From Hufsiella ginkgonis (lineage in GTDB: Bacteria > Bacteroidota > Bacteroidia > Sphingobacteriales > Sphingobacteriaceae): a stretch of 64,000 bases of DNA. Position numbers and translations under genes: made by a program. The stretch is taken from the NCBI RefSeq assembly GCF_009834915.1, contig NZ_WVHS01000001.1, positions 744,001 through 808,000 on the forward strand. Direction: 5' to 3'. Position 1 is the first letter of the stretch, and every line of letters starts with the position of its first letter. Positions 1 to 64,000 of the stretch are shown here, piece by piece. The notes under the pieces are model-generated. The model had not been told where the DNA came from. It did no database searches and was given only the letters and a program-made list of their open reading frames with translations.

Positions 1-333
1 CGATTCGTTGGTGAGGTCGATCGCCGAATCGATCTTATCCCGGGCGAGTTTCCAGTCGCCGGCCTCGATAGAGCCCAACATCAATGCAGTGAGGCTTAGC
101 AGCTGGCCGATGTTATCGTGGAGATCCGTTCCCACCGTACGCAGGGTTTGCTCTTTCACTTCCAGTTGCGATTGCAGCAGGATCTCTCCAAAATTGGCCA
201 CTTCAATGGCGTGCAAGCGTTTCTTGCTATGGTAGAAAAGCGCGGTGACGATTATGATCGCTATCAGCAGTATAAAAAACACGCTGATCAGTATCACTAT
301 GAGATGAATTTCCAGCGGCCTTTCACTACGCAT
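1..333 (-). CDS. Sensor histidine kinase, N-terminal part (cut by window start)
   Basis: Reading the minus strand from the ATG at 333 gives 111 codons with no stop before the window edge. Residues about 9-34 form one membrane segment. They are followed by a helical linker and a HisKA_3-type phosphoacceptor box (TDLHDNIGQLLSL) with His at about residue 72, the layout of NarL-family partner kinases of Bacteroidota. The ATPase domain lies outside the window. The start overlaps the end of the upstream membrane protein gene by 37 bases, so the two are probably co-transcribed. An in-frame ATG at 348 is an alternative start. The motif is clear; the signal sensed is unknown. Confidence 0.85.
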   Translation of the reverse strand, partial: MRSERPLEIHLIVILISVFFILLIAIIIVTALFYHSKKRLHAIEVANFGEILLQSQLEVKEQTLRTVGTDLHDNIGQLLSLTALMLGSIEAGDWKLARDKIDSAIDLTNES

Positions 334-935
334 AACGATCCGATACATAAGCACATATACAACCAAATATTTAGCGGGGCCATTACCATCCCGAACAACT
401 TCCTGGCGGCCTGCGGCCCGATCGTTAACAAGTATGGGTAAAGACCTAGCATCACCACGCCTCCGGAGAATATCATGAACGCAACCGCCACCCAAAAATC
501 CGGGTGGGCGTACACCTTACCCGCACCGGGCGGATCCAGTTTAAACAGCAGGTAAGAGAAGATCGCCAGTAACAGGATGTTCTCCACTGTGATATTGAAT
601 GCTGGTATAGACCTAAAACCGTTGAGGAAGGATACCGTAAGACTGAACACGAAATAAAGCGGAATAGAATACTGTATTAACGTTTTAAAACGGCCATCAG
701 GCCCTGCTTTAAGAAAATAGACACAAAGCAACGCGTACTCAAACGGATTATAGAGATGGTATGCCCACCCGAACGACCGGGCTTTACTGGTCGCTACATA
801 TAACTCGGTTAACAGCGTGAGCGATAGCAGTATCGCCAGGTACAGCGATGGCCGGTACCCTTTTTTATAGGACCAGCAGGCAAGTACCAGGGATAAAACA
901 ATCAACCCGAGATAAACAAAGGCGTAGATTTTCAT
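297..935 (-). CDS. Polytopic inner membrane protein, unknown function
   Basis: This 212-residue protein has about seven hydrophobic segments (roughly residues 4-22, 29-46, 60-75, 88-106, 117-132, 146-168 and 183-203) and a short basic C-terminus. I do not recognise a named domain. Small seven-segment proteins of this kind often sit directly before HisKA_3 kinases in Bacteroidota, and here the downstream kinase gene overlaps it. A role as a sensor or accessory membrane partner of that kinase is therefore an inference from position only. The ATG at 935 is preceded by an A/T-rich stretch and no competing start is evident. Confidence 0.75.
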   Translation of the reverse strand: MKIYAFVYLGLIVLSLVLACWSYKKGYRPSLYLAILLSLTLLTELYVATSKARSFGWAYHLYNPFEYALLCVYFLKAGPDGRFKTLIQYSIPLYFVFSLTVSFLNGFRSIPAFNITVENILLLAIFSYLLFKLDPPGAGKVYAHPDFWVAVAFMIFSGGVVMLGLYPYLLTIGPQAARKLFGMVMAPLNIWLYMCLCIGSLCVVKGRWKFIS

Positions 936-963
936 GAGTAATAATAATTACGCATGAATATAC

Positions 964-1007
964 TAAAAAATGGAACGGGGAGCCGATTATATTAGACAAT
1001 CGGCCCC
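964..1007 (-). terminator. Rho-independent terminator of the 1014-1724 gene
   Basis: On the minus strand a strong stem pairs GGGGCCGATT (1007-998) with AATCGGC-T-CCCC (988-977). A run of six T (970-965) follows a few bases later. It lies just past the stop codon of the minus-strand gene at 1014. Confidence 0.8.
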
Positions 1008-1013
1008 GGGGGA

Positions 1014-1724
1014 TTATGGTTTATCAGAATCAGGTACAGGATTGGCTGGCTGGCTCATTCTGGCACGTCTCAACAGCACGTACTGTTTTTTTGGATTTTT
1101 TAATACCTTCTTACCGTTCCCATCTGGCGGAAAACCGTACTCTACGATAAGAGAACCGTCATCTTCGCCGTCTTTTGGCTTGCCCTCAACGAAATTCAGG
1201 TCAAAACCATGACCATCCACCCCTACTAACACAAGTGAAGCGTGCATATCGGCGGCGGCCTCACCTTCCGTCCATTTATCGCCGTTAGGACGTTTGCATA
1301 AGTACATCCGTAGTCCTTCGCAACGTGGCTGGCTTAAGATTCGAAGCACAATCGACCGATCGAACGTGATACCATACAGCAACCCTGTTGCATCAGCAAT
1401 GAATCTTTTTTGATCCGCCCTGAGAGAGGCCGTCTTATCGTCCACCAGGGCAAGCGAATCTGCCCGGGCATCCCTCATAAATTCGACCGCAAGGTCTGCT
1501 GTAATGGGCGTACCAAACCGGTTTCTCTTGGACTCCTTAGGGTTACCAGAACGATCCATCTCGGCCCGGTCAATAACAAGGGGACGATTTCTAAAATTAA
1601 GGTAGGTCTCAAATTCCGGCAGCGTGATTTCGCCTTCCTCAATCGTGCTTTTTCCGTCATTCGTTGCGGGAGGTTGCAGACGGCGTCCCGTTACGGTCCA
1701 TGTTTTGGTGTTTTTTTTACTCAT
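1014..1724 (-). CDS. Hypothetical cytoplasmic protein
   Basis: A 236-residue protein if translation starts at the ATG at 1724 (MSKKNTKTW). An upstream in-frame ATG at 1766 would add a poor 14-residue extension. The product is charged, without signal peptide or membrane segment. The middle part (residues about 60-190) alternates predicted helix and strand, and there is a 'DGHGFDLNFVEGKPKDGEDDGSL' type acidic Gly-rich loop, quoted here only in part as GHGFDLNF near residue 185. I do not recognise the family. It is a single gene with its own terminator. Confidence 0.6.
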   Translation of the reverse strand: MSKKNTKTWTVTGRRLQPPATNDGKSTIEEGEITLPEFETYLNFRNRPLVIDRAEMDRSGNPKESKRNRFGTPITADLAVEFMRDARADSLALVDDKTASLRADQKRFIADATGLLYGITFDRSIVLRILSQPRCEGLRMYLCKRPNGDKWTEGEAAADMHASLVLVGVDGHGFDLNFVEGKPKDGEDDGSLIVEYGFPPDGNGKKVLKNPKKQYVLLRRARMSQPANPVPDSDKP

Positions 1725-1919
1725 GAGATTTAGTTTTAGATTGAATACTGAATGATGACAATACAAATTACAGGGCTAGCCGGCGCACTTTTACAGGGTG
1801 ATTAAACGGTAACAAAGGCCGTTTATCAACCGTATTCCTCCACTTAAAACGAACGAGATTTGATGCCTACTACCGGTTGCCGACCGCACTAAATAAATCT
1901 AATAACAAATCGTTAAACT

Positions 1920-2342
1920 ATGCTTTTTTTTAATCAAAATCAACAATTGATTTCGCAGGAAACCCTTGTTACGGAAATTACCGGCTTGCCGGACGAGCCC
2001 GCATTATCGCAGGCGGAACTGGAGTGGCACCTTGAAAACTTCTACCGGGATACACTAAAAAAAGAAGCTGCCCAGCTATCGTTCAAGGTAACGTTTGCGG
2101 CGCCGGCCATCCGTTCTTTCCCCGCTATCGGGCGGTCTATCCTGGAAAAGGTCCGTAAGCTTATTTGCGCGGTAATTATCACAACAGCGACAAAAGAACA
2201 GATCATCGGCGCGATCATCGATGCCCTGGGCAGGGTGATCACCGGGGGCGTTATCGATGCCGGCATGGTGAGGAAGATACTGGCATACCTGCTAAATACC
2301 GGCCTCGGGGCCTTTTGCTCGTTTCCGCCCACCACCCGTTAA
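1920..2342 (+). CDS. Hypothetical protein
   Basis: 140 residues beginning at an ATG that follows an A/T-rich leader (1860-1919). The N-terminal half is acidic and helical. The middle (about residues 85-125) is rich in Ile, Ala and Gly with a hydrophobic helix-turn-helix pattern and could be an amphipathic or membrane-interacting segment. No signal peptide is visible. It is divergent from the 1014-1724 gene, so the 195-base gap likely holds both promoters. I do not recognise the family; the reading frame is supported by GC-rich third positions but confidence in function is nil. Confidence 0.55.
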   Translation: MLFFNQNQQLISQETLVTEITGLPDEPALSQAELEWHLENFYRDTLKKEAAQLSFKVTFAAPAIRSFPAIGRSILEKVRKLICAVIITTATKEQIIGAIIDALGRVITGGVIDAGMVRKILAYLLNTGLGAFCSFPPTTR

Positions 2343-2476
2343 ACAGGGTATATTGCTATGCAGGGCCCAGCTCCGCCGGGCTTTGCAGGGTTTGCTAAGA
2401 AATAAGTTCGCCGCGAAGGCCCGGCCCGGAAAGATTTTCAGCATATTTTACGCGCTGATTCGTCTGCGTGCATACT

Positions 2477-2941
2477 ATGTACCCTATCCTGCTCCCCCTC
2501 CATTCCCTGCTGCGCTGGCTGGTGCTTGCGGCGCTGCTGATCGCTATCTGTCGCGCATTTTACGGCTGGCTAAACACACGGCCTTTCTCCCGGCACGACG
2601 ACCTGCTGCGTCATTGGACGGCCACCATCTGCCATATCCAGTTCATGGTGGGATTAACGCTTTACTTCGTCAGTCCCCTTGCACGATATTTTATCTCCCA
2701 TACCGGCGAAGCCATCCATATGCGCGAGATCCGCTTCTTCGGCATGGAACATATTACGATGATGTTTATCGGTATCGCGATCATTTCCACCGGATCGGCG
2801 AAGGCCAAACGAAAGCAGACAGACCGCGAGAAGTTTAAAACCATGGCAGTGTGGTATGCGGTGGGGCTGCTAATTATCCTGTCTTCTATCCCGTGGGCGT
2901 TTTCGCCGTTAATAAGCAGGCCGTATTGGAGGGGATTTTAG
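2477..2941 (+). CDS. Four-segment membrane protein (cytochrome-b-like length)
   Basis: About 154 residues with four membrane segments (roughly 5-27, 50-72, 90-110 and 130-150) and conserved-looking His in the first and third segments (PLHSLLRW, GMEHITMM). Similar small four-helix proteins in Bacteroidota are often labelled cytochrome b, on weak grounds. The ATG at 2477 is preferred to the in-frame GTG at 2468. It is followed closely by a relic region on the other strand. Haem binding through the intramembrane His residues is an inference. Confidence 0.7.
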   Translation: MYPILLPLHSLLRWLVLAALLIAICRAFYGWLNTRPFSRHDDLLRHWTATICHIQFMVGLTLYFVSPLARYFISHTGEAIHMREIRFFGMEHITMMFIGIAIISTGSAKAKRKQTDREKFKTMAVWYAVGLLIILSSIPWAFSPLISRPYWRGF

Positions 2942-3075
2942 GAGGAGGAGCTTTTCCCGAATAGCTTTCCGCCACGCGTAGCAATCCATCCGAATACTGG
3001 GAAATATCATCGTAAATTCCGAACTTGGTGAATTTCTTATTCTCGTCAGGTAACGCTATGTACTTCCTTTTTCCC
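2886..3075 (-). pseudogene. Possible WG-repeat protein fragment
   Basis: In one minus-strand frame the segment from about 3075 to 2942 reads like a single WG-type repeat (GKRKYIALPDENKK, then GIYDDISQYSDGLLRV). It has no plausible start of its own and overlaps the 3' end of the 3082-3297 gene in a different frame. WG repeats usually occur as arrays in proteins of several hundred residues, so this would be a relic. The call rests on a short motif only. Confidence 0.25.
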
Positions 3076-3081
3076 CGCAAC

Positions 3082-3297
3082 TCAATCCTCCCACCTGCAC
3101 AACTTTTTTCCACTTTTTTTTGCATTGCTCAGGGTGATCTTCGCTACCTTATAAGTACAGTTGCCAAGTCCGCGGCAGTTCCGTTTGTAGTGATACCGCG
3201 TGGCATTGCGGCTTTCGCAAACATATACCGCAGTGGTATCCACAACCGCACAATTGGTGTGGATGAAAACGATCATAAGAAGTAACAGCGTTTTCAT
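3082..3297 (-). CDS. Small exported protein with Cys/His domain
   Basis: A 71-residue product starting at MKTLLLLM (ATG at 3297; the upstream in-frame ATG at 3330 would place charged residues before the signal). A lipobox-like or SPI signal ends near HTNCAV. The mature part carries His-x4-Cys-Arg-Gly-Leu-x-Asn-Cys (YHYKRNCRGLGNC) followed by KVAKITLSNAKKSGKKLC. This is a small Cys/His module common in Bacteroidota exported proteins and in nuclease tails. The same layout (His, Cys, 'I-L-A', Cys) occurs in the 7527-7841 protein. The Cys and His residues suggest metal binding, but that is inference. Confidence 0.7.
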   Translation of the reverse strand: MKTLLLLMIVFIHTNCAVVDTTAVYVCESRNATRYHYKRNCRGLGNCTYKVAKITLSNAKKSGKKLCRWED

Positions 3298-3384
3298 TGT
3301 GATACGATTTAGTCTCTGGTTATGGACCAAATGTATAGCAGCACGAAATCGATTCTTTATGGGAAACCGTAGAAGTACGCATTC

Positions 3385-4050
3385 TTAAATAATACCCATA
3401 TCCTTACAGTAGGCGATCAATTGTTCATTATTTGAGAAACCCAATACCGTTTTGATGTTGTTAAGGTGTTTTTCGACGCTGCTTAGGCTTTGGGGATAGA
3501 TCTTGTTTTCCTGTAAATAGCAGGGGATTTCTTTTTGTGTTTTTCCCTGCGAAAGCAGGCGGATGATAAGAATCTCGAATTCGTTGAACGCATAAGCATT
3601 CTTCTGTTTGATCGCCTGGCGTATGTCAGACGGAAAGTACCGGCTCCCCTTATAGATACTTTCTATGGCATCTTTGAGTTTCTGGCTATCTCCGCGCGAT
3701 TTGCGTACATACCCATTAATACCAAGTACCGCGAACAGGCGTTCTATCACCGCGGGTTTATCCTCGGCCGAAAACACCAATACTTTTAAATCGGGTTGCG
3801 CCTGTCTCGCCGCTGCAATGAGTTCCATACCGTCCGAAAGCTCCTGTACACAGTGGTCTTCTTCAAAAGAAAGATCGGTGATCAGGAGCTCATAAGGCCG
3901 GCCGGTCCGGATGCCTATCTTGATCTTCTTTAAGGCCTCGTCACAATAGTATGCAGAGCCTGGCTCCCTGATGCCGAGGTCTTCAAATGCTTTCCTTAGC
4001 GAGATATTGACAAATTCCTGGTCTTCGGCGATTAGTACACTTTTAAACAT
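3385..4050 (-). CDS. Response regulator with LuxR-type DNA-binding domain
   Basis: 221 residues from the ATG at 4050. Residues 1-125 are a receiver domain: acidic pair at E9/D10, phosphoacceptor D59 in LLITDLSFEED, and conserved Lys at 117 (GYVRKSRG). Residues 150-215 form a LuxR/NarL-type helix-turn-helix (FEILIIRLLSQGKTQKEI, SSVEKHLNNIK). A short insertion around ENKIYPQ separates the scaffold and recognition helices, as seen in some Bacteroidota regulators. The start overlaps the 3' end of the upstream kinase gene by 8 bases, so it should be the kinase's partner. The target genes are not shown by the sequence. Confidence 0.92.
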   Translation of the reverse strand: MFKSVLIAEDQEFVNISLRKAFEDLGIREPGSAYYCDEALKKIKIGIRTGRPYELLITDLSFEEDHCVQELSDGMELIAAARQAQPDLKVLVFSAEDKPAVIERLFAVLGINGYVRKSRGDSQKLKDAIESIYKGSRYFPSDIRQAIKQKNAYAFNEFEILIIRLLSQGKTQKEIPCYLQENKIYPQSLSSVEKHLNNIKTVLGFSNNEQLIAYCKDMGII

Positions 4051-5716
4051 AGTTCTGTATCTTAACGATTGGAAATGAGATCCGGATTTTGAGTCCTTCT
4101 TTATTGGAATCAAAATTAATCTCACCCCCGATCGCTTTTATACGGTTTCCCGTATTTGAAAGACCATTTCCATACTTAATGTCTGCCGGTATACCCACGC
4201 CGTCGTCTGCATAATCGATGTGAACGGTATCGTTTTCCTGCCTGAACCTGATCACTACATTACCCGCGCGACTGTGTTTTTTCATATTGACCATCAGTTC
4301 CAGGAGCACCTGTTCGACCTCGTGCTTCACAACCGGGCTTACTGCACTCCAAAAATCTTCGCTATTCCCGGCAACCGCTATTTTCGTGCGTTCACCGGCA
4401 AAAGAAGTGATCAGGCGTGCTATGATCTCATGAAAATCGATATCCTGTACTTCCGGCTTTTCGTCGTAAGATATATTACGGGTCTGTTCGTAAAGCACTT
4501 CCATTTTGTCCAGCCACGCTTCCTTACCTATATTTCCATATTCAACTTCGGCCATTACCCGGTATACGCCGTTAGCGAGCACGTCATGTACCTTCTTATA
4601 AATCCTGAGCCTGTCTTCCTGTACCGCGTTCTTTTTCTCCAGCTCCATGTGTTGTTTCCGCTTACGGTACCAGGATACGAAGCCGATACAGATCCCCATA
4701 AGGATTAAAAGTATGGTGATGACCTGGTACCTTCTCTCCGTGTTCTCCTTTTGCAATTTCAGATTCTCGGTCTTATGCTTTTCCGACTCATAGCGCACCA
4801 GTGCAAACTGGTTCTTCGCCGCGCTGCGTGCTGTTTGTAAGCTGTCGTTCAATTGCTGGTGTTTGGCGAAATAGTTTTTTGCCTGGTTACCGGGAGCCAG
4901 GCTTACCAGCTTTTGCAACGCTTCGAGCCGGTCGTCGGGGTTGCCTGCCAGCTTCGTAGTCCGGTACATTTGCCGCGCATAAAATAAGGCGGAATCCGGC
5001 CGGGAACGCACGTAGTAGTCAGACAAATGTGAATAACTTGCGTTTTGCCCCAAAAGATCATCCTGAAGGATACGCAGCCGCAGCGCTTTTTGAAACTCAG
5101 GCGCGGCGTTGTAATTTGAATCCTGTAACCACCTCGTATAAGCGTAATTGGTAAGAACACGCGCAAAGATGGTTGTATCCGGCTGCTCCTTCAGGATATT
5201 CTCATAAACGGTTAACGCCTCCCTGAGCTTACCTTGCTCCATGTAAGCAACACCTATGTTGGTTTTAACCGTTTGTGTACCGACTGTATCCTTGTCGTAC
5301 TTCAACGACTGATCGTAGAATTCAAGCGCCTTAGAATAATTTTTCAGGTGATAGGAGGCAAGGCCGAGCTCGTTAAAATTTATTATGACGTATGGAAGGT
5401 CGGTCTCCCGGGCTGGGTCGAGATAATCAAGGGATTGTAAAGAAAGTTCCTGTCCACCGAAATTATCACCTTTATCAATGGAAAGATAAGCCATATTTAC
5501 CAGGCATTTTCCAACGCCAAGGCTGTCTTTCGCCTGTAAAAACAGGTCTTTCGCCTGGTCATAGTATAAGAAGGCGCTATCGGTCTCTCCGGCATTCTTA
5601 TATTGGATTGCCCTGGTATAAAATACATTTTCGCTGGCATTTTTTTGTCCAACCTTATTATTGGAACACGATGCCGCGAGAACTGCGGCAAATACTAGGA
5701 TGACAAAGCTTTTCAC
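4043..5716 (-). CDS. Lipoprotein TPR sensor histidine kinase
   Basis: 557 residues. A signal peptide ends in a lipobox (LAASC, Cys17), followed by TPR-like helical repeats (about 30-290), a coiled segment, one membrane helix (331-350) and the kinase core. The phosphoacceptor is His377 in YKKVHDVLANG. The ATPase domain shows an N-box (LLELMVNMKKHS, Asn477), a G1 box (DDGVGI, 504-509) and a G2 region (GLSNTGNRI). The H-box lacks the usual ER pair after His, as in the VirS/YehU-like or degenerate HisKA_3 kinases. It transfers phosphate to the response regulator encoded directly downstream. The sensed signal is unknown; TPR domains of this family face the periplasm. Confidence 0.9.
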   Translation of the reverse strand: MKSFVILVFAAVLAASCSNNKVGQKNASENVFYTRAIQYKNAGETDSAFLYYDQAKDLFLQAKDSLGVGKCLVNMAYLSIDKGDNFGGQELSLQSLDYLDPARETDLPYVIINFNELGLASYHLKNYSKALEFYDQSLKYDKDTVGTQTVKTNIGVAYMEQGKLREALTVYENILKEQPDTTIFARVLTNYAYTRWLQDSNYNAAPEFQKALRLRILQDDLLGQNASYSHLSDYYVRSRPDSALFYARQMYRTTKLAGNPDDRLEALQKLVSLAPGNQAKNYFAKHQQLNDSLQTARSAAKNQFALVRYESEKHKTENLKLQKENTERRYQVITILLILMGICIGFVSWYRKRKQHMELEKKNAVQEDRLRIYKKVHDVLANGVYRVMAEVEYGNIGKEAWLDKMEVLYEQTRNISYDEKPEVQDIDFHEIIARLITSFAGERTKIAVAGNSEDFWSAVSPVVKHEVEQVLLELMVNMKKHSRAGNVVIRFRQENDTVHIDYADDGVGIPADIKYGNGLSNTGNRIKAIGGEINFDSNKEGLKIRISFPIVKIQNYV

Positions 5717-5765
5717 TATCCAATTTTACTTAAAAAAAGTAAATAAATTGGATAGTTGCCGGTTA

Positions 5766-5796
5766 ATAAAAAAAGCCGCCCGGTGATCGGGCGGCC
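5766..5796 (-). terminator. Rho-independent terminator
   Basis: On the minus strand GCCGCCCG (5795-5788) pairs with CGGGCGGC (5782-5775) around a short loop and is followed by a seven-base T run (5774-5768). It ends transcription of the small secreted protein gene at 5816. Confidence 0.85.
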
Positions 5797-5815
5797 TTGA
5801 GTACCACAGTTATTC

Positions 5816-6031
5816 CTATTCGCCCGGAGGGATCGGAATATGGCCGGTATCTCCCCCGGTATAGCAGGGATACAAACAGGCGCAATTTTCCACGTCTTTA
5901 GGACATGACGAGTTGGGCGGATTAAGCTCTTCGTCGCAATCACACTGGATTGCCGGACGTGCATGCGATACGGATACAGTTGAAGATGGCGATGCCAACG
6001 CCAATAAAACGGCTACTATTAAGTCAAACAT
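5816..6031 (-). CDS. Small secreted cysteine-rich protein
   Basis: 71 residues starting at MFDLIVAVLLALASP (ATG at 6031; the longer frame to 6094 would hide the signal peptide). A hydrophobic signal of about 18 residues is followed by a short mature part with six cysteines (CDCDEE, SSCPKDVENCACLYPC) and an acidic, Pro/Gly-rich tail ending IPIPPGE. I do not recognise a family. It could be a small exported peptide of the type carried in many copies in Bacteroidota. It has a dedicated terminator and is monocistronic. Confidence 0.6.
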   Translation of the reverse strand: MFDLIVAVLLALASPSSTVSVSHARPAIQCDCDEELNPPNSSCPKDVENCACLYPCYTGGDTGHIPIPPGE

Positions 6032-6409
6032 TTTTCTAAAATTTAAAGAGTGATTAAAATCACAGCGGCCCCCGGGAGCGACCCGGACCGACACTGCAAA
6101 CCGCGTAAGAAGCGCTTCTTACATTTTTTGGGAAGTGGTTTGAGCATCGATTGCGGAAGCTTTTACCTGCTTCCCAAACCGGGTATCGGCCGCCGCTTTC
6201 TCTGCTCTTTTTTGAGATCAGCTTTTTCGTAAAACCTTGCATTGAACAAGGTCATCGCTGACATCGGGAACAAAGATATATCGACATAAACTGCTTATTT
6301 GCAGATAGTTACGATAATTCCAATCATTCCGAAGAATTCCGGCAGAATTCCGAAAACGCGTTACGGGATTCCGGAATTTCCGTTAGCTTTACTTTTAGAT
6401 CTTTGAAAA
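6032..6409. other. 378-base intergenic region with ATTCCG cluster
   Basis: Divergent upstream region of the minus-strand small protein and the plus-strand 334-residue protein. It holds no convincing gene. Near its right end (6316-6382) six copies of ATTCC or ATTCCG occur within 67 bases, including the dyad ATTCCGGAAT at 6368. This is close to the promoter position of the 6410 gene and may be an operator region. Confidence 0.5.
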
Positions 6410-7414
6410 ATGTTCGAGGATTATAGATCAGCAGTACTGAAAAAGTACCACGACAAGAAAAAAATCGCGAATCCACTTTCGCCTTATCTTACACATCCTA
6501 CTCCTTCCAAATTGCAAAAGGCATGTCTGGTATTATTTAAAAGAAGGGTTATAAAGAAGGATGAAAATACATTGAGATCTTTTTTTACGGAGGGCATTGA
6601 TGAGATGGTATATGAAGAGACTATCAGGAGATTTGACCCGGATCTATTCAGGCCGTTAGTGAACTTTCTGAAGGGTAAAACAAAAGTATCGGACGACAAA
6701 AACATTGAACTTCTTGCGTGGCTGATCGACTTTGAACCAAGACCATACCAGTATGGCGAAAATTACCTCACACCTGAAGCTCCTGGCGTACCCGGCACTG
6801 ACCGGGAAGAGACGCAAACGCCAAACCCTGAAATACCGGAATTTCCGGAATTACCTGAACCCAGCGACGGTCCCCGCAAATTTCCGGAAGAAAAAGAAGA
6901 GACCCAACAGTTGGAGATCGTAGACACCGGTGTTACCGCTGAAAAGCACACCGGGGATAAAAAAGGGTGGATGTTTAAGCGCAGAAATATCGCTATTTCG
7001 CTTTTGTTACTATTGCTGGGAGGCTGTGGGGGGTACCAGCTCTGGAGTGACCGGCATTCCGCTTCGAAATATGCGCTTACCGGGCGGGAGCAATGTATGT
7101 ATTGGGCAGAAGACCATTATCAGCCCGTTTTATGCAACGAAACGATTGAGGGAGTATCGATTATCCCGTTAGAAAAAAACAAAGTGGATCGTTTCAGGAG
7201 GATCACCGACCTCCGTACCCTTACAGCTGCATCTGTTGGAAAAGTTTGGTATCTAAAAAAAGACAATAAGGTGGATTTCTTTACCGACACCGGTTTTCAC
7301 CCGGTATTTACCGGCAGGAGGTTGCGCCCCGCCAGTCGTTATATTCTCGACACGTATGCGTTTCATGTCAAAAGCCCGTGGTTTCAATTCCTGGGCATTG
7401 ATGTGTACCTATAG
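6410..7414 (+). CDS. Single-pass membrane protein with Pro/Glu linker
   Basis: 334 residues. Residues 1-115 are a helical, charged cytoplasmic domain (LFKRRVIKKDENTLRSFF). Residues about 120-170 are a linker rich in Pro and Glu (PEIPEFPELPEPSDG). One membrane helix follows at about 193-211 (ISLLLLLLGG), and residues 212-334 form an outside domain with Cys at REQCMYWAEDHYQPVLC. I do not recognise a named family; proteins with the same ECMYW-type motif occur in Bacteroidota. The layout suggests a cytoplasm-to-periplasm coupling protein. Start chosen at the first ATG after an A-rich leader. Confidence 0.7.
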   Translation: MFEDYRSAVLKKYHDKKKIANPLSPYLTHPTPSKLQKACLVLFKRRVIKKDENTLRSFFTEGIDEMVYEETIRRFDPDLFRPLVNFLKGKTKVSDDKNIELLAWLIDFEPRPYQYGENYLTPEAPGVPGTDREETQTPNPEIPEFPELPEPSDGPRKFPEEKEETQQLEIVDTGVTAEKHTGDKKGWMFKRRNIAISLLLLLLGGCGGYQLWSDRHSASKYALTGREQCMYWAEDHYQPVLCNETIEGVSIIPLEKNKVDRFRRITDLRTLTAASVGKVWYLKKDNKVDFFTDTGFHPVFTGRRLRPASRYILDTYAFHVKSPWFQFLGIDVYL

Positions 7415-7526
7415 TTACCGTCTTCGCCAGGCTGTTTGTTACCGTGCAGGTTTTTAGCCGGGATGCAGTCCCAGCCCTCCAGCTTATCGTTTACAAACCG
7501 AAGGGTATACCCATCTTCGCCGCGGT

Positions 7527-7841
7527 TCAGGGGTTACAGATCTTGCAAGGCGTATAACCGTTTAACAATGCGTTAGCGCGGGATAGGCTGATCTTACTTT
7601 TCAGATACCCGCAGTTGCCCCGGTGAAAGCGTTTACCCGTCCTGGTGACGTAAACGGTGGTTTCCAGGGGCTCCGGCGTTCCGGTCGCCGCCGGTGTTTC
7701 CCCGGCTGCGGCAGGGGCCGGCGCTGCCTTCCAGCCAACGTCCATTTTCCATGGACTTAACACCACATATAATAAGACGCCCACCACGGCAATTGCCGTG
7801 AAGAAGCTGATTTTCCATTTATTCGGTTCGGAGGTTGACAC
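7527..7841 (-). CDS. Membrane-anchored small Cys/His-domain protein
   Basis: 104 residues: short cytoplasmic head, one membrane helix (about 12-32), an Ala/Pro/Thr-rich spacer (residues 38-62) and a C-terminal module VYVTRTGKRFHRGNCGYL-x-I-L-A-GYTPCKIC. This module is well known as a tail in secreted nucleases and in stand-alone proteins of Bacteroidota and Firmicutes, and probably binds a metal through His and three Cys. The related exported protein at 3082-3297 has a divergent version. Exact role unknown. Confidence 0.75.
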   Translation of the reverse strand: MSTSEPNKWKISFFTAIAVVGVLLYVVLSPWKMDVGWKAAPAPAAAGETPAATGTPEPLETTVYVTRTGKRFHRGNCGYLKSKISLSRANALLNGYTPCKICNP

Positions 7842-8148
7842 TTGTTGGACGTGAGGTGGTGATCCGTTGACGTTGTTAAAAGATGTAATGGATACCGTTT
7901 CGAAAGTACTTGCGCAACGCCTGCCGTTTTTACGGGAAACCGTAAAATAGCCGGTCCCGGTCTGTCAAAACCAGTTTTCCTTCCATTTACGGTTTTCCGT
8001 AAAATTCCGCGCTTCCGCCGGCCTAGTTTTGAACCGGTCCAACACCCGGATCTTTCACAATGGAAATACTACATAACATCTTTAGCGACGCTTTAATTAC
8101 CCCGGGTGCAACCTATCTCCGTCTCGTAATCCATCACAATAATAATAT
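7842..8148. promoter_or_regulatory. Operon leader with twin TACGG-n4-CCGTA palindromes
   Basis: This 307-base gap lies before the lipoprotein/TerD operon. It contains two similar dyads 57 bases apart: TTTTACGG-GAAA-CCGTAAAA (centre near 7937) and TTTACGG-TTTT-CCGTAAA (centre near 7994). Either could be a repressor or activator site for the operon. A second, partly degraded version of the same dyad is found at 3354-3371, 34396-34410 and 37884-37897. No clean TATCTTTG-type promoter is evident. Confidence 0.5.
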
Positions 8149-9657
8149 ATGAAAACATTGATTTACCAGTTATTGGGCGCCCTCTGCCTTCTGGCAACTT
8201 CCTGCAATAACGGCGGCGGAGACCCTTTTGCCAGCGTCGACCTTTATAGCCAAGGCCTGCCCGCTACACTCATGGCCTACCATGATCTGCGGGCTGGTAC
8301 GCAGCAGAAAACGGGGCCTACAGCCTTGTACATCGACTTTTCCGCAGGCATTTACACTGCTTTCGGTACGGAAATCATCCGCCGGTCGATGTCGGAATGC
8401 TTTAACGCGGTACTTTCCAATCAGTTCGAAGTGTACAAAATGGCCATGGAGAAGGTAGCGCCGCTACAGGTAAGCAGCAGCACACAGCTTGGCCAGATCG
8501 TCAGCGACCCGAAACAATACCTGGACAGGCGCGCTCCCATCCAGGCGGCCGTAGAAAAGATCGTATCCTCCAAAAACGACGCCCTGCTGATCACCGACTT
8601 CGAAGAATGGCAGAACAACGCCGAAGTGACCACCACCGCTTATCTGAAGATCCCTTTCTCCAGGTGGCTTAGCGCTGGAAATTCGATTTCGTTCTTCATA
8701 GCCGATTACAAAGAAGGCAAAACCGACAAGCACATTTACTTTACGGTGTTTACCTATGGAAGAGCTTCCGGCAAAAGCCTGATCAGCAAGATCCGTCCAA
8801 AACTTGCTGAATTCCCCGCAAAATTCGACCTGGCGGCCGATGCCTACACGATCACCACTCACTATGCAAAACCCCAATTAGGCGGCATCTTCCAGGATTT
8901 GAACGGTTCAGGTAAAGTCGGACAAAACATTCTCGATGTACAGGAGACCGGCTATATCTATGGCCTGAAAGAGAATCGCCCGTTCGAATATTACCCGCTG
9001 GGATTGAATTGGGCGTCTATTGCGGAAATTCAAAAAGAATACGCCGCACAGAACCAGTTTAAAGACCTTTTCCGCGGCCTCTACCTCGATATAACCAACA
9101 ACGACAGCTATGATTACGGCGATTTCGATGTAAAAACATACGACATCACCGGGGATTTTGAACAATACGCCAGATTCGCAGAAGCGGGCAAACACAAGCC
9201 GTCGATGACCAAAGGTGCCGACGGCGAAAGCCGGATCTCCGGCCAGGAGACCGACCCCATCGCGCTTGCCTGCTACGAGCAAAACGGAGCGCTTAAAAAG
9301 CAGTTCGTGTACGAACCAACTTCCTATTCCGCTTTGAACGAGGTGTTCGTTTTGAATAAGGCCTTATTCGATAATACCTCAAAGCCCGACAAAAACGCTG
9401 TTGAGGCGGCCGTTTCCTTCTCCCCCCAATTCGCTGCAAACCAACTTCCCGGTCCGCACCGGCTGGTACGCGTTGACCTGGCGCTGAAACAAGCTTCTGT
9501 GAACTCGGGTAACCCGGCGCTTCAGAAGCTCAAATGGACAAACGCGAACGGCACCCCGAACGTGGGTCTTTACGAATCCGTAATGAACACGCTCACCGAG
9601 CTTAAACCGCAAGATCAAACCGTATACACCTATTATATCAAAACCACCGAAAACTAA
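8149..9657 (+). CDS. Lipoprotein with possible vWA-like domain
   Basis: 502 residues with an SPII signal (LLATSC, Cys19). The N-terminal domain begins with a hydrophobic strand and Asp (ALYIDFSAGIYTAFG, residues about 62-76) and later has a second strand ending in Asp (DALLITDFEEW, about 144-154). This order resembles a von Willebrand A fold with an incomplete metal site, since DxSxS is replaced by DFSAG. The remainder is mixed alpha/beta with a long C-terminal domain. It opens an eight-gene operon (8-base gap to the next gene) that includes tubulin-like, SrfB-like and TerD proteins, so it may be the surface or periplasmic sensor of that system. The vWA assignment is inference from strand pattern. 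Confidence 0.75.
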   Translation: MKTLIYQLLGALCLLATSCNNGGGDPFASVDLYSQGLPATLMAYHDLRAGTQQKTGPTALYIDFSAGIYTAFGTEIIRRSMSECFNAVLSNQFEVYKMAMEKVAPLQVSSSTQLGQIVSDPKQYLDRRAPIQAAVEKIVSSKNDALLITDFEEWQNNAEVTTTAYLKIPFSRWLSAGNSISFFIADYKEGKTDKHIYFTVFTYGRASGKSLISKIRPKLAEFPAKFDLAADAYTITTHYAKPQLGGIFQDLNGSGKVGQNILDVQETGYIYGLKENRPFEYYPLGLNWASIAEIQKEYAAQNQFKDLFRGLYLDITNNDSYDYGDFDVKTYDITGDFEQYARFAEAGKHKPSMTKGADGESRISGQETDPIALACYEQNGALKKQFVYEPTSYSALNEVFVLNKALFDNTSKPDKNAVEAAVSFSPQFAANQLPGPHRLVRVDLALKQASVNSGNPALQKLKWTNANGTPNVGLYESVMNTLTELKPQDQTVYTYYIKTTEN

Positions 9658-9665
9658 ATTATATT

Positions 9666-10004
9666 ATGGAATTAACTACCGCTTACGTCGTTTCGGGCAT
9701 TACCACGACGACACTTTTACTTGTGGCCGCATTTATAGCTACCGCGATCAATTACGAAGGCGGGGCCCGCCCGAAAGATCCCGCCAGAAGGCGCACCTGG
9801 TTTTGGGTGATCGCCGTGCTCAATCCTGCTATCATTTACCTGCTCGGTTATTACCTGTTCATGCCGGAAGCGAACATCATGATCGTAAAGCGATACGTGA
9901 ACGCGCTCAGCATCGGCACCGCCGCGGGTTTCGTGGGCTACATCGCGCTAGGCTATATCCTGAGCCGGATCTACCGGACAGGTAAGATCGGTCACTGGTT
10001 TTAA
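9666..10004 (+). CDS. Small three-segment membrane protein
   Basis: 112 residues with hydrophobic segments at about 5-27, 43-63 and 80-103 and a basic loop (GGARPKDPARRR) between the first two. No named family recognised. It sits 8 bases after the lipoprotein gene and 12 bases before the tubulin-like gene, which makes it a probable membrane anchor for the cytoplasmic proteins of this operon. Confidence 0.75.
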   Translation: MELTTAYVVSGITTTTLLLVAAFIATAINYEGGARPKDPARRRTWFWVIAVLNPAIIYLLGYYLFMPEANIMIVKRYVNALSIGTAAGFVGYIALGYILSRIYRTGKIGHWF

Positions 10005-10016
10005 CAAGCTAGGGTT

Positions 10017-11657
10017 ATGGACAAATTATTCATTATCGCTGTAGGTGGCACCGGGATGCGCTGCCTGGAATCGTTCGTACATCTTTGCGCCATCGGCCTG
10101 TTCGACAGCCAGGAGATCGAGGTGCTTACGCTCGATACCGATCAGACCAACGGGAACAAGGGCCGTGCAGAAGAGCTGATCCGTCTTTACAACCGGGTCA
10201 AATCATCCGACGCCAATGAAGGAGGCACGCCGAACGTGAACACTTTCTTCTCCGCCAGGCTTAATCTCCACCGGTTCTTTACCAATTACGCTGGAAAGGG
10301 TCGCGAAAACTACAAAAATCTTTCGCGCCTTACCGCTGGAACGGTGGAACAACAGCGCGACAACCAGCTGCTGTCTGACCTGTTTCTCGACAAACAATCG
10401 GTGCAGGAATTTAACCTCGCACACGGCTACCGGGCGCAAACGCACCTGGGTTCGATGCTTATTTACCACGGTGTTACGGAAGCTGCCCGTAACCTAGCCC
10501 GTGGTATAAACGTGCAGCCGCAGGAAAAAGAACTGGAACAATTTATCCATAAGCTGGAGCAAGCCGGTGCACATGCACGGGTATTCGTGTTTGGATCTGT
10601 GTTCGGCGGCACCGGCGCTTCGGCCATCCCCGTACTGCCTAAGGCGATTAAGGACTTCGTGCACATCCGGTCGGCAGGCGCATCCAGCATCGATCTCACC
10701 AAAACGAAATTCGGCGCTACGCTGCTAACGGAATATTTCAGCTTCCGCAAACCGGACGATAAGCATCGGGCGACGAAAGACGACAGTGTTATCGCAGACT
10801 CGGCTTTCTTCCCGCTTAATAGCCAGGCAGCGTTGCAATTTTACCAAAGCGATCCTACCGTACATAAATCGTACAAGTTGCTTTACCACATCGGCTGGCC
10901 GATAGAAAGCAAAAAAGTGGACGAGGGACAGGAAACAACAAAAACCATCACCGGCGGCGCCGAGCAAAAGAACGACTGCCATATCGTAGAGTTGCTTTCG
11001 GCCTGCGCGGCCTACGACTTTTTTACGCGGAGCACTAACCTCGACGGGACTAAGGCGGAATACGTCTACAAGGCTGTATCATTTACCGCCAACTCTTTCA
11101 ATTTCAGCTATAACGACTTTGTGGGCAACACCAACCGCGCGGGAGAGCGCTTCGCCAACAAGTTAGGCGCGTTTTTCTCGCTGGCGCATATTTCACTCAC
11201 GGAAAACGGCGGGGCCAGGGGCGACCTTGGGATCAAAGCCTTCATCGATCGCTGCCAGACACAAAACATCCGGCAGTACGATGGCATTACCGACATGGAA
11301 TGCAACCACATCAACGAGTACTTCAAGCATTTCGCTTACTCGTTTAACGGCGGCGCGTTCACCCCGGGATGGCTGTACCAGGTACGGAACTCCATCGCAC
11401 CGGGCAGCTTCATTTTCAGCAGCAAAGCATTTCCCGATAACACATCCGAGCTGGATAAGCTGGATGTCGGTTCCATCTTCTCCGATACTAAATACCACTG
11501 GCCCAAAAGCCTCATGAGCGGTCGCTACGACCTGTTCGTAAAGAAACTGGTGGAGTCTGGCCCCGCCGATTCGCAGAAGGTAAATACCACGAAAGAAAAA
11601 TTCCTGGCCCATCTCTACAACGCCATTTCAAGCTCCCAGGGTTTTAACCTCAACTAA
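10017..11657 (+). CDS. Tubulin-like GTPase family protein
   Basis: 546 residues. The N-terminus is a Rossmann-type nucleotide site (FIIAVGGTGMRCLESF, residues 5-20) and a second glycine signature follows at about 191-200 (VFGSVFGGTGAS), matching the GGTGTG tubulin/FtsZ T4 loop. This pattern defines the bacterial tubulin-like proteins found beside SrfB-type and vWA genes rather than cell-division FtsZ. The C-terminal half is helical and not recognisable by eye. It should bind GTP and may polymerise. Next gene starts 8 bases downstream. Alternative: a nucleotide-binding tubulin-fold protein that does not polymerise. Confidence 0.85.
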   Translation: MDKLFIIAVGGTGMRCLESFVHLCAIGLFDSQEIEVLTLDTDQTNGNKGRAEELIRLYNRVKSSDANEGGTPNVNTFFSARLNLHRFFTNYAGKGRENYKNLSRLTAGTVEQQRDNQLLSDLFLDKQSVQEFNLAHGYRAQTHLGSMLIYHGVTEAARNLARGINVQPQEKELEQFIHKLEQAGAHARVFVFGSVFGGTGASAIPVLPKAIKDFVHIRSAGASSIDLTKTKFGATLLTEYFSFRKPDDKHRATKDDSVIADSAFFPLNSQAALQFYQSDPTVHKSYKLLYHIGWPIESKKVDEGQETTKTITGGAEQKNDCHIVELLSACAAYDFFTRSTNLDGTKAEYVYKAVSFTANSFNFSYNDFVGNTNRAGERFANKLGAFFSLAHISLTENGGARGDLGIKAFIDRCQTQNIRQYDGITDMECNHINEYFKHFAYSFNGGAFTPGWLYQVRNSIAPGSFIFSSKAFPDNTSELDKLDVGSIFSDTKYHWPKSLMSGRYDLFVKKLVESGPADSQKVNTTKEKFLAHLYNAISSSQGFNLN

Positions 11658-11665
11658 GTATACCA

Positions 11666-14600
11666 ATGACCGAAAATAAAATTAAAGGGCTGGTGATCAA
11701 GGTTAAGCCTGCCGCCGAGCCCCAGGGCGTGGAATTCGCCTGGGATAAGATCCCGCAGCTGGAAGTGTTTACCAGGAGCATCCTGATCCCGGAGATCGGC
11801 GTCGATCAGCAGGGCGGTTCCTCCGCCAATATCGGTTCGATCGTTTCGGGGATGCCTACCGTTTTCGCCCGCGCGGGCCTGTTCGAGCAAGCGCTCATGC
11901 ACGTACAGGATAAGGACGCCGAAGCTTCCGGTCTCCTGGCATTTTACAAATCGCTGGTAAACGAGTGGCGGGGGCTGATCAGCTGTATCGCGCTTAATTA
12001 CAAGGACCTCAGCATCCAACGCGTGCACCTGGCTTACTCGGACGGCAAACCGATCGAAGAAACGGAAAATATATACGAGCCTAAAGGCGCTTTCGGAAAT
12101 GCATTGTTCGAGCGGAAACCGTTGTGGTGCGACCCTTCCCTGGCGCATAATGCGGCCCGGATCCCGTTTATCGATGTGATCTCCTACAAAGGGCAAGTAG
12201 TTGGCGGCACCTCGCCCGATTCGTTTTTATTTACCTCCGTGGCCTGCGAGATCCGCGAAACGCTGCCTTTCGTGAGCATTCAAAACCAACGTTTCGCAGA
12301 CCCTCTTACCTCCGATTTACGCCCGGAGGAGCTGTTCAAGATTTATGGCTACGCCAATCATATCCTGAAGAACATCGAACATTTCCGGAATCAATTTGCG
12401 ATCCTGGATGAATCCATCCGGCCGCAATACGGTCACCTGTCTTCGGCCCTGCGGTCGTGGATGGACGAGATGATCGCTTACCAGCAGGTAAAAAATTTCC
12501 CGAAACTGGATACTCAAACTCCGCCCGAGGTGGGATCGCTTTTCCAGGAGCCTTACGCGCGATTGTTTAATTACTCAACGGTGCTGTATGGCTCGGAAGG
12601 AGTGATCTCAACAGATGCCACATCAGACTCCAGCATCTTGTTCGATCCGAAAGACTTGTTACTGCCCGACTCCACCGAGCTTCTCCAATTCGATTTTGGC
12701 AGAACAGGCATTTCCACAAAAAATTATCTCCGGGAGAAACCGGTGCTCCTGCTCCCGGCCGACATCAAAGGGCAGCACGGTTATTACGCTTATTTCGCGC
12801 TGCCGCTTACACCGCTGGCATTAAACGTGTTCGGGGCTAACCTCGACGCATTGGCGGGCTTAACCGATGCGCCCAATATCCGTTCCAGGATCAGCGCGGT
12901 TTACGATCCCAACCCACGAACCGGCGAGAAACTGATCGTTCAGCTAAAGCTGATCACCGACTCGGGTAACGAGATCATCAAACAGATGGTTTACTCCGTG
13001 ATTAAAGATCCCGTTATCGGGCGTGATATCCTGATGTGGCCAAACTTTATCTCGAAGCAGTGGGGCCGCTACTTCCTGTACTCCGAAATTCCGCATAACG
13101 ATTCTAAGTTCCAGGCCACACCTTTCGTAGGACGTTCAGAAGATGAATTTTTCAGGATCGCCGTAGATGAGCGGAATATTCCGCTTTACCTGGCAAGCAA
13201 GGGGCGCGTCGCCAGCCCGGGGGATTCCAGCGGTATTTCCGCTAAGCTGCACATCTCGTCTAACAATTCCGTCGCCGACAATAAATACAAATACGAGATC
13301 TACGAGAGCGATCAGCCATTTAAAGGAATTAAGTTCTCGCATGCCGGGATTGATTGTGGGTTCGCTATGATCCGTTACACCGGCACGGTAAGCAGTAAAA
13401 CACTGCCGGTGAATATGTTAAGTACCGCAAAAAACTTGTCGCCGGCGTTCCTGGGCGTCGATTTCGGCAGCACGAATACATCCGTTGCCTATTGGTCAGA
13501 CACTGCGGGCAAGGTGTGTGATAGTCTCAGGCTGACCAATAAACGGGTGTCGCTGCTGGGGAACGACAATAAGAACAACGATGAGCGACCGGCGGTAGAA
13601 GATGAGATCTTCTTTTTCCAAAATGACGAGATCCTGAGCAATTCCATCAAATCGGTACTCACGCTGCACGATACGCGGCGGGTGGTAAATGATTCCGGGA
13701 TCCAGCAGGATTCGCTGTTGTCGCAGGCTGTAAAAGGCGGCTTCCCGTGCTTCGAAAAGAATCTGCCGATTAACGATGCACAGGAAAACCGGTACTTTTT
13801 AAGTTACAACCGGGTGGGTAGCGCCGAGTTGGTGTACAACATGAAATGGTCCACCCAGGTGCTCGACAAAAGCTACAAGACCGCTTACCTGAGCTCGTTG
13901 CTGCTGCACATCTATGCACAATTGTTCGTAGAGAATCACGAGCCGACCACGCTCAAGTGGTCCTACCCATCGTCTATGGGAAAGGATATGCTCAGTGAAT
14001 ACCGCGCGATCTGGGATTCGCTCACGAGTATCAGTCCCCTGAAAGGCTCGCCAAAGCTGATAACCTACCCGCCCTCCGATCTGTCGGATATCGGCAATAC
14101 CGAAGGCAGCGCATGGACCCTGCCTGGCGCCCCAGCCGATTCGTGGACAGGGGCCGGCATTGGAGGGTCACCCGGTTGGGGTACCGGGCCCGCTGCAGAC
14201 CCGTGGTCCGCGCCGTCTGCAGATCACCCCAATAATGGCTGGGGTGATATGACACGGGAAAAACCAGCGGAAGCGGTCGATATCCCGGCAGATCATGGCC
14301 CGATTCGTTTCGATTTTGCCGAATTGCAGGACAACGAATCACTATCCGAAGCATGTGCCCTGGCGAACTACCTGCTGCGTGCAGGCGGTTACCCGGTAAG
14401 CCAGGGTGAATTGCTGTTATGCTTCGACATCGGCGGCAGCACCACCGACATCACCGTCCTCTCCGATCTCGGACGGGGGAAGGCGATGATCAAGCAAAAC
14501 TCCATACGCTTTGCTGCGGAACGTTTGGCGCAGGCCACGCGACATTCGCCCAACTTTAAGCGCGTGCTGCTAAAGATGTGTGAGCAGAAACAGATCTTCA

Positions 14601-15559
14601 TCCAGGGATTGAACAAGGGAGAAGATAAATTTTCGTCGAGTACGGCGCCTTATTACTTTGAGCAGGTGGTTGACCGCCTGGAAGCTGCGGATTTCGAATC
14701 GTTTTACCGCCTCATCGCCGCCGAATGTAAAGAAATGATGAGCGTAAACCTTTACATCACGGGGTTGATCATGTTCTATGCCGGCCAGTTGGTGCATAAG
14801 CTGCGCGAGGAGATCGTCCGTTCAGAAGACGCCACAGAACTGGTAAAAGCCAGGGCTCCCAAGGTCAGGATCGCTTTTGCCGGAAAAGGTGCGCGTATTT
14901 TCGACTGGTTCAGCGCGGTAGATCCAAAAGCGGCCAACGAATACTACACCCAGCTATTCCTGCGCGGCATCGGCGGCGAATCGGTGGCCCGGAAAACCAT
15001 CAGCCCGATTGAGGTGAACCCGCTGAAGATCATCGATATCAACTCGCACCGCAGTCAAAATAATGGGGACGTGAAGTATGAAGTATCTAAGGGGCTCGCC
15101 ATCCCGACCAATCAAACACGCATCCTCGTACCGAAAAATAAACAGGCGATCGAAATCCTGGGGGAAGAGAACTTCTGCATCGTTAAACCCGGCGGGCAGG
15201 TAGAGTACCTCGATTCCACCAATTCCATCGTCCCGAAAATGCTCGAGCATATCGGTTCTCACTTCCTGTACCTGGTTGAACCGGGCAAGGCGCCGTGCCC
15301 CAGGTTCATGGACTTCGCCGACCTGTTCTACAAGGTATCCTCCGCTATGTTCGGCCTCAAAATGCGTCCGGCGGATTTTATGGCCGGTTTCCAGGATATG
15401 AACATCGAAAACTACATCAAGGCCATCCCGGAATTTATTGATGCCCAACGCCGGAAAAAGACGGAGCAGAAATCGTTCGACTACGTAGCGCCGATCATTA
15501 TCCTTGAAGGCATGAAATTCTTTGAAAAGCACCTGCTGAAAGGCATCAATATACGGTAG
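11666..15559 (+). CDS. SrfB-like giant actin-fold ATPase
   Basis: 1297 residues. Residues 1-590 are an N-terminal region without obvious motif. An actin/Hsp70-type ATPase follows: phosphate-1 motif (LGVDFGSTNTSV, about 594-606), phosphate-2 (LCFDIGGSTTDITVL, about 915-930) and an adenosine-like motif (RIAFAGKGARIFDWF, about 1067-1082). A low-complexity insert rich in Gly, Trp, Pro and Ser (about 811-868) interrupts the fold between the two phosphate motifs. The organisation matches the virulence factor SrfB family, first known from Salmonella srfABC, but is longer than the roughly 1000-residue enterobacterial protein. It probably binds ATP and works with the tubulin-like and second actin-like proteins encoded beside it. 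Confidence 0.85.
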   Translation: MTENKIKGLVIKVKPAAEPQGVEFAWDKIPQLEVFTRSILIPEIGVDQQGGSSANIGSIVSGMPTVFARAGLFEQALMHVQDKDAEASGLLAFYKSLVNEWRGLISCIALNYKDLSIQRVHLAYSDGKPIEETENIYEPKGAFGNALFERKPLWCDPSLAHNAARIPFIDVISYKGQVVGGTSPDSFLFTSVACEIRETLPFVSIQNQRFADPLTSDLRPEELFKIYGYANHILKNIEHFRNQFAILDESIRPQYGHLSSALRSWMDEMIAYQQVKNFPKLDTQTPPEVGSLFQEPYARLFNYSTVLYGSEGVISTDATSDSSILFDPKDLLLPDSTELLQFDFGRTGISTKNYLREKPVLLLPADIKGQHGYYAYFALPLTPLALNVFGANLDALAGLTDAPNIRSRISAVYDPNPRTGEKLIVQLKLITDSGNEIIKQMVYSVIKDPVIGRDILMWPNFISKQWGRYFLYSEIPHNDSKFQATPFVGRSEDEFFRIAVDERNIPLYLASKGRVASPGDSSGISAKLHISSNNSVADNKYKYEIYESDQPFKGIKFSHAGIDCGFAMIRYTGTVSSKTLPVNMLSTAKNLSPAFLGVDFGSTNTSVAYWSDTAGKVCDSLRLTNKRVSLLGNDNKNNDERPAVEDEIFFFQNDEILSNSIKSVLTLHDTRRVVNDSGIQQDSLLSQAVKGGFPCFEKNLPINDAQENRYFLSYNRVGSAELVYNMKWSTQVLDKSYKTAYLSSLLLHIYAQLFVENHEPTTLKWSYPSSMGKDMLSEYRAIWDSLTSISPLKGSPKLITYPPSDLSDIGNTEGSAWTLPGAPADSWTGAGIGGSPGWGTGPAADPWSAPSADHPNNGWGDMTREKPAEAVDIPADHGPIRFDFAELQDNESLSEACALANYLLRAGGYPVSQGELLLCFDIGGSTTDITVLSDLGRGKAMIKQNSIRFAAERLAQATRHSPNFKRVLLKMCEQKQIFIQGLNKGEDKFSSSTAPYYFEQVVDRLEAADFESFYRLIAAECKEMMSVNLYITGLIMFYAGQLVHKLREEIVRSEDATELVKARAPKVRIAFAGKGARIFDWFSAVDPKAANEYYTQLFLRGIGGESVARKTISPIEVNPLKIIDINSHRSQNNGDVKYEVSKGLAIPTNQTRILVPKNKQAIEILGEENFCIVKPGGQVEYLDSTNSIVPKMLEHIGSHFLYLVEPGKAPCPRFMDFADLFYKVSSAMFGLKMRPADFMAGFQDMNIENYIKAIPEFIDAQRRKKTEQKSFDYVAPIIILEGMKFFEKHLLKGINIR

Positions 15560-15561
15560 CA

Positions 15562-16836
15562 ATGGATTTTGGTGTATTGGTCAAAGTATCCCGCAATTCT
15601 GCGACGTTCTGGTACCAGGCGGCCGGAAAGCAGCACGCGCCGCTCGTGGTGCGCGATACGAACGAGGTGCCGCTGTATTTTTTCGTGGAGAATAACCAGT
15701 TCATCTTTGGCTCTGCGGCCCGCGATCGCTGGTTTAACCACGACCCCAACGCCTTTGGAAACTACTTTGAGATCAGCCAGGACCCATCGGGACAATTCAT
15801 CCTGCACAACATTCCGAAAAGAGCCAAACAACTGCTCTACTACGGCATCGAACAATACCTCTCGCACTTCCTGAACAAGGTGCTGTATAAAAGCGAATCC
15901 ATTGAGTCATACCGGCAGAATTTCCCCCTGACGTTTCTTTTCGATGCCGACCTGGCGGAACCGGAGCGGGACCTCGTCGAGCAGCTATTCACAGAAGCCG
16001 GTTACCGCAACATTTCTGTAATCAGCCAGCACAACGCACTCATCCAATACCTGCGGTCCGCCGGCTTCCTGGAACCGGGCGTGGCTTCGCTGGTACTGGC
16101 GGCATTGGACGACACCCTGTACATGGACCTTTATTCTGCGGGGGCCGCAAGCCCGGTAAGTGCCGCCCCGTTAGCCGACCAGGGCGCAGATCCAAGGATC
16201 AGGATCATGGCTGGTATGATCCTGCAATATATCTTAGATCAGAATCCCTTTCTCGAGCTCGATATCGACCACGAAGTAAGCGCCCAGCTCTCCTTTACTG
16301 CCGAACTTCTATCCGCCGGAGGCGTCATCGTAACAGGCGATGCCGAACTGACAGATGGCAGTAAACACTGGTTCAGGATCAATACCGGCAACGTGGAGGA
16401 GCGCCTCCAATTTTACCAGGACGATTTGTTAGTTCCGGCATCTATCCAGGAGCTTATCCGTACGGCGGGGCTTAACCCGGACAAAGTGGTTGTGCTCCTG
16501 GTAAGCGACGAGATCAAGACTTCTTATTTCAGCACCCGCTTGCTTAACCGGTTCCCGCATGTCAGGAATATTGAACCGGCACACCTGGAGGCGATGCGCC
16601 AGTATGTATTTAAAACGATCACCCCTATAGCAGGCAAACAGACGCCTTCGCCGGCGATGCCTCCTTTAAAAACGGTAAAAAATCCGGAAGCACCTGCGCC
16701 CGGCCAACCGTCGGGCCCCGTGCCGAAACCCCCGCCATTACCCCCGCAAAAGCCCCCGCTCCCGGGATCAAAGCGCCCGCCTGAAAAGCCGCCGGGTTTC
16801 ACGCCACCACCATTGCCGCCGCATAAAAAAACTTAA
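15562..16836 (+). CDS. Actin/Hsp70-like protein with proline-rich tail
   Basis: 424 residues. Residues 1-350 look like a degenerate Hsp70/actin fold: strand-rich start (FGVLVKVSRNSATFWY), an ISVISQHNALIQYL segment, and no intact phosphate-1 DxGxT motif. Residues about 360-424 are a proline-rich tail (PKPPPLPPQKPPLPG, then FTPPPLPPHKKT) that could dock SH3-like or WW-like partners or span a distance. It starts 2 bases after the SrfB-like gene and precedes the TerD genes by 6 bases. Nucleotide binding is doubtful because the key Asp-Gly-Thr is not visible. Confidence 0.65.
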   Translation: MDFGVLVKVSRNSATFWYQAAGKQHAPLVVRDTNEVPLYFFVENNQFIFGSAARDRWFNHDPNAFGNYFEISQDPSGQFILHNIPKRAKQLLYYGIEQYLSHFLNKVLYKSESIESYRQNFPLTFLFDADLAEPERDLVEQLFTEAGYRNISVISQHNALIQYLRSAGFLEPGVASLVLAALDDTLYMDLYSAGAASPVSAAPLADQGADPRIRIMAGMILQYILDQNPFLELDIDHEVSAQLSFTAELLSAGGVIVTGDAELTDGSKHWFRINTGNVEERLQFYQDDLLVPASIQELIRTAGLNPDKVVVLLVSDEIKTSYFSTRLLNRFPHVRNIEPAHLEAMRQYVFKTITPIAGKQTPSPAMPPLKTVKNPEAPAPGQPSGPVPKPPPLPPQKPPLPGSKRPPEKPPGFTPPPLPPHKKT

Positions 16837-16842
16837 ACAACT

Positions 16843-17403
16843 ATGGCTATACAACTACAAAAAAAAGTACCGGTTTCGCTGACCAAAGTGAGCGGCGGAC
16901 CTAAAAAATTCACGGCGGCGCTGGGTTGGAATCCCGCAACTGCCAACGGGCATTCCATAGATCTCGATCTCTCGCTTTTTATGATGGCCGCTAATGGGAA
17001 GCTTGTTTCAGACGCGTTCTTCATTTTTTATAACAATCCAACCAGTCCCGACGGGGCGGCTCATTATCCCGGCGACAGTCGCGCGGGAGAAGGCGATGGC
17101 GATGACGAAGTGATCGAGATCGACCTGAACCGGATCGACAGCCGTGTGGAATTTCTTTACTTCGCCGTCACCATAGACCAGGCCGAAGCACGCGGCCATC
17201 ACTTCGGTCATGTAGCCGATGCTTATATCAGGCTCCGGAATTCCACAGAAGTGGTCTGCGAATACCGCCTGAACGAGACTTATACGCACGAAGATTCCCT
17301 CATTATTGCAAGTATTACCCGTAATAACGGCAATTGGCACGTAGAGGCGATCGGCCAGGCATTTGCCGGCGGATTGGCGACACTGGTGGACATGTATCAA
17401 TAA
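16843..17403 (+). CDS. TerD family calcium-binding protein (first copy)
   Basis: 186 residues with the TerD fold marks: N-terminal strand IQLQKKVPVSLTK, ALGWNP near residue 26, the acidic SIDLDLSLF motif, and the GDGDDEVIEIDLNRI calcium site. It ends in FAGGLATLVDMYQ. TerD proteins bind Ca2+ and belong to tellurite-resistance/stress systems, often with vWA, SrfB-like and kinase partners. The second TerD gene begins 11 bases downstream. It likely acts in the cytoplasm under the membrane. Confidence 0.93.
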   Translation: MAIQLQKKVPVSLTKVSGGPKKFTAALGWNPATANGHSIDLDLSLFMMAANGKLVSDAFFIFYNNPTSPDGAAHYPGDSRAGEGDGDDEVIEIDLNRIDSRVEFLYFAVTIDQAEARGHHFGHVADAYIRLRNSTEVVCEYRLNETYTHEDSLIIASITRNNGNWHVEAIGQAFAGGLATLVDMYQ

Positions 17404-17414
17404 ACCAACACAAC

Positions 17415-18068
17415 ATGGCAAATTTTAAACTTCAAAAAGGGGAACGGTTCTCCTTGTCAAAGGCCGCCCCAGGCCTTAAACAGATTAAAGTGGGTATGGG
17501 CTGGAACCCGAACGAACAGCCCGGCGGACCGGAATTCGACCTCGACGTTTCAGCTTTTGCGATAGGGAGCGATTTCAGGATCCCGTCAGATTCATACTTC
17601 GTTTTTTACGGGCAAGTGGAAATAGGGAACTGCCGGGAAGACACGCTGGAGAAGGGACTATTCCGCCCGGTAACCGAAGACGGGGCAATTACCGGCGCCA
17701 TCGACGATCCCGACGGGCGACGGAGTGATGGCGACGATGACGAAGATATGCTCATCGACCTTGACCGGGTGAACGGCGAAGTTGAACAGATCATTATATG
17801 TTGCACCGTCTGCAAGTATCCAAACGATGTAAAGAAAGACCGGAGGACACTGAACCTTAACTTCGGACAGATCAGCGGCTGTTACATCCGGATCGTCGAC
17901 CAGCAAACCGGTGAAGAGATCGCGCGGTACGACCTGAAGGAACGCTTCACCAACGAGGATGCCATCGAGTTCGGTCGCTTGTTTCGTGCAGGCCGGAGCT
18001 GGGAATTTGAAGCGATGGGCCGGGCCCATACCGGTAGTTTGCAAACGCTGGTAGACATGTACACCTAA
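17415..18068 (+). CDS. TerD family calcium-binding protein (second copy)
   Basis: 217 residues from the ATG at 17415 (MANFKLQKGERFSLSK); the longer frame to 17334 overlaps the previous gene and is not credible. TerD marks are GMGWNP, the acidic EFDLDVSAFA motif and DGDDDEDMLIDLDRV. An insertion of about 30 residues (EDTLEKGLFRPVTEDGAITG) precedes the second acidic cluster, making it longer than the first copy. Ends TGSLQTLVDMYT, matching the C-terminus of the first copy. The pair presumably arose by duplication within the operon. Confidence 0.93.
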   Translation: MANFKLQKGERFSLSKAAPGLKQIKVGMGWNPNEQPGGPEFDLDVSAFAIGSDFRIPSDSYFVFYGQVEIGNCREDTLEKGLFRPVTEDGAITGAIDDPDGRRSDGDDDEDMLIDLDRVNGEVEQIIICCTVCKYPNDVKKDRRTLNLNFGQISGCYIRIVDQQTGEEIARYDLKERFTNEDAIEFGRLFRAGRSWEFEAMGRAHTGSLQTLVDMYT

Positions 18069-18079
18069 AATTAAATGAC

Positions 18080-18667
18080 ATGACATTCAATCTTCAAAAA
18101 AAAGAGCAGCCAGGCGGCGATCAGAAAAAATCTACGTTCGACCTTTCAAAGAAAGCGGCAACGGTGGCGGCCTCCCCAAAGCGGTCGAACTGGCCTTACC
18201 TTGTTGTAGCCTTACTATTGGCCGGTGGCGCTGTACTGTATGTAGCCAACCGTGACGAAAGTCACGGAACAAAAGGCAATCACGTCACCGAAGCCGGAAT
18301 AAAACCGTCGGCAGCCACGGAACCCAACCCGCCCCATGAAGCTTTAACTGCGGCATCGTTCGGGGTAGGGTCTGCGGAACTTGCGGGGATAGACGAGGTT
18401 ACGATCAAACGGATCCAAAGCAAGCTGAAAAGCGGAAGGGTAAAAGTGGAAGTGCATGGTTATGCAAGCAGCGAGGGGACATTATCGCTAAACCAGGCGA
18501 TTTCGCAGGCCAGGGCAGAGGCGTTGAAAAAGGTCCTTGTTGAAAACGGGATCCCGGCATCAGCGATAAAAGTAACAGGCATGGGAATCGGGCACCCGGT
18601 GGCATCGAATGAAACGGAGGAGGGGCGCCGGAAAAACCGTCGCGTGGAGGTGATATTCGTGGAATAG
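18080..18667 (+). CDS. Membrane-anchored OmpA-type peptidoglycan-binding protein
   Basis: 195 residues: a short cytoplasmic N-terminus, one membrane helix (about 36-55, YLVVALLLAGGAVLYV), a linker and an OmpA/MotB domain (about 88-195) with VEVHGYASSEG, the SLNQAISQARAEAL helix and terminal NRRVEVIF. The OmpA domain binds peptidoglycan in the periplasm. The first 25 residues (FNLQKKEQ then FDLSKKA) copy the N-terminal strand pattern of the TerD proteins. It is the last gene of the operon, 11 bases after the second TerD gene, and would link the cytoplasmic TerD/SrfB/tubulin set to the cell wall. Confidence 0.85.
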   Translation: MTFNLQKKEQPGGDQKKSTFDLSKKAATVAASPKRSNWPYLVVALLLAGGAVLYVANRDESHGTKGNHVTEAGIKPSAATEPNPPHEALTAASFGVGSAELAGIDEVTIKRIQSKLKSGRVKVEVHGYASSEGTLSLNQAISQARAEALKKVLVENGIPASAIKVTGMGIGHPVASNETEEGRRKNRRVEVIFVE

Positions 18668-18724
18668 CGAGCGGCGTGCCAGGCGCGATTGGGCATAGTG
18701 CTTGGAAGCAAAAGCCGTAGTAAA

Positions 18725-18740
18725 CTATCAACGTTGATAG
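18725..18740. promoter_or_regulatory. Perfect 16-base palindrome
   Basis: CTATCAACGTTGATAG is fully symmetric and lies 58 bases past the stop of the OmpA-type gene, in a gene-free stretch. It could be an operator for a transcript starting to its right or a remnant of one. Nothing shows which regulator would bind. Confidence 0.45.
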
Positions 18741-18840
18741 CCTACATAAAAATTTCATTTTTCAAAACCTTTCTATTTCAACGCGGTTATATTATCAACA
18801 ACAACGTACATTGACAGCCTGAAACCACCACATCCGTAAC

Positions 18841-19128
18841 TGAGTGAGCCTTATGGGCCGACAATTGGTTATCGTGGAACGGTTGAAGCGAGGAACGATC
18901 GCCGCCAGTTACTTTAATAGAAACAGGGCATGCCGAAAGACCTCCCGGGCGCCGTCCAGGCGCTGCACGAACCTACGGGTAACGCAGAGGCAGACGGAGG
19001 ACGCAGGCCTACATCCGTGAGGAAGAGAGCCGGTCGGTTAAGCGTTGTATGTAGATCTTCATGTTGTTACGACAAATGGAGAACTGAAACGGGAGCTATT
19101 CGCAGGAATGGGCTCCCGTTTTGCTTTT
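18841..19128 (+). ncRNA. Possible structured RNA ending at a terminator
   Basis: The 533-base gap 18668-19200 has no convincing gene. Its right part is GC-rich with local complementarities (for example CTACAT near 19011 with ATGTAG near 19049, and a CGGGCGCC/GGCGC area near 18950) and ends at a strong plus-strand terminator. It does not match the RNase P, tmRNA or 6S patterns I know. A small RNA, or decayed coding sequence, are both possible. Confidence 0.25.
19088..19128 (+). terminator. Rho-independent terminator
   Basis: AACGGGAGC (19088-19096) pairs with GCTCCCGTT (19112-19120) and is followed by TTGCTTTT. Plus-strand orientation; it could end the operon transcript or a local small RNA. 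Confidence 0.75.
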
Positions 19129-19200
19129 AAAGCATGAGAACGACACGTCACCAACAGCCAAAGTCTCCGAACCCCGGTGAGATGACATAAATATTCACCC

Positions 19201-19692
19201 TTACGGAACGCGCTGGGTCTCCCCAATAATTTTGCCTGATCCATTAAAAAGATCATTCAGCACCTTAATACGGAACGCGAAGATCCCATTTAGCTGGCGT
19301 TTCACGAAAAGGGCGTTCGCAGCCCGCCCGAGTGGCCCGAAAGGAAGTTTGTAGTGGACTTCGTCGGTCATCAGCACCCCCTCGTCCGCCGGCTCGAGGC
19401 GATGCTGGTGATGCCAGAACGCATACGGACCGAAACGCTGCTCATCTACGAAAAACCGGCCTGGCGTTACGTGCGTGATCTCGGTTACCCAATGCAGGCG
19501 GATGCCGAGTACCGGGCGCACATAATACTCGATCAGCTGGCCGGCATACATTACACCGGCCGTTTGGCCAAGTACTTCGAAACCCATATACGGCGGCGTG
19601 ATCCTGGCCAGGTTATCGGGCGTGGCGATAAAATCCCAGGCAGCCTGGGGTGTACAGTGGAGCAGTTGTGCCGAACGGAGAACGTGGAGCAT
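19201..19692 (-). CDS. SRPBCC family protein
   Basis: 163 residues with the helix-grip pattern of polyketide-cyclase/START-like proteins: N-terminal strand (LHVLRSAQLLHCTPQAAWDF), the APDNLARITPPYMGF-type loop, and a C-terminal long helix after FGPLGRAANALFVKRQL. Family members bind small hydrophobic ligands; the closest described type is the 'cell division inhibitor/SRPBCC' group common in Bacteroidota. Monocistronic, starts at ATG 19692. Ligand unknown. Confidence 0.8.
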   Translation of the reverse strand: MLHVLRSAQLLHCTPQAAWDFIATPDNLARITPPYMGFEVLGQTAGVMYAGQLIEYYVRPVLGIRLHWVTEITHVTPGRFFVDEQRFGPYAFWHHQHRLEPADEGVLMTDEVHYKLPFGPLGRAANALFVKRQLNGIFAFRIKVLNDLFNGSGKIIGETQRVP

Positions 19693-19837
19693 AGCTTCGG
19701 GGGTCGGGGTTATAGTATACGTACGAATTCGGCATGAAATAGTTTGACGGCACCATTATATGCGCCCTGCTTACGATATTATTTCGGAAATTTAATGCCT
19801 GGGATTGACCGTAACCAAATCATCCCACACTATACCC

Positions 19838-20452
19838 ATGAAAAGAATCGCCTTCTTCCTGCTTTCGCTCACCGCCCTTTCATCGTGCCGGCGCCCCGCG
19901 CCAGGATACCTGCTGGTAAGACAAGATACCACACAGCAACGCGCTCAATATGTATTCATGAGTCCTGGTGGCGACACGGTAAGACGCCTCGATACCGCCA
20001 AATACTACGTTTGTTTTTCCGACACCGTCCGCGCCTTCGCCATCGTAGGCATCAAAGGCCGGAAATCCTGGTGGGCGATCGACCGCGATGAGAAGCCTTT
20101 ATTTCAAGTATATAATACCAGCGACGGCGAACCCACTCCCGATGAATTGCGGTACGGCATGATCCGGATCGTTGATGATAAGGGAAGGATCGGGTTCGCC
20201 AACGACCGGGGAAAGGTGGTAATTTCGCCGCGTTTCGAAGCCGCGTCTAACTTTTACCGCGACAAGGCGATCATCGGCGGCAGCTGTAAGAAAGTGCTTT
20301 GGTGCTGCGAGGGCGAGAATTCTGATAAACATTACATGATCGATTGCAAACAGGCAGGTTTTATAGACAGAAGCGGGCGCATCAGGAAAATGGGCGCATA
20401 TTCCTTTGAAGAAATGGAGAAGCTGAGCGGGTGGAAGCCGGACCAGGATTAG
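19838..20452 (+). CDS. Lipoprotein with WG-type repeats
   Basis: 204 residues from MKRIAFFLLS (ATG at 19838; the upstream frame only adds non-signal residues). SPII signal ends at LSSC (Cys16). The mature part contains two or three WG-like units (FAIVGIKGRKSWWAID, GMIRIVDDKGRIGFAND, AGFIDRSGRIRKMG), which form short beta-hairpin repeats. Unusual is the Cys pair insertion GGSCKKVLWCCEG. Surface or periplasmic, function unknown. Confidence 0.75.
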   Translation: MKRIAFFLLSLTALSSCRRPAPGYLLVRQDTTQQRAQYVFMSPGGDTVRRLDTAKYYVCFSDTVRAFAIVGIKGRKSWWAIDRDEKPLFQVYNTSDGEPTPDELRYGMIRIVDDKGRIGFANDRGKVVISPRFEAASNFYRDKAIIGGSCKKVLWCCEGENSDKHYMIDCKQAGFIDRSGRIRKMGAYSFEEMEKLSGWKPDQD

Positions 20453-20500
20453 GGAGGCAAATTACTATTAACGTCCCCAGTTATTTCTTTTCCGCATTAC

Positions 20501-20902
20501 CTATAACAACTGGTAAGACTCCCGCAGGTAAGTGAACAACACCGGCCGCAGGTCATCCAGCACGGCCACCCGGATATGATTTTCGAACTTGTTGCCGGAA
20601 GCCACACTTTTTAGCACCAGTTTCTCCGGGTGCTGCGTCCTGGAATAGAACTTAATATCCAGGTCCTTCTTCATTGGCCGGATCACCAGGAAGGTGAGCC
20701 GCCGGGTGAAAACGATACAGTTCGGGGTGGTACCTACAAGTACGCCGTCCCAGTCGGCAACTTCCGCCAATATCTTATCGAACACCAGTACGAGCTCCGG
20801 TGACCTGCCGGCAAACAAACTGTCAAGGCTAACCCGTGCGCAATAATGGCGTTGTTCCGGTTTAGGCAGCTCACGGTCACATTTCGGGCAGGTCCAGCTC
20901 AT
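20501..20902 (-). CDS. DUF5655 domain protein with N-terminal zinc ribbon
   Basis: 133 residues from MSWTCPKCDRELPKPEQRHYC (ATG at 20902, quoted in part). The CPKC...HYC cluster is a short zinc-binding knuckle. It is followed by the DUF5655 core, with LDSLFAGRSPELVLVFDKIL and VGTTPNCIVFT. This family is nuclease-like by some analyses but unproven. The longer frame to 21013 is less likely because the family starts at the CPKC motif. A decayed second copy lies at about 39780-39870. Confidence 0.8.
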   Translation of the reverse strand: MSWTCPKCDRELPKPEQRHYCARVSLDSLFAGRSPELVLVFDKILAEVADWDGVLVGTTPNCIVFTRRLTFLVIRPMKKDLDIKFYSRTQHPEKLVLKSVASGNKFENHIRVAVLDDLRPVLFTYLRESYQLL

Positions 20903-21213
20903 TCCCTCATCTTTTTTGGTTAAATTTAACAAACGAATCGATTTTATCCGGCGGGAAAACCAATGTCTTTCGATTTGCAGTTGGATTACCTGCCCGGTCG
21001 GCATTGTTGTCATATTAGGGCGTCTTTTCCCCTCCCAAGTACTCGTAAAAGGTAACCTGGCCGATCGTTTCCATCGGCAGCGATATTCGTTTCGCTGCCG
21101 AAGATTAAAGATGCAACAAATAGAATGATCGGTAAGAGAAAGAGTTTTATACGGAATTGTCGATCATGGATGTCGAACTTAAAACTGGTTATTATTGAAC
21201 CACGGACACCTTA

Positions 21214-21684
21214 CTACTTACTCTTATAAAACCCATGGATCGCGTCGATCAGCTTTTCTAATTCAGGCGCATCGTCCTGCATCACTACCAGGTCCATCGT
21301 GCCAATAGCAATGGGCTCGTTGTCGCCGTAGGATGAGTTCAGGTTTTTTTTAAACCAGATCGTGAACTTTCGCACTTTATTACTGCCGATCACCCGGTGC
21401 ATTTCCATATCCTTCCAGGGGATATTGGTATACTTCAATTCCATTGGTTTGGCTGCTGCTCCCGTTGCATCTTGTTTTTTTTCGGTTAACACGACGCCGC
21501 TTTCCGAAACTTTGAACGATAATACGATGCGGGTTACGCCCAGGTAATCCATGTACCGCTGTTTAGTCGTTTTGTTCAGCAATCGTTCCACACGGCTGAA
21601 CGTTGTTTCCAGGGTTTCGGGCTGCTGCGCCTTGCTGAACAACGAGCAGGCAAGAACGAGCAAAAGGGTGCAAAGCTGTTTCAT
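21214..21684 (-). CDS. Exported protein, unknown
   Basis: 156 residues from MKQLCTLLLVLACSLFSKA (ATG at 21684), a standard signal peptide with cleavage after SKAQ. The mature part is mixed alpha/beta with a strand KMELKYTNIPWKDMEM region and ends with a helix (LEKLIDAIHGFYKSK). No family recognised. It is 20 bases downstream of the beta-barrel gene and probably in one transcript with it. Confidence 0.7.
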   Translation of the reverse strand: MKQLCTLLLVLACSLFSKAQQPETLETTFSRVERLLNKTTKQRYMDYLGVTRIVLSFKVSESGVVLTEKKQDATGAAAKPMELKYTNIPWKDMEMHRVIGSNKVRKFTIWFKKNLNSSYGDNEPIAIGTMDLVVMQDDAPELEKLIDAIHGFYKSK

Positions 21685-21704
21685 GAGTAAGGCAAGGTAA
21701 ACAC

Positions 21705-22289
21705 CTATTTCGCCGGGAACACCCCTGAAAAGATCAGCCCGATCGCATTCGCCGAGTAGTCGACCCCGAACTGATCGCGATAGCTCATAGATGTGTACCG
21801 CAAGCCAACCCATTTGTAAGCAAGCTCAAAAACGGGTCCGCCGGATGCTTTGAACGATACATTGCTGCCGATACCATCCGCATTAAAGCGAATAGCCTGG
21901 TGACTTACCCAGCCGGCGCCGAAACGCATTTTCGGGGTTAACAGCCAGTTGGCGGTCACCTGGAGCGGAACGCGCGTTAAACGGATATGCGCGTTGTCGG
22001 CCGCGGTGGTCACGTATTTAAAACCGACACTCGCGCGCAGCGGAAATTTTTCGAGGCCGCCAAAGGTAACTTCACCCCCAGCTGCCACGGCCAAGCCTTG
22101 CCCGGCTTTTACCGACTGCGTTTCGCCATTCGTAAAATAGATCTCGGCCACGCGATCTCCGCCAAGCTCGAGGCCACCTTCGAGCAGGAAACGAACGTTA
22201 ACCGGCTTTTTATCGGCGCCCTGCGCAAAACTTTGAATAGTACATAGCATAGCATATAAGCAAATGCTTAGAGAAGTTAAGTATTTCAT
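21705..22289 (-). CDS. Outer membrane beta-barrel protein
   Basis: 194 residues from MKYLTSLSICLYAM (ATG at 22289). After a signal ending near SFAQG, the sequence shows alternating amphipathic strands with Gly/Tyr/Phe-rich turns (GGLELGGDRVAEIYF, FPLRASVGFKYVTT, KMRFGAGWVSHQAIRF) and ends in IFSGVFPAK. This is the pattern of small porin-like proteins of Bacteroidota. The ORF can be opened to 22520, but the extension lacks any signal and overlaps a region with no support. Confidence 0.75.
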   Translation of the reverse strand: MKYLTSLSICLYAMLCTIQSFAQGADKKPVNVRFLLEGGLELGGDRVAEIYFTNGETQSVKAGQGLAVAAGGEVTFGGLEKFPLRASVGFKYVTTAADNAHIRLTRVPLQVTANWLLTPKMRFGAGWVSHQAIRFNADGIGSNVSFKASGGPVFELAYKWVGLRYTSMSYRDQFGVDYSANAIGLIFSGVFPAK

Positions 22290-22387
22290 GTAATAAAGTT
22301 TAGGGACGTGAAGATAGGAATTTCGTTTTATTTTTCGTCGGTGATACATGCCGCCGGCCTCCCCCGGTTGGTTGCCAAAGTACCCGC

Positions 22388-22876
22388 TCAGCAGGTGGCC
22401 TCGTGCACCACCTTCAACTTCCGTTTCCTGTTCACCTTGTACGATTTTTCGATACGGTCGATCAGCGCGGAGACCCAACCCTGCAGTACATCGATCTCGT
22501 TTTCGGTAACTTTTTGCCATTCATAGGCGTGCGTAATGTCGGCCGCGTGCATCAACAGGTAAAATAACCGCACTTCTTCGGCGGTGGCGCGCGGAAAGGC
22601 AGCGCCGATTTCGGGTGAGAAGCGGGTTACGGCTTCGAGCTGTTCCCGGGTATTTACGGCCTGCCCGTGGCGTACCGGCAGGGCACGGATGATGGCGGTT
22701 AACGCAACGGCGGTGGCCTGGTGAAGCAGGTATAAAGCGAGGTGCCGGTAGCGGTTGTCGTCTTTATACCGATCGGCGGAGTACGCGAATTCGTCGGCGG
22801 TTAAGATCAGTTGACTCCAGGCTTTGGGGGTGAGTTTGTTAGAAGTTGTATCGGGGTGTTTGGTTAATGCTTTCAT
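22388..22876 (-). CDS. HEPN-like helical protein
   Basis: 162 residues from MKALTKHPD (ATG at 22876). All-helical, with a block LALYLLHQATAVALTAIIRALPVRHG and an RLFYLLMH segment that fits the Rx6H spacing of HEPN ribonuclease sites. The frame is open a further 59 codons to a TTG at 23053, only 5 bases after the preceding gene, so translational coupling through that TTG is possible. The gene follows the 23059-23379 helical protein gene, giving a two-gene unit downstream of the structured element. RNase activity is inference. Confidence 0.6.
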   Translation of the reverse strand: MKALTKHPDTTSNKLTPKAWSQLILTADEFAYSADRYKDDNRYRHLALYLLHQATAVALTAIIRALPVRHGQAVNTREQLEAVTRFSPEIGAAFPRATAEEVRLFYLLMHAADITHAYEWQKVTENEIDVLQGWVSALIDRIEKSYKVNRKRKLKVVHEATC

Positions 22877-23058
22877 GATCGTATCTATTAATAGTGAACA
22901 ATAACTAGTTGAGCAAGGGATCATCCCCACATGATCGCTAAACGAATACTTGTTCGAAACGGTGGGGGTGGCCCGGCAGAACGGCGCGGGAGGCGTAAAG
23001 GCCTTTGCGCGGGGAAGCATCGTTCTGTCTTGAGTTTGGTTACTTTGGGTCAAGCCAA

Positions 23059-23379
23059 TTACGGCCCCTCCGCCAACTCCCCCAGCAACTCATCCAACGC
23101 ATCATAAAACTGCACCAGCCCCGCCATCTCCAGCGGTTCCAGCAAATGGTACTCGCCGGAGACGGTGCATCGGTACCAGTGCCATAAGCGTTGGCGTGCA
23201 CCCGAAGCACGATCGGCACCCGCGGTTGCGCCGCCGCCATAGGTTTGGAAAAACTCGAGGACGTGCAGTTGCAACGCGCCGCCCGTTTCGAACGCCGGCG
23301 AAGGGGGAAATGATTCCTGTCCGGTAACTGCCGCCGGGTGGCTGATGGTTTGGGATGGGGTAAGTTTGAGTGCGTTCAT
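23059..23379 (-). CDS. Small helical protein, paralogue of the 55764-56036 product
   Basis: 106 residues from MNALKLTPSQ (ATG at 23379). After an unstructured head, the C-terminal 65 residues match the product at 55764-56036 by pattern: LEFFQTY against VEYFFVNY, RLWHWYRCTVSG against LLWQLYSGWVYN, and FYDALDELLGEL against FYEQIGDFLNDS. The protein is acidic and helical with no known family. In both loci its 5' leader contains the same structured element 55-60 bases upstream. Function unknown; the constant setting suggests it is the protein partner of that element. Confidence 0.6.
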   Translation of the reverse strand: MNALKLTPSQTISHPAAVTGQESFPPSPAFETGGALQLHVLEFFQTYGGGATAGADRASGARQRLWHWYRCTVSGEYHLLEPLEMAGLVQFYDALDELLGELAEGP

Positions 23380-23432
23380 GTGGTCCTCCGGTTTTTTGGG
23401 TTGATGGATGGGGGGAACCACGGCAAAAAGAT

Positions 23433-23607
23433 GGCGTGGAACCTACTTACCGCCTGGAGGTACTGGTATACCCGGAACGAGTAAGCAGGCCCACGCCAAT
23501 AACTGAGCGTGAGCACTGAACACTTACCGTCTCGTTCCTTTTAAATTACCAGTTTTCCAGGCGAGAACTCAAGTGCGAATGCTTTCTATACTATAGAAGA
23601 GTTCGCA
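23433..23607. ncRNA. Conserved structured element, copy 1
   Basis: Nested helices: CGCCTGGA (23451-23458) with TCCAGGCG (23556-23563); ACTGGTA (23462-23468) with TACCAGT (23547-23553); GGAACGAG (23474-23481) with CTCGTTCC (23531-23538), continued by TAAG/CTTA; CACGC (23492-23496) with GCGTG (23507-23511). GGCGTGG (23433-23439) can also pair with CCACGCC (23491-23497), a pseudoknot or alternative fold. A separate hairpin at 23574-23607 has TGCGAA/TTCGCA outside and TTCTATA/TATAGAA inside. Copy 2 (56094-56275) keeps every helix with compensatory changes. The strand is uncertain: two conserved C-A mismatches would be G-U on minus, while G/T oppositions near 23459 would be wobble on plus. Position in the leader of the minus-strand gene favours minus. 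Confidence 0.75.
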
Positions 23608-23660
23608 AAAATATATACTGTTGTTATGTCATGAGGTAAAGATAAAAACATATTTTGATT

Positions 23661-23680
23661 TGCGGTAATATATTACCGCA
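23661..23680. promoter_or_regulatory. Perfect 20-base palindromic operator of the XRE gene
   Basis: TGCGGTAATATATTACCGCA is perfectly symmetric and ends 46 bases before the XRE start codon, within the shared upstream region of the XRE gene (plus) and the structured element (minus). Such a site is expected for an autoregulating XRE dimer and could control both directions. Confidence 0.7.
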
Positions 23681-23726
23681 TTTATTTTAAAAAAATCAGA
23701 GACCTTCCTATCTGCCATGTATTGAT

Positions 23727-23951
23727 ATGCAGAAAGAAGAAATTGCTGATTTACAAATTCGTTTTGGAGTACATCTTCGCAAGATTCGTGAAGACAAAGG
23801 CTTAAGCTTGCGGGAAGTAGCTGATCGGTGCGACCTTGATAATAGTAATATTTCGAAAATCGAAAACGGGCAGTTTAATATACAATTGTCAAAAATCTTT
23901 GAATTAGCGAAGGGGTTAGGGGTTAGCGCAAAAGATTTGTTAGATTTTTAG
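23727..23951 (+). CDS. XRE family transcriptional regulator
   Basis: 74 residues. A single Cro/C1-type helix-turn-helix fills the protein (FGVHLRKIREDKGLSLREVADRCDL, then NSNISKIENGQFN, quoted in short), ending AKGLGVSAKDLLDF. Size and shape match controller proteins of restriction systems and small phage repressors. The 56398-56622 product is a paralogue with the same ending (AKGLGVKPKELLDF). A perfect 20-base palindrome lies 46 bases upstream. It precedes a membrane-protein cassette, HigBA and a type I restriction operon. Confidence 0.92.
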   Translation: MQKEEIADLQIRFGVHLRKIREDKGLSLREVADRCDLDNSNISKIENGQFNIQLSKIFELAKGLGVSAKDLLDF

Positions 23952-24040
23952 GGCGTTCCCCTGCGGGTCGGGCCATCCGCTGTACTCCTCGTCGTCGTTC
24001 CTCCTCCTGCGGGGTGCCACTCCTGTCCCTAACTCGGGAG
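23951..24040. repeat. 90-base direct repeat, left copy
   Basis: Starts GGGCGTTCCCCTGCGGGTCG directly after the XRE stop and is repeated with a few changes at 25101-25189. It contains CGTCGTCGTTC and ends in a GCGGGAG-type tail. Sequences of this kind are common between genes in Bacteroidota genomes. The two copies bracket the 24200-24971 gene pair. Confidence 0.8.
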
Positions 24041-24199
24041 TCGCGAAACCTCTAGTTCCTACTTTAATCGCGTTAACGGCTATGCAAGTTTAGAAGAAAA
24101 TTGTTGGCAATATCTTTAAACTTGTCAAAATACACTGATCATTAGATAGTTATCAAACTGTTCAATATCTTGCGCCATAATGATACGCGCTCCAGGGAT

Positions 24200-24922
24200 A
24201 TGAATCATGAAGAATTTTATCATAGTCTTTATTATCGTAGCCACGATAACAAGAGCGAGATTAACAACTCGCTTTCTACGCCCATTGGGATATTAACGGC
24301 GTTGATCGCCGGGCTGTTTTATGTCCTTACCAACTTTGAGTTCGAAAACAGTAAAGCGCTAACGATAGTGTTTCTCGTAGTGGCTACAGTTGCAGTGTCT
24401 CTTCTCTCGATTTCGATTTGGCGATTAATCAAGGCGTTTTCTGATGCGCATGATGGCTATGATTATGCCTATTTACCCGATGCTGGGGATCTTAACCACT
24501 ATCACGCCAGCTTACGGGCTTTTTATAGCCAGCAAACCGGCGTTACGAATGAGCAGGCAGTTGCTCAGGCTGATAGGGAGTTCAACGAATATCTGCTCGG
24601 CTTGGCCATTAATGCTGCAAACATCAACCAGAAGAATAATAAAAGGAAGCTATTTCACCGGTTTCAATGCCATCAGTACATGATCTACGCCTTCATTTCC
24701 GTAAGTTTACTTGTTGTTCCCTTCGGTATCAACTTTATAAGTAATAAGGGGAAAGACAAAGTGCAGCATGTGAGCGTAACAAATACGATCCCCATTGCAT
24801 TAAGCGTTAGAGAAAATAGCAGATCCGCAACAACTTTTAAGACCAACGACCATGGCCAAGCAAGAAATAAAAAAGCCGACACCGCCACCCATTCAGATGA
24901 TTCGAGAAGGCGTAGACCCTGA
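24200..24922 (+). CDS. Three-segment membrane protein of a small cassette
   Basis: 240 residues from MNHEEFYHSLYYRSHDNK (ATG at 24200). A short head with YYRSHDNK is followed by two adjacent membrane helices (about 28-46 and 54-78), a soluble domain (about 80-160: YDYAYLPDAGDLNHYHASL) and a third helix (about 172-192), then a charged tail. The layout resembles membrane effectors of defence cassettes, but I cannot name the family. A small proline-rich ORF overlaps its 3' end. It lies between two direct repeats in an island next to restriction genes. Confidence 0.65.
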   Translation: MNHEEFYHSLYYRSHDNKSEINNSLSTPIGILTALIAGLFYVLTNFEFENSKALTIVFLVVATVAVSLLSISIWRLIKAFSDAHDGYDYAYLPDAGDLNHYHASLRAFYSQQTGVTNEQAVAQADREFNEYLLGLAINAANINQKNNKRKLFHRFQCHQYMIYAFISVSLLVVPFGINFISNKGKDKVQHVSVTNTIPIALSVRENSRSATTFKTNDHGQARNKKADTATHSDDSRRRRP

Positions 24923-24971
24923 CAAAAGGCCGGCTAACACAAAAGCGTCCGGAAGTAAGACCGGGAGATAG
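24852..24971 (+). CDS. Small proline-rich ORF overlapping the membrane protein gene
   Basis: 39 residues from the ATG at 24852, overlapping the end of the membrane protein gene by 71 bases in another frame. It reads MAKQEIKKPTPPPIQ and then a basic tail with KRPANTKASGSK. Many two-gene cassettes carry such a short Pro/Lys-rich product after a membrane protein. The reading frame is short, so the call is tentative. Confidence 0.4.
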   Translation: MAKQEIKKPTPPPIQMIREGVDPDKRPANTKASGSKTGR

Positions 24972-25100
24972 TAACGGGGAAGTTTAATGGTCTGATAACC
25001 GGTCCTGGCGCAAAGCCGTCCCGCCAGAAACCCTCTCGAAAATCTATTCCCAAAACAGGTCCTTATCCCAGCCAGCCCCTTAATTGCTACACGATCCTTA

Positions 25101-25189
25101 GGCGTTCCCCTGCGGGTCGGGCCATCCGCTGTACTCCTCGTCGTCGTTCCTCCTCCTGCGGGATGCCGCTCCTGTCCTTAACGCGGGAG
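25101..25189. repeat. 90-base direct repeat, right copy
   Basis: Second copy of the 23951-24040 repeat, about 92 percent similar by eye (GGCGTTCCCCTGCGGGTCGG start, then CCATCCGCTGTACTCCTCG). It lies in the 357-base gap 24972-25328, which holds nothing else apart from the promoter area of higB. Confidence 0.8.
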
Positions 25190-25328
25190 CGTCTACATCA
25201 ACAGCAGTACTATTCATCAATATGCCGGAACAAACACTTCCAATAATTGTTGGCATTTTACCAACATTGTCGTATATTTGTTAAGTGTTTACAAATACAT
25301 CAGGTTAGCTCGGGCAAGACGTTGGCGA

Positions 25329-25622
25329 ATGAAAATTCTTTACCTCAAAAAGCTGCAACAGTACGCGCGGAAGCATGCCGATGCGGCCAAAAGCCTGTCG
25401 GTTTGGAAAACGGTAACGGAAAAAGCCGACTGGAAGAAAAGCGCCGATGTATTGGTGAGCTTCCCCACGGCCAAAACGATCAAGGGTAACCGCGCCCGGT
25501 TCAAGATCGTGGGTAACAAGTATCGCCTGGTGGTGGAGGTGGATTATGAAGACGAGATCGTCGAAATCCGGTTTATCGGCACGCATGCAGAATACGATGA
25601 TATCGACGCGGAAACAATTTGA
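25329..25622 (+). CDS. higB: HigB-type toxin (RelE superfamily mRNA interferase)
   Basis: 97 residues from [12 protein letters not shown] (ATG at 25329; the frame opens at 25278 but family members start here). It carries the HigB_toxin marks: [56 protein letters not shown] and EYDDID. These proteins cleave ribosome-bound mRNA. The antitoxin gene follows 30 bases later, in the toxin-first order typical of higBA. Confidence 0.92.
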
Positions 25623-25652
25623 ACAACGGGAGTTAAACGATAGGTAACGACT

Positions 25653-26051
25653 ATGAAAACGAAAACGCAATGGTTTTTAATTGATTCGGAGCAGGACTAC
25701 CAAAAGGCCACCGCCCGGTACGAGGAGCTCAAGCACGCCGCCAAAGGCACGGCCGAGCACAAAGAGAAACTCCTGCTTGTTCACCTGATCTCCGAATACG
25801 AAAACGCCCAATGGGATTTACCAGAGGTGGATCCTGTGGAACTGATCAAAATCCGGATGGAAGATTTCGGGTACAAATCTGCCGATCTCGCCAGGGAATA
25901 CGGCGATAAAGGAACCGTGAGCAAGGTATTAAACTATAAGCAAGCACTATCGCTCACCATGATCCGCAAGTTCAGCGAGTTGCTGCGCATCCCGGCGGAA
26001 GCGCTGATTAAGGAGTATGAATTGAAGGGGAATGGAGCGGAGTTGGTTTAA
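25653..26051 (+). CDS. higA: HigA-type antitoxin
   Basis: 132 residues with an N-terminal acidic helical region (SEQDYQKATARYEELK) and a C-terminal XRE-type helix-turn-helix (DPVELIKIRMEDFGYKSADLAREYG, quoted in short; then GTVSKVLNYKQALSL). Binds HigB and the operon promoter. The 28-base gap to hsdM leaves no clear terminator, so it may also read into the restriction operon. Confidence 0.92.
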   Translation: MKTKTQWFLIDSEQDYQKATARYEELKHAAKGTAEHKEKLLLVHLISEYENAQWDLPEVDPVELIKIRMEDFGYKSADLAREYGDKGTVSKVLNYKQALSLTMIRKFSELLRIPAEALIKEYELKGNGAELV

Positions 26052-26079
26052 AAAACATATTTAAATTTAAAAAAGCACG

Positions 26080-27627
26080 ATGACAAGTATCCAACAACGC
26101 GAAGAACTAAAACGTCGAATATGGCAAATTGCAAACGAGGTTCGTGGCTCTGTCGACGGATGGGATTTTAAACAATTCGTATTAGGAACACTTTTCTATC
26201 GATTCATTAGTGAGAACTTCGCTAACTACATAGAAGGTGGTGATGATAGCGTTATCTACGTAAATTTATCAGATGATATTATAACGCCCGAAATAAAGGA
26301 TGATGCCATAAAAACTAAAGGGTATTTCATCTATCCTAGCCAACTTTTTGTGAATATCGCAAAAACAGCCCGCACCAATACCAATCTGAATACCGACTTA
26401 GCCGTAATATTTGCTGCGATCGAAAGCTCAGCGATCGGTTATCCGTCCGAAGAAGATATAAGAGGCCTGTTTGCCGATTTCGACACGACCAGTACACGCC
26501 TTGGCAATACAGTAGAAAACAAAAATAGCCGGTTAGCAGCCGTTATCAGAGGGGTGGCCGATCTGAACTTTGGAAATTTCGAAGACAGCCAAATAGACCT
26601 TTTCGGCGATGCTTACGAATTTCTTATTTCCAATTATGCGGCCAATGCGGGTAAGTCGGGCGGTGAGTTCTTTACGCCGCAAAACGTATCCAAGCTTATT
26701 GCACAGCTGGCGATGCATAAGCAGACCACGGTGAATAAAATATATGACCCAGCTGCAGGTTCAGGTTCCTTACTACTACAAGCGAAAAAACACTTTGATA
26801 ATCATATTATTGAAGAAGGCTTCTTTGGTCAGGAAATAAACCACACCACCTATAACCTGGCACGTATGAACATGTTTTTACACAATGTAAACTATGATAA
26901 GTTCAGCATCGCATTGGGTAATACGCTCACAGATCCTCACTTCGGCGATGACAAACCATTTGATGCCATTGTTTCCAATCCCCCTTACTCGGTAAATTGG
27001 ATTGGTGCTGACGATCCTACCCTCATTAACGATGACCGCTTTGCGCCTGCCGGTGTGCTTGCACCTAAATCTAAAGCGGATTTTGCCTTCGTGCTGCATG
27101 CCTTAAGTTATCTTTCAAGTAAAGGCCGGGCAGCTATTGTATGTTTCCCGGGCATCTTTTATCGGGGTGGTGCGGAACAAAAGATCAGAAAGTACCTGGT
27201 GGATAATAACTTCGTAGAAGCCATAATCTCTTTGGCTCCTAATCTATTCTATGGAACTTCGATAGCTGTGAACGTTCTCGTCCTTTCGAAACATAAAACT
27301 GATAGTACGACTCAGTTTATTGATGCAAGTGGTGAAGGTTTCTTCAAAAAAGCAAGTAACAACAACGAGCTCGGAGAGAAGCACATTAGCAGTATTATGG
27401 AGATTTTTGACCGTAAAGAAGAAGTCGCATACGTTGCCAGATCTATAGGAAACAGCAAAATTGCAGAAAATGACTATAACCTCTCCGTAAGTTCCTATGT
27501 TGAAACCAAAGATACGCGGGAGCAATTTGACATTACTGAATTGAATAAAGAGATCTCAGAAAACGAGAAGAAGATAATTGCGCTTCGTACCGAAATTGAT
27601 GCCATAATTAAAGAGATCGAAGCATGA
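26080..27627 (+). CDS. hsdM: Type I restriction-modification methyltransferase subunit
   Basis: 515 residues. N-terminal HsdM_N helical domain ([20 protein letters not shown]), then an N6-adenine methyltransferase: [14 protein letters not shown] (about 194-207), motif [14 protein letters not shown] (about 223-235) and the catalytic NPPY (about 301-304). A C-terminal coiled helix ([20 protein letters not shown]) interacts with the specificity subunit. Its stop overlaps the hsdS start by 4 bases (ATGA). Confidence 0.97.
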
Positions 27628-28793
27628 GGTATTTAGAAAAATTATTAGATGGTGTTGAAGTGGAGTGGAAGTCTCTGGCGGACATTTCTGATATATTTGG
27701 AGGCCTTACCGGGAAAAGCAAATCTGACTTCGAGAATGGAAATGCAAAATATGTTCCTTATAAAAACATCTTTAACAATCCAGAGGTCAACTTTAAGCAG
27801 CTCGAATTCGTAAAAGTCGCTGAAAATGAACGTCAATATGAAATTAAATACGGCGATATTCTTTTTACCGGATCATCAGAAATAGCCGACGAAATAGGCA
27901 TGTCATCTGCGGTTACCACGAATCCTGATTCTGAAGTTTACTTGAATAGTTTTTCCTTTGGTCTCAGATTTAATTCAGACGTGGAGATAATACCTCAATT
28001 TTCCAAGCACTTGTTCAGGAGCCATTATATGCGCAGAGCAATCGCGAAAACTGCTAGTGGCGTAACGCGTTATAACATATCAAAGAGAGCTTTTGGAAAA
28101 ATTCAAATTCCCGTCCCTCCTCGGGAAGTTCAAAATGAGATAGTTCGTATTCTCGACACCCTTACCGAGCTTACAACAAAGCTTACAATAGAGCTTACAG
28201 CGCGTAAACAGCAGTATAGCTACTATCGTGAGCAATTGTTGACCTTTAACAAGGACAAAGTGGAGTGGAAAAGTTTGATAGAGATTGGAGAAGTTCGTCG
28301 TGGCACAGCGATAACAGAGAAAGAAGCAAATCCAGGAAACTACCCTGTTGTAGCAAATGGTCCCAGTTATAACTACTATCATGATCAAAGTAATCGAAGT
28401 GGTGAAATAATTGTTATTGCCAGATCTGGGGCATATGCAGGCCTTGTAAGCTACTGGGACATTCCTATTTTTCTCACCGATGCTTTCAGTATCCACCCGG
28501 ATAAAAAGGTTCTCATAACAAAATTTCTTTATTATATTCTAAAGAAGGATCAAACGAAAATTCACAACATGGCTAAGGGTGCAGGCGTTCCTCATGTTCG
28601 GGTAAAAGATTTTGAACCTTACAAAGTTCCTGTTCCTTCTCTCGAAGAACAAGAACGCATTGTTTCCATTCTCGACAAATTCGATACTCTCACGAACTCC
28701 GATAGTGAAGGTTTGCCAAAGGAAATTGAGCTAAGAAAAAAACAGTATCAATACTACCGAGATAGGTTGCTAACATTCCCAAACGATATTTAA
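27624..28793 (+). CDS. hsdS: Type I restriction-modification specificity subunit
   Basis: 389 residues with two target recognition domains (about 15-165 and 208-355) each followed by a conserved helical spacer ([29 protein letters not shown] and the C-terminal [17 protein letters not shown], quoted in short). The TRDs start with similar VEWKSL motifs. HsdS chooses the bipartite DNA target of the complex. The sequence recognised cannot be read from the protein by eye. Confidence 0.96.
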
Positions 28794-28802
28794 CGGCATA
28801 AC

Positions 28803-29984
28803 ATGGGGCAGTCATTAACAGAAATAGCACAAACATTAAAGGATGTCGATAAAAAAGTGCAGCTGATTTATGCCTTTAATGGCACGGGAAAAACACGACT
28901 GTCAAGAGAATTCAAGAAATTGATAGCGCCAAAAGAAACCGATGTGGAGGAACACGAAGAATCAAACATCAAAGTGCTTTATTACAATGCATTCACGGAA
29001 GACCTGTTTTATTGGGATAATGACCTGGATACCGACTTAACCATGAAGCTTAAAATACAGCCAAACAATTTTACAAACTGGGTTCTGCGTGACCAAGGAC
29101 AAGGCCCAAACATTATAACGAATTTTCAACATTACACCAGTGATAAGTTAACGCCTCGTTTCAATGAACAATATACGCTTAGGAAGGGGAACGACGAGGA
29201 AGCGATTATTGCAGCCTACTCAGAAGTTACGTTCTCCATTGAAGGAGGTAATGAGGATCGTATCGAAAATATAAAGATTTCCAAAGGCGAAGAAAGCAAC
29301 TTGATTTGGTGTGTGTTCCATAGTTTACTTGAGCAGGTTGTAGAAGTGCTAAATGTTCCAGAGCTTGATGAACGTGAAACTGACCAGTTTAACGATTTGG
29401 AATATGTGTTTATTGACGACCCGGTGAGCTCTCTGGATGACACACACCTTATAGAATTGGCTGTAAATATAGCTGAGTTAATAAAGTCAAGCCCAAAAGG
29501 TTTAAAGTTCATTCTAACCACTCACAATCCATTGTTTTACAATGTCTTATCTAATGAATTCAACAGAGTAAAAGGCGTGAAGAAATTACGTCTGGAAAAA
29601 TTAGGCGACGGCACGTTTTCAATGGCGGAGTCCGGCGACTCGCCTTTCTCGTATCATCTGTTCTTATTATCTGAATTAGAGAAAGCGATACAGTCCGGCG
29701 ATATACAAAAGTATCACTTTAACTTCATTCGTAACATATACGAAAAGACGGCAACTTTTCTAGGGTATGATAAATGGGAGCACCTTTTACCACGAGAATC
29801 GCGTAGAGCGTATTACAACCGTATTATCAACCTATCTAGCCATTCTAAACACAATGGAGAAGAAGTTTCAATGGTCGAAGAAAATGACAAAAGAGTAGTG
29901 AGTTATCTGGTGGACGAATTTAAGAAAGGCTACCCGTTCAGATCAAATGATAATCCTATCGCTGAGGAAAATGGCACAGTATAA
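28803..29984 (+). CDS. AAA ATPase embedded in the type I restriction operon
   Basis: 393 residues. Walker A is [15 protein letters not shown] (about 23-37) and Walker B is [15 protein letters not shown] (about 201-215), with a signature-like SKGEESNL before it. This is the SMC/ABC-type ATPase of RloC/PrrC-like proteins. The C-terminal part ([21 protein letters not shown]) is similar in type to the C-terminus of restriction-linked anticodon nucleases, but I cannot verify the Arg-Glu-His triad. Located between hsdS and hsdR, 9 bases after the former and overlapping the latter by 14. Likely an accessory anti-phage module. Confidence 0.8.
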
Positions 29985-32900
29985 AACCATCGCAGAAACG
30001 AACAACTTCATAGTTCTTGATAACTATGCAAAGCTTTCCCTGGTGAATGAGCCCCCTGCGGTTTATCAGACGGAGTCGGCTCTCGAGCGTGAATTCATCC
30101 GGGACTTAATCGATCAAGGCTATGAAAATCCTTCTAACCTCACTACAATCGAAGCCATGCTTGCTAATGTAAGAATACAACTTCAAGCGCTTAATGAAAT
30201 GGTGTTTACCGATAGTGAGTGGGCTCGTTATGTAGAAGAGTACTTGGATAAACCCAGTGATAATCTCGTCGAGAAAACAAGGAAGATACATGACAATTAC
30301 ATTTACGATTTCGTTTTCGATGATGGGCATATTCAGAACATCTACTTAGTAGATAAAAAAAATGTTTCGCGTAATAAAGTTCAGGTGATCGCCCAGTTTG
30401 GGCAAAAAGGAACGCATGCAAACCGTTACGATGTTACCATACTGGTAAATGGCCTGCCTTTAGTTCAAGTCGAGCTAAAAAAACGCGGGGTTGCTATCCG
30501 CGAGGCGTTTAACCAGGTACATCGCTATACCAAAGAGAGTTTAAATATTAGCAATTCACTGTTTAAGTACCTGCAGATTTTCGTTATCTCGAACGGTACA
30601 GACAGCCGTTATTTTGCAAATACGGTCGAGCGAAATAAAAACAGTTTCGACTTTACCATGAATTGGGCGAAGGCTGATAATACGTTGATTAAAGACCTTA
30701 AGGACTTCACAGCAACGTTTTTTCAGAAACATACACTGTTAAATGTTTTGCTCACCTATTCAGTATTTGATACCAGCGATACGCTGCTCATCATGAGACC
30801 CTATCAAATCGCGGCAACGGAAAGGATTTTGTGGAAAATTGCGAGTTCATTCCAATCTAAAAATTGGTCGAATGCCGAAAGTGGCGGCTACATATGGCAT
30901 ACCACAGGATCAGGTAAAACGCTCACCAGCTTCAAAACTGCGCGGATAGCTACACAACTCGATTTTATCGATAAGGTATTCTTTGTGGTCGACCGTAAAG
31001 ATCTTGACTTTCAAACAATGAAGGAATATCAGCGATTCTCTCCCGATAGTGTGAACGGATCAGAGAGTACAGCTGTTTTAAAGAGAAACATAGAAAAGGA
31101 CGACAATAAAATCATCGTAACAACTATTCAGAAACTCAACAATCTGATGAAAAGCGAAAATGACCTACCTATCTATCAAAAGCAGGTCGTTTTTATTTTC
31201 GATGAAGCACACCGTTCGCAGTTTGGTGAGGCGCAAAAAAATCTAAAGAAAAAGTTTAAAAAGTTCTATCAATTCGGCTTTACAGGAACACCGATATTCC
31301 CGCAAAATGCATTAGGCGCAGAAACTACCGCAAGTGTATTCGGTCGTGAATTACACTCCTACGTCATCACTGACGCTATTAGGGATGAAAAAGTACTGAA
31401 ATTCAAGGTAGACTACAATGATGTCCGGCCTCAGTTTAAGGGGATAGAGACCGAAAAAGATGAGAAGAAGTTAAGTGCCGCTGAAAATAGAACAGCGTTA
31501 CTTCACCCGGCTCGTATCCGCGAAATTTCTCAGTACATTTTACAAAGTTTCAGAGTAAAAACACACAGAAGTCAAGGCGGCGGTAGAGGCTTTAACGCCA
31601 TGCTTGCCGTAAGCAGTGTAGATGCGGCTAAGTTTTACTATGAGGAACTAACTAACTTACAAAAGGCCAGTGAAAGGCCTCTTAAAATAGCCACAATCTT
31701 CTCTTTTGCGGCCAACGAAGAACAAAATGCCATCGGTGAGATCGTTGATGAGACTTTTGAACCCTCCGCTATGGAAAGTAGTTCGAAGGAATTTTTAACT
31801 AAAGCGATCAATGACTATAATGCGATGTTCAAGACCAGTTATGGCGTCGATAGTAAGGAGTTTCAGAATTATTATCGGGACCTAGCGAAACGGGTTAAAA
31901 GCCAGGAGGTGGATTTGCTGATTGTTGTTGGTATGTTTTTAACGGGATTTGATGCGCCTACCCTGAACACCTTATTTGTAGACAAAAACCTACGTTATCA
32001 CGGGTTGGTTCAAGCATATTCACGGACCAACCGAATTTATGATGCTACTAAGGCTTTTGGGAACATAGTTACGTTCCGTGATTTGGAACAAGCCACAGTC
32101 GATGCGATTACGTTATTTGGCGATAAAAACACTAAAAACGTCGTACTTGAAAAAAGTTACGACGAATACATGGAAGGCTTTACTGATGCAGCAACAGGTG
32201 AAGCACGCCGCGGCTATTTAGAAGTGGTAGCTGAATTGCAACAACGCTTTCCAAATCCTGATGAAATTTTCAAAGAGAAAGATAAAAAAGACTTCGTTAA
32301 ATTATTTGGCGAGTACTTACGTGTCGAGAATGTGCTGCAAAACTATGACGAATTTGAAGGATTAAAAGCTTTGCAGTATTTAGATGTAACCGATCTTGAA
32401 GCACTACAGGAATTCAAGGCCAAATACTATCTAAGCGATGACGACATAGCCACAATGAACGCTATTAACATTCTACCTGAGCGCGTAGTTCAAGATTACC
32501 GTTCAACGTATAACGATATCCGCGACTGGTTGCGTCGTGAAAAGTCCGCTAACGAAAAAGACGCCTCTACCATTGATTGGGAAGACGTTGTATTTGAGGT
32601 TGATCTCCTTAAATCTCAAGAGATTAATCTCGATTATATCCTTGAGATAATTTTCGAGCACAACAAAAAAGCAAAAGATAAAGCAGCACTCGTTGAGGAA
32701 GTTCGTCGTTTGATTCGTGCCAGTCTTGGAAACCGCGCTAAAGAAACTTTACTTGTCGATTTCATCAACCAAACTAACCTGGACAATATCCTCGATAAGC
32801 CCGGCATTATTGACGCTTTCTTTTCTTTCGCACAGGTCGAACAACAGCGGGAAGTCGACGAGATAATCACTGGTGAAGGCCTTAATTCGGAGGCAGCTAA

Positions 32901-33078
32901 ACGCTACATTGCAGCATCATTAAAGAAGGAATATGCCAGTGAAAATGGGACTGAATTAAACGCCATCCTTCCTAAAATGAGCCCACTAAACCCTGCTTAC
33001 CTAACCAAAAAACAAAGCGTATTTCGAATAATTGCGGCCTTTGTTGAAAAGTATAAGGGCGTGGGTGGGAGGATCTGA
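29971..33078 (+). CDS. hsdR: Type I restriction-modification endonuclease/translocase subunit
   Basis: 1035 residues from [11 protein letters not shown] (ATG at 29971; the track-like upstream start at 29947 is inside the preceding gene). PD-(D/E)xK nuclease: [22 protein letters not shown] (about 152-170, quoted in short). Superfamily 2 helicase: Walker [13 protein letters not shown] (about 310-321), DEAH in [13 protein letters not shown] (about 408-420), then GFTGTPI and the second helicase domain with QAYSRTNRI. Full length for HsdR. It translocates and cuts unmodified DNA. Confidence 0.97.
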
Positions 33079-33395
33079 CATAGATTTATAATGTGGCGTG
33101 ACATCAGAGTGTAAACGCTACGAAGCACTGCCCTATCCCCCGTAAACGCGACCGGCCGGAAAGCCCAGAGCCGAGTTTCAGATGGTATTCGAAGAAGAGG
33201 AGATGGATCGCCTGATGACCTAATACACTAAATAAGAACGTTAAGACTTTGTAATATACAGCAAAATACTTATCTTTAAAAAATAACAAATCCACTGCTT
33301 ATCGTAGTTGCTTCCCTTACAACAGGAGCATTGCTACTTACACAGTGGTTTGCTTAGCTGAGGCTCTCCAACCCAAGCTACTATCTTAAGCTGAA
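33079..33395. other. 317-base intergenic region with decayed repeat
   Basis: No intact gene. At about 33148-33170 the bases CGGAAAGCCCAGAGCCGAG resemble the core of the repeats at 36539 and 37344 (CGGAAAGCCCGGAAGCCGAG). A short plus-strand frame ending EEEEMDRLMT at 33220 may be the tail of a lost gene, but this is not provable by eye. Confidence 0.35.
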
Positions 33396-33830
33396 CTACG
33401 TTTCAGCTTTATTTTTTTGGTCATCCGGCAACATATAGGTGTTGAATGATCCGTTTGAGCCTTTGATTAGTTTATTCCTCTGCACTCTCATTGTAAGTAC
33501 AGCTGACAACGTATTCTTTGAAATGATCTTCTCTGGCTCATTGGAGGTCAGCGCCTGGTGAATTTCCTTCAACGACATCGGTCTATTTACCTCTAAAAGG
33601 ACATTTCTAACCTTCGTGTATAGGGAGGGTTCTTTAATGTTCTGGCCTTCAAAAGTCGTCGGCACGTGCGTTTGAGAATTCTCAACCTCAACCCTTGAAA
33701 GCACTTTTCTAATAACTTGCAACTCATCCTGTAGCTCTAATATAGATGCTACCAATTCTGCTTCCCGAGCTTGATACGCGGGTACCAAGTACTTAAGGTG
33801 GCTTTCTGGTATGCTAATTACTTTTGTCAT
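33396..33830 (-). CDS. Winged-helix-type protein, HARE-HTH-like
   Basis: 144 residues. A short N-terminal domain with a long helix (AREAELVASILELQDELQVIRKVL, a possible coiled coil, quoted in part) is followed by a C-terminal helix-turn-helix (LYTKVRNVLLEVNRPMSLKEIHQAL, then NTLSAVLTMRVQRN and a wing NGSFNTYML). This fits HARE-HTH or similar domains found near restriction-modification genes. Monocistronic and convergent to the restriction operon. Confidence 0.6.
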   Translation of the reverse strand: MTKVISIPESHLKYLVPAYQAREAELVASILELQDELQVIRKVLSRVEVENSQTHVPTTFEGQNIKEPSLYTKVRNVLLEVNRPMSLKEIHQALTSNEPEKIISKNTLSAVLTMRVQRNKLIKGSNGSFNTYMLPDDQKNKAET

Positions 33831-34210
33831 CGTGCTAACAATGGTACAAATATACTACATGAAGTTAAAACAGCAAGAGTATATTATAATTTTTTTCAAT
33901 TTGCTATCAGCGGAGAGGTTTATGTAGATATAAGATGTTTTTGGTACGTTTTTCCTCAATAATAGCATTATCTGACTGTCAGAAAATTAGTTTAAGCTCT
34001 TGCTTCTTCAAGCCGTATTATGCTGTTCAGTAACCGTAGAGCATATCTAATTAAGAACAGCGCTCGATAAGCACCGCCTGTAATTTTTTTTATTTTGCGG
34101 AAGCCCGTAAACAATTTCGGTAAAATTCGTATTCGGTACACGCCACGCTACCCGTAAGATCAGCGTCCCAGGGCGTGTCTTTTTTATATCCCTCATCCAT
34201 TCTTCGCGGC

Positions 34211-34387
34211 ATGATCTACCAAAAACCAGCGCTTACTGTTCAGCAGCTGATCGCACAGCTGGAAGCCCGTGGATTAGCCATTGCTGATAAACCCTTAGCA
34301 GAACACTTTTTTCTCAACATGAGTTATTACCGACTGGCCGGATACTGGTGGCCGTTACAGGCAGACAAGGTGCAACGCCTTGATTAA
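34211..34387 (+). pseudogene. Abi family protein, 5' fragment
   Basis: 58 codons from ATG 34211: IYQKPALTVQQLIAQL, then HFFLNMSYYRLAGYWWPLQADK, which match the N-terminus of Abi_2 (AbiD/AbiF) proteins that are normally about 300 residues. The frame stops after QRLD and no continuation is found downstream, so the gene is a truncated remnant. Confidence 0.65.
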
Positions 34388-34478
34388 CCACTAAAAACGG
34401 TTTCCCGTAACACATGGGTTAATACTGGAAAACTTAAAACCTACGAGAACAACTGTAATAGCTTACTGTAAGATAAAC

Positions 34479-34937
34479 TCACAGAAACAAACCGAACGTC
34501 TTCTTTAAGCTCGGCTTGATCGTTTTGGCGGACTTAATCACACTCCGCAACTGCTTCAAATCATCTCCGGAAAGATTGCCCAATACCCTGGATGGATCAC
34601 CAGCGATAATATTAGCTAAAAGCTCTTTCTTGATAGGGTGCAGATTTGAACAATCTACGTACGAATCGTGGGCAAGATAATCCCTGTTTTCACTTAGGAA
34701 CTGTGGATTTAAGCTTTTCAACTCATCTGTTGGGAACACATTTTCATTAAGTTCTGTATTGATATACACAGTGGCCACCAGCAAACGGTCGAAGGACTCG
34801 CCCATTACGATCACTCGTTTCTCTTTAGGAGGTGTAGTGTCGACAACAAAAATCTTGATAACCACGCCTATAGCCAGGCTATCATTGGCAAAACGGGCGC
34901 GTTCCTCATTGGAAAACGCATCGGCTAAAGACGTCAT
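34479..34937 (-). CDS. Putative toxin of a Panacea-type pair
   Basis: 152 residues: a beta-rich N-terminal part (LAIGVVIKIFVVDTTPPKEKRVIVMGESFD), a middle AHDSYVDCSNLHPI motif and a C-terminal helical part (ELLANIIAGDPSRVLGNLSGDDLKQLRSVIKSAKTI, all quoted in short pieces). It is encoded directly downstream of a Panacea antitoxin with a 4-base overlap, so by genetics it is the toxin of the pair. I do not recognise its fold; many Panacea partners are diverse. Activity unknown. Confidence 0.65.
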   Translation of the reverse strand: MTSLADAFSNEERARFANDSLAIGVVIKIFVVDTTPPKEKRVIVMGESFDRLLVATVYINTELNENVFPTDELKSLNPQFLSENRDYLAHDSYVDCSNLHPIKKELLANIIAGDPSRVLGNLSGDDLKQLRSVIKSAKTIKPSLKKTFGLFL

Positions 34938-35494
34938 GCCAATTTAGAAGATGCGTTTTCAGCTTGAAGACAAATGTAAGATATCATACCATCCGAAATA
35001 CCGGCGGCTTTTGCGATGTCTATATACGACATTTCGATATCCTCAGCCTTTTCCGCAAGATCCCAAGCCGAATCGTGAGATTTTTTGACAAGGGCATCAA
35101 AACCCAGCATACTATTTTCTTCGATCGAAATGGTTAAAGCTTCCAGGTCAGATTCGGAGAGTTCGTCCAGATCGGGTTTCACCAATGCCCGTACAATTGG
35201 TTTGCGAGCACCTCGCTCTACAGCAAATGCTTTACTCCTAACCATTGCTTCTACAAAGGGTGACTCAGATTTCTCTGAGGCTTTAAAAACATCGTACAGG
35301 AACGATGGAACCGGCCCGTACTTCATTGCTTGGTAAGAATCGCCGGTAAGCGGTCGGCCAAAGTTCTTCAAATGAACCTGTTCAGCAAAATACAAGATTT
35401 TGAAAACCTTGTGATAGTCAGCAGGCCCTATACGGTCCAAAACGTATAGTGCTGCGTGCACTGCTTTGTCTTTGTCGATACGGAAGGCTGTCAT
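34934..35494 (-). CDS. Panacea domain (DUF4065) antitoxin
   Basis: 186 residues from MTAFRIDKDKAV (ATG at 35494; the upstream extension starts at TTG and is not needed). The Panacea core runs about residues 5-130: HAALYVLDRIGPADYHKVFKILYFAEQVHL, GDSYQAMKYGPVPSFLYDVF (quoted in parts). Panacea proteins are hyper-promiscuous antitoxins that neutralise unrelated toxins by direct binding. The stop overlaps the start of the toxin-like gene by 4 bases. Confidence 0.88.
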   Translation of the reverse strand: MTAFRIDKDKAVHAALYVLDRIGPADYHKVFKILYFAEQVHLKNFGRPLTGDSYQAMKYGPVPSFLYDVFKASEKSESPFVEAMVRSKAFAVERGARKPIVRALVKPDLDELSESDLEALTISIEENSMLGFDALVKKSHDSAWDLAEKAEDIEMSYIDIAKAAGISDGMISYICLQAENASSKLA

Positions 35495-35768
35495 AATTAT
35501 ATACAAAGTTACTACAATTCAGGAAACTACAAAGTTTTATACTAAAATACTTAGCAACAAAATATTTATTAATGTCAAACACTTTAAAGCCTTAAACCAG
35601 ATGGAAAGGAAAACCCCGAATGGGCGCCTGCGCCCCTAAACGCAGTGCGGCGTGCGTTAGACAGGAAAAAACGGTTTCGTAAAGTACCTTTGTTATTTTA
35701 CGAAGGCGTGTCTTTTTTATCTACCAATTCACTCTTGGAAGAAGTATCGCACTGCTAAGATAAAATCC

Positions 35769-35930
35769 TTATTTCTTTTTATCCGGATCAACAAACGGCG
35801 GAAACTTGGTCAACGTTTCCCGTGCTTCGGCGGTTTTCTTCACTATGTAAGGGGACTTTGCATAGTCGCTTGCCTTACGCACCTCTCCTGTACGAGGCTC
35901 TTGAGATTGGTGTGATTGATTCTGTGGCAT
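35769..35930 (-). CDS. Small hypothetical protein upstream/downstream of DUF6934 remnant
   Basis: 53 residues from ATG 35930: MPQNQSHQSQEPRTGEVRKAS, a central SPYIVKKTAEARETLTKFPPF and a basic end DPDKKK. The frame is open but short. It follows the DUF6934 relic by 22 bases in the same direction, the usual setting of a small partner ORF. Possibly the antitoxin-like partner of DUF6934. Confidence 0.45.
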   Translation of the reverse strand: MPQNQSHQSQEPRTGEVRKASDYAKSPYIVKKTAEARETLTKFPPFVDPDKKK

Positions 35931-35951
35931 AGCTATACAAATATACTTTTT

Positions 35952-36390
35952 CTAACGTCTGTTTGCCAGGAAAGCTTCATAATTTACATTTTTCTGAAAC
36001 GGCTCCCAATGCTTATTTCTCAGGCCCTTAATTTCAAACTCTTTGCACAGTTCGTCGTAATGCCTGGAAATGCTCATCTGGTATAACCGGGTTCTGGCCG
36101 CGCTGCTTCCTGCAGCATAGATGTGGTGGTTACCGTTCTTATCGCAAAAATCATGAATAGAGGAAGCTACGGTAGCTAATACCTTGTCTCGATCTTCATT
36201 ATTCGTTGTAACGGCATCGTCGATATCACCCGTTTTTTATCACCGAACCCAAGATTGAAAATAGTTACCGGATGCTTAACAGCTTCTGTAAAGATGATCA
36301 TCTTCCGAATGGCTCTTTCGGGCCGTCGCTAAAGAACTCGTAGCTCGTAAACGTCTCGTCGGGTGTATAAGTGTACTTCGGAAGATGCAT
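35952..36390 (-). pseudogene. DUF6934 family gene, disrupted
   Basis: Minus-strand reading from ATG 36390 gives MHLPKYTYTPDETFTSYEFF, then after a frame change near 36305 it reads MIIFTEAVKHPVTIFNLGFGDK, and after another near 36237 it reads GDIDDAVTTNNEDRDKVLATV, then HIYAAGSSAARTRLYQMSIS and a C-terminus PFQKNVNYEAFLANRR. These blocks are the hallmark of DUF6934 proteins. Two single-base changes break the frame. The gene is decayed, or one of the two may be a sequencing error. Confidence 0.8.
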
Positions 36391-36538
36391 AAAATCGTCG
36401 AGTATCCAGAAAGCTGTGAAGCTACAAAATTTCTAACTATCGGCTGATTATGAATACATTATGACAAGTACAGCTTTGCATTGTCGGATGCTAAGCATGT
36501 TTAAACCCATCCCACGAAGAACGCCCCAATTCCTGGGG

Positions 36539-36577
36539 CCGATAGAACATAAGTCCGGAAGCCGAGGCACGAGGCTG
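36539..36577. repeat. Dispersed intergenic repeat, copy A
   Basis: CCGATAGAAC followed by CCGGAAGCCGAGGCACGAGG, shared with 37344-37384 and partly with 33148-33170. It lies in the 256-base gap before the DUF488 gene, which has no other content. Copies of similar sequence occur between many Bacteroidota genes. Confidence 0.65.
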
Positions 36578-36646
36578 ATGCAAGCAGGAAAAGCCGCCTA
36601 TTCCTAAGGCCTCATTCACCTGCTAAAGGTGAGACTTACGCGACGT

Positions 36647-37177
36647 CTAAACCGGATCATCTCCGAATAAACTGATCGCTGATACACCTTTATTAAGCTC
36701 GTTCATCACCTCGATTTGATGCTTTACATTCCCCCGTTCGTCGATATGCTGCAGAAAAATTCCGTCGTCCCTTAACACCTCGCCAATCAACTTGCTTCTA
36801 TGGCATTCGCAAGGCTTGCTTTCGCTGCACATCACTGCCACTTTCAGGCCCTGTATATGGGCTTTTTTCAGCCTTTCGATACCCTGGCGGAAGAACTCTT
36901 TGGTTTTCACGACAGAGTAATCGACTTTCCCCTCCGCATGATAACAACCAGGATCGCCCGGGCGGCCTCCCATCGCATCGCCCATAAACACATACCTGAT
37001 CCCATGCTGCTCCAGGAATGCTTTAAGAGCGAACCGGTTATATTGAGGGTTATATTTTGAGTACGGGGCGGAGCGCACGTCGATAAGGTATTCGATACCA
37101 AATCGTTTCAACAGGTTCAGGAAGTCCCCAGCCTTTCGTGTGCCATGGCCTATGGTATATACCGGATGGTAACTCAT
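36647..37177 (-). CDS. DUF488 family protein
   Basis: 176 residues from ATG 37177. DUF488 marks are YTIGHGTRKAGDFLNLL, LIDVRSAPYSKYNPQYNR, YVFMGDAMGGRP and VAVMCSESKPCECHRSKLI. The conserved CE(S)xPxxCHR motif is intact. These proteins are predicted phosphatase/nuclease-like and often found near defence or RM genes. Single gene with own promoter in 37181-37447. Confidence 0.9.
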   Translation of the reverse strand: MSYHPVYTIGHGTRKAGDFLNLLKRFGIEYLIDVRSAPYSKYNPQYNRFALKAFLEQHGIRYVFMGDAMGGRPGDPGCYHAEGKVDYSVVKTKEFFRQGIERLKKAHIQGLKVAVMCSESKPCECHRSKLIGEVLRDDGIFLQHIDERGNVKHQIEVMNELNKGVSAISLFGDDPV

Positions 37178-37343
37178 CATGCTAAAATATAATTAAAACA
37201 TCTTTTTCTGCGCAAGTGGTTTGTCATCTTCTTGCCTTATTGGGTTGTCAATTATCAACATATCCACAATAGTGTTTTTCTTTGCCATGCAAGCCATACC
37301 GATTTGAAAGGAGGGTACGAAGAATAGGCCTAACTTCCTAAAC

Positions 37344-37384
37344 CCGATAGAACGGAAAGCCCGGAAGCCGAGGCACGAGGCTGA
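37344..37384. repeat. Dispersed intergenic repeat, copy B
   Basis: CCGATAGAACGGAAAGCCCGG and CCGAGGCACGAGGCTGA, the second copy of the 36539 repeat, in the 267-base gap before the DUF6232 gene. Confidence 0.65.
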
Positions 37385-37447
37385 GGACTTGGAGGGATAG
37401 CGGGACTACAGCACCCACGAAGCCACTGCAGCACCTTTCCAATAACC

Positions 37448-37822
37448 TCACCCCCTATGAATGATCGCATCACTCAGCGCATCCACAATTCCCTGAACGT
37501 ACTCCCGGTTCTTTGAAACGATGCTGTTCGCCTCGCCCGAGTTGGTGCTGATCCTTACGGCGAACTCGTTTTTGATCACCAGCAGCAGGATAATGCCCGC
37601 CACCAACAGGACGGCTCCAAGGCCTCTCGCGTCTTCGGATAAGAGCATCAGCAGGCCGGCAACGACCAGGAGTACGGGTGCCGTCCTGCTTTTTTTGATC
37701 TCGAATACGTGTACAGAAGAGATGTTCCGCATCGCGTAGGTTTTGGAGCCGGTTTTGAACCTGGATTGGGTGACTACCACCGTTGTGTCCTGGTAAAAGG
37801 TTGTTTCGTTTATTGTTTCCAT
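37448..37822 (-). CDS. DUF6232 family membrane protein
   Basis: 124 residues: an N-terminal strand domain (TTFYQDTTVVVTQSRFKTGSKTYAMRNISSV, quoted as pattern), two adjacent membrane helices (about 49-82) and a C-terminal part that ends EYVQGIVDALSDAIIHRG. Matches the two-helix DUF6232 family. Function unknown. Confidence 0.75.
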   Translation of the reverse strand: METINETTFYQDTTVVVTQSRFKTGSKTYAMRNISSVHVFEIKKSRTAPVLLVVAGLLMLLSEDARGLGAVLLVAGIILLLVIKNEFAVRISTNSGEANSIVSKNREYVQGIVDALSDAIIHRG

Positions 37823-37897
37823 GATGACTGGTTTTTATGATGACCAGGTACGTCAAAAATATCCGGCTAAACAAACCGGTTATTACGGGAAACCGTA

Positions 37898-38629
37898 CTA
37901 CCCGGCTTCCCCGTCCTTATGCACATCCTTGAACCGCAGCATCTGCCCTAACTTCAGTTCGCGCGCCTGGTCGAACCCGCAGGTGGAGGTAAATTCGCGG
38001 GGGTTTTGGTAGGTGCCGAACAGCATGTCCCACCATACGATGTCGCCGTAGTTGTTGGTATGTTTCTCGTATTCGTGGTGGATGCGGTGCATTTCCGGTC
38101 GCTGGAAAATGTACCCGATCCACTGCGGCGTTTTCACGTTGGTGTGGTAAAAGAATTCGCCAAGGGCTGTGCACAGGGTGTAGACGGCGCCGGCTTCGGG
38201 ATTAAGGCCGAGGAGCGTATACACGAGGAGGCTGCCGATAACGGAGTTGACGGTCATCTCCAGGGGGTGCTTGTAGAACGAGGTGATCACTTCCAGCCGC
38301 GCGGGACTGTGATGGACCTGGTGAAAGCGCGTCCACAAAAAATCGCTTTCATGGCGCCAGCGGTGCCACCAGTAGAACACGAACGTGGCGACGACGTACG
38401 CGATCACTCCTCCCGCCCAATCGGGAACGATCTGCGAAAGATGGAAGAGTGAAACGCCGGAAAGCCATTTTTCCCACGAGAGGCCGGCCACCACCACTAC
38501 GCACAATTGAACGAAATTGATAGCCAGGACCCGGATCGTCCAGGTAGGTACTTCGGGCAGCTTCCAGCCGGGCGCGAGCCGTTCGAGCAGGAAGCAGAAA
38601 GTAAAACAAATAAAGATGACGGTAAGCAT
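37898..38629 (-). CDS. Sterol desaturase / fatty acid hydroxylase superfamily
   Basis: 243 residues with four to five membrane segments and the three histidine clusters of the di-iron oxygenases: HRWRH (about 87), HQVHHS (about 101) and HRIHHEYEKH (about 184). These bind two iron atoms for lipid hydroxylation or desaturation. The substrate is unknown; in Bacteroidota such proteins include hopanoid or sphingolipid modifiers. Neighbours do not narrow it down. Confidence 0.9.
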   Translation of the reverse strand: MLTVIFICFTFCFLLERLAPGWKLPEVPTWTIRVLAINFVQLCVVVVAGLSWEKWLSGVSLFHLSQIVPDWAGGVIAYVVATFVFYWWHRWRHESDFLWTRFHQVHHSPARLEVITSFYKHPLEMTVNSVIGSLLVYTLLGLNPEAGAVYTLCTALGEFFYHTNVKTPQWIGYIFQRPEMHRIHHEYEKHTNNYGDIVWWDMLFGTYQNPREFTSTCGFDQARELKLGQMLRFKDVHKDGEAG

Positions 38630-38722
38630 AACAACGTGTTTAGTTGAACACTAAAGTCGGTTGGTGTGGCCGCGTTTCTTTTGACAAATATCAAAAAGCG
38701 ATAAACAGCGGGCTTCGGTGCG

Positions 38723-39295
38723 TTATTTCCGCCGGCGGATGCGGCTCAGCGTTTCCTGGGTAATACCGAGGTAGGAAGCGATCTGCCCCAGCGACGCGTT
38801 TTGCAGTACCGATGGGTATTGGTCCAATAACCGGTTGTACCGCTCCTTCGCGTGAAGCATCCGCAAGCCGATGGCGCGCGCCTCGCTAAGGATGTAGTAA
38901 TGTTCTGTGAGCCGCCGCCCGATCACGTTGAACTCCGGGAACAGGCGATACGCTTCCTGCAGCCGTTCGTAGGAAAGGCTTACCAGCGTGCTGTCCTGCA
39001 GCAGCTCGATGCGTTCGGCGCCGGGCGTTTGGGTGAAGAAGCTGTACACGGAGATGATCACGTCGCCCTCGCCCATAAACCAGGCGGTAACCTCCTTGCC
39101 GTCGTTAAAGTAGCAGGCCCGTGCAAATCCCGAATGGATGAAATAGATCTTCCGGCAGGTAGTGCCTTCCTCCAGGAGAACGTGCCGTGGGGGAAGCTCG
39201 TAAACGCGTGTATGCGTGTGCAGGAAATCCTGCAGCGGATTGCCGGGGGGATAAAGGCGGCTGAACCTGTGGAGAAGATGCTCAAGGGGCGACAT
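38723..39295 (-). CDS. Crp/Fnr family transcriptional regulator
   Basis: 190 residues from MSPLEHLLHRFS (ATG at 39295). An N-terminal cyclic-nucleotide-binding beta-barrel (VYELPPRHVLLEEG, IYFIHSGFARACYF, EVTAWFMGEGDVI) is followed by the C-terminal helix-turn-helix (LGQIASYLGITQETLSRIRRRK). This is the common short Bacteroidota Crp type, which lacks most of the family's cAMP contacts. It lies 94 bases before the hydroxylase gene on the same strand and may regulate it. Confidence 0.88.
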   Translation of the reverse strand: MSPLEHLLHRFSRLYPPGNPLQDFLHTHTRVYELPPRHVLLEEGTTCRKIYFIHSGFARACYFNDGKEVTAWFMGEGDVIISVYSFFTQTPGAERIELLQDSTLVSLSYERLQEAYRLFPEFNVIGRRLTEHYYILSEARAIGLRMLHAKERYNRLLDQYPSVLQNASLGQIASYLGITQETLSRIRRRK

Positions 39296-39482
39296 AAGAA
39301 TTAAAGTTAGCAAAACCGGCCGCTCTGCGGAAGAAGTTTCCACTTCGCACGCCGGCTATACAAGGCGTTGAGCTGGCAGGAACGTTGCCGTATAGCCAAC
39401 CACTTGAACAGCGTGCCGTATAATTTTCCCGAAAATAACCCTCCCCGCCTGGATCGAACCAGGTTAAAGCAAGGGCACGGCA

Positions 39483-39772
39483 ATGAGCAATATCTTCAAC
39501 GAAGACTTTAGGGATTATACAGCGGCTTAACAACCTGACGCTGGAAAAGCTTCTTCACCATCCAAGTTTGGACGTGTTTAGCTTTGGAAACCTCCTTCGG
39601 CTATCGATATCATGGTAAAGGTGAAAGGCCTTAACTTTGCTGACTGTTTCGGGAAAGCGTTATTTTTGAAGACTACGGGCTGCTTATCAGAACTATTCAC
39701 CTGGACGACTTAAGGGATGCCAAGCGTTCTTCCGGGCGAGCCAAAGATATTAACGACCAGGAAAATTTATAA
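39483..39772 (+). pseudogene. Nucleotidyltransferase (MNT/AbiEii-like) gene, decayed
   Basis: Starts MSNIFNEDFRD at 39483 and, after frame changes, continues as DVFSFG, then a block coding IDIMVKVKGLNFADCFGKA, then VIFEDYGLLIRTIHLDDLRDAKRSSGRAKDINDQENL with stop at 39770. This is the normal end of small nucleotidyltransferases of Bacteroidota. The GGYSVILHG active-site segment is deleted and at least three single-base shifts are present, so the gene is dead. Confidence 0.75.
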
Positions 39773-39780
39773 GTACATTG

Positions 39781-39870
39781 GTTGTGGTCACCAGGATCTT
39801 ATACACCAGTACGAGCTCCGGCGACCTGCCGGCAAAAACAAAGTGTCGAAACTGCCCCGCGCGCTAAACA
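39781..39870 (-). pseudogene. DUF5655 fragment, relic of the 20501-20902 family
   Basis: Minus-strand reading gives FAGRSPELVLVYKIL, nearly identical to FAGRSPELVLVFDKIL of the intact gene, with DNA identity over about 60 bases (ACCAGTACGAGCTCCGG core). Outside this block only weak similarity remains. It is a short relic of a second copy. Confidence 0.65.
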
Positions 39871-40032
39871 GAAGGACGGATATTTTGAGTCTTCTAAAAT
39901 GGTTGCACTTTGTATTCGTCCACAATAAAATTACAGATGTGCCAGGAAAATAAAATCGGGATATATATAGGTTAAAGGGTTATTCACCATCTTAGGAACC
40001 TAAAAACCTGATAGTATAAAAATAATATTCTT

Positions 40033-42201
40033 ATGCATAGAAAAGTGATCTCTGTGTTTATCGCATTTGCGTTTATATTGATTCTATGCAGTCTTGTAAC
40101 ATCCTACTCACCTGGAGAAAAAAAACAGGAGGGTAAGATAGCGGGCAAAATTGTTTACAATAAGAAGAAGCATAGCCTGACGTTATCATGGCCAGCATTC
40201 GGCTCTTCGGGGAATTATGTGATCACCAGAGGAGGCAGTCGATTGGCGTCAGATTTTATGCCGGTAGGTTCCACTTCTGCGCCGAAATTTACAGATACCA
40301 AACCGAATGCAGATAAATACGAAAACTATTATAAAATTACCCGTGACTCTATCACCATCATACTTTCGCTGGAGAACCAAATTTTTGGTAACAATATGTA
40401 TTTCTATGACAGGAAATATGAAAAAGCAGCAACTGCACGAAACGAAATCAATTCGCATTTTGGCGCCATTGGCCGAAGCGGATCAAATGGCGAATGGACT
40501 ACAAAACGCCAGGCATATTATTTCAAAGCGAATGTTGATGGTCAAACTTACGATGCGGGTGGGTCGGGTTCTGCATCATCGGCAGCGGCTAACTCGATAG
40601 AATTGGGGTTCTACTCTCACATCGGTGGTTTGGGCAAATTACCTGGAGACGTTAAACTGGGTGCTATATTCACCCGGCCTCACCTTTCGGGCGGAGCAAA
40701 TGCCACGTGTACATTTTGGCGTTCTGTGGAAAATGTGGCAGTGATGCGGGATTTTGCCTGGACAGTTTCCCAATCGACCAGTGCACGGAGAATGCTGATT
40801 GAAAGCACGTCGAAATATATTTCGGATGTTGGAAGCAATAACTTTTGGGGCAGCGGTGGTTTTATTGCAGACACCCGTTATACGTCGGCCAGGCCAAACT
40901 GGGGCGGACAACAACAATGGTACACCAGGAACACCGTCTTCCCTGCTGGCCCGGGAGCCATGGGCGGTTCGTATAATATGGTTTGGCAGGGTTGCATCAA
41001 TGCTCCGCAAGCGGATCATATCAATACTCCGATTCCTGCTACACCCATTATCAGGGAGAAACCTTTCCTTTTTATAGACAAGGATGGCGAATACAAAGTA
41101 TTTGTCCCGGCATGGCAAAAGGACAGGGCAGGACTTTCCTGGTCGTCAACAGGTATGGGCAAAGGTAAAATCCAGGATCTGCTTAAAGACTGGTATGTTG
41201 CCAAAGAAGGCGACACGGATACGGAAATTAACAAAGCCCTAAAAGCCGGCAAAAATGTATTTTTCACCCCGGGACATTATTCATTAAATGCGCCTATCCA
41301 GGTGAATAGAAAAGACGCAATACTTTTAGGTGCCGGTATCGCTTCCGTAACGCTGGAGCCTACCGAAAAAAACACCTGGGGATGTATCTATGCCGACGAT
41401 AAGGACGGAATTATCATTGCCGGATTGTTGATGGATTCGTTTAACAGTACCACTTACCAGGTCAGAATTGGTAACGAAGGAGCGAATGCAGACCATTCTG
41501 CAAACCCGCTTTTGCTTACCGACATTACTTGCAGGATAGGCGGCGTTCAGTCAAAAAACATCCAGGTACATGCTTCGATGCAAATAAACAGCAACAACGT
41601 GGTGGGCGATCACTTCTGGTTGTGGCGCGCCGACCATGGATCGCAACGTGGCGGAAATGCACGCTGGACAAGAGACCGGTGTAAAAACGGGTTGATCGTT
41701 ACCGGTGATGACGTTACGCTTTACGCCCTGTTTGCCGAGCACTACCAGGAATATGAAGTACTATGGTTGGGAGAACGTGGCAGAACCTATTTTTTACAGA
41801 ACGAACCGCCGTACGATGCCCCGGACCAGGCAGCCTGGAGCAGCCAGGGAGGCCGAGTTGATGGTTATGCGGCTTTCAAGGTAGCTAATACCGTAAAAGA
41901 ACATCACAGTATAGGAATGGGTTCTTACGCTGTTTTCACAGGAACCGATGGCCATGTGAACAAGAAAAACGGCTTTGAAATACCTAACAGCCCGAATGTG
42001 ACACTCGAGAAAATGTGTATCACGCGTTTTTCTGGTCCGGGTAATATCCAAAACGTGGTGAATGGCATTGGTGGCAGCACGGCAACTGGTGTAAAACGCG
42101 TGGCATCATACAACAATGGTACAGGCACACCACCTTACGACGAAGGATTTGATTTGCCCGATCGTGAATCATATCCTGCTTATATCGGTATGGATAAGTA
42201 A
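40033..42201 (+). CDS. Secreted right-handed beta-helix protein
   Basis: 722 residues with a signal peptide (about 1-25). Residues 30-110 resemble a fibronectin/immunoglobulin-like module (KKHSLTLSWPAFGSSGNYVITR). From residue 380 on, a pectate-lyase-like beta-helix begins with the GKNVFFTPGHYSL motif and continues through DAILLGAGIASVTLEP and DGIIIAGLLMDS. Proteins of this layout are often mislabelled adenylyl cyclase; a polysaccharide-active or adhesive role is more likely. Monocistronic. Confidence 0.75.
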   Translation: MHRKVISVFIAFAFILILCSLVTSYSPGEKKQEGKIAGKIVYNKKKHSLTLSWPAFGSSGNYVITRGGSRLASDFMPVGSTSAPKFTDTKPNADKYENYYKITRDSITIILSLENQIFGNNMYFYDRKYEKAATARNEINSHFGAIGRSGSNGEWTTKRQAYYFKANVDGQTYDAGGSGSASSAAANSIELGFYSHIGGLGKLPGDVKLGAIFTRPHLSGGANATCTFWRSVENVAVMRDFAWTVSQSTSARRMLIESTSKYISDVGSNNFWGSGGFIADTRYTSARPNWGGQQQWYTRNTVFPAGPGAMGGSYNMVWQGCINAPQADHINTPIPATPIIREKPFLFIDKDGEYKVFVPAWQKDRAGLSWSSTGMGKGKIQDLLKDWYVAKEGDTDTEINKALKAGKNVFFTPGHYSLNAPIQVNRKDAILLGAGIASVTLEPTEKNTWGCIYADDKDGIIIAGLLMDSFNSTTYQVRIGNEGANADHSANPLLLTDITCRIGGVQSKNIQVHASMQINSNNVVGDHFWLWRADHGSQRGGNARWTRDRCKNGLIVTGDDVTLYALFAEHYQEYEVLWLGERGRTYFLQNEPPYDAPDQAAWSSQGGRVDGYAAFKVANTVKEHHSIGMGSYAVFTGTDGHVNKKNGFEIPNSPNVTLEKMCITRFSGPGNIQNVVNGIGGSTATGVKRVASYNNGTGTPPYDEGFDLPDRESYPAYIGMDK

Positions 42202-42590
42202 TTAAGAAATAGGACACCTTTACCGGGAGTTTTTAAACAAAGCTTGTGTCATATTGGTTCTTGAATTCTTTAATAAACAATGTTCGACTAACAAAGCTAC
42301 GTTGCTCAAGAATGACTGATAGGTGTCGGCCTGCTGGATATTTGATGGTATATATTGAGATTTTAGGTGTGTCGGGATGGCAGAATAATACGCTGCAAGT
42401 AAATAACTGATTTATTGCGGGTTACGAAGCCAGATTTTTCTATGGGTCACCTAATTATCAAAGCTGCATTTTCGGCGGGCTGGACGATAATTTAGGGTTG
42501 TCGGGCGGTAACGGATGATTCAAGGAACGAGTGTAGGGTAAAGATAGGAAGAAGATATTTATTTGGAAAGGGGTGCAATAAGCTATTGAT
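42202..42590. other. Gene-free stretch with left island repeat
   Basis: No coding frame of substance. GTCGGGATGGCAG (42371-42383) and TAAAGATAGG (42539-42548) are spaced 168 bases apart, and match 53398-53410 and 53568-53577, spaced 170. The stretch between is diverged but alignable (AGGGTTGT, GGTAAC, GGAT blocks). Confidence 0.5.
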
Positions 42591-42617
42591 TTGAAGGCTC
42601 GACAAATCATATCTTTG
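42591..42617 (+). promoter_or_regulatory. Bacteroidota-type promoter
   Basis: TTG at 42591-42593 and TATCTTTG at 42610-42617, a 16-base gap, close to the TTG-n-TAnnTTTG consensus of Bacteroidota housekeeping promoters. Transcription would begin a few bases to the right and run into a terminator 60 bases later. Confidence 0.7.
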
Positions 42618-42621
42618 TACT

Positions 42622-42679
42622 GCCCTATCGAAGTGAAGACCTGAGTTCCACGCGGGAGTAGCGTAGATGGGGCTTTTTT
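42622..42679 (+). ncRNA. Small RNA candidate with own promoter and terminator
   Basis: From the predicted start, GCCCTATC (42622-42629) pairs over eight positions with GATGGGGC (42666-42673) and is followed by six T (42674-42679). An inner hairpin TTCC-ACGC-GGGA is possible at 42647-42658. The whole transcript would be about 55-60 bases. No ORF. Promoter, closed structure and terminator together support a real small RNA. Confidence 0.6.
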
Positions 42680-42685
42680 GCCACA

Positions 42686-43195
42686 TCATTGAATCCGCAG
42701 TATTTTATACTTACCGTTCCATATTAAGGATTTGTTGGTTTTATCGTCAAAGTCTTTGTAATAAAGCTCAATAAGCAGATCGTCATCGTTAAGGGTCATT
42801 TTACCAGATAGCTTATCATAAAAAGAATCAGCAGGTATCTCACGCGCGTTAATAATCCCTTGCGAGCGAGGGATGACGAATCTCATGCTATCCAAATAGG
42901 TTTTCCGTTGTAAAAGCGATATTGGATCATGAACCATAAGCATCCGTTCACCAGTGACGATAATTTCGTACTTGCCGCCAACTTCTTCGATCGTCGCGAC
43001 CTTGTTATTATATACCGGCGAAGTAAATAGGTAATAAGCGAAAGTTAAGAGCCCAAACAGGAAGGGGAATAAGAGCCTGGCAATGCGTCTGGCTCTTCCT
43101 TCGAAGATCCATTTTATTGGAAAATATAGGACGAGGTAGGCGATCCCGGCTGTTACCGCGAAAAAAGCAATTAAAAGAAACGCAAACAGAACCAT
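42686..43195 (-). CDS. Two-segment membrane protein
   Basis: 169 residues with two membrane helices near the N-terminus (about 4-28 and 40-62) and a periplasmic or cytoplasmic beta-rich domain (VATIEEVGGKYEIIVTGERMLMVHD, quoted in short). No family recognised. It is 12 bases downstream of the 43208 gene and forms a three-gene set with it and 43885. Confidence 0.65.
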   Translation of the reverse strand: MVLFAFLLIAFFAVTAGIAYLVLYFPIKWIFEGRARRIARLLFPFLFGLLTFAYYLFTSPVYNNKVATIEEVGGKYEIIVTGERMLMVHDPISLLQRKTYLDSMRFVIPRSQGIINAREIPADSFYDKLSGKMTLNDDDLLIELYYKDFDDKTNKSLIWNGKYKILRIQ

Positions 43196-43207
43196 CGTCG
43201 CTCTTGA

Positions 43208-43882
43208 TTAATACTTTTCGAATCTCGTGCCTTTCAACCAGTAATCGAAATATTCCAGGCTATCTTTCAGTTCCTTCTTTTTTAAAAGGTACTGTTTCGT
43301 ATCGATCGAGCCTTCATCTCTCGATTTCTCTAAAAGTTCTTTTTCGTTCCGTTTCAGCTGACGTTTTTTGGCGTTTTCATAATGCTCCAGGTCTTCTTTA
43401 TGTTGTTTGACCCAGCGCTCTTCAAGGATATTGGGGTTTTCTAGGTTTGTAATTCTCTCAAGCGAAACCCCTGAACGTTCAATATAGGAGATGGACTGGC
43501 CAAACTGGAATGACGGCGGTTGCCTGATAAATTGCTCATACCCATCGCACATAAACTCGAAATCGCCACGGGTGGTAATAATAGCCCAAACAGTACCCTC
43601 CTCACCAGCTTGCCGCTCGATATCCTCAATTTCGAGCGTATACCCCTCCAAGATATCCACTTCGAACTTCAGGTGCCTGATGTTCTTAAATACCAAAGTG
43701 GCTGGTGCCACCCAAAATGTAAAGGGCATCCCCTCAACTTCTGGCTGGTTCCATTTAAAAATGTAATCGATGTCGAGCTCGAGGTCTTCGGCCACGCGAA
43801 TCTTATAAATCGTTGCATCGTGCCAACCCATGTCGTCGAAGTCGGAGTCTGTCCAGATAGGCTTTTCGAGTTCGTAATGCAT
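43208..43882 (-). CDS. Immunity-protein-like hypothetical protein
   Basis: 224 residues. Starts with WTDSDFDDMGWHDATIYKI and has strand-rich DYIFKWNQPEVEGMPFTFWVAPATLVFKNIRHL blocks (quoted in parts), followed by a charged helical tail. The GWHD-type start and strand order are typical of immunity proteins in polymorphic toxin loci. No toxin gene is seen nearby. Two bases separate it from the 43885 gene. Confidence 0.6.
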   Translation of the reverse strand: MHYELEKPIWTDSDFDDMGWHDATIYKIRVAEDLELDIDYIFKWNQPEVEGMPFTFWVAPATLVFKNIRHLKFEVDILEGYTLEIEDIERQAGEEGTVWAIITTRGDFEFMCDGYEQFIRQPPSFQFGQSISYIERSGVSLERITNLENPNILEERWVKQHKEDLEHYENAKKRQLKRNEKELLEKSRDEGSIDTKQYLLKKKELKDSLEYFDYWLKGTRFEKY

Positions 43883-43884
43883 GG

Positions 43885-44394
43885 CTATTCGTTATAAGAA
43901 GCTTGATTATCAACTATTTTATTCACTCGCGACTGCAGAAACCATATACCTATTGGCAAGAAAGCCACCAGGAAGAAATCGCCGATATAATCACTTAAAC
44001 GTGCTTTTTTACCCACTTCAAGTGACTTCAGTAATTGTGCAGGGAATGCCAGATAGTTTAAAACAGCGTAGATCACATAAAACATCAGTAGTACATAAAC
44101 GCCGGTAAAAGTAATGCCCTGGCCGTCCGAAATAATCATCGCAGCTAAATATATGGTTAGCCATAAACCGCTATTAATGACGAATAAATTATAGTTTAAT
44201 TCAATTCGCTCGGGCAAATAATGATAAAGCCCATTACCCACGAGAAACGGCCAAAGAAAATATAGGACAATGCCGACGATACGTATCACAGTAGTAACAG
44301 ACGAATTATTTTCAACGGTGAAATTGCTGAGTATAACTCCTATCATAATGAATATAAAAGCTTGCCAATGTTTAAGCTTGAGGATGAACTTCAT
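43885..44394 (-). CDS. Four- to five-segment membrane protein
   Basis: 169 residues with hydrophobic stretches at about 8-27, 36-56, 68-92, 98-118 and 135-155. No family recognised. First gene of the minus-strand set 42686-44394. A divergent gene begins at 44444. Confidence 0.6.
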   Translation of the reverse strand: MKFILKLKHWQAFIFIMIGVILSNFTVENNSSVTTVIRIVGIVLYFLWPFLVGNGLYHYLPERIELNYNLFVINSGLWLTIYLAAMIISDGQGITFTGVYVLLMFYVIYAVLNYLAFPAQLLKSLEVGKKARLSDYIGDFFLVAFLPIGIWFLQSRVNKIVDNQASYNE

Positions 44395-44443
44395 GCTACA
44401 ATGATAACGGTCTGCAGATAACTTTAGTCGCGAACTAGTAAAT

Positions 44444-45268
44444 TTGGACTATTCCATCCGGCGAGATATTGCAAAACAAATGTATACTGATTTAACCCCT
44501 GAACAAAAGGCACTGGCTGACTGCATGAGTGACATTTCCGAACGATGCTTTGGCGCTGATTGGATGGATGGTCTTGAGTATGACCTTTGGAACGCTTTAT
44601 TGCATGGCGAACGGAAATATGGGCAGGGGATGATCTCTGCGAACGATATCGAGAACCTAAAGAGGATATCCAATGCCTGCAATTGTTGGATATATTTTGA
44701 CGATAAACAAGAAGAGACAGCAATCGCGCTGGAGAGGTGGAGAGAACGCTGTCAATATCTTCAGGTTCTTCCTCGAACCAAGATGTCAACATTCATCAAT
44801 AAAACAGCGCTCACGTTTAGCGGTATTGCGCTTTCCGGACTCTTGCTCTTATGGCTTTTAGGAGGGTTACTCCTTAAAACTATTCCAGGCACCCCATTTA
44901 AGTTAGATGGCTTATTAATCACGGTAATCTACCTTTCCTGTATTATTGCCGTTCAAAAAAGAGTCTTAAGAGCCGATCCTGGTACTAGTATAATCAGGTT
45001 GATCATCCTGGGTGTATTAGTGAGCCTCCTGGCAGAAGCATCCTTTCAGATCATCCGCCAATTTACTTTTCAGGATTATAGCTTGAGTGAGAGGGCAAGA
45101 TACTTTTTTACCGGGGTGATCTCCATCACCCTTCTAATGGCCGTATATTCCTTTTTTTCCGCCTACCAGCTGAAAACGAGAAGAACCGCACGGCTATTCC
45201 TTTTTATAGGAATATTTCTCGCTATAATAGCGGTTATTAAACATTTTTTTCCTTCGCCTTTTCAGTAA
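44444..45268 (+). CDS. Fused soluble plus membrane protein
   Basis: 274 residues from TTG 44444, or 262 from the ATG at 44480 (MYTDLTPEQKAL). The first 110 residues look like a stand-alone Bacteroidota family (LADCMSDISERCFGADWMDGLEYDLWNAL; WIYFDDKQEET, quoted in short) resembling small immunity-type proteins. From MSTFINKTALTFSG on there are five hydrophobic segments. The two parts meet at KMSTF, so this could be a fusion or an in-frame pair. Function unknown. Confidence 0.6.
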   Translation: MDYSIRRDIAKQMYTDLTPEQKALADCMSDISERCFGADWMDGLEYDLWNALLHGERKYGQGMISANDIENLKRISNACNCWIYFDDKQEETAIALERWRERCQYLQVLPRTKMSTFINKTALTFSGIALSGLLLLWLLGGLLLKTIPGTPFKLDGLLITVIYLSCIIAVQKRVLRADPGTSIIRLIILGVLVSLLAEASFQIIRQFTFQDYSLSERARYFFTGVISITLLMAVYSFFSAYQLKTRRTARLFLFIGIFLAIIAVIKHFFPSPFQ

Positions 45269-45323
45269 GATGAAGCGAAATTAGAGCAATTGTACTGAAA
45301 TATCTATGCACGGCATCAAACCG

Positions 45324-45669
45324 CTATTTTTTATACAACTCAATTTTCCGCCCATCAGGATTGCCGATAATTGCCACATAACCAAAATCTGTTTGTGCGG
45401 GATCTGAAAAGAACACCGCCTGTTGCTCTTTCAGCTTAGAATCGTTCCGTCGAAATCATCAATCCCGAATCCAATGCGCAAATTCTTATCTGGTTCCGTT
45501 TGATTTTTGGCAAGCGGTATATCTCTAAGACGGTTTGGCCGATGGTAGCTGAGTAGTGATAGGGTGAATTTCCGTGTTTATGAGAATCGAAGGTAAGTCC
45601 TAGCAAACTGTAAAACTCCGCCAGTTGCTGCGGTTCGCTGCTACGTAAAACCAGAAATCGGATATCCAT
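45324..45669 (-). pseudogene. VOC (glyoxalase) family gene, frameshifted
   Basis: Minus strand from ATG 45669: MDIRFLVLRSSEPQQLAEFY is a VOC start. The frame then moves to KNLRIGFGIDDFDGT (near 45500), and again to KLKEQQAVFFSDP, IIGNPDGRKIELYKK with stop at 45324. The full domain order (start, FxVDDFD, DPDGRKIEL) is present but in three frames. Confidence 0.75.
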
Positions 45670-45764
45670 AGTATAATTTAAGGTTTTATGAGAAGATTTT
45701 TAAGATCGGAAAAGATATAATACCAATTATGATTAGTTTAGGGTGAATGTGTCTCACTTAAAAC

Positions 45765-46140
45765 ATGGCCAGGTACCTCGACCACCAAACAGCTAAAACC
45801 TATTTAAACTTAGGCAAAACCATTGAGGTTTTTCTAGGGAGAATATCGGATGACCAGGAAATTCTGACTTACCTCAGTTTGACACGATCGGATACAGGAG
45901 ATATAGAGGTAACCTGTTGCGAGCATTACGATGAGGGTAGCCTGGATTTTGTTGACCTATACGAATTTTCCACCGTCGACCCGGATAGAGAGAGTTCCCC
46001 GTATTTACTTCCGGGGATTTCGATGAAGCTATAGGATTTATAAAAAAGAATTTCGCCCTAGATGAAGTAAAGTTGGTGAATGATGGTGTTATACAGGATG
46101 AATATGCGGATTTGCTTAAGCGCGAGGGATTGATCTAATG
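45765..46140 (+). pseudogene. Immunity-like small protein, frameshifted
   Basis: From ATG 45765: MARYLDHQTAKTYLNLGKTIEV, CCEHYDEGSLDFVDLYEF. The frame stops after GISMKL at 46034, but a change near 46000 restores FDEAIGFIKKNFALDEVKLVN and DEYADLLKREGLI to a stop at 46138-46140 that overlaps the ATG of the DUF4265 gene (TAATG). Full length would be about 124 residues. Confidence 0.65.
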
Positions 46141-46617
46141 ACAGATAGTTTGATGGCAAAAGAAGATAACAAAGTCGTAAAGATACTTTTCAGATTTTAC
46201 AGCAATGTGCTGGATGAGTGGACTGTCGAGACCATGTGGGCAGAAGTGGTCGACCAGGAAAAGGGACTGTATAAAATTGCAAATATCCCATTTTACGCTT
46301 CCATTGCATCGGATGATATTGTGTTTGCAGAATATGACGATGACGAAGAGAGGCTGACCTATCGTGAAACAGTCGAATTTTCCGGCAACTCAACGGTCCA
46401 AGTTGTTATTATGGATAAAAACACCGTTGCCAACGACATTCGCGACATATTCAACGACATGGGTTGCCCATCCGAAAAAGCCAGCGAAGGTTATTTCGTG
46501 CTGGAAATCCCTGTAAATGTCGACTATAGATCTGTTAAACAGAAACTATCGGAATTGGAAAATAACAACGTTATCGGTTATGCGGAACCGGTCCTGGCTG
46601 ATGGACATCAGTATTGA
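46138..46617 (+). CDS. DUF4265 domain protein
   Basis: 159 residues with DUF4265 marks: VVKILFRFYSN, VETMWAEVVD, GLYKIANIPFYASIASDDIVFAEYD and VVIMD. Small proteins of this family are commonly found in polymorphic-toxin neighbourhoods as immunity proteins. The start overlaps the end of the preceding immunity-like relic. Start at ATG 46138 or the internal ATG at 46153. Confidence 0.8.
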   Translation: MTDSLMAKEDNKVVKILFRFYSNVLDEWTVETMWAEVVDQEKGLYKIANIPFYASIASDDIVFAEYDDDEERLTYRETVEFSGNSTVQVVIMDKNTVANDIRDIFNDMGCPSEKASEGYFVLEIPVNVDYRSVKQKLSELENNNVIGYAEPVLADGHQY

Positions 46618-46672
46618 ATGATAAGCTAATCTGAACAACAACTAATTACCAAAGTAATAAGTTTATTAGCGG

Positions 46673-46939
46673 TTATTGTTCCTCATCATTCGATCTCATC
46701 AAGTCCACGATGCGGCCGTCGTTCAAGCGAAAGGGCCCATCTAATTGCGAGTCTAGTGTATAATTTATTCGCCAAAATGCAGTTTGGGCCCTTTCGACCG
46801 GGTTTTGAAAAGTTTTAAATGATAATATTGTTTGGCTTCGCGGTTCTTTGCATAGGATCATATCAAGTTGAAAGCCAATCTCAGTTATCGTAAGCGCTGA
46901 TTTCTCCGTAAAAGCTATTGACCGAGGCAAGTGATTCAC
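46673..46939 (-). CDS. Small hypothetical protein
   Basis: 88 residues, no signal or membrane segment, with WRINYTLDSQLDGPFRLNDG in the C-terminal half. The N-terminus (MNHLPRSIAF) is not convincing as a true start and the frame may be the end of a longer decayed gene. Codon use is A/T-rich as in the surrounding island. Confidence 0.35.
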   Translation of the reverse strand: MNHLPRSIAFTEKSALTITEIGFQLDMILCKEPRSQTILSFKTFQNPVERAQTAFWRINYTLDSQLDGPFRLNDGRIVDLMRSNDEEQ

Positions 46940-46983
46940 AAAGAATGTCCAATATTGTTACTGAATATCGAGCTCTCTCCAGA

Positions 46984-47685
46984 TCAGTGGTATGTAATCT
47001 GTTTAGCGTCCCCTGTACTAGCATACTTAACTAATTCGGTTACACTAAGGCCAGGAAAGTAATATTGTCTTGACTCTTTATAAAGGGATTCAACCTTCAG
47101 CCATTCTTGCCGTGTGATTCTAGAAATCCCAAGTTTCGTTTTAAAATATTCTTCATGTGTGTCCCCGAACATGTCCTTATAACTTAGCTTCGCAAAAGTC
47201 TCAACTTCAGGATAGGCAATTTTTGCATCATAAAAAGCGTTTCTGATTCTAACTTCATGCAATCCATTATGATCGTTGTCGATGTTAAACACTTCACCTA
47301 CATCATTTCCGGTTATATTTCCGCCCATGTTATAGTATCCTCTTAGCGGTAACCTTAACGTATCTGAACTAGTTTCGCGCCAGCGAGTGAAGTTTAAGAA
47401 CGCCACATGATCGAATTCAAAGTCAACTAATCTTCCACCTCTGTTAAAAACGTGCAAAATATCATTATCCTTAATATTTAAGCTGTCATTTTCCTCCTGC
47501 TCCATGATTAACTCGAATTGCGGAAGGTTCTCCTGTCGCATAATTTTGGTTTGCGTGTCGGCTATATGATTTGCTTCTATAGATACCACGATGCCCATCC
47601 CAGTTAGCACAATGGCAACAATGACTTCGAAAAAAATTTTATTGCGCTCTAGGCCTTTCCGAACGTAATCTAATGTAAATTTCAT
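46984..47685 (-). CDS. Single-pass membrane protein, unknown
   Basis: 233 residues: basic head, one membrane helix (about 18-38: FFEVIVAIVLTGMGIVVSI), then an outside domain with strands (LPQFELIMEQEEND, HVFNRGGRLVDFEFDHVAFLNF, quoted in parts) and the tail YYFPGLSVTELVKYAS. No family recognised. Monocistronic. Confidence 0.65.
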   Translation of the reverse strand: MKFTLDYVRKGLERNKIFFEVIVAIVLTGMGIVVSIEANHIADTQTKIMRQENLPQFELIMEQEENDSLNIKDNDILHVFNRGGRLVDFEFDHVAFLNFTRWRETSSDTLRLPLRGYYNMGGNITGNDVGEVFNIDNDHNGLHEVRIRNAFYDAKIAYPEVETFAKLSYKDMFGDTHEEYFKTKLGISRITRQEWLKVESLYKESRQYYFPGLSVTELVKYASTGDAKQITYH

Positions 47686-48054
47686 AGAATTTTAGTCATT
47701 TTAATCTTGGTTTATCGATTTTGTAACTAGATAAGCGGTAACCATTAATTGAATATCGTTACATACATTTGCTAATTTAAAGATAATAACATTTGTAGTC
47801 TAGAGTCATCAACGTATGCTAATGCAAATGCTTTAGGGGAGCAGTTGATACGGTTATAATTTCAAAACCTCATTTGGAGGGTCCGCTCAAATCATTTTCT
47901 GTATATGATAAGGAAGCAGAACGCTAACTCATGTCGAAGAGACTTACGATTGTAAACGTCGCCGTACCACACATAAAATTGGGATTGAAAGGCCTGGCGG
48001 CTGTTTTGTTAGTAGTGAATTAGCAGATAGCATAAGACTTAAGGAATTGGTGCT
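47686..48054. other. 369-base intergenic region
   Basis: A/T-rich upstream region of the 46984 gene. No ORF, repeat or clear hairpin; a short fragment near 47980 in the plus frame reads like degraded coding sequence but cannot be assigned. Confidence 0.4.
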
Positions 48055-49011
48055 CTATCGATTAAACATGAGTCTTGAGCAAGTTGGGAAATATTGCCCG
48101 TTATGAAAATCCATATTGTAGATAAAAATATTCCGCCGATTATTCGCAATGACATCGTCAATTAAAGTGCTGAACTTGGAGTGTGATGCCGTTTGACTCG
48201 TTTGATTATAATCGGCTAATGCACCGGTTAAATAATCCGGAATTTTTATTAGGTCTGCATAAAATTCGTCACTTTTGCTATCGGCTGGTGCGGCAAGAAA
48301 TTTACAAAGGTATTTATCGTAAAGGTATTGGATAAAGGTAATATTGAAAAGATCAAGAGAAAAGTTCTTTTCCATGTCATTGATTTCGTCCCGGTCTGAA
48401 AACCACCCCATTTTTGTACACTGCGTACGGTTAGCTACCAGTGTGGCTAAAAATCCACCAATCGTAGTGATCAGGATAAGATTTCTTAAAACGCGGTGTT
48501 TCTTATCTTGCTCTATATAATTTCGGATTTTCTTGATCTTTCTTCCTATCGCTATATTTGTTTCTTTTTGAAATGGATCTTGTTCGTTCCATCCAGGGAT
48601 CGAATTGTAAAGGTTGTCTAGCGACAATAGCAACGATGCCTTATAATTCTGATAGTTGTTGTAGAATCCATATTTGTGATTTGAGATAACAAACGAAAAA
48701 CTTAAAAATGGTAAATGTCTTAGAAAGCTGGCAAAAGCTGGGCTAACAGACCTGGTTTGTTTAATCTCACCCGGAGCCAGCAAATTGATCATGCTCCCTA
48801 GTTCAAAAGGATTCTGTATAAAAGGCAAAAAAGAAAAAGTTACAACGTCGTTGAGTTTACCACTGGCAAAACTATAGTCGGAGAAAAGTGTCCAGCGATC
48901 GATGTGACCATATTGATGAAAATAGTCGGCTTCCAAATCGGCGATAGTAGTGCCATGATAGACCTGATTTACGGCCTTGATGATTGGCGAATCTTCCTCT
49001 TTAACCCGCAT
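48055..49011 (-). CDS. Large hypothetical protein with membrane segment
   Basis: 318 residues. An N-terminal DADYFHQYGHIDRWTLFSDY block, Phe/Leu-rich blocks, one possible membrane helix (about 182-200: RNLILITTIGGFLATLV) and a soluble C-terminal half. No family recognised. Its ATG overlaps the stop of the 49011-49238 gene (TAATG), so the two form a pair, as in two-component cassette systems of the island type. Confidence 0.55.
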   Translation of the reverse strand: MRVKEEDSPIIKAVNQVYHGTTIADLEADYFHQYGHIDRWTLFSDYSFASGKLNDVVTFSFLPFIQNPFELGSMINLLAPGEIKQTRSVSPAFASFLRHLPFLSFSFVISNHKYGFYNNYQNYKASLLLSLDNLYNSIPGWNEQDPFQKETNIAIGRKIKKIRNYIEQDKKHRVLRNLILITTIGGFLATLVANRTQCTKMGWFSDRDEINDMEKNFSLDLFNITFIQYLYDKYLCKFLAAPADSKSDEFYADLIKIPDYLTGALADYNQTSQTASHSKFSTLIDDVIANNRRNIFIYNMDFHNGQYFPTCSRLMFNR

Positions 49012-49238
49012 TACCTTAATATAAAAAAATCCAATATGCGGATCGGTTCGTCCTTTTTTACGTAAAGATCAGCCGCCCAAAAATCCGCCACATAGATTCT
49101 GGTTTGCCTGAAATGCCCCTGCTCAATCATGTCGTTCGGCAAAAGCAGCCATTCGTCATTTTTTATTGCGAGTTTCAACGCTCTTTTATACCGATTTTGA
49201 GTAGCCAAGTCTTCCATTACTAATTCAGGCTTAATCAA
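49011..49238 (-). CDS. Small partner protein of the 48055 gene
   Basis: 75 residues, charged, with RYKRALKLAIKNDEWLLLPND and a hydrophobic C-terminus (RILDFFILR). The gene overlaps the next one by 1 base. No family recognised; size and overlap are typical of antitoxin or immunity partners, which is inference. Confidence 0.5.
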   Translation of the reverse strand: MIKPELVMEDLATQNRYKRALKLAIKNDEWLLLPNDMIEQGHFRQTRIYVADFWAADLYVKKDEPIRILDFFILR

Positions 49239-49331
49239 AATTAGAGAATGTGCTTTACAAATACCTCCGCAGACTCCGCAACCTGCATGTTGCAGCGCTA
49301 AAGTCGTAATGATACTATCATAACGAAAGGC

Positions 49332-49737
49332 TTAGCGTTTGTGCGGAGTGCATTGATATTGATAAGCCCATATCCCCTTTGCAAGCGGCATTAATTCAGC
49401 TTCAGCGATACTTAAATGAAAAACGTAACGTGTTTCCTGATATGGGACATTGCAAGAAATTAAATCCTCAGCCTTCAAATCAGCTGCCCATTTTTTTTGC
49501 AATTGCCTCGTCTTTAGTAAAGGAAATGAAGTCAGTTATTTTGTAATAATTTTTATCCGACTCTAGTAAATGATCGATATGTGCTTTGATCGTTGATAGC
49601 CCGCCCAAGTTCTCAATATTTTTTGGGTTTCCGCCGCCCCCGAAAGCTGCCGAGCGGATACCTTCTGAGCGAAATCCACTTGGATTTGTACACTCATTAT
49701 ATATGCTATCACCACGGTATAAGTGTACTATACTCAC
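49332..49737 (-). pseudogene. Unknown protein split at an A8 run
   Basis: From ATG 49737: VHLYRGDSIYNECTNPSGFRSEG, AAFGGGGNPKNIENLGG, FISFTKDEAIAKK. At the homopolymer 49491-49498 (eight T on plus) the frame ends after MGS; skipping one A gives AKKWAADLKAEDL and FHLSIAEAELMPLAKGI to a stop at 49332. The YRGDS start and FISFTKDEAIAKKWA motif recall ADP-ribosyltransferase-type folds, but this is weak. It starts 8 bases after the DUF2971 gene. Confidence 0.6.
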
Positions 49738-49745
49738 GTTAATCT

Positions 49746-50333
49746 TTATAGAGCGTCCATTACTTGTTCTGCCCGAATAACCTCAATTCGCGGATTGATC
49801 TGGTTGACCAAATCACGTATCATAGAAAAGTCTTGTGAACTCATAACACGTCCAGTAATGATCTGTACAACTTCCGCTGGCACATATACACCTTCAGTTA
49901 GGAAGATGCGCTCTTCTTCTTCATAAGTCCAGATATTTAGTTTGTGTATCAGAATTGTCCGTGCGGCTTGACGTTCATCGATTTCACCAGAAAGATGATG
50001 GAGCCCTTCGTATATTATAGGCCTTAAATCAACCACATCCGAGTCGACCATGACACCAATAGCAACGCCCCGTTGGCCGTCGGCGTAATGAGACCACATA
50101 AGTTTGTTATTATTGTTCCGACTCAGTGAACATACCCGGACATTCTGCTTGTTTTCCCGTATGATACGCAATATTCTTCTATCATAATTGCCTTGATAAT
50201 AATAATATTGGCCCTCCATGGGATCATTCGTTTCTTTATACAACGAAGCATATAAACGGTTACGTAGAATGATGTCGACAAAGTTCTTAAAATTATTTAA
50301 GCTACGATATTTATACAATAGACGTTGGGCCAT
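49746..50333 (-). CDS. DUF2971 family protein
   Basis: 195 residues from MAQRLLYKYRSL (ATG at 50333; the extension to 50372 is not needed). DUF2971 marks: LLYKYRSLNN, RLYASLYKETNDPMEG, LSRNNNNKLMWSHYADGQRGVAIG, and IWTYEEEERIFL. Family members occur in defence islands and in toxin pairs; activity unknown. Slightly shorter than the usual 250-300 residues. Confidence 0.88.
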   Translation of the reverse strand: MAQRLLYKYRSLNNFKNFVDIILRNRLYASLYKETNDPMEGQYYYYQGNYDRRILRIIRENKQNVRVCSLSRNNNNKLMWSHYADGQRGVAIGVMVDSDVVDLRPIIYEGLHHLSGEIDERQAARTILIHKLNIWTYEEEERIFLTEGVYVPAEVVQIITGRVMSSQDFSMIRDLVNQINPRIEVIRAEQVMDAL

Positions 50334-50930
50334 CTGTGATCGATGAATTAGCTGGTTATACAAGAAAACCAAATATAATAGTACTAATAGAATTGGGTGT
50401 ATCTTTCATCCAGATTGCTCAATTAAAATTGTTGCGAAATGTAAATACAAGAAAAACTGTAACTTACCGCTCTAATATTGGCGTGAGATACTTAGTAAAT
50501 TTGACCAACATCCGTAATAACCCATAAGTCATGAGATTACTGTTGATAAAAGAAACAAAAGCTTCTTTCATCCTGAAGTATCAAAATTAACCAGATCAAG
50601 TCTATAACGCAGATCCCATATTAAGCTAATATACGTTTAAAATAAAAAAAAAAGACAAGTTAAACTGAAGACAAGGCAAGCAAAAGGATTCTTCCTATCA
50701 CTTTCCGGTTGTATAGGAAGAAGTGAACAATACTGTGGTTAAAATATATTAGCGAGACAATTTTGATCAGCTCTTGAACTACTGCTGACGTATAATTGGC
50801 ACGATCTTGTCAGTACACTGTGATCTCTCATAACTGTAAGCTTACACGATGCTTATACTTAAGGGAAAGGTAATACAGGTTAAAAGCCCCTAGCAAACCG
50901 CTACATCAAATCAGTAAACAGAATAAATAG
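50334..50930. other. 597-base intergenic region
   Basis: A/T-rich region between the DUF2971 gene and the Fic gene 3' end. It contains no ORF above 60 codons worth calling, no strong hairpin, and no repeats shared with the rest of the window. Likely decayed island DNA. Confidence 0.45.
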
Positions 50931-52493
50931 CTAGCCAATCCCTTCCAGATTCGCTTCCGGATGCCCTTGCATACTCTGTAACACCAATTCCCCTATAAAT
51001 TCAGCAAACGGCCCAATGTTATTCTCCACACTAGCCTTTTCCAAGGTTGTCATATACCGCTCCCGCTTACCTACCGGGATCACCGTCCAAGGATACCCTC
51101 CCGAGGCAAGCATGGCATTCATTATAAACCTCCCCATTCTCCCATTCCCATCCATATAAGGATGAATAAATACAAAGATAAAATGTCCCAGTACGGCCCG
51201 CACAGATGCTTCAGGTTCTTCTTCGAGGAGTTCAAACAACACCGGCATGGCATCCCTCATCGCATCAACAGGTAATGGGGTGTGTTTAGATCCTCCTATA
51301 TACACCTGGCTGCTACGATAGCCAGCCAAATCCGATAGCTTTAGTATTCCTGCAGCTACACTGGGATCGAATAGTTCCGTAAACCATTTCGCACGATCCT
51401 TATCGACAACGGATCCGGAATTAGCTCCATCGAGAATTTTGCCGATAGACCCCTTTACCTTCTGAAACGCCAGCCAATAGCCACGAGCCGCCATTGCATC
51501 ACGTTGCTTTTTATCAGCTTCATTGCCATCCTTGTCCCATTTGCCGCTGCTCACACGTTCAATCAGCTCGGGCGTTACCCGGTACCGCTCGATGGATAAA
51601 GAGTGATAGGCATCTGTTACGTAAATATCATCGACCCGCTGGAGGTAGTTAGCAACGTTCTTAGGCAGTCCGGGAGCTTTTGGAAATTTGTCGATCACCA
51701 CTTCTCTCATTTCCTGCCAAAGGAACTTGATCCTGTTTACCGCTGGCGAACGCTCACGCGAAGAAAGATTCACTTGAAGCTGGTATTCAAACGGATCGGA
51801 TTCACGTATCGCATAATCAGCGCCTTTCATGGTGTCGATGATGCCATCGGCGATCTTTTCCCTGGCGATATTACGAAAAGCACCGGCTAGCCTGCCGGCA
51901 ATGGTAGTATGGCCGTTTTCCAGTAATACAGGAAGCAGCTCGGAAGAATCCCGGATCATGGAAAGCGTTGTCCGGCTATCGACAGGATTCCTGGTGAAAA
52001 TGCTGGCTGATGAATAGATCAGCGAAGCTTGTAATGTATACATCCTGATGCCATTCTGCATAGTTCGCAAATCTGGATCAGGCAAATCGCTTTTCAAGTT
52101 GAATAGCGAGGTGTTATGCGGAAACGGAGTTACCGTGTTGCTCGCATCCGGTGACCGCACAATTAATTGGGTGGGGACTGTCCAGTTCCCGGCTTGAATA
52201 AGCAAGGATTGCTCGGGAGAAATTATCCAATTGTCCCCATATTTTTGTTCAAGAAACCGCGAACAAAAATCCCAATACGAACCAAACCAAGCAGTGCTGT
52301 CTCCTTTTTTTTCACCAGGATCAGCGGGGATATACCAGCCCTTTAAGACTTCGATCAGGAATCCATGCTTGGCCAACAACGAGCGCTGCGATTTATTTGG
52401 CAAATCGGAAGCGCCAACAGCTATAACGCCTCTATCCTGCACTTCCTTTAGTGCTTTAAGCGCTTCAACGAAACGTTCTCTAGGTGTTGCCAT
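50931..52493 (-). CDS. Fic family protein with AbiEi-like N-terminal domain
   Basis: 520 residues. The first 220 residues look like an AbiEi/winged-helix type domain (VGASDLPNKSQRSLLAKHGFLI; LKGWYIPADPG). The Fic core follows with HPYMDGNGRMGRFIM (about 428-442), the intact HxFx(D/E)GNGRxxR AMPylation motif (Tyr for Phe). An upstream inhibitory helix fits the S-x-x-x-E pattern (YHSLSIERY, near 300), with Arg in place of the usual Gly/Asn. The Fic domain transfers AMP to target proteins, and this inhibitory helix gates it. A 24-base tandem repeat lies in the promoter region. Confidence 0.93.
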   Translation of the reverse strand: MATPRERFVEALKALKEVQDRGVIAVGASDLPNKSQRSLLAKHGFLIEVLKGWYIPADPGEKKGDSTAWFGSYWDFCSRFLEQKYGDNWIISPEQSLLIQAGNWTVPTQLIVRSPDASNTVTPFPHNTSLFNLKSDLPDPDLRTMQNGIRMYTLQASLIYSSASIFTRNPVDSRTTLSMIRDSSELLPVLLENGHTTIAGRLAGAFRNIAREKIADGIIDTMKGADYAIRESDPFEYQLQVNLSSRERSPAVNRIKFLWQEMREVVIDKFPKAPGLPKNVANYLQRVDDIYVTDAYHSLSIERYRVTPELIERVSSGKWDKDGNEADKKQRDAMAARGYWLAFQKVKGSIGKILDGANSGSVVDKDRAKWFTELFDPSVAAGILKLSDLAGYRSSQVYIGGSKHTPLPVDAMRDAMPVLFELLEEEPEASVRAVLGHFIFVFIHPYMDGNGRMGRFIMNAMLASGGYPWTVIPVGKRERYMTTLEKASVENNIGPFAEFIGELVLQSMQGHPEANLEGIG

Positions 52494-52537
52494 TGCTTAT
52501 GCTGTTATCACAATACAAATGTACTAAAATGTACTGT

Positions 52538-52629
52538 TACAATTATTATCGTTTGTACGATTACAATTATTATCGTCTGTTCTACTACAATTATTATCGT
52601 TTGTGCTACTACAATTACTATCGTCTGCC
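52538..52629. repeat. 24-base tandem repeat before the Fic gene
   Basis: Nearly four units of TACAATTATTATCGTTTGT plus a five-base variable end, starting at 52538, 52562, 52586 and 52610. The units end 45 bases before the Fic start codon on the minus strand. There are no unrelated spacers, so it is not a CRISPR array. Confidence 0.85.
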
Positions 52630-52656
52630 TTCTTTACAACTACCAGGAATAAAATG

Positions 52657-52961
52657 GCTCTACATCTCCTTGATCAGTTCTACAGTGATAAGCTTCTTCT
52701 GCAAGCTCAGTTCCTGGTAGCAACTCACAACTGACGCACGGTGCCTTTCGAGGTAGTTATTCAGGGCGACGATCTCTTTTCGGCTCCCTTTTGCAACCCC
52801 TTTTACCGCGTTCCAGTCGCTTTCCTGAATCGATTGCTTTAAGGACACTTCTATCCGCCTGCCATTAACCGTGATCCGTGCGCATAGCGGACATTTTCCG
52901 TTTTGATTGGCTTTGCCTTCTTAAGGTAAAAGCTCACTCCGAAGGTGTTTTCTGTGTTCAT
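52657..52961 (-). pseudogene. Tyrosine integrase, N-terminal remnant
   Basis: From ATG 52961: MNTENTFGVSFYLKKAK, then after a one-base shift near 52915 ANQNGKCPLCARITVNGRRIEV, then SLKQSIQESDWN and FLxRH-type SAM-like start (NNYLERHRASVVSCYQELS). These are the Arm DNA-binding domain of Bacteroidota integrases. The frame ends after LITVELIKEM with no core domain or catalytic Arg/Tyr, so about 300 residues are missing. Confidence 0.8.
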
Positions 52962-53338
52962 ATGTATTCAATTTTTCAAAGCATTGCTTTGGCCGTTTTT
53001 GAATGATTTAGCTTCCGATAGGTCCCGGGAGATATCACGAATGCGACATAAATTGCTTCAAAATGAGCCAAAATAAATCACACATACTACTGACATACAG
53101 TAACTTACAGTGCTTCGAGGGACCCAAATGTAAAAACTCGAAATGGGTCGTAATACGTATTGCAAGATCCGTGTCGATAGTTCATAGCCCGTTGCCCCCT
53201 GCACGTACAACGTCTAACCTAAAACCCCTATCTTCGCCCTCATGTCGTATCGGCAGAACAAGGCATACTGGCCGCGCATCCCCCGAATAGGTCCCATACA
53301 GGTTGTTTTTACATGAATACTTTAGGCTGATTTAAAAT

Positions 53339-53374
53339 AAAAAAGCCTTCAAATCATCGATTTAAAGGCTTTTT
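53339..53374. terminator. Bidirectional terminator
   Basis: AAAAAGCCTT (53339-53349) pairs with AAGGCTTTTT (53365-53374) around an A/T loop; T runs on both strands. Lies left of the right-hand island repeat. Confidence 0.75.
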
Positions 53375-53397
53375 GGGCTCTGATGAACCCTTAAAAG

Positions 53398-53600
53398 TCG
53401 GGATGGCAGGATGATCTAGCCATTTTATAAATGAATGATTGTAAGCAGGTTACATCAATCTCCAGGATAGCTGGTAACCGAAAAGGGCACATGTATTTTG
53501 GGCCGTTTTGTGGGAGGGTTGTAGGGCTAACCGGATGGAGGGTTCGTAAGTCAATGAGCCTTGGGAGTAAAGATAGGGAGAAATTTGGGAAATGGAAAAG
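53398..53600. repeat. Right copy of the diverged island repeat
   Basis: GTCGGGATGGCAG at 53398-53410 and TAAAGATAGG at 53568-53577, 170 bases apart, matching 42371 and 42539 at 168 bases. Between them AGGGTTGT, GGTAAC and GGAAATGGAAA-type blocks align. GTCGGGATGG also equals the minus-strand reading of the 3' end of some proline tRNA genes, a usual integrase target. Confidence 0.5.
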
Positions 53601-53615
53601 AGCCAATTTTATAGA

Positions 53616-53680
53616 TTTAGTTTACCAAAATGGGTTTCTGCGGCGATGATCGCCGCAGTGAGGCGTTTTGGTAAACTAAA
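53616..53680. repeat. Nested inverted repeat (cruciform-type)
   Basis: TTTAGTTTACCAAAA (53616-53630) is perfectly complementary to TTTTGGTAAACTAAA (53666-53680). Inside, CTGCGGCGAT (53638-53647) mirrors ATCGCCGCAG (53649-53658). The two helices stack with about 15 unpaired bases. Ends 53 bases before the 53734 gene. Confidence 0.85.
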
Positions 53681-53733
53681 GTCCTTGGTGAAATCACATA
53701 GCCAAATCAGGGAGAAATCAATATTTTTACTTC

Positions 53734-53937
53734 ATGTTTCCAAATAAGGAAGATTTCAGAGAAGAAGGCTATATCGCCGAAGAACTGTTTAGTGATAATC
53801 AAGATCGTTCACAACGGTTATGTAGAAGCATTCAACAGGGTGTTGAGTTGGGTGTATTTACGCTGGAAGACGGTTTAAACGCGTACAAGGTTAGCAAAGA
53901 ACGTTACATTAGTTTCGTAGCTAAAACAAGAGTCTGA
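53734..53937 (+). CDS. Small hypothetical protein
   Basis: 67 residues, acidic and helical, MFPNKEDFREEGYIAEELF, then DGLNAYKVSKERY. No known domain. The start ATG follows a good A/T-rich stretch, and the nested inverted repeat lies just upstream. Such short proteins of this type (EALxAYGVS-like) resemble antitoxin or phage-type small regulators, without proof. Confidence 0.55.
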   Translation: MFPNKEDFREEGYIAEELFSDNQDRSQRLCRSIQQGVELGVFTLEDGLNAYKVSKERYISFVAKTRV

Positions 53938-53978
53938 TCCCATTCAAAGTCGGTCATTAGGTTCTTCCCCCGCACACC

Positions 53979-54164
53979 CCTCCATTGCCATTTTCTAGCT
54001 GCCAGCCCTGAAGCCGCCGGGCTACAAGGCAAGGCTTTTTGTAATTTTTTACTACCCGGAGCGCAGCGGAGGGTGGAGAAAAAATTACAAAAACCCGAAG
54101 GGCCCCGGCCTTGACTGTACAGCCCGGCGATCAGAAATTTGCTGCGGCAAAATGGCGATGGAGG
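53979..54164. repeat. 186-base nested inverted repeat
   Basis: Outer arms CCTCCATTGCCATTTT (53979-53994) and AAAATGGCGATGGAGG (54149-54164) match except one base. Middle arms CGCCGGGCT (54015-54023) and AGCCCGGCG (54121-54129). Inner arms TTTTTGTAATTTTTT (54036-54050) and AAAAAATTACAAAAA (54079-54093) are perfect, with CTACCC/GGGTGG inside. The symmetry spans the whole element and there is no ORF. Similar elements occur in Bacteroidota mobile DNA. Confidence 0.85.
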
Positions 54165-54279
54165 AATAAGGTCGACTCATTTTAGATCCATCGATAAGAT
54201 GTCGTAAACATTCGAATCCCTTCGGGCGTTTGCGATGTTATCGAAACATATTCCTATTTTTGTTTAAGGAGAAGATATC

Positions 54280-54484
54280 ATGAGCAACATCACCTTACAA
54301 ACCAAATTCGAGTCGCTTCCACCGGCATTAAAAGCTGAAGTGTCGGATTTTATCGATTTCCCTGGTAGCTAAATCCGCCAAAAAGAAGGAAAGTATTGTT
54401 CCGCAGTTTGGCAGCGCTAAGGGGAAGATCAAAATGTCCGCTGATTTTGATGCTCCGCTGGAAGACTTTAAAGACTATATGTAG
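54280..54484 (+). pseudogene. Antitoxin (DUF2281/VapB-like) gene with one-base shift
   Basis: From ATG 54280: MSNITLQTKFESLPPALKAEV, SDFIDF, then stop after PGS. Removing one C near 54360 gives LVAKSAKKKESIVPQFGSAKG, KIKMSADFDAPLEDFKDYM to a stop at 54482-54484. The whole length would be 68 residues, the norm for this antitoxin type. The stop overlaps the VapC start by one base. Confidence 0.8.
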
Positions 54485-54867
54485 TGGATTACTTGCTGGA
54501 TAAACACGCTTTCCTGTGGTTTATCAATGGAGATCAAAATCTTTCAGATAAAGCCAGGAAGCTAATCGAAGATCCTACCGCAGCTAAATTTGTAAGTATT
54601 GTGTCGTTTTGGGAGATCGCCATCAAGATAAATATTGGCAAGCTTAATATTGCTCTCCCCTTTTCGGAATTGAAACGCCAACTTGAGCGCAACGGCTTTG
54701 AATTGCTGCCCCTCGCTATCGAACATACCTCGCGAGTGCTCTCTTTGGAGCTGCATCACCGTGATCCGTTCGACCGAATGATCCCTTCGCAAGCAATAAC
54801 CGAGGGCCTTGCTATAATTAGCCGGGATGAGCATTTTACCAACTACCCGGTAAAGACGTTCTGGTGA
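54484..54867 (+). CDS. vapC: PIN domain toxin (VapC type)
   Basis: 127 residues beginning at GTG 54484. PIN motifs: YLLDKHAFLWF (first acidic Asp, with Lys for the usual Thr), VSIVSFWEIAIK (Glu), RDPFDRMIPSQA (two Asp) and IISRDEHF (Asp). All acidic residues of the nuclease site are present. Partner antitoxin gene directly upstream, overlapping by one base and frameshifted, so this toxin may lack a working partner or be silenced. Confidence 0.9.
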   Translation: MDYLLDKHAFLWFINGDQNLSDKARKLIEDPTAAKFVSIVSFWEIAIKINIGKLNIALPFSELKRQLERNGFELLPLAIEHTSRVLSLELHHRDPFDRMIPSQAITEGLAIISRDEHFTNYPVKTFW

Positions 54868-54941
54868 AGTTAATTTAATAACCATTCCGGATCGACCCGT
54901 GCATTTATAAGAGGTTTTCTTACCACCTACACAACGTTTCC

Positions 54942-55355
54942 TTACATCGTCGGATCGATATCGCCTACTTTGAAGCCCATCTTGAGGCCAACGTCCCCGA
55001 TTTGCTTTAGGAACAATCCCAAGTCTTTTACCAGGCTTTGCGGAAAGCAGATGGCCGCATTGATCCGTTTAATTTTCTCGGTTCTGAAGAGCCGTTCGAT
55101 AAACTTGGCATCGTGCAAGCGCTCATTGGTCACCACAGGTTTCAAATCGGCGAAAAAGTCGTGATCTAAGCTTTCGCTGATCCGCCATAGCTCCTCTACG
55201 GACATGCTTTTCTTTTTATAGGTATAGCTGGGGCTTCTGCCGTTGATGCCTAGAGCTACTTTTATTTCAGCGGTGGTCAGTCTCTTTTCCTTCACCACTG
55301 CTTCTATCAGTTTGCCAACGTGTGCTGTCATAACCCTATTTTTAAGTTCTTTCAT
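54942..55355 (-). CDS. Helix-turn-helix domain protein
   Basis: 137 residues. N-terminal XRE-type helices (MTAHVGKLIEAVVKEKRLTTAEIKVALGI, quoted as pattern) followed by YKKKSMSVEELWRISESL and a C-terminal helical domain ending MGFKVGDIDP. Encoded 1 base after the LytTR gene, so co-transcribed. DNA-binding by pattern; target unknown. Confidence 0.7.
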   Translation of the reverse strand: MKELKNRVMTAHVGKLIEAVVKEKRLTTAEIKVALGINGRSPSYTYKKKSMSVEELWRISESLDHDFFADLKPVVTNERLHDAKFIERLFRTEKIKRINAAICFPQSLVKDLGLFLKQIGDVGLKMGFKVGDIDPTM

Positions 55356-55738
55356 TAATTGTCTCCTTCCAGCCGTTTGCTTTGCAATAGCCTGGGGAGG
55401 ATTTGCTGATCGAGGTTCGTTCTGAATTTGGCACCGATCAATAATGCTGTCTTGTTCGTGAGTATCACCGCGCCGCCTTCTACAGACCGGATCATATTAA
55501 AGTTTATGATGTACGATTTATGAATCCGGATGAAGCAGGCCGGATCGAGCACCGCTTCAATTTCTTTCATGGTGAGATAGGTGAGGTATTCGTCACGCTC
55601 CAGGTGAATGAGCAAGTAGTTTTGTGCGGCTTCGATATAAACGATCTCCTCTATTGGAATGCGGACAACCTTTCCCTTCATGCTGCTCTTCACGAAGAAG
55701 CAAGATTCAGGGTCAAGAGGGTTTGTTTGGGCCTGCAT
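55355..55738 (-). CDS. LytTR DNA-binding domain protein
   Basis: 127 residues, nearly all LytTR: FFVKSSMKGKVVRIPIEEIVYIEAAQNYLLIHL, TYLTMKEIEAVLDP, FIRIHKSYIINFNMI (quoted in parts). No receiver domain. The IHKSYIVN motif, the DNA-contact loop, is intact (IHKSYIINF). Second gene of a minus-strand set 54942-56036, following the small helical protein gene by 25 bases. Confidence 0.9.
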   Translation of the reverse strand: MQAQTNPLDPESCFFVKSSMKGKVVRIPIEEIVYIEAAQNYLLIHLERDEYLTYLTMKEIEAVLDPACFIRIHKSYIINFNMIRSVEGGAVILTNKTALLIGAKFRTNLDQQILPRLLQSKRLEGDN

Positions 55739-55763
55739 AATTATGAACTATCTCACCCAATCC

Positions 55764-56036
55764 CTATCGAACCTCGTTCAAGGCTTTGCTAAGCCGGTAG
55801 GAATCGTTCAGGAAATCGCCGATCTGCTCGTAAAAAAAGAGCATGTTATGGATGTCTTCTTTGGTTACGTGATCCGCTGAGTTGTATACCCAGCCGCTGT
55901 ATAGTTGCCATAGTAGTTTTCGGAGCTCTTTGGGTGGATAGTTGACGAAAAAGTACTCGACGTCTGCCTGGACGGATTTGAATTGTTCCTGTGTGAGAAC
56001 GGCTTCGTGAGCCATGGTGTTTGTTGTAGCGCTCAT
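55764..56036 (-). CDS. Small helical protein, paralogue of the 23059-23379 product
   Basis: 90 residues, or 83 from the internal ATG at 56015 (MAHEAVLTQEQF). Core VEYFFVNYPPKELRKLLWQL, YSGWVYNSADHVTKEDI, LFFYEQIGDFLNDSYRL. It matches the 23059-23379 product in motif order. The structured element copy 2 lies 58 bases upstream in its leader, just as in the other locus. It precedes a LytTR gene here, a HEPN-like gene there, so the partner gene varies while the protein-element-XRE core is kept. Confidence 0.6.
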   Translation of the reverse strand: MSATTNTMAHEAVLTQEQFKSVQADVEYFFVNYPPKELRKLLWQLYSGWVYNSADHVTKEDIHNMLFFYEQIGDFLNDSYRLSKALNEVR

Positions 56037-56093
56037 CAGTTTGGGTTTTAAGGGGTAAACTTGGGTTGATTATGCTTAGGCCACAACAAATAA

Positions 56094-56275
56094 GGTGTGG
56101 AACCAAGCTTACCGTCTTAGAGGTACTGGCATACCCGGGAACGAATAAGCGAGGCCCACACCTATACCGGTGTGAGCATCTTCACTTATTGTCTCGTTCC
56201 CAAATTGAAAAGGCCAGTTTTCTAAGACGAGATTCTTAAGTGCGAATGCTTCCAAATACTAGAAGGAATACCGCA
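56094..56275. ncRNA. Conserved structured element, copy 2
   Basis: Helices: CGTCTTAGA (56113-56121) with TCTAAGACG (56221-56229); ACTGGC (56125-56130) with GCCAGT (56213-56218); GGGAACGA (56137-56144) with TCGTTCCC (56194-56201), continued by ATAAG/CTTAT; CACACC (56157-56162) with GGTGTG (56169-56174); GGTGTGG (56094-56100) with CCACACC (56156-56162). A hairpin with TGCG/CGCA and CTTC/GAAG follows at 56241-56275. Compared with copy 1, paired positions change on both sides, keeping every helix. Confidence 0.75.
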
Positions 56276-56343
56276 AAAGTAATTTTTTAATGCTTCATTT
56301 TGTCTTTCTGATTTATAATCAAATATAGTAATGAGCACCCACT

Positions 56344-56361
56344 GTTGCAAGTTCTTGTAAC
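56344..56361. promoter_or_regulatory. Near-perfect palindrome before the second XRE gene
   Basis: GTTGCAAG-TT-CTTGTAAC is symmetric except for one position and lies 36 bases before the XRE start. It is a good operator candidate for the XRE regulator, in the same relative place as the 23661-23680 palindrome. Confidence 0.55.
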
Positions 56362-56397
56362 AAAGAATTGAAAAAAAATAGCTGTTTTTATGTGGCA

Positions 56398-56622
56398 ATG
56401 AATGAACAGCGAGACAAAAAGCGATTAGAAGACTTTGGCAAGCATCTAAAGGACTTAAGAGACAAGTTAGGTTTGAGCCAGGATACTGTAGTTGCGAGGT
56501 GTGATGTAACAAAGGGAAACCTCAGCAATATCGAGAACGGAAAGAAGGACTTTAATTTTACTACTCTGCTTGAGATTGCTAAAGGATTGGGAGTGAAACC
56601 AAAGGAATTGCTAGATTTCTAA
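56398..56622 (+). CDS. XRE family transcriptional regulator (second copy)
   Basis: 74 residues from ATG 56398 (MNEQRDKKRLEDFGKHL; an upstream start at 56368 adds MKKNSCFYVA, which is unlikely). Cro/C1 helix-turn-helix: DLRDKLGLSQDTVVARCDV, KGNLSNIENGKKDFN, ending AKGLGVKPKELLDF, the same end as the 23727-23951 protein. Probably regulates itself and the HipA-like gene 85 bases downstream. Confidence 0.92.
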   Translation: MNEQRDKKRLEDFGKHLKDLRDKLGLSQDTVVARCDVTKGNLSNIENGKKDFNFTTLLEIAKGLGVKPKELLDF

Positions 56623-56707
56623 ATCTACAATACAACTATCATTTTTATTACCTTAGCCTAAACATTGCCTTTCATCCTTTCGGCTGAAAGCCAGATAGCT
56701 AATCTTT

Positions 56708-57538
56708 TTGAAAAAATTAACAGCGGTACAGTTTGAAGATTACATTCAAAAAGGCGGGTCGACCAAGCCTTGGATCGTACTTGCTGTTGAAGAGGGGAAT
56801 AAATTACCGATTGCAGAAGCTTACGTAGTTAAGCTGTTTAAAAAAGATCATGCACTAAATGACTGCGCCCTTGCTTCAGAATTTATAGTTGCAGAACTCG
56901 CCAGGGAACTGGATTTAGTTGTCCCGGACAGTGCGATTATGACATTTTCAAATGACTTTGTCGAAACCCTTACTGACGAGCAAATTAAGTTTTTGGAGGG
57001 CAAACAGTATGCACCAACATTTTCATCGAGGCTATTAAACAGCTCGACACTAGTTATGGCCGAAGTTGGCAATCTGTCATCCCCTGCAGCCGAACTCGCC
57101 AAATTGTTCGCCTTCGATTGCATGGTGATTAACACAGACCGCGGAGGATTTCGGGATAAGCCGAATCTACTGGTGGATGATGACGGATTTACGCTAATTG
57201 ACCACGAGTTGTGCTTATTCTTCCTGGCATCGTCCAGTTCAACCGGCATTAATAAGCTGATGAAAAGTATTAAGGCCGGGAATATTGATATGATACAATA
57301 TGGCAGGCATATCTTTTACCAAAAGCTTAAAAGCTACAAGGGCAAAAAAGTACACTTATTCAATGAATTTGAAGAGAATTTGAGCAAACTTAATGTTGCC
57401 GGGATAGTGAAATATGCACAAAACTTGGAGCAGGAAAATATACCAGCAGGCTCCATTGATTCGTTAAATGAGTATCTTAGCCTGCTAAAACAAAACGCAT
57501 CTCAGTACTGTAACATTTTATTGGGTTTAATCCGATGA
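56708..57538 (+). CDS. HipA-like kinase-fold protein
   Basis: 276 residues from TTG 56708. Start MKKLTAVQFEDYIQKGGSTKPW, then FKKDHALNDCALASEFIV, the catalytic-like segment VINTDRGGFRDKPNLLVD (about 147-160, matching NTDRNxxNPNLL) and FTLIDHELCLFF. This is the HipA_2-type family, which pairs with DUF3037 proteins. The Asp/Asn of the active site are present. Its stop overlaps the DUF3037 start by 4 bases (ATGA). With the upstream XRE this gives a hip-like arrangement. Confidence 0.8.
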   Translation: MKKLTAVQFEDYIQKGGSTKPWIVLAVEEGNKLPIAEAYVVKLFKKDHALNDCALASEFIVAELARELDLVVPDSAIMTFSNDFVETLTDEQIKFLEGKQYAPTFSSRLLNSSTLVMAEVGNLSSPAAELAKLFAFDCMVINTDRGGFRDKPNLLVDDDGFTLIDHELCLFFLASSSSTGINKLMKSIKAGNIDMIQYGRHIFYQKLKSYKGKKVHLFNEFEENLSKLNVAGIVKYAQNLEQENIPAGSIDSLNEYLSLLKQNASQYCNILLGLIR

Positions 57539-58419
57539 AGAAAGGAACTTATACATACGGCCTCTTACAATATCGTCACTCCCAGGTTTTGGGGGAAGTG
57601 CTAAATATTGGCCTGTTGGTATATTTTCCCGATTTAAAAGTACTCCGCTTTATCTTTCCGGATAAGATTCTCCGGTTACGTTTCGCCTATCCCAATGTGC
57701 CCGAAAAGACAATTAAGGCATATTTTAAGTATTTTGAAACAAGGGTTAGCAAACTAAATGCTCAACCCGAAGTATTTGCCGATGACGCTTTATCCGAATC
57801 ATTGGAACGGTTTATAGATAAGGAATTTCTTCCCTCTGACTCATCAGCACTACAGTTTGGCAACTATCGGAAGGGGTTGCTTTATACACCCGATATCGAA
57901 GTTATTTGCGACCAGCTATATAATTTGTACTTCTCCGTTTTCCAACTGCACGAAACTACGGCTCGCCGAATTGACGAAAGTGTATTGCTGGGAAACTATA
58001 AAAAGTTGCTAAAGCAATTTAGTAATGATGAGTTAGGTGTGCTTGGTAATAAAAACAGCTTTCACCTCGATTACGAAATCGCACCGCCCGAAAAAAGCAA
58101 GTTAAGGTTTGACATTGCCTGGAACAGTTCATCAAACCTTCACCTAGTAAAACCGATAAGCTTCGATTTGCAAAAATCGGAGTCGATTGATCGTAAGGCT
58201 TACCAGTACTATGGGCGCTTTATTGATTTACAGGATTACGCCGGAAAGTCGGATTATATTTTTGATGTAATTCTGGCTAAACCTAAACATAAGCCTTTGT
58301 TTAAAGCATATGATAACGCGATCAGGTTATTGCAACAGCCTAAGTTTGTTCAATTGATCGAGCCAGATAAGTTGGAGGATTATACGCACCAAACGGTTGA
58401 AGCCTTGCTGAGTACATAA
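57535..58419 (+). CDS. DUF3037 family protein
   Basis: 294 residues. The start MKKGTYTYGLLQYRHSQVLGE is the signature DUF3037 beginning (YSVVRYxPxxxxxEfxNIGVVV form), with NIGLLVYFPD. The C-terminal half is helical. DUF3037 and HipA_2 genes are usually adjacent, as here. Function unknown. Confidence 0.88.
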   Translation: MKKGTYTYGLLQYRHSQVLGEVLNIGLLVYFPDLKVLRFIFPDKILRLRFAYPNVPEKTIKAYFKYFETRVSKLNAQPEVFADDALSESLERFIDKEFLPSDSSALQFGNYRKGLLYTPDIEVICDQLYNLYFSVFQLHETTARRIDESVLLGNYKKLLKQFSNDELGVLGNKNSFHLDYEIAPPEKSKLRFDIAWNSSSNLHLVKPISFDLQKSESIDRKAYQYYGRFIDLQDYAGKSDYIFDVILAKPKHKPLFKAYDNAIRLLQQPKFVQLIEPDKLEDYTHQTVEALLST

Positions 58420-58684
58420 TTAGTAGCTTAGTTACCATTACTAATGCTTTTCAGATTAAAGCAAAGCATTTGCTCATTTCTAACTTGATCGCTACAGCTT
58501 AAGTTAACACATCTATGGTCCTGTATTCATTGTCCGCCAAACAAGGTCAATTATAGCTACTATTTGGTTGCATTGAAAAGATAACTGTGATCAGCAGTTA
58601 AAAATTCATAGTGCGCTTTACTGGAAACCGTAATATTGAATAGAATACCTAACTTAGCTTTAATACAATTATTGAATCTAATTA

Positions 58685-59863
58685 ATGAGGCTTAAAACTA
58701 TACATCCGTTCGCCGCGAGAATGGCCCCCGAAATTGCTTTCGCCGCTCTTGACGGATTGAATTCAAAAGCTACAATATTGGACCCTATGATGGGGTCCGG
58801 TACAGTTTTGAGAACCATATCGGAACTCGGATTCAAAGGATTGGGATTCGACATTGATCCGCTTTCAGTACTCATGTCCAAAGCCTGGACATCGAAGATT
58901 AACTCTGCCCAGTTTACAAAAAACACGGTTTCACTGGCTAAAAAAGCGCTTTATTTAAATACTGATAGCATCGAATTGCCTTGGATAGACAATGATAATG
59001 AAACAACGAAATTCATTAAATTTTGGTTTGGTGATAATCAAGTGAAGGATCTGAGAAAGCTTAGCTTGCTTATTAACTCGGAAAACGGCCAGTATTCTCA
59101 TCTTTTTAAAATTGCACTCAGCCGGCTGATAATAACAAAGAGTAAAGGGGCATCTCTCGCAGCCGATATATCACATAGCCGACCACATAAGGTTAGGGAA
59201 ATTAATGATTTCGACGTTTTGGACGAATTCGTTCGATCCTGCGGGAAGCTTACACAATCGATAATGCCTGAAAAGTTGCTTGGAAAAGTAAAAGTCGTTC
59301 AGGGCGATGCAAGGTCCTTAAACAGCGTGAGAGACAAATCAATAGATTCAATAATTACCTCCCCACCCTACCTCAACGCTCTTGACTATATGAGAGGTCA
59401 TAAGTTATCATTGGTTTGGCTAGGGTTTAAAGTATCAGATCTGTCGGCGATTAGGAGTAACAGCGTTGGGGCTGAAAAGGCACCAGAGGCATCTGCGAAC
59501 CTGAAGCGAGCCAAACTACTCACCAGAAATATGCCTGAGCTTAAGAACTTGCCTGCTCGGCGTATCAACATGGTTTACCGGTACGCGCTTGATTTGGACA
59601 AAATTCTACGAGAGTCTGCACGAGTTCTTAAAAAAAACAGGAACGCAACTTTCGTTATCGGCAATTCGAGCTTACAAGGTGTTTATGTACAAAACACGTT
59701 AATAGCCGAACACGCAGCCGAATTGAACGGCTTCCGCCTTGTGGAAAGGAAAGAACGCGAGATTCCGCCTAATAAGCGCTACTTACCGCCTCCCGTTGAT
59801 GCGATCGGTTCCAATTTTAATGGCAGGATGAGAACCGAGACGGTGATAACCTTCAGGAGGTAA
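58685..59863 (+). CDS. DNA methyltransferase (N4/N6, beta-class order)
   Basis: 392 residues. Motif I is ILDPMMGSGTVLRT (about 31-44) and motif IV is IITSPPYLNALDY (about 225-237), the SPPY form typical of N4-cytosine methyltransferases. HPFAARMAPEIA near the start resembles the usual post-motif X region. No specificity subunit is encoded nearby. It opens a tight operon with a sigma-like gene 3 bases later and probably marks self DNA for it. Confidence 0.9.
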   Translation: MRLKTIHPFAARMAPEIAFAALDGLNSKATILDPMMGSGTVLRTISELGFKGLGFDIDPLSVLMSKAWTSKINSAQFTKNTVSLAKKALYLNTDSIELPWIDNDNETTKFIKFWFGDNQVKDLRKLSLLINSENGQYSHLFKIALSRLIITKSKGASLAADISHSRPHKVREINDFDVLDEFVRSCGKLTQSIMPEKLLGKVKVVQGDARSLNSVRDKSIDSIITSPPYLNALDYMRGHKLSLVWLGFKVSDLSAIRSNSVGAEKAPEASANLKRAKLLTRNMPELKNLPARRINMVYRYALDLDKILRESARVLKKNRNATFVIGNSSLQGVYVQNTLIAEHAAELNGFRLVERKEREIPPNKRYLPPPVDAIGSNFNGRMRTETVITFRR

Positions 59864-59866
59864 TCG

Positions 59867-60505
59867 ATGAAAGCCACTCAGACGGAAATAGAATATCACT
59901 TACTAATCCAAAGTCAGGATAGTTTAGCTCTGTCGAAGCTATATGACAAGTATGGCGAATTGATAATGGGTAAACTTAGCCGGCACTATCCTAAAATAGC
60001 CATGAAGGATGAATCAGTCATATTAGATGCTGTGAACCAAGCTTTCTTCGGCTATTACAAGAATCCTACAACCTTCAATCCTCAGTTGAGCAGTCTTCAT
60101 CGTTTCCTAGAAATTGCGGCTGAAAGAGACCTTAAGAATATCATACAAAAAGAGGCGAAGCACAATAACAAACAAAATCTACCTGAAGATGTCGAACTCG
60201 AGAACAACTTCTGGAATAGAATACAAAAGCAGGAAGAAGATGGAGAGTCTAAGCTAATTTTTAAAGAAACCGCACACCTTTTAGAGGTTATTTTGGCTGA
60301 GCATTTCGACGAAAGCGCAGATAGAGATATAGCGAAAATGATTCTAGCAGGAGAAAGAGAGACAAAGCCCTACGCCCAGGTTCTTAAACTATCAGACGAA
60401 CCAACGGATATACAGAAAGCCGAAGTAAAACGAGCAAAGGACAGGATAAAGAAAGTACTTGAAAGAAATAACATTACCGCAAAAATTAAGGAGATAATCA
60501 GATGA
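59867..60505 (+). CDS. Sigma-70-like protein
   Basis: 212 residues. A sigma-2-like start (LLIQSQDSLALSKLYDKYGELI), a helical middle (DAVNQAFFGYYKNPTTFNP, RFLEIAAERDLKNIIQK) and a C-terminal sigma-4-like helix-turn-helix area (DRDIAKMILAGERETKPYAQVL, RAKDRIKKVLERN). It has an ECF-type layout but is divergent. Probably directs transcription of this operon or is a regulator of it. Stop overlaps the next gene start (ATGA). Confidence 0.7.
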   Translation: MKATQTEIEYHLLIQSQDSLALSKLYDKYGELIMGKLSRHYPKIAMKDESVILDAVNQAFFGYYKNPTTFNPQLSSLHRFLEIAAERDLKNIIQKEAKHNNKQNLPEDVELENNFWNRIQKQEEDGESKLIFKETAHLLEVILAEHFDESADRDIAKMILAGERETKPYAQVLKLSDEPTDIQKAEVKRAKDRIKKVLERNNITAKIKEIIR

Positions 60506-60861
60506 TCGACAAGCTAATGTTATTGAAGAGCGCATATGAAAAGGCGGCACAAGAAAGCAAATTTCTGGCCCATACATTAGAGTCTTATATTCAAATAGAA
60601 GGAATAACACAAGCCGAAGCCATTGATGCAATAGGATCGACACAGGAGATATATTACAAACTCGGCCTATGTCTCTTACCCATCCCATCGGCTCAGAACT
60701 ATTTGGAAGAGCTTAATAAAATATGTTCTTATCTAAATATAACAGCAATTAACCTAAATAAAATTATAAAGCGGGTTGATTCCATAAACAAATTTCGCGA
60801 CTCAGGCACCTCAGAAAACGGCTTCTTGGCTGCTGCTCGTGATAGAACTAAAGAGAAATGA
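60502..60861 (+). CDS. Small helical protein, candidate anti-sigma factor
   Basis: 119 residues, all-helical, IDKLMLLKSAYEKAAQESKF, TLESYIQIEGITQAEAIDAIG, NKICSYLNITAINLNKIIKRV. No known family; no DNA-binding motif. It is wedged between a sigma-like gene (4-base overlap) and an ImmA-type protease gene (3-base gap), the usual place of the antagonist that the protease destroys. Confidence 0.6.
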   Translation: MIDKLMLLKSAYEKAAQESKFLAHTLESYIQIEGITQAEAIDAIGSTQEIYYKLGLCLLPIPSAQNYLEELNKICSYLNITAINLNKIIKRVDSINKFRDSGTSENGFLAAARDRTKEK

Positions 60862-60864
60862 GCA

Positions 60865-61617
60865 ATGCGCCTCGTTCGACCACATATCGAGAATATTGCC
60901 AAGCAGTTTTGGTCTGTAACGAACCTAGATAAGGAGCCGCCTTATGATCTCAGTGGAGCGATAAGCTTAATGTTTCCTATAGACATCGTTCAACTATCAC
61001 AGCTTTCAACCGATAAAATAAAGCAATGGCTTAAACAACGTAACGTTCAGATAGACACTGAGGTTAATGACAGACCCGTACATGGTTTTGTGATATTTTA
61101 TCGAGGAGCAGGATTTATATTTTCCGATGGCGGCGATGATGAGCGAGAGAGGCGCTACACCATCGCCCATGAAATAAGCCACTTTATATTAGACTATAAA
61201 ATACCAAGAGAAAAAATTATCAATAAGTTAGGGGCTTCGATAAGTGACGTAATCGACGGGATTAGGCCACCCACTGATGAAGAAATAGTGAAAGGAATAG
61301 TTCATGGATTGAATGTAAAGCCATTCACTCATTTATTAGAAAAAAAAGGTGACGGCTCATTTTTAAACAGCGACGTGTATAACTCGGAGAACGCCGCTGA
61401 CGAATTAGCAATCGAGTTGATAGCTCCAGCATCAAGGGTAGTTGCTGACATACTACAAGGTAATAAGCCATCGAGCTTCGGCGCATTCTCCGATCGTTGC
61501 CGGCTAGTTCTGGAAAATCGATATAAACTGCCTGGCCTTATAGCGAATGATTATGCTCGTTTGCTGGCTTATAAAGTAACGGGCGGGCCATCAATTATGT
61601 CGAGGATGGGATTTTGA
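60865..61617 (+). CDS. ImmA/IrrE-type metallopeptidase
   Basis: 250 residues. Zinc-protease site YTIAHEISHFILDYK (HEISH, about 106-110) followed by ADELAIELIAPASRV (about 176-190), both typical of ImmA/IrrE. It probably cleaves a regulator, most simply the product of the preceding gene. A 47-base gap follows before the next gene. Confidence 0.9.
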   Translation: MRLVRPHIENIAKQFWSVTNLDKEPPYDLSGAISLMFPIDIVQLSQLSTDKIKQWLKQRNVQIDTEVNDRPVHGFVIFYRGAGFIFSDGGDDERERRYTIAHEISHFILDYKIPREKIINKLGASISDVIDGIRPPTDEEIVKGIVHGLNVKPFTHLLEKKGDGSFLNSDVYNSENAADELAIELIAPASRVVADILQGNKPSSFGAFSDRCRLVLENRYKLPGLIANDYARLLAYKVTGGPSIMSRMGF

Positions 61618-61664
61618 AGTCGAACTTTTAAAAGAACCTCGGAATAGCAACTTATATAAGCTCC

Positions 61665-62849
61665 ATGGAAGACAACGAAAATATAGAAGAACGTGATTTT
61701 CCGGTTGAAAACCAAACTAATGTGGATGACTTCAAACGGGCCTACGGCGAGGATTTTTCCAATGCTATTGACATAGATACTTGGCGTATCGGAGAAAATC
61801 TAGCGCAACTCTATCCTTTGATCGAGAAGGAACTAATTCAGGCAAAACAAGACGAGCAAAAGACCCGAAGCACCTTCCGTAGTACAATTTTTCCAAAAAT
61901 AAAGGAATTACAGCATGTTCCTGCGGCAGGGCTACATAAAATTCCTAGTGAAGATATTATTGAAAAGGTTCATGCTGGCTTTTTATTCAATGGAGCGGTA
62001 ACGGCCTGTGGTAGTGTAAGCGCTGTATATGATTCCTTACCTATTTCAATAACTCAGATTGGTGTTTGTTTAGTTTCCTATCAGGGCCAGCATGGCAGCT
62101 ATTCTCACCGGCTATTCAGAAGAGACCTCAGATTCAAGGGTGATGATCCGATAAAGGAAGCGGTTGATTTACTAGAAAGGAGAAGAAGAAGCGATAACGC
62201 AGAGGGAAAGACGCAAATGAGCGATCTCGCAATAAGAGGAATTCGTACTTACGCAGAGAGAGCTATCCTTTTAGAGCGAGCTCACTCAACTTGGCTTTTA
62301 GGGGCTGGTTCGCCCACTCCGTTTGAGCTAATGACTGGGTTTTGGGCAAGCCGAACGGAGATGAAAGATCGATCAATTGCGCTAATGAAGAAAATGATCT
62401 TGGAGCATAAGAGATTTGTTTATGTCCAAAGTAGTGATAGGAGTCTGGAGCTTAAGACCTTTGGTAATGCATTAAACCCCTACGAGTATGTGGTCATCGA
62501 TACCCTTGAAGACAGATTGAAGCATATGGTAGAAGTAGGCGGCACACGCAATACTTTTCGTGACTCATATCAAAATTTTGTTCAGGAAGTAGGGCCGAAG
62601 ATAGCGTTCGGACTGTATCGCGTGTCGAAGCTTTCATCCCCAAGAATCTTCTATTGCCACGTGGACCATATTTATACAGCAGCGCACATTGCCATGGCCG
62701 ACAGCGCTCTTCAAATGCATTTAGGCTCACCAATGCTGCTTGATCTGGCAGATAGCCTCTGTAAAACAGCATTTGGCAAAAGCGACTTTGTCGCATCAAT
62801 TGAGCAAGCATATGCGAAGGCAGAGGTGGTAGTTAATATTAACAAATAA
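61665..62849 (+). CDS. NurA-like nuclease partner of HerA
   Basis: 394 residues. FNGAVTACGSVSAVYDSLPIS (about 107-127), RTYAERAILLERAHSTW (about 190-206) and a C-terminal HVDHIYTAAHIAMADSALQMHL (about 335-356). NurA nucleases are encoded before herA in many bacteria and archaea, and the size and strand-rich core fit. The first Asp expected in the nuclease site is not clearly visible, and some catalytic residues may be changed. Gap to herA is 4 bases. Confidence 0.6.
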   Translation: MEDNENIEERDFPVENQTNVDDFKRAYGEDFSNAIDIDTWRIGENLAQLYPLIEKELIQAKQDEQKTRSTFRSTIFPKIKELQHVPAAGLHKIPSEDIIEKVHAGFLFNGAVTACGSVSAVYDSLPISITQIGVCLVSYQGQHGSYSHRLFRRDLRFKGDDPIKEAVDLLERRRRSDNAEGKTQMSDLAIRGIRTYAERAILLERAHSTWLLGAGSPTPFELMTGFWASRTEMKDRSIALMKKMILEHKRFVYVQSSDRSLELKTFGNALNPYEYVVIDTLEDRLKHMVEVGGTRNTFRDSYQNFVQEVGPKIAFGLYRVSKLSSPRIFYCHVDHIYTAAHIAMADSALQMHLGSPMLLDLADSLCKTAFGKSDFVASIEQAYAKAEVVVNINK

Positions 62850-62853
62850 GCTT

Positions 62854-64000
62854 ATGGAAGAATTGGAACAAGATCCCTCAGAACAAGATGTTATTATGAA
62901 CACGCTTAATGCGGAGATTGATAATAATGGGGGCCCCTGGGAAGAAGATGAAAATTGTAAGAACGCTGACGGCATGACTATGTTCGACTTGCCAGGAAGC
63001 CAGGATAATTTATTGACAATCCTCTTGCCCAAAAAGAACATTCGAAATATTGGCGCTCACTCACTTCTCGAAATACGTAGCAGAACAACTCAGAATGGCG
63101 GAGATGGTAGAATTTATAGAGGAATTGTTGTAGCCGGGCCGTTTCATGAGCCAGATGGAATTCGTGCTGATGCTCACATGATGGTCACCACAACAATTAA
63201 TGGTGCGATATTTATGCCTAATTTTCATGGGAAGGTTCAAGTCGAATTATTAGGAGAAATGGCAGGCGATGTAATGATGCCGCCACGATTCAGGCCATTG
63301 CCTAACAGTCCAGTGTTTGTTTTGAGTAAAGAGGAGACAGCAAAAGCATTAAAGGTTGATGCTGAGCCTGGAATAACGCTAGGTGTAGCGATTGGACATG
63401 ACGATATTGAAGTTAAAATTCCATCGGATAAAAAAACAGTCATCCCAAGACATATTGGCATCCTTGGTACGACTGGCGGAGGAAAATCCACTACTGTTTC
63501 TGGCTTAATGAGTCAATTTCAAAAGAAAGGTATTGCAACGATAGTCATAGATACAGAAGGTGAGTACACTCATATTGATAAACCAGCGTCCGATGAGAAA
63601 ATGAAAATGCTACTGAAAAGGCGCGGGCTGAAAACCGAAGAAGCGCTAATTACGGTCTATCACCTTATTAATCGAAAAACGAGGGCAGAGAAACCTACTC
63701 CTACTAAAGAGTTTACTCTCAGCTTTTCATCGTTATCGCCGTACGCGATAGCTGACTTACTAGGATTAACAGAGGCACAATATATTCGATTCTTCAAAAC
63801 ATATGATGCAGCAAAAAGAGTTTTAAGAGATTTGCAGCTCTTTCCGAAGAAAGGACAAGAGACACAAGCTCTAGAAATCGATGAATTCGATACTGGCTAC
63901 CCGCAAATTACCATTTCACTATTGACGGATGTTGCCGGCATGATGCTCGATTCGGTGTCTCAAGGAACAACGACCTCGATTGTCCGTAATGATTTTATAA
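62854..64000 (+). CDS. HerA-type ATPase, N-terminal part (cut by window end)
   Basis: From ATG 62854 the frame stays open to the window end. A HAS-barrel-like N-terminal domain is followed by Walker A at HIGILGTTGGGKSTT (about 205-219) and then AIVIDTEGEYTH, the FtsK-HerA signature. HerA is a hexameric DNA translocase that works with NurA. The C-terminal Walker B and arginine region lie outside. The operon may continue past 64 kb. Confidence 0.9.
   Translation, partial: MEELEQDPSEQDVIMNTLNAEIDNNGGPWEEDENCKNADGMTMFDLPGSQDNLLTILLPKKNIRNIGAHSLLEIRSRTTQNGGDGRIYRGIVVAGPFHEPDGIRADAHMMVTTTINGAIFMPNFHGKVQVELLGEMAGDVMMPPRFRPLPNSPVFVLSKEETAKALKVDAEPGITLGVAIGHDDIEVKIPSDKKTVIPRHIGILGTTGGGKSTTVSGLMSQFQKKGIATIVIDTEGEYTHIDKPASDEKMKMLLKRRGLKTEEALITVYHLINRKTRAEKPTPTKEFTLSFSSLSPYAIADLLGLTEAQYIRFFKTYDAAKRVLRDLQLFPKKGQETQALEIDEFDTGYPQITISLLTDVAGMMLDSVSQGTTTSIVRNDFI

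What the first reader, a model, noticed from the sequence alone, without database searches (positions are those of the whole stretch)
58685..64000. Methyltransferase - sigma - small protein - ImmA - NurA-like - HerA operon, candidate new defence system
Six genes with gaps of 3, -4, 3, 47 and 4 bases combine a self-marking methyltransferase, a translocase/nuclease pair for DNA destruction, and a sigma/antagonist/protease control set. HerA-nuclease and methyltransferase-based systems are known separately, but I know no described system with this sigma and ImmA-type control. The operon continues outside the window.
Basis: partly seen in the sequence, partly recalled or inferred. Interest (0 to 1): 0.85.

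Follow-up and report, generated by a model that had tools for sequence, protein, structure and literature searches.

The report
Sigma-switched HerA–NurA defence module
The six-gene operon is real. Five of its genes form an ancient, portable unit in which a dedicated sigma factor and a DNA-damage-type protease apparently switch on a DNA-pulling motor and its nuclease-fold partner; in other bacteria the same switch sequence also precedes CRISPR genes, so this looks like an undescribed way of turning on DNA-based immunity on demand.

Summary
Observation confirmed: six genes with the stated gaps. The operon ends at HerA (window coordinate 64689), plus a 53-aa ORF. It is cargo of an ~18.7-kb integrative element.

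Homologues: 31 loci in Bacteroidota, Chloroflexota, Bacillota, Planctomycetota and Myxococcota. The core sigma–small–ImmA–NurA–HerA keeps its order and strand in 27; the other four are three contig-edge loci and one without adjacent regulators. The methyltransferase is optional (about 14 of 31). Twelve loci run straight into cas genes.

Key new finding: a non-palindromic two-block motif, GTCGAACTY-N11-YYGGAATAG, lies about 46–53 bp before nurA across phyla, inside the sigma gene, and before the next gene block. In the host's 5.2 Mb it occurs three times, all here. Searched blind in other carriers, both intergenic hits outside the core precede cas operons. It is most likely the promoter of the operon's own sigma factor.

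Model: DNA stress → ImmA cleaves the HTH-like small protein → sigma released → nurA–herA plus cargo induced. The methyltransferase has no motif. Caveat: this NurA-fold protein lacks the essential first Asp, so nuclease activity is unproven. I found no matching named system. All evidence is computational.

The parts
58685..59863 (+). DNA methyltransferase (392 aa; DPMMGSGT and TSPPY motifs); optional accessory gene
   Evidence: 43% identical in Fibrella; found in about 14 of 31 loci
59867..60505 (+). sigma-70/ECF-like sigma factor (212 aa); core gene 1
   Evidence: TIGR02937 1.1e-5; family profile vs RpoE/ECF structures; alignment A6
60191..60219 (+). motif site 1, GTCGAACTCGAGAACAACTTCTGGAATAG, inside the sigma gene; candidate internal promoter for small protein and ImmA
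   Evidence: one of three exact matches in the whole genome; GAA and CTY codon bias at the site in homologues
60502..60861 (+). small all-helical protein (119 aa), probably a Cro/C1-type HTH fold with a conserved C-terminal L/A-AARDR tail; candidate antagonist and protease substrate; core gene 2
   Evidence: AlphaFold pLDDT 82.7; weak Foldseek hits to C.BclI, CapH and DdrO, none below E 0.5; alignment A7
60865..61617 (+). ImmA/IrrE/CapP-like M78 metallopeptidase (250 aa); core gene 3
   Evidence: PF06114; CapP 2.7e-4, IrrE 0.0034; HExxH and third-ligand motif conserved
61619..61647 (+). motif site 2, GTCGAACTTTTAAAAGAACCTCGGAATAG, candidate sigma-dependent promoter 46 bp before the nurA start codon
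   Evidence: conserved in 21 of 31 loci at PWM score 18 or more; exact genome-wide search
61665..62849 (+). NurA-fold protein (394 aa) with altered catalytic residues; core gene 4
   Evidence: model m5f7b6c44ef93, Foldseek NurA 2ygk 2e-6; catalytic positions
62854..64000 (+). HerA hexameric DNA translocase (611 aa; continues to 64689 outside the window; Walker A GGGKST, Walker B IIIEEAHEF); core gene 5. Beyond the window: motif site 3 at 64709-64737, a 53-aa ORF at 64821-64982 and an intrinsic terminator

Best explanation
This is a self-contained, inducible DNA-processing module for defence. Proposed sequence: DNA stress (probably single-stranded or broken DNA of an invader) activates the ImmA-type protease; it cleaves the HTH-like small protein; this releases or derepresses the dedicated sigma factor; the sigma factor directs RNA polymerase to promoters of the form GTCGAACTT-N11-CGGAATA that occur only in this locus; transcription of nurA-herA (site 2), of the regulators themselves (site 1, a feedback loop) and of the downstream cargo (site 3) rises. 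HerA then translocates DNA ends into or past the NurA-fold partner to degrade or process invader DNA; in CRISPR-linked relatives the same induction raises cas1/cas2/cas4/cas3 expression. The methyltransferase carries no motif and is probably constitutive, marking host DNA or serving a neighbouring system. Shown by computation: operon, conservation, linkage, motif and its exclusivity, cas linkage. Inferred: which protein reads the motif, the cleavage step, the signal, and what HerA-NurA does to DNA.
For: Core sigma-small-ImmA-NurA-HerA contiguous and in order in 27 of 31 loci over five phyla; the rest are contig edges plus one locus without adjacent regulators. ImmA and NurA co-occur genome by genome in Chloroflexota (16 of 16). 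Motif: about 46 hits at a score where 0.3 is expected in 504 kb of loci; exactly three in the host genome, all here; in 26 carrier genomes 33 hits, 27 in or beside the core, versus 3 for the reversed control; 59 relatives have 1 hit versus 3 control. Blind hits precede cas6-cas2-cas4-CRISPR array in G406 and cas1-cas3 in G784, the latter on a contig separate from its sigma and nurA-herA genes; cas4-cas1 in L022 has its own site although it is at the far end of the cas operon. DNA-level constraint in the sigma gene: CTY 17 of 17 (43% elsewhere), GAA 14 of 16 (45% elsewhere). No motif before the methyltransferase. Precedents: CapP, activated by ssDNA, cleaves CapH (PMC13373217); PprI/DdrO (PMC10904395).
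Against: No expression, binding or phage data. That the sigma-like protein, rather than another regulator, reads the motif is inferred from architecture and co-occurrence. The motif is not recognisable before nurA in L009, L015, L018, L020 and L081, and only weak in L021 and L082. The small protein's HTH fold is weakly supported (best Foldseek E 0.5). The NurA-like protein of the window lacks the catalytic Asp whose mutation kills T. kodakarensis NurA (PMC12977600), and the family has lost another canonical Asp. The host genome has no Cas1, so the CRISPR role cannot apply here. The PWM was trained on 13 of the nurA sites, so their scores are partly circular; sites 1 and 3 were not used.
Confidence: 0.62

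Rival explanations
1. DNA-damage repair module: a horizontally spread analogue of the Deinococcus PprI-DdrO response in which HerA-NurA resects the cell's own broken ends, and defence linkage is incidental.
For: ImmA/IrrE type protease; canonical HerA-NurA does end resection (PMC12977600); CRISPR interference and adaptation themselves create breaks; archaeal Csa3 regulators co-induce herA-nurA repair genes (PMC7480081; PMC10013973).
Against: 12 of about 27 evaluable loci run directly into cas genes, others sit beside type I R-M, Mokosh/Druantia-like helicases or ubiquitin-like operons; cargo of mobile elements (L085 beside TnsB); patchy distribution (2 of 395 Bacteroidota); no general repair gene has the motif in the host genome.
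Confidence: 0.22
2. Restriction-modification-like stand-alone system: the methyltransferase marks self and HerA-NurA destroys unmarked DNA, with sigma/ImmA timing the nuclease.
For: Methyltransferase in the same operon here and in L006, L007, L074, L077-L080; MTase lacks the inducible motif while nurA has it, as expected for protect-first timing.
Against: Methyltransferase absent from about half the loci and divergent or opposite-strand in L008 and L011; NurA-type nucleases have no known sequence specificity; catalytic residues degraded in this copy.
Confidence: 0.15
3. Abortive-infection effector: once released, HerA-NurA degrades all DNA and kills the infected cell, as shown for DUF4297-HerA; the sigma/protease set is a safety catch.
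For: HerA-nuclease pairs kill by non-specific DNA degradation (DUF4297-HerA, PMC11291478); tight multi-layer control fits a toxic effector; defence-island cargo.
Against: NurA active site altered here; apparent co-regulation with CRISPR adaptation genes suggests DNA processing rather than suicide; induction through transcription is slow for abortive infection.
Confidence: 0.2
4. The conserved motif is an operator for the HTH-like small protein (or another DNA-binding protein), not a sigma promoter.
For: A weak Cro/C1-type fold for the small protein; CapH and DdrO are repressors.
Against: The motif is two different blocks at a nearly fixed spacing, not palindromic, oriented toward nurA and about 50 bp before its start codon, with the sigma gene nearly always in the same locus.
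Confidence: 0.15

Closest known systems
DUF4297-HerA and SIR2-HerA anti-phage systems (PMC11291478)
   Same: HerA translocase paired with a nuclease or effector; defence context
   Different: Partner is NurA-fold, not DUF4297 or SIR2; has a dedicated sigma, HTH-like small protein and protease; NCBIfam HerA_antiphage models score 60 bits against cut-offs of 800-850
Archaeal/bacterial HerA-NurA end-resection complex (PMC12977600)
   Same: HerA ATPase motifs; NurA fold (Foldseek 2e-6)
   Different: Not detected by the Pfam NurA model; DGS Asp lost here, second Asp replaced (mostly by His), new conserved HxDH; coupled to sigma/ImmA
CRISPR-linked NurA/HerA genes: Pyrobaculum nurA-csm6-herA (PMC3396285); 'putative CRISPR auxiliary genes' NurA and HerA in the FLSHclust survey (PMC10910872)
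   Same: nurA-herA beside CRISPR arrays or cas genes
   Different: The passages read mention no sigma factor, ImmA protease or shared promoter; the FLSHclust figure legend names only NurA and HerA, and I could not read its supplement
CapH-CapP and PprI-DdrO protease/repressor switches (PMC13373217, PMC10904395)
   Same: M78-type protease beside a small protein with a possible HTH fold, in front of a DNA-related operon; likely DNA-damage signal
   Different: A sigma factor and its own promoter set replace simple repression; similarity of the small protein to CapH or DdrO is not significant
Type III-E CRISPR protease-sigma axis (a CRISPR protease cleaving a sigma-factor inhibitor; mentioned in PMC11291478; Csx30/RpoE from memory)
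   Same: Protease acts on an inhibitor of a sigma factor in a CRISPR context
   Different: Different protease class (caspase-like there, metalloprotease here); not RNA-guided; no homologous parts tested
HerA/FtsK capture systems and BRC systems (PMC10853773, PMC12839542)
   Same: HerA/FtsK translocase with DNA-binding partners in anti-invader islands
   Different: Their cores (ORC/Cdc6 ATPase, REase, PglZ, DUF4007) are absent; neither text mentions NurA, and PMC12839542 does not mention ImmA

Membership tests
HerA-NurA complex | HerA ATPase with Walker A/B beside a NurA-fold gene | tested here: met
HerA-NurA complex | NurA sequence family (PF09376) | tested here: not met
   no Pfam hit even at E 0.1; profile comparison only E 0.011, probability 3.9
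HerA-NurA complex | canonical catalytic Asp of the DGS motif | tested here: not met
   G116 in the window; D in 25 of 31 relatives; G/N/A in six
DUF4297-HerA / SIR2-HerA | DUF4297 or SIR2 partner gene in the operon | tested here: not met
   the SIR2-like gene at L002:13137 lies 4.4 kb downstream of HerA, outside the operon
CapH-CapP type regulator | M78 protease with HExxH and third ligand | tested here: met
CapH-CapP type regulator | adjacent Cro/C1 HTH repressor | tested here: inconclusive
   fold hits to CapH and DdrO but E 1.3-1.6
CapH-CapP type regulator | ssDNA-activated cleavage of the repressor | not testable with these tools
   needs purified proteins
ECF / sigma-70 factor | sigma regions 2 and 4 | tested here: inconclusive
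   TIGR02937 spans residues 21-199 but at 25.1 bits, below its 42.9 cut-off; family profile hits region 2 of RpoE/ECF structures (0.0012); region 4 rests on weaker similarity
ECF / sigma-70 factor | cognate promoter in front of target genes | tested here: inconclusive
   promoter-like motif found and locus-exclusive; binding by this sigma not shown
Type II restriction-modification | methyltransferase always paired with the nuclease gene | tested here: not met
   methyltransferase in about 14 of 31 loci
CRISPR accessory module | recurrent adjacency to cas genes in independent lineages | tested here: met
   12 of 31 loci in several clades of the core-gene tree, types I-G, I-A/B-like, III-B
CRISPR accessory module | CRISPR-Cas in the host of this copy | tested here: not met
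   no Cas1 in the host genome

The most novel reading that the evidence does not exclude
A portable, dedicated sigma regulon for DNA-based immunity: a protease-released sigma factor with its own locus-private promoter sequence that switches on a HerA-NurA-fold DNA processing machine together with whatever defence cargo sits behind the same promoter, including CRISPR spacer-acquisition and interference genes. In CRISPR-linked hosts it would couple DNA damage to on-demand CRISPR adaptation, with HerA-NurA supplying processed DNA ends, and the NurA-fold subunit would use a remodelled active site or act as an adaptor.
Probability: 0.4. Interest if true: 0.92.

Novelty: new variant of a known kind. 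Interest (0 to 1): 0.82.

Why it matters
How bacteria keep dangerous DNA-degrading immunity and CRISPR spacer acquisition off until needed is a long-standing question. Here a five-gene switch with a sharply defined promoter-like sequence is found across five phyla and in front of several kinds of cas operon, which makes the question directly testable with one reporter. It also suggests that NurA-fold proteins have been remodelled for defence, and it gives a DNA motif that finds regulon members by simple search; it already found two cas operons blind.

Tried and rejected
NurA query in plasmids and viral contigs: no relative. PADLOC, NCBIfam and Pfam for a named system: only generic parts. Methyltransferase as a defining part: rejected, optional. 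Canonical NurA in related and carrier genomes: 0 of 11 relatives and 3 of 15 carriers, so the module does not simply duplicate a resident NurA. Profile alignment with only three NurA sequences was too weak; repeated with 32. Motif hits in G407, G411, G413 and G415 outside the locus lie inside unrelated reading frames (for example a SecA-like gene) and were rejected as background. A phmmer search of PDB with a canonical NurA gave nothing. Rfam: only a tRNA near the integrase. Simple sigma-70 scan of the region: 13 hits versus 7.7 expected, not informative. Literature searches for the gene combination found no description.
Full report
OBSERVATION. Fetching the host contig (window = G000:C1:744001-808000) shows that HerA ends at window coordinate 64689 (611 aa) and that the next large gene is on the opposite strand, so the operon is complete with HerA. 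Domain evidence: methyltransferase, sigma-70 (TIGR02937, below its cut-off), M78/ImmA, HerA. The NurA-like and small proteins have no meaningful family hit.

A CONSERVED MODULE. A search of 395 genomes of the phylum with the NurA-like protein gave one other carrier, Fibrella rubiginis, with all six genes in the same order at 27–43% identity for the five aligned. A profile of the two found 16 loci in 84,980 species genomes, one of them that same Fibrella locus; further genome searches found it in 16 of 251 Chloroflexota and 1 of 294 Planctomycetota genomes, the latter being the query's own. In total I examined 31 distinct loci. The order sigma–small–ImmA–NurA–HerA, one strand, holds in 27 (in the divergent L085 the small-protein slot holds an unrecognised 136-aa ORF); three others are contig edges, and L084 has NurA–HerA without adjacent regulators. 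The regulators and NurA–HerA are therefore linked.

OPTIONAL AND VARIABLE PARTS. The methyltransferase is present in about 14 of 31 loci (two only weakly similar), same strand upstream in most, divergent in L008, downstream and opposite in L011. Behind HerA, 12 loci run on, same strand, into cas genes: type I-G (L012, L013, L016, L017, L021, L022), I-A/B-like (L008, L072, L083), III-B with a 45-bp gap (L073), and cas4–cas1 (L081, L082). Others sit beside type I R-M (L007), Mokosh/Dpd-like helicases (L009, L084), a second sigma factor plus a Druantia-like helicase (L074), a multiubiquitin–ThiF operon (L007) or a TnsB transposase (L085). On a tree of the core genes, cas linkage appears in several separate clades and with different CRISPR types (deep nodes weakly supported).

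THE MOTIF. Reading the ImmA–NurA gaps side by side showed the same bipartite sequence in Bacteroidota, Chloroflexota, Bacillota and Planctomycetota: GTCGAACTT(T/C), about 11 bases, (C/G/T)GGAA(T/C)A, with nurA usually starting about 46–53 bp after its first base. It also lies inside the sigma gene at one conserved in-frame place, and after HerA before the next gene block. At a score threshold giving 0.3 hits in shuffled sequence I count about 46 hits in 504 kb; 13 nurA-proximal sites trained the matrix, the sigma-internal and downstream sites did not. In the complete host genome the pattern occurs exactly three times: window 60191, 61619 and 64709. In 26 carrier genomes 27 of 33 hits are in or beside the core; the reversed control pattern gives 3. 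In 59 relatives there is 1 hit, control 3. Two blind hits outside the fetched core are informative: in G406 the site is 48 bp before cas6–cas2–cas4 and a CRISPR array at the end of the same cas locus, and in G784 it precedes cas1–cas3 on a contig that carries neither its sigma nor its nurA–herA. The remaining hits lie inside unrelated reading frames. In L022 the cas4–cas1 gene sits at the far end of the cas operon and has its own site. Within the sigma gene the DNA itself is constrained: Leu codon CTT/CTC in 17 of 17 (43% elsewhere), Glu codon GAA in 14 of 16 (45% elsewhere); the scan required GTC, so the Val codon is not informative. No site precedes any methyltransferase.

WHAT THE PROTEINS CAN DO. 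ImmA keeps all expected metal ligands and is nearest CapP and IrrE among solved structures. Both relatives are activated by ssDNA and cleave a small HTH repressor (PMC13373217; PMC10904395). The small protein is predicted all-helical (pLDDT 82.7); its best fold hits are Cro/C1 HTH proteins including CapH and DdrO but none is significant. The NurA-like model (pLDDT 80.8) has NurA as best PDB match (2e-6). Profile alignment against 32 canonical NurA sequences is co-linear and places the catalytic DGS Asp at window residue 116, which is Gly. D49A in T. kodakarensis NurA abolishes activity (PMC12977600). Across 31 relatives this Asp is kept in 25 and is G, N or A in six; Glu198 is invariant; by topology a second canonical Asp is replaced, mostly by His; and an H-x-D-H group (332–335) is nearly invariant. 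So the fold is NurA, the active site is remodelled, and this copy may be inactive or use other residues. HerA retains its motifs.

MECHANISM. Shown by computation: operon, conserved core, linkage, locus-private motif, cas linkage. Inferred: the motif is read by the operon's sigma factor (architecture and co-occurrence); ImmA cleaves the small protein; DNA stress is the signal; HerA–NurA acts on invader DNA. The parallel with archaea, where Csa3 regulators raise nurA–herA expression and control CRISPR adaptation or interference genes (PMC10013973; PMC7480081) and nurA–csm6–herA sits at CRISPR arrays (PMC3396285), supports a role in processing DNA for adaptation or repair when CRISPR is present. 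The window's host has no Cas1; there the module is linked to the methyltransferase and a 53-aa ORF, whose transcript region folds unusually well (z −5.0) and ends in a strong hairpin followed by U's.

CONTEXT. The operon lies in an element bounded by a 20-bp repeat of a tRNA 3' end (window 53393 and about 72130), with integrase, relaxase and the defence candidate PDC-M66; integrase and relaxase are named from sequence character, not from a family search.

NOVELTY. HerA–effector defence, CRISPR-linked nurA–herA and protease/repressor switches are each known. The combination with a dedicated sigma factor and private promoter was not found in the papers and models searched. I could not read supplements, and FLSHclust lists NurA and HerA as putative CRISPR auxiliary genes, so part of the linkage may be in its tables. 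I therefore rate it a new variant of a known kind.

Noticed in passing
window 56368-58419: XRE HTH + HipA_2 kinase + DUF3037 trio directly upstream; the latter two match PADLOC candidate system PDC-M66 (1e-29 and 2e-36).
   Followed up: partly
window 53393-53412 and L002:16130-16149 (about window 72130): 20-bp direct repeat of a tRNA 3' end bounding an ~18.7-kb integrative element with tyrosine integrase, MobC-like gene, relaxase and a SIR2-like gene.
   Followed up: partly
L002:8709-9012 (window 64709-65012): Motif site 3, then a 53-aa ORF (8821-8982, no Pfam hit) and a strong hairpin terminator; the RNA folds far better than shuffles (z -5.0), and the -10 side of site 3 is part of a long inverted repeat.
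   Followed up: partly
window 50931-52493 and L002:9061-10616: Two Fic-like genes 86% identical in DNA; the one inside the element is split by a frameshift.
   Followed up: partly
L022:18763-18821: Motif site before cas4-cas1 overlaps a long palindrome (CCTCCACATCTTCGGA...TCCGAAGATGTGGAGG), perhaps an extra operator.
   Followed up: no
L012:7558 onward, L013:8382-8603: A 73-aa protein of unknown family sits between motif site 3 and cas4-cas1 in Planctomycete loci (no Pfam hit).
   Followed up: no
L007:12206-14618: Motif site 3 precedes a multiubiquitin (PF14452) and ThiF (PF00899) operon, a ubiquitin-like system as alternative cargo.
   Followed up: partly
L074:12509-16407: A complete second sigma-70 factor (regions 2-4; also matches MzaA in PADLOC) and a 900-aa Druantia/Shango-like helicase directly behind HerA.
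   Followed up: no
L085:1-17000: Most divergent member of the module, beside a TnsB-type transposase: probably cargo of a Tn7-like element.
   Followed up: no
L006:7806-9647: Fibrella HerA is split in two reading frames (frameshift or stop), so that copy may be broken.
   Followed up: no
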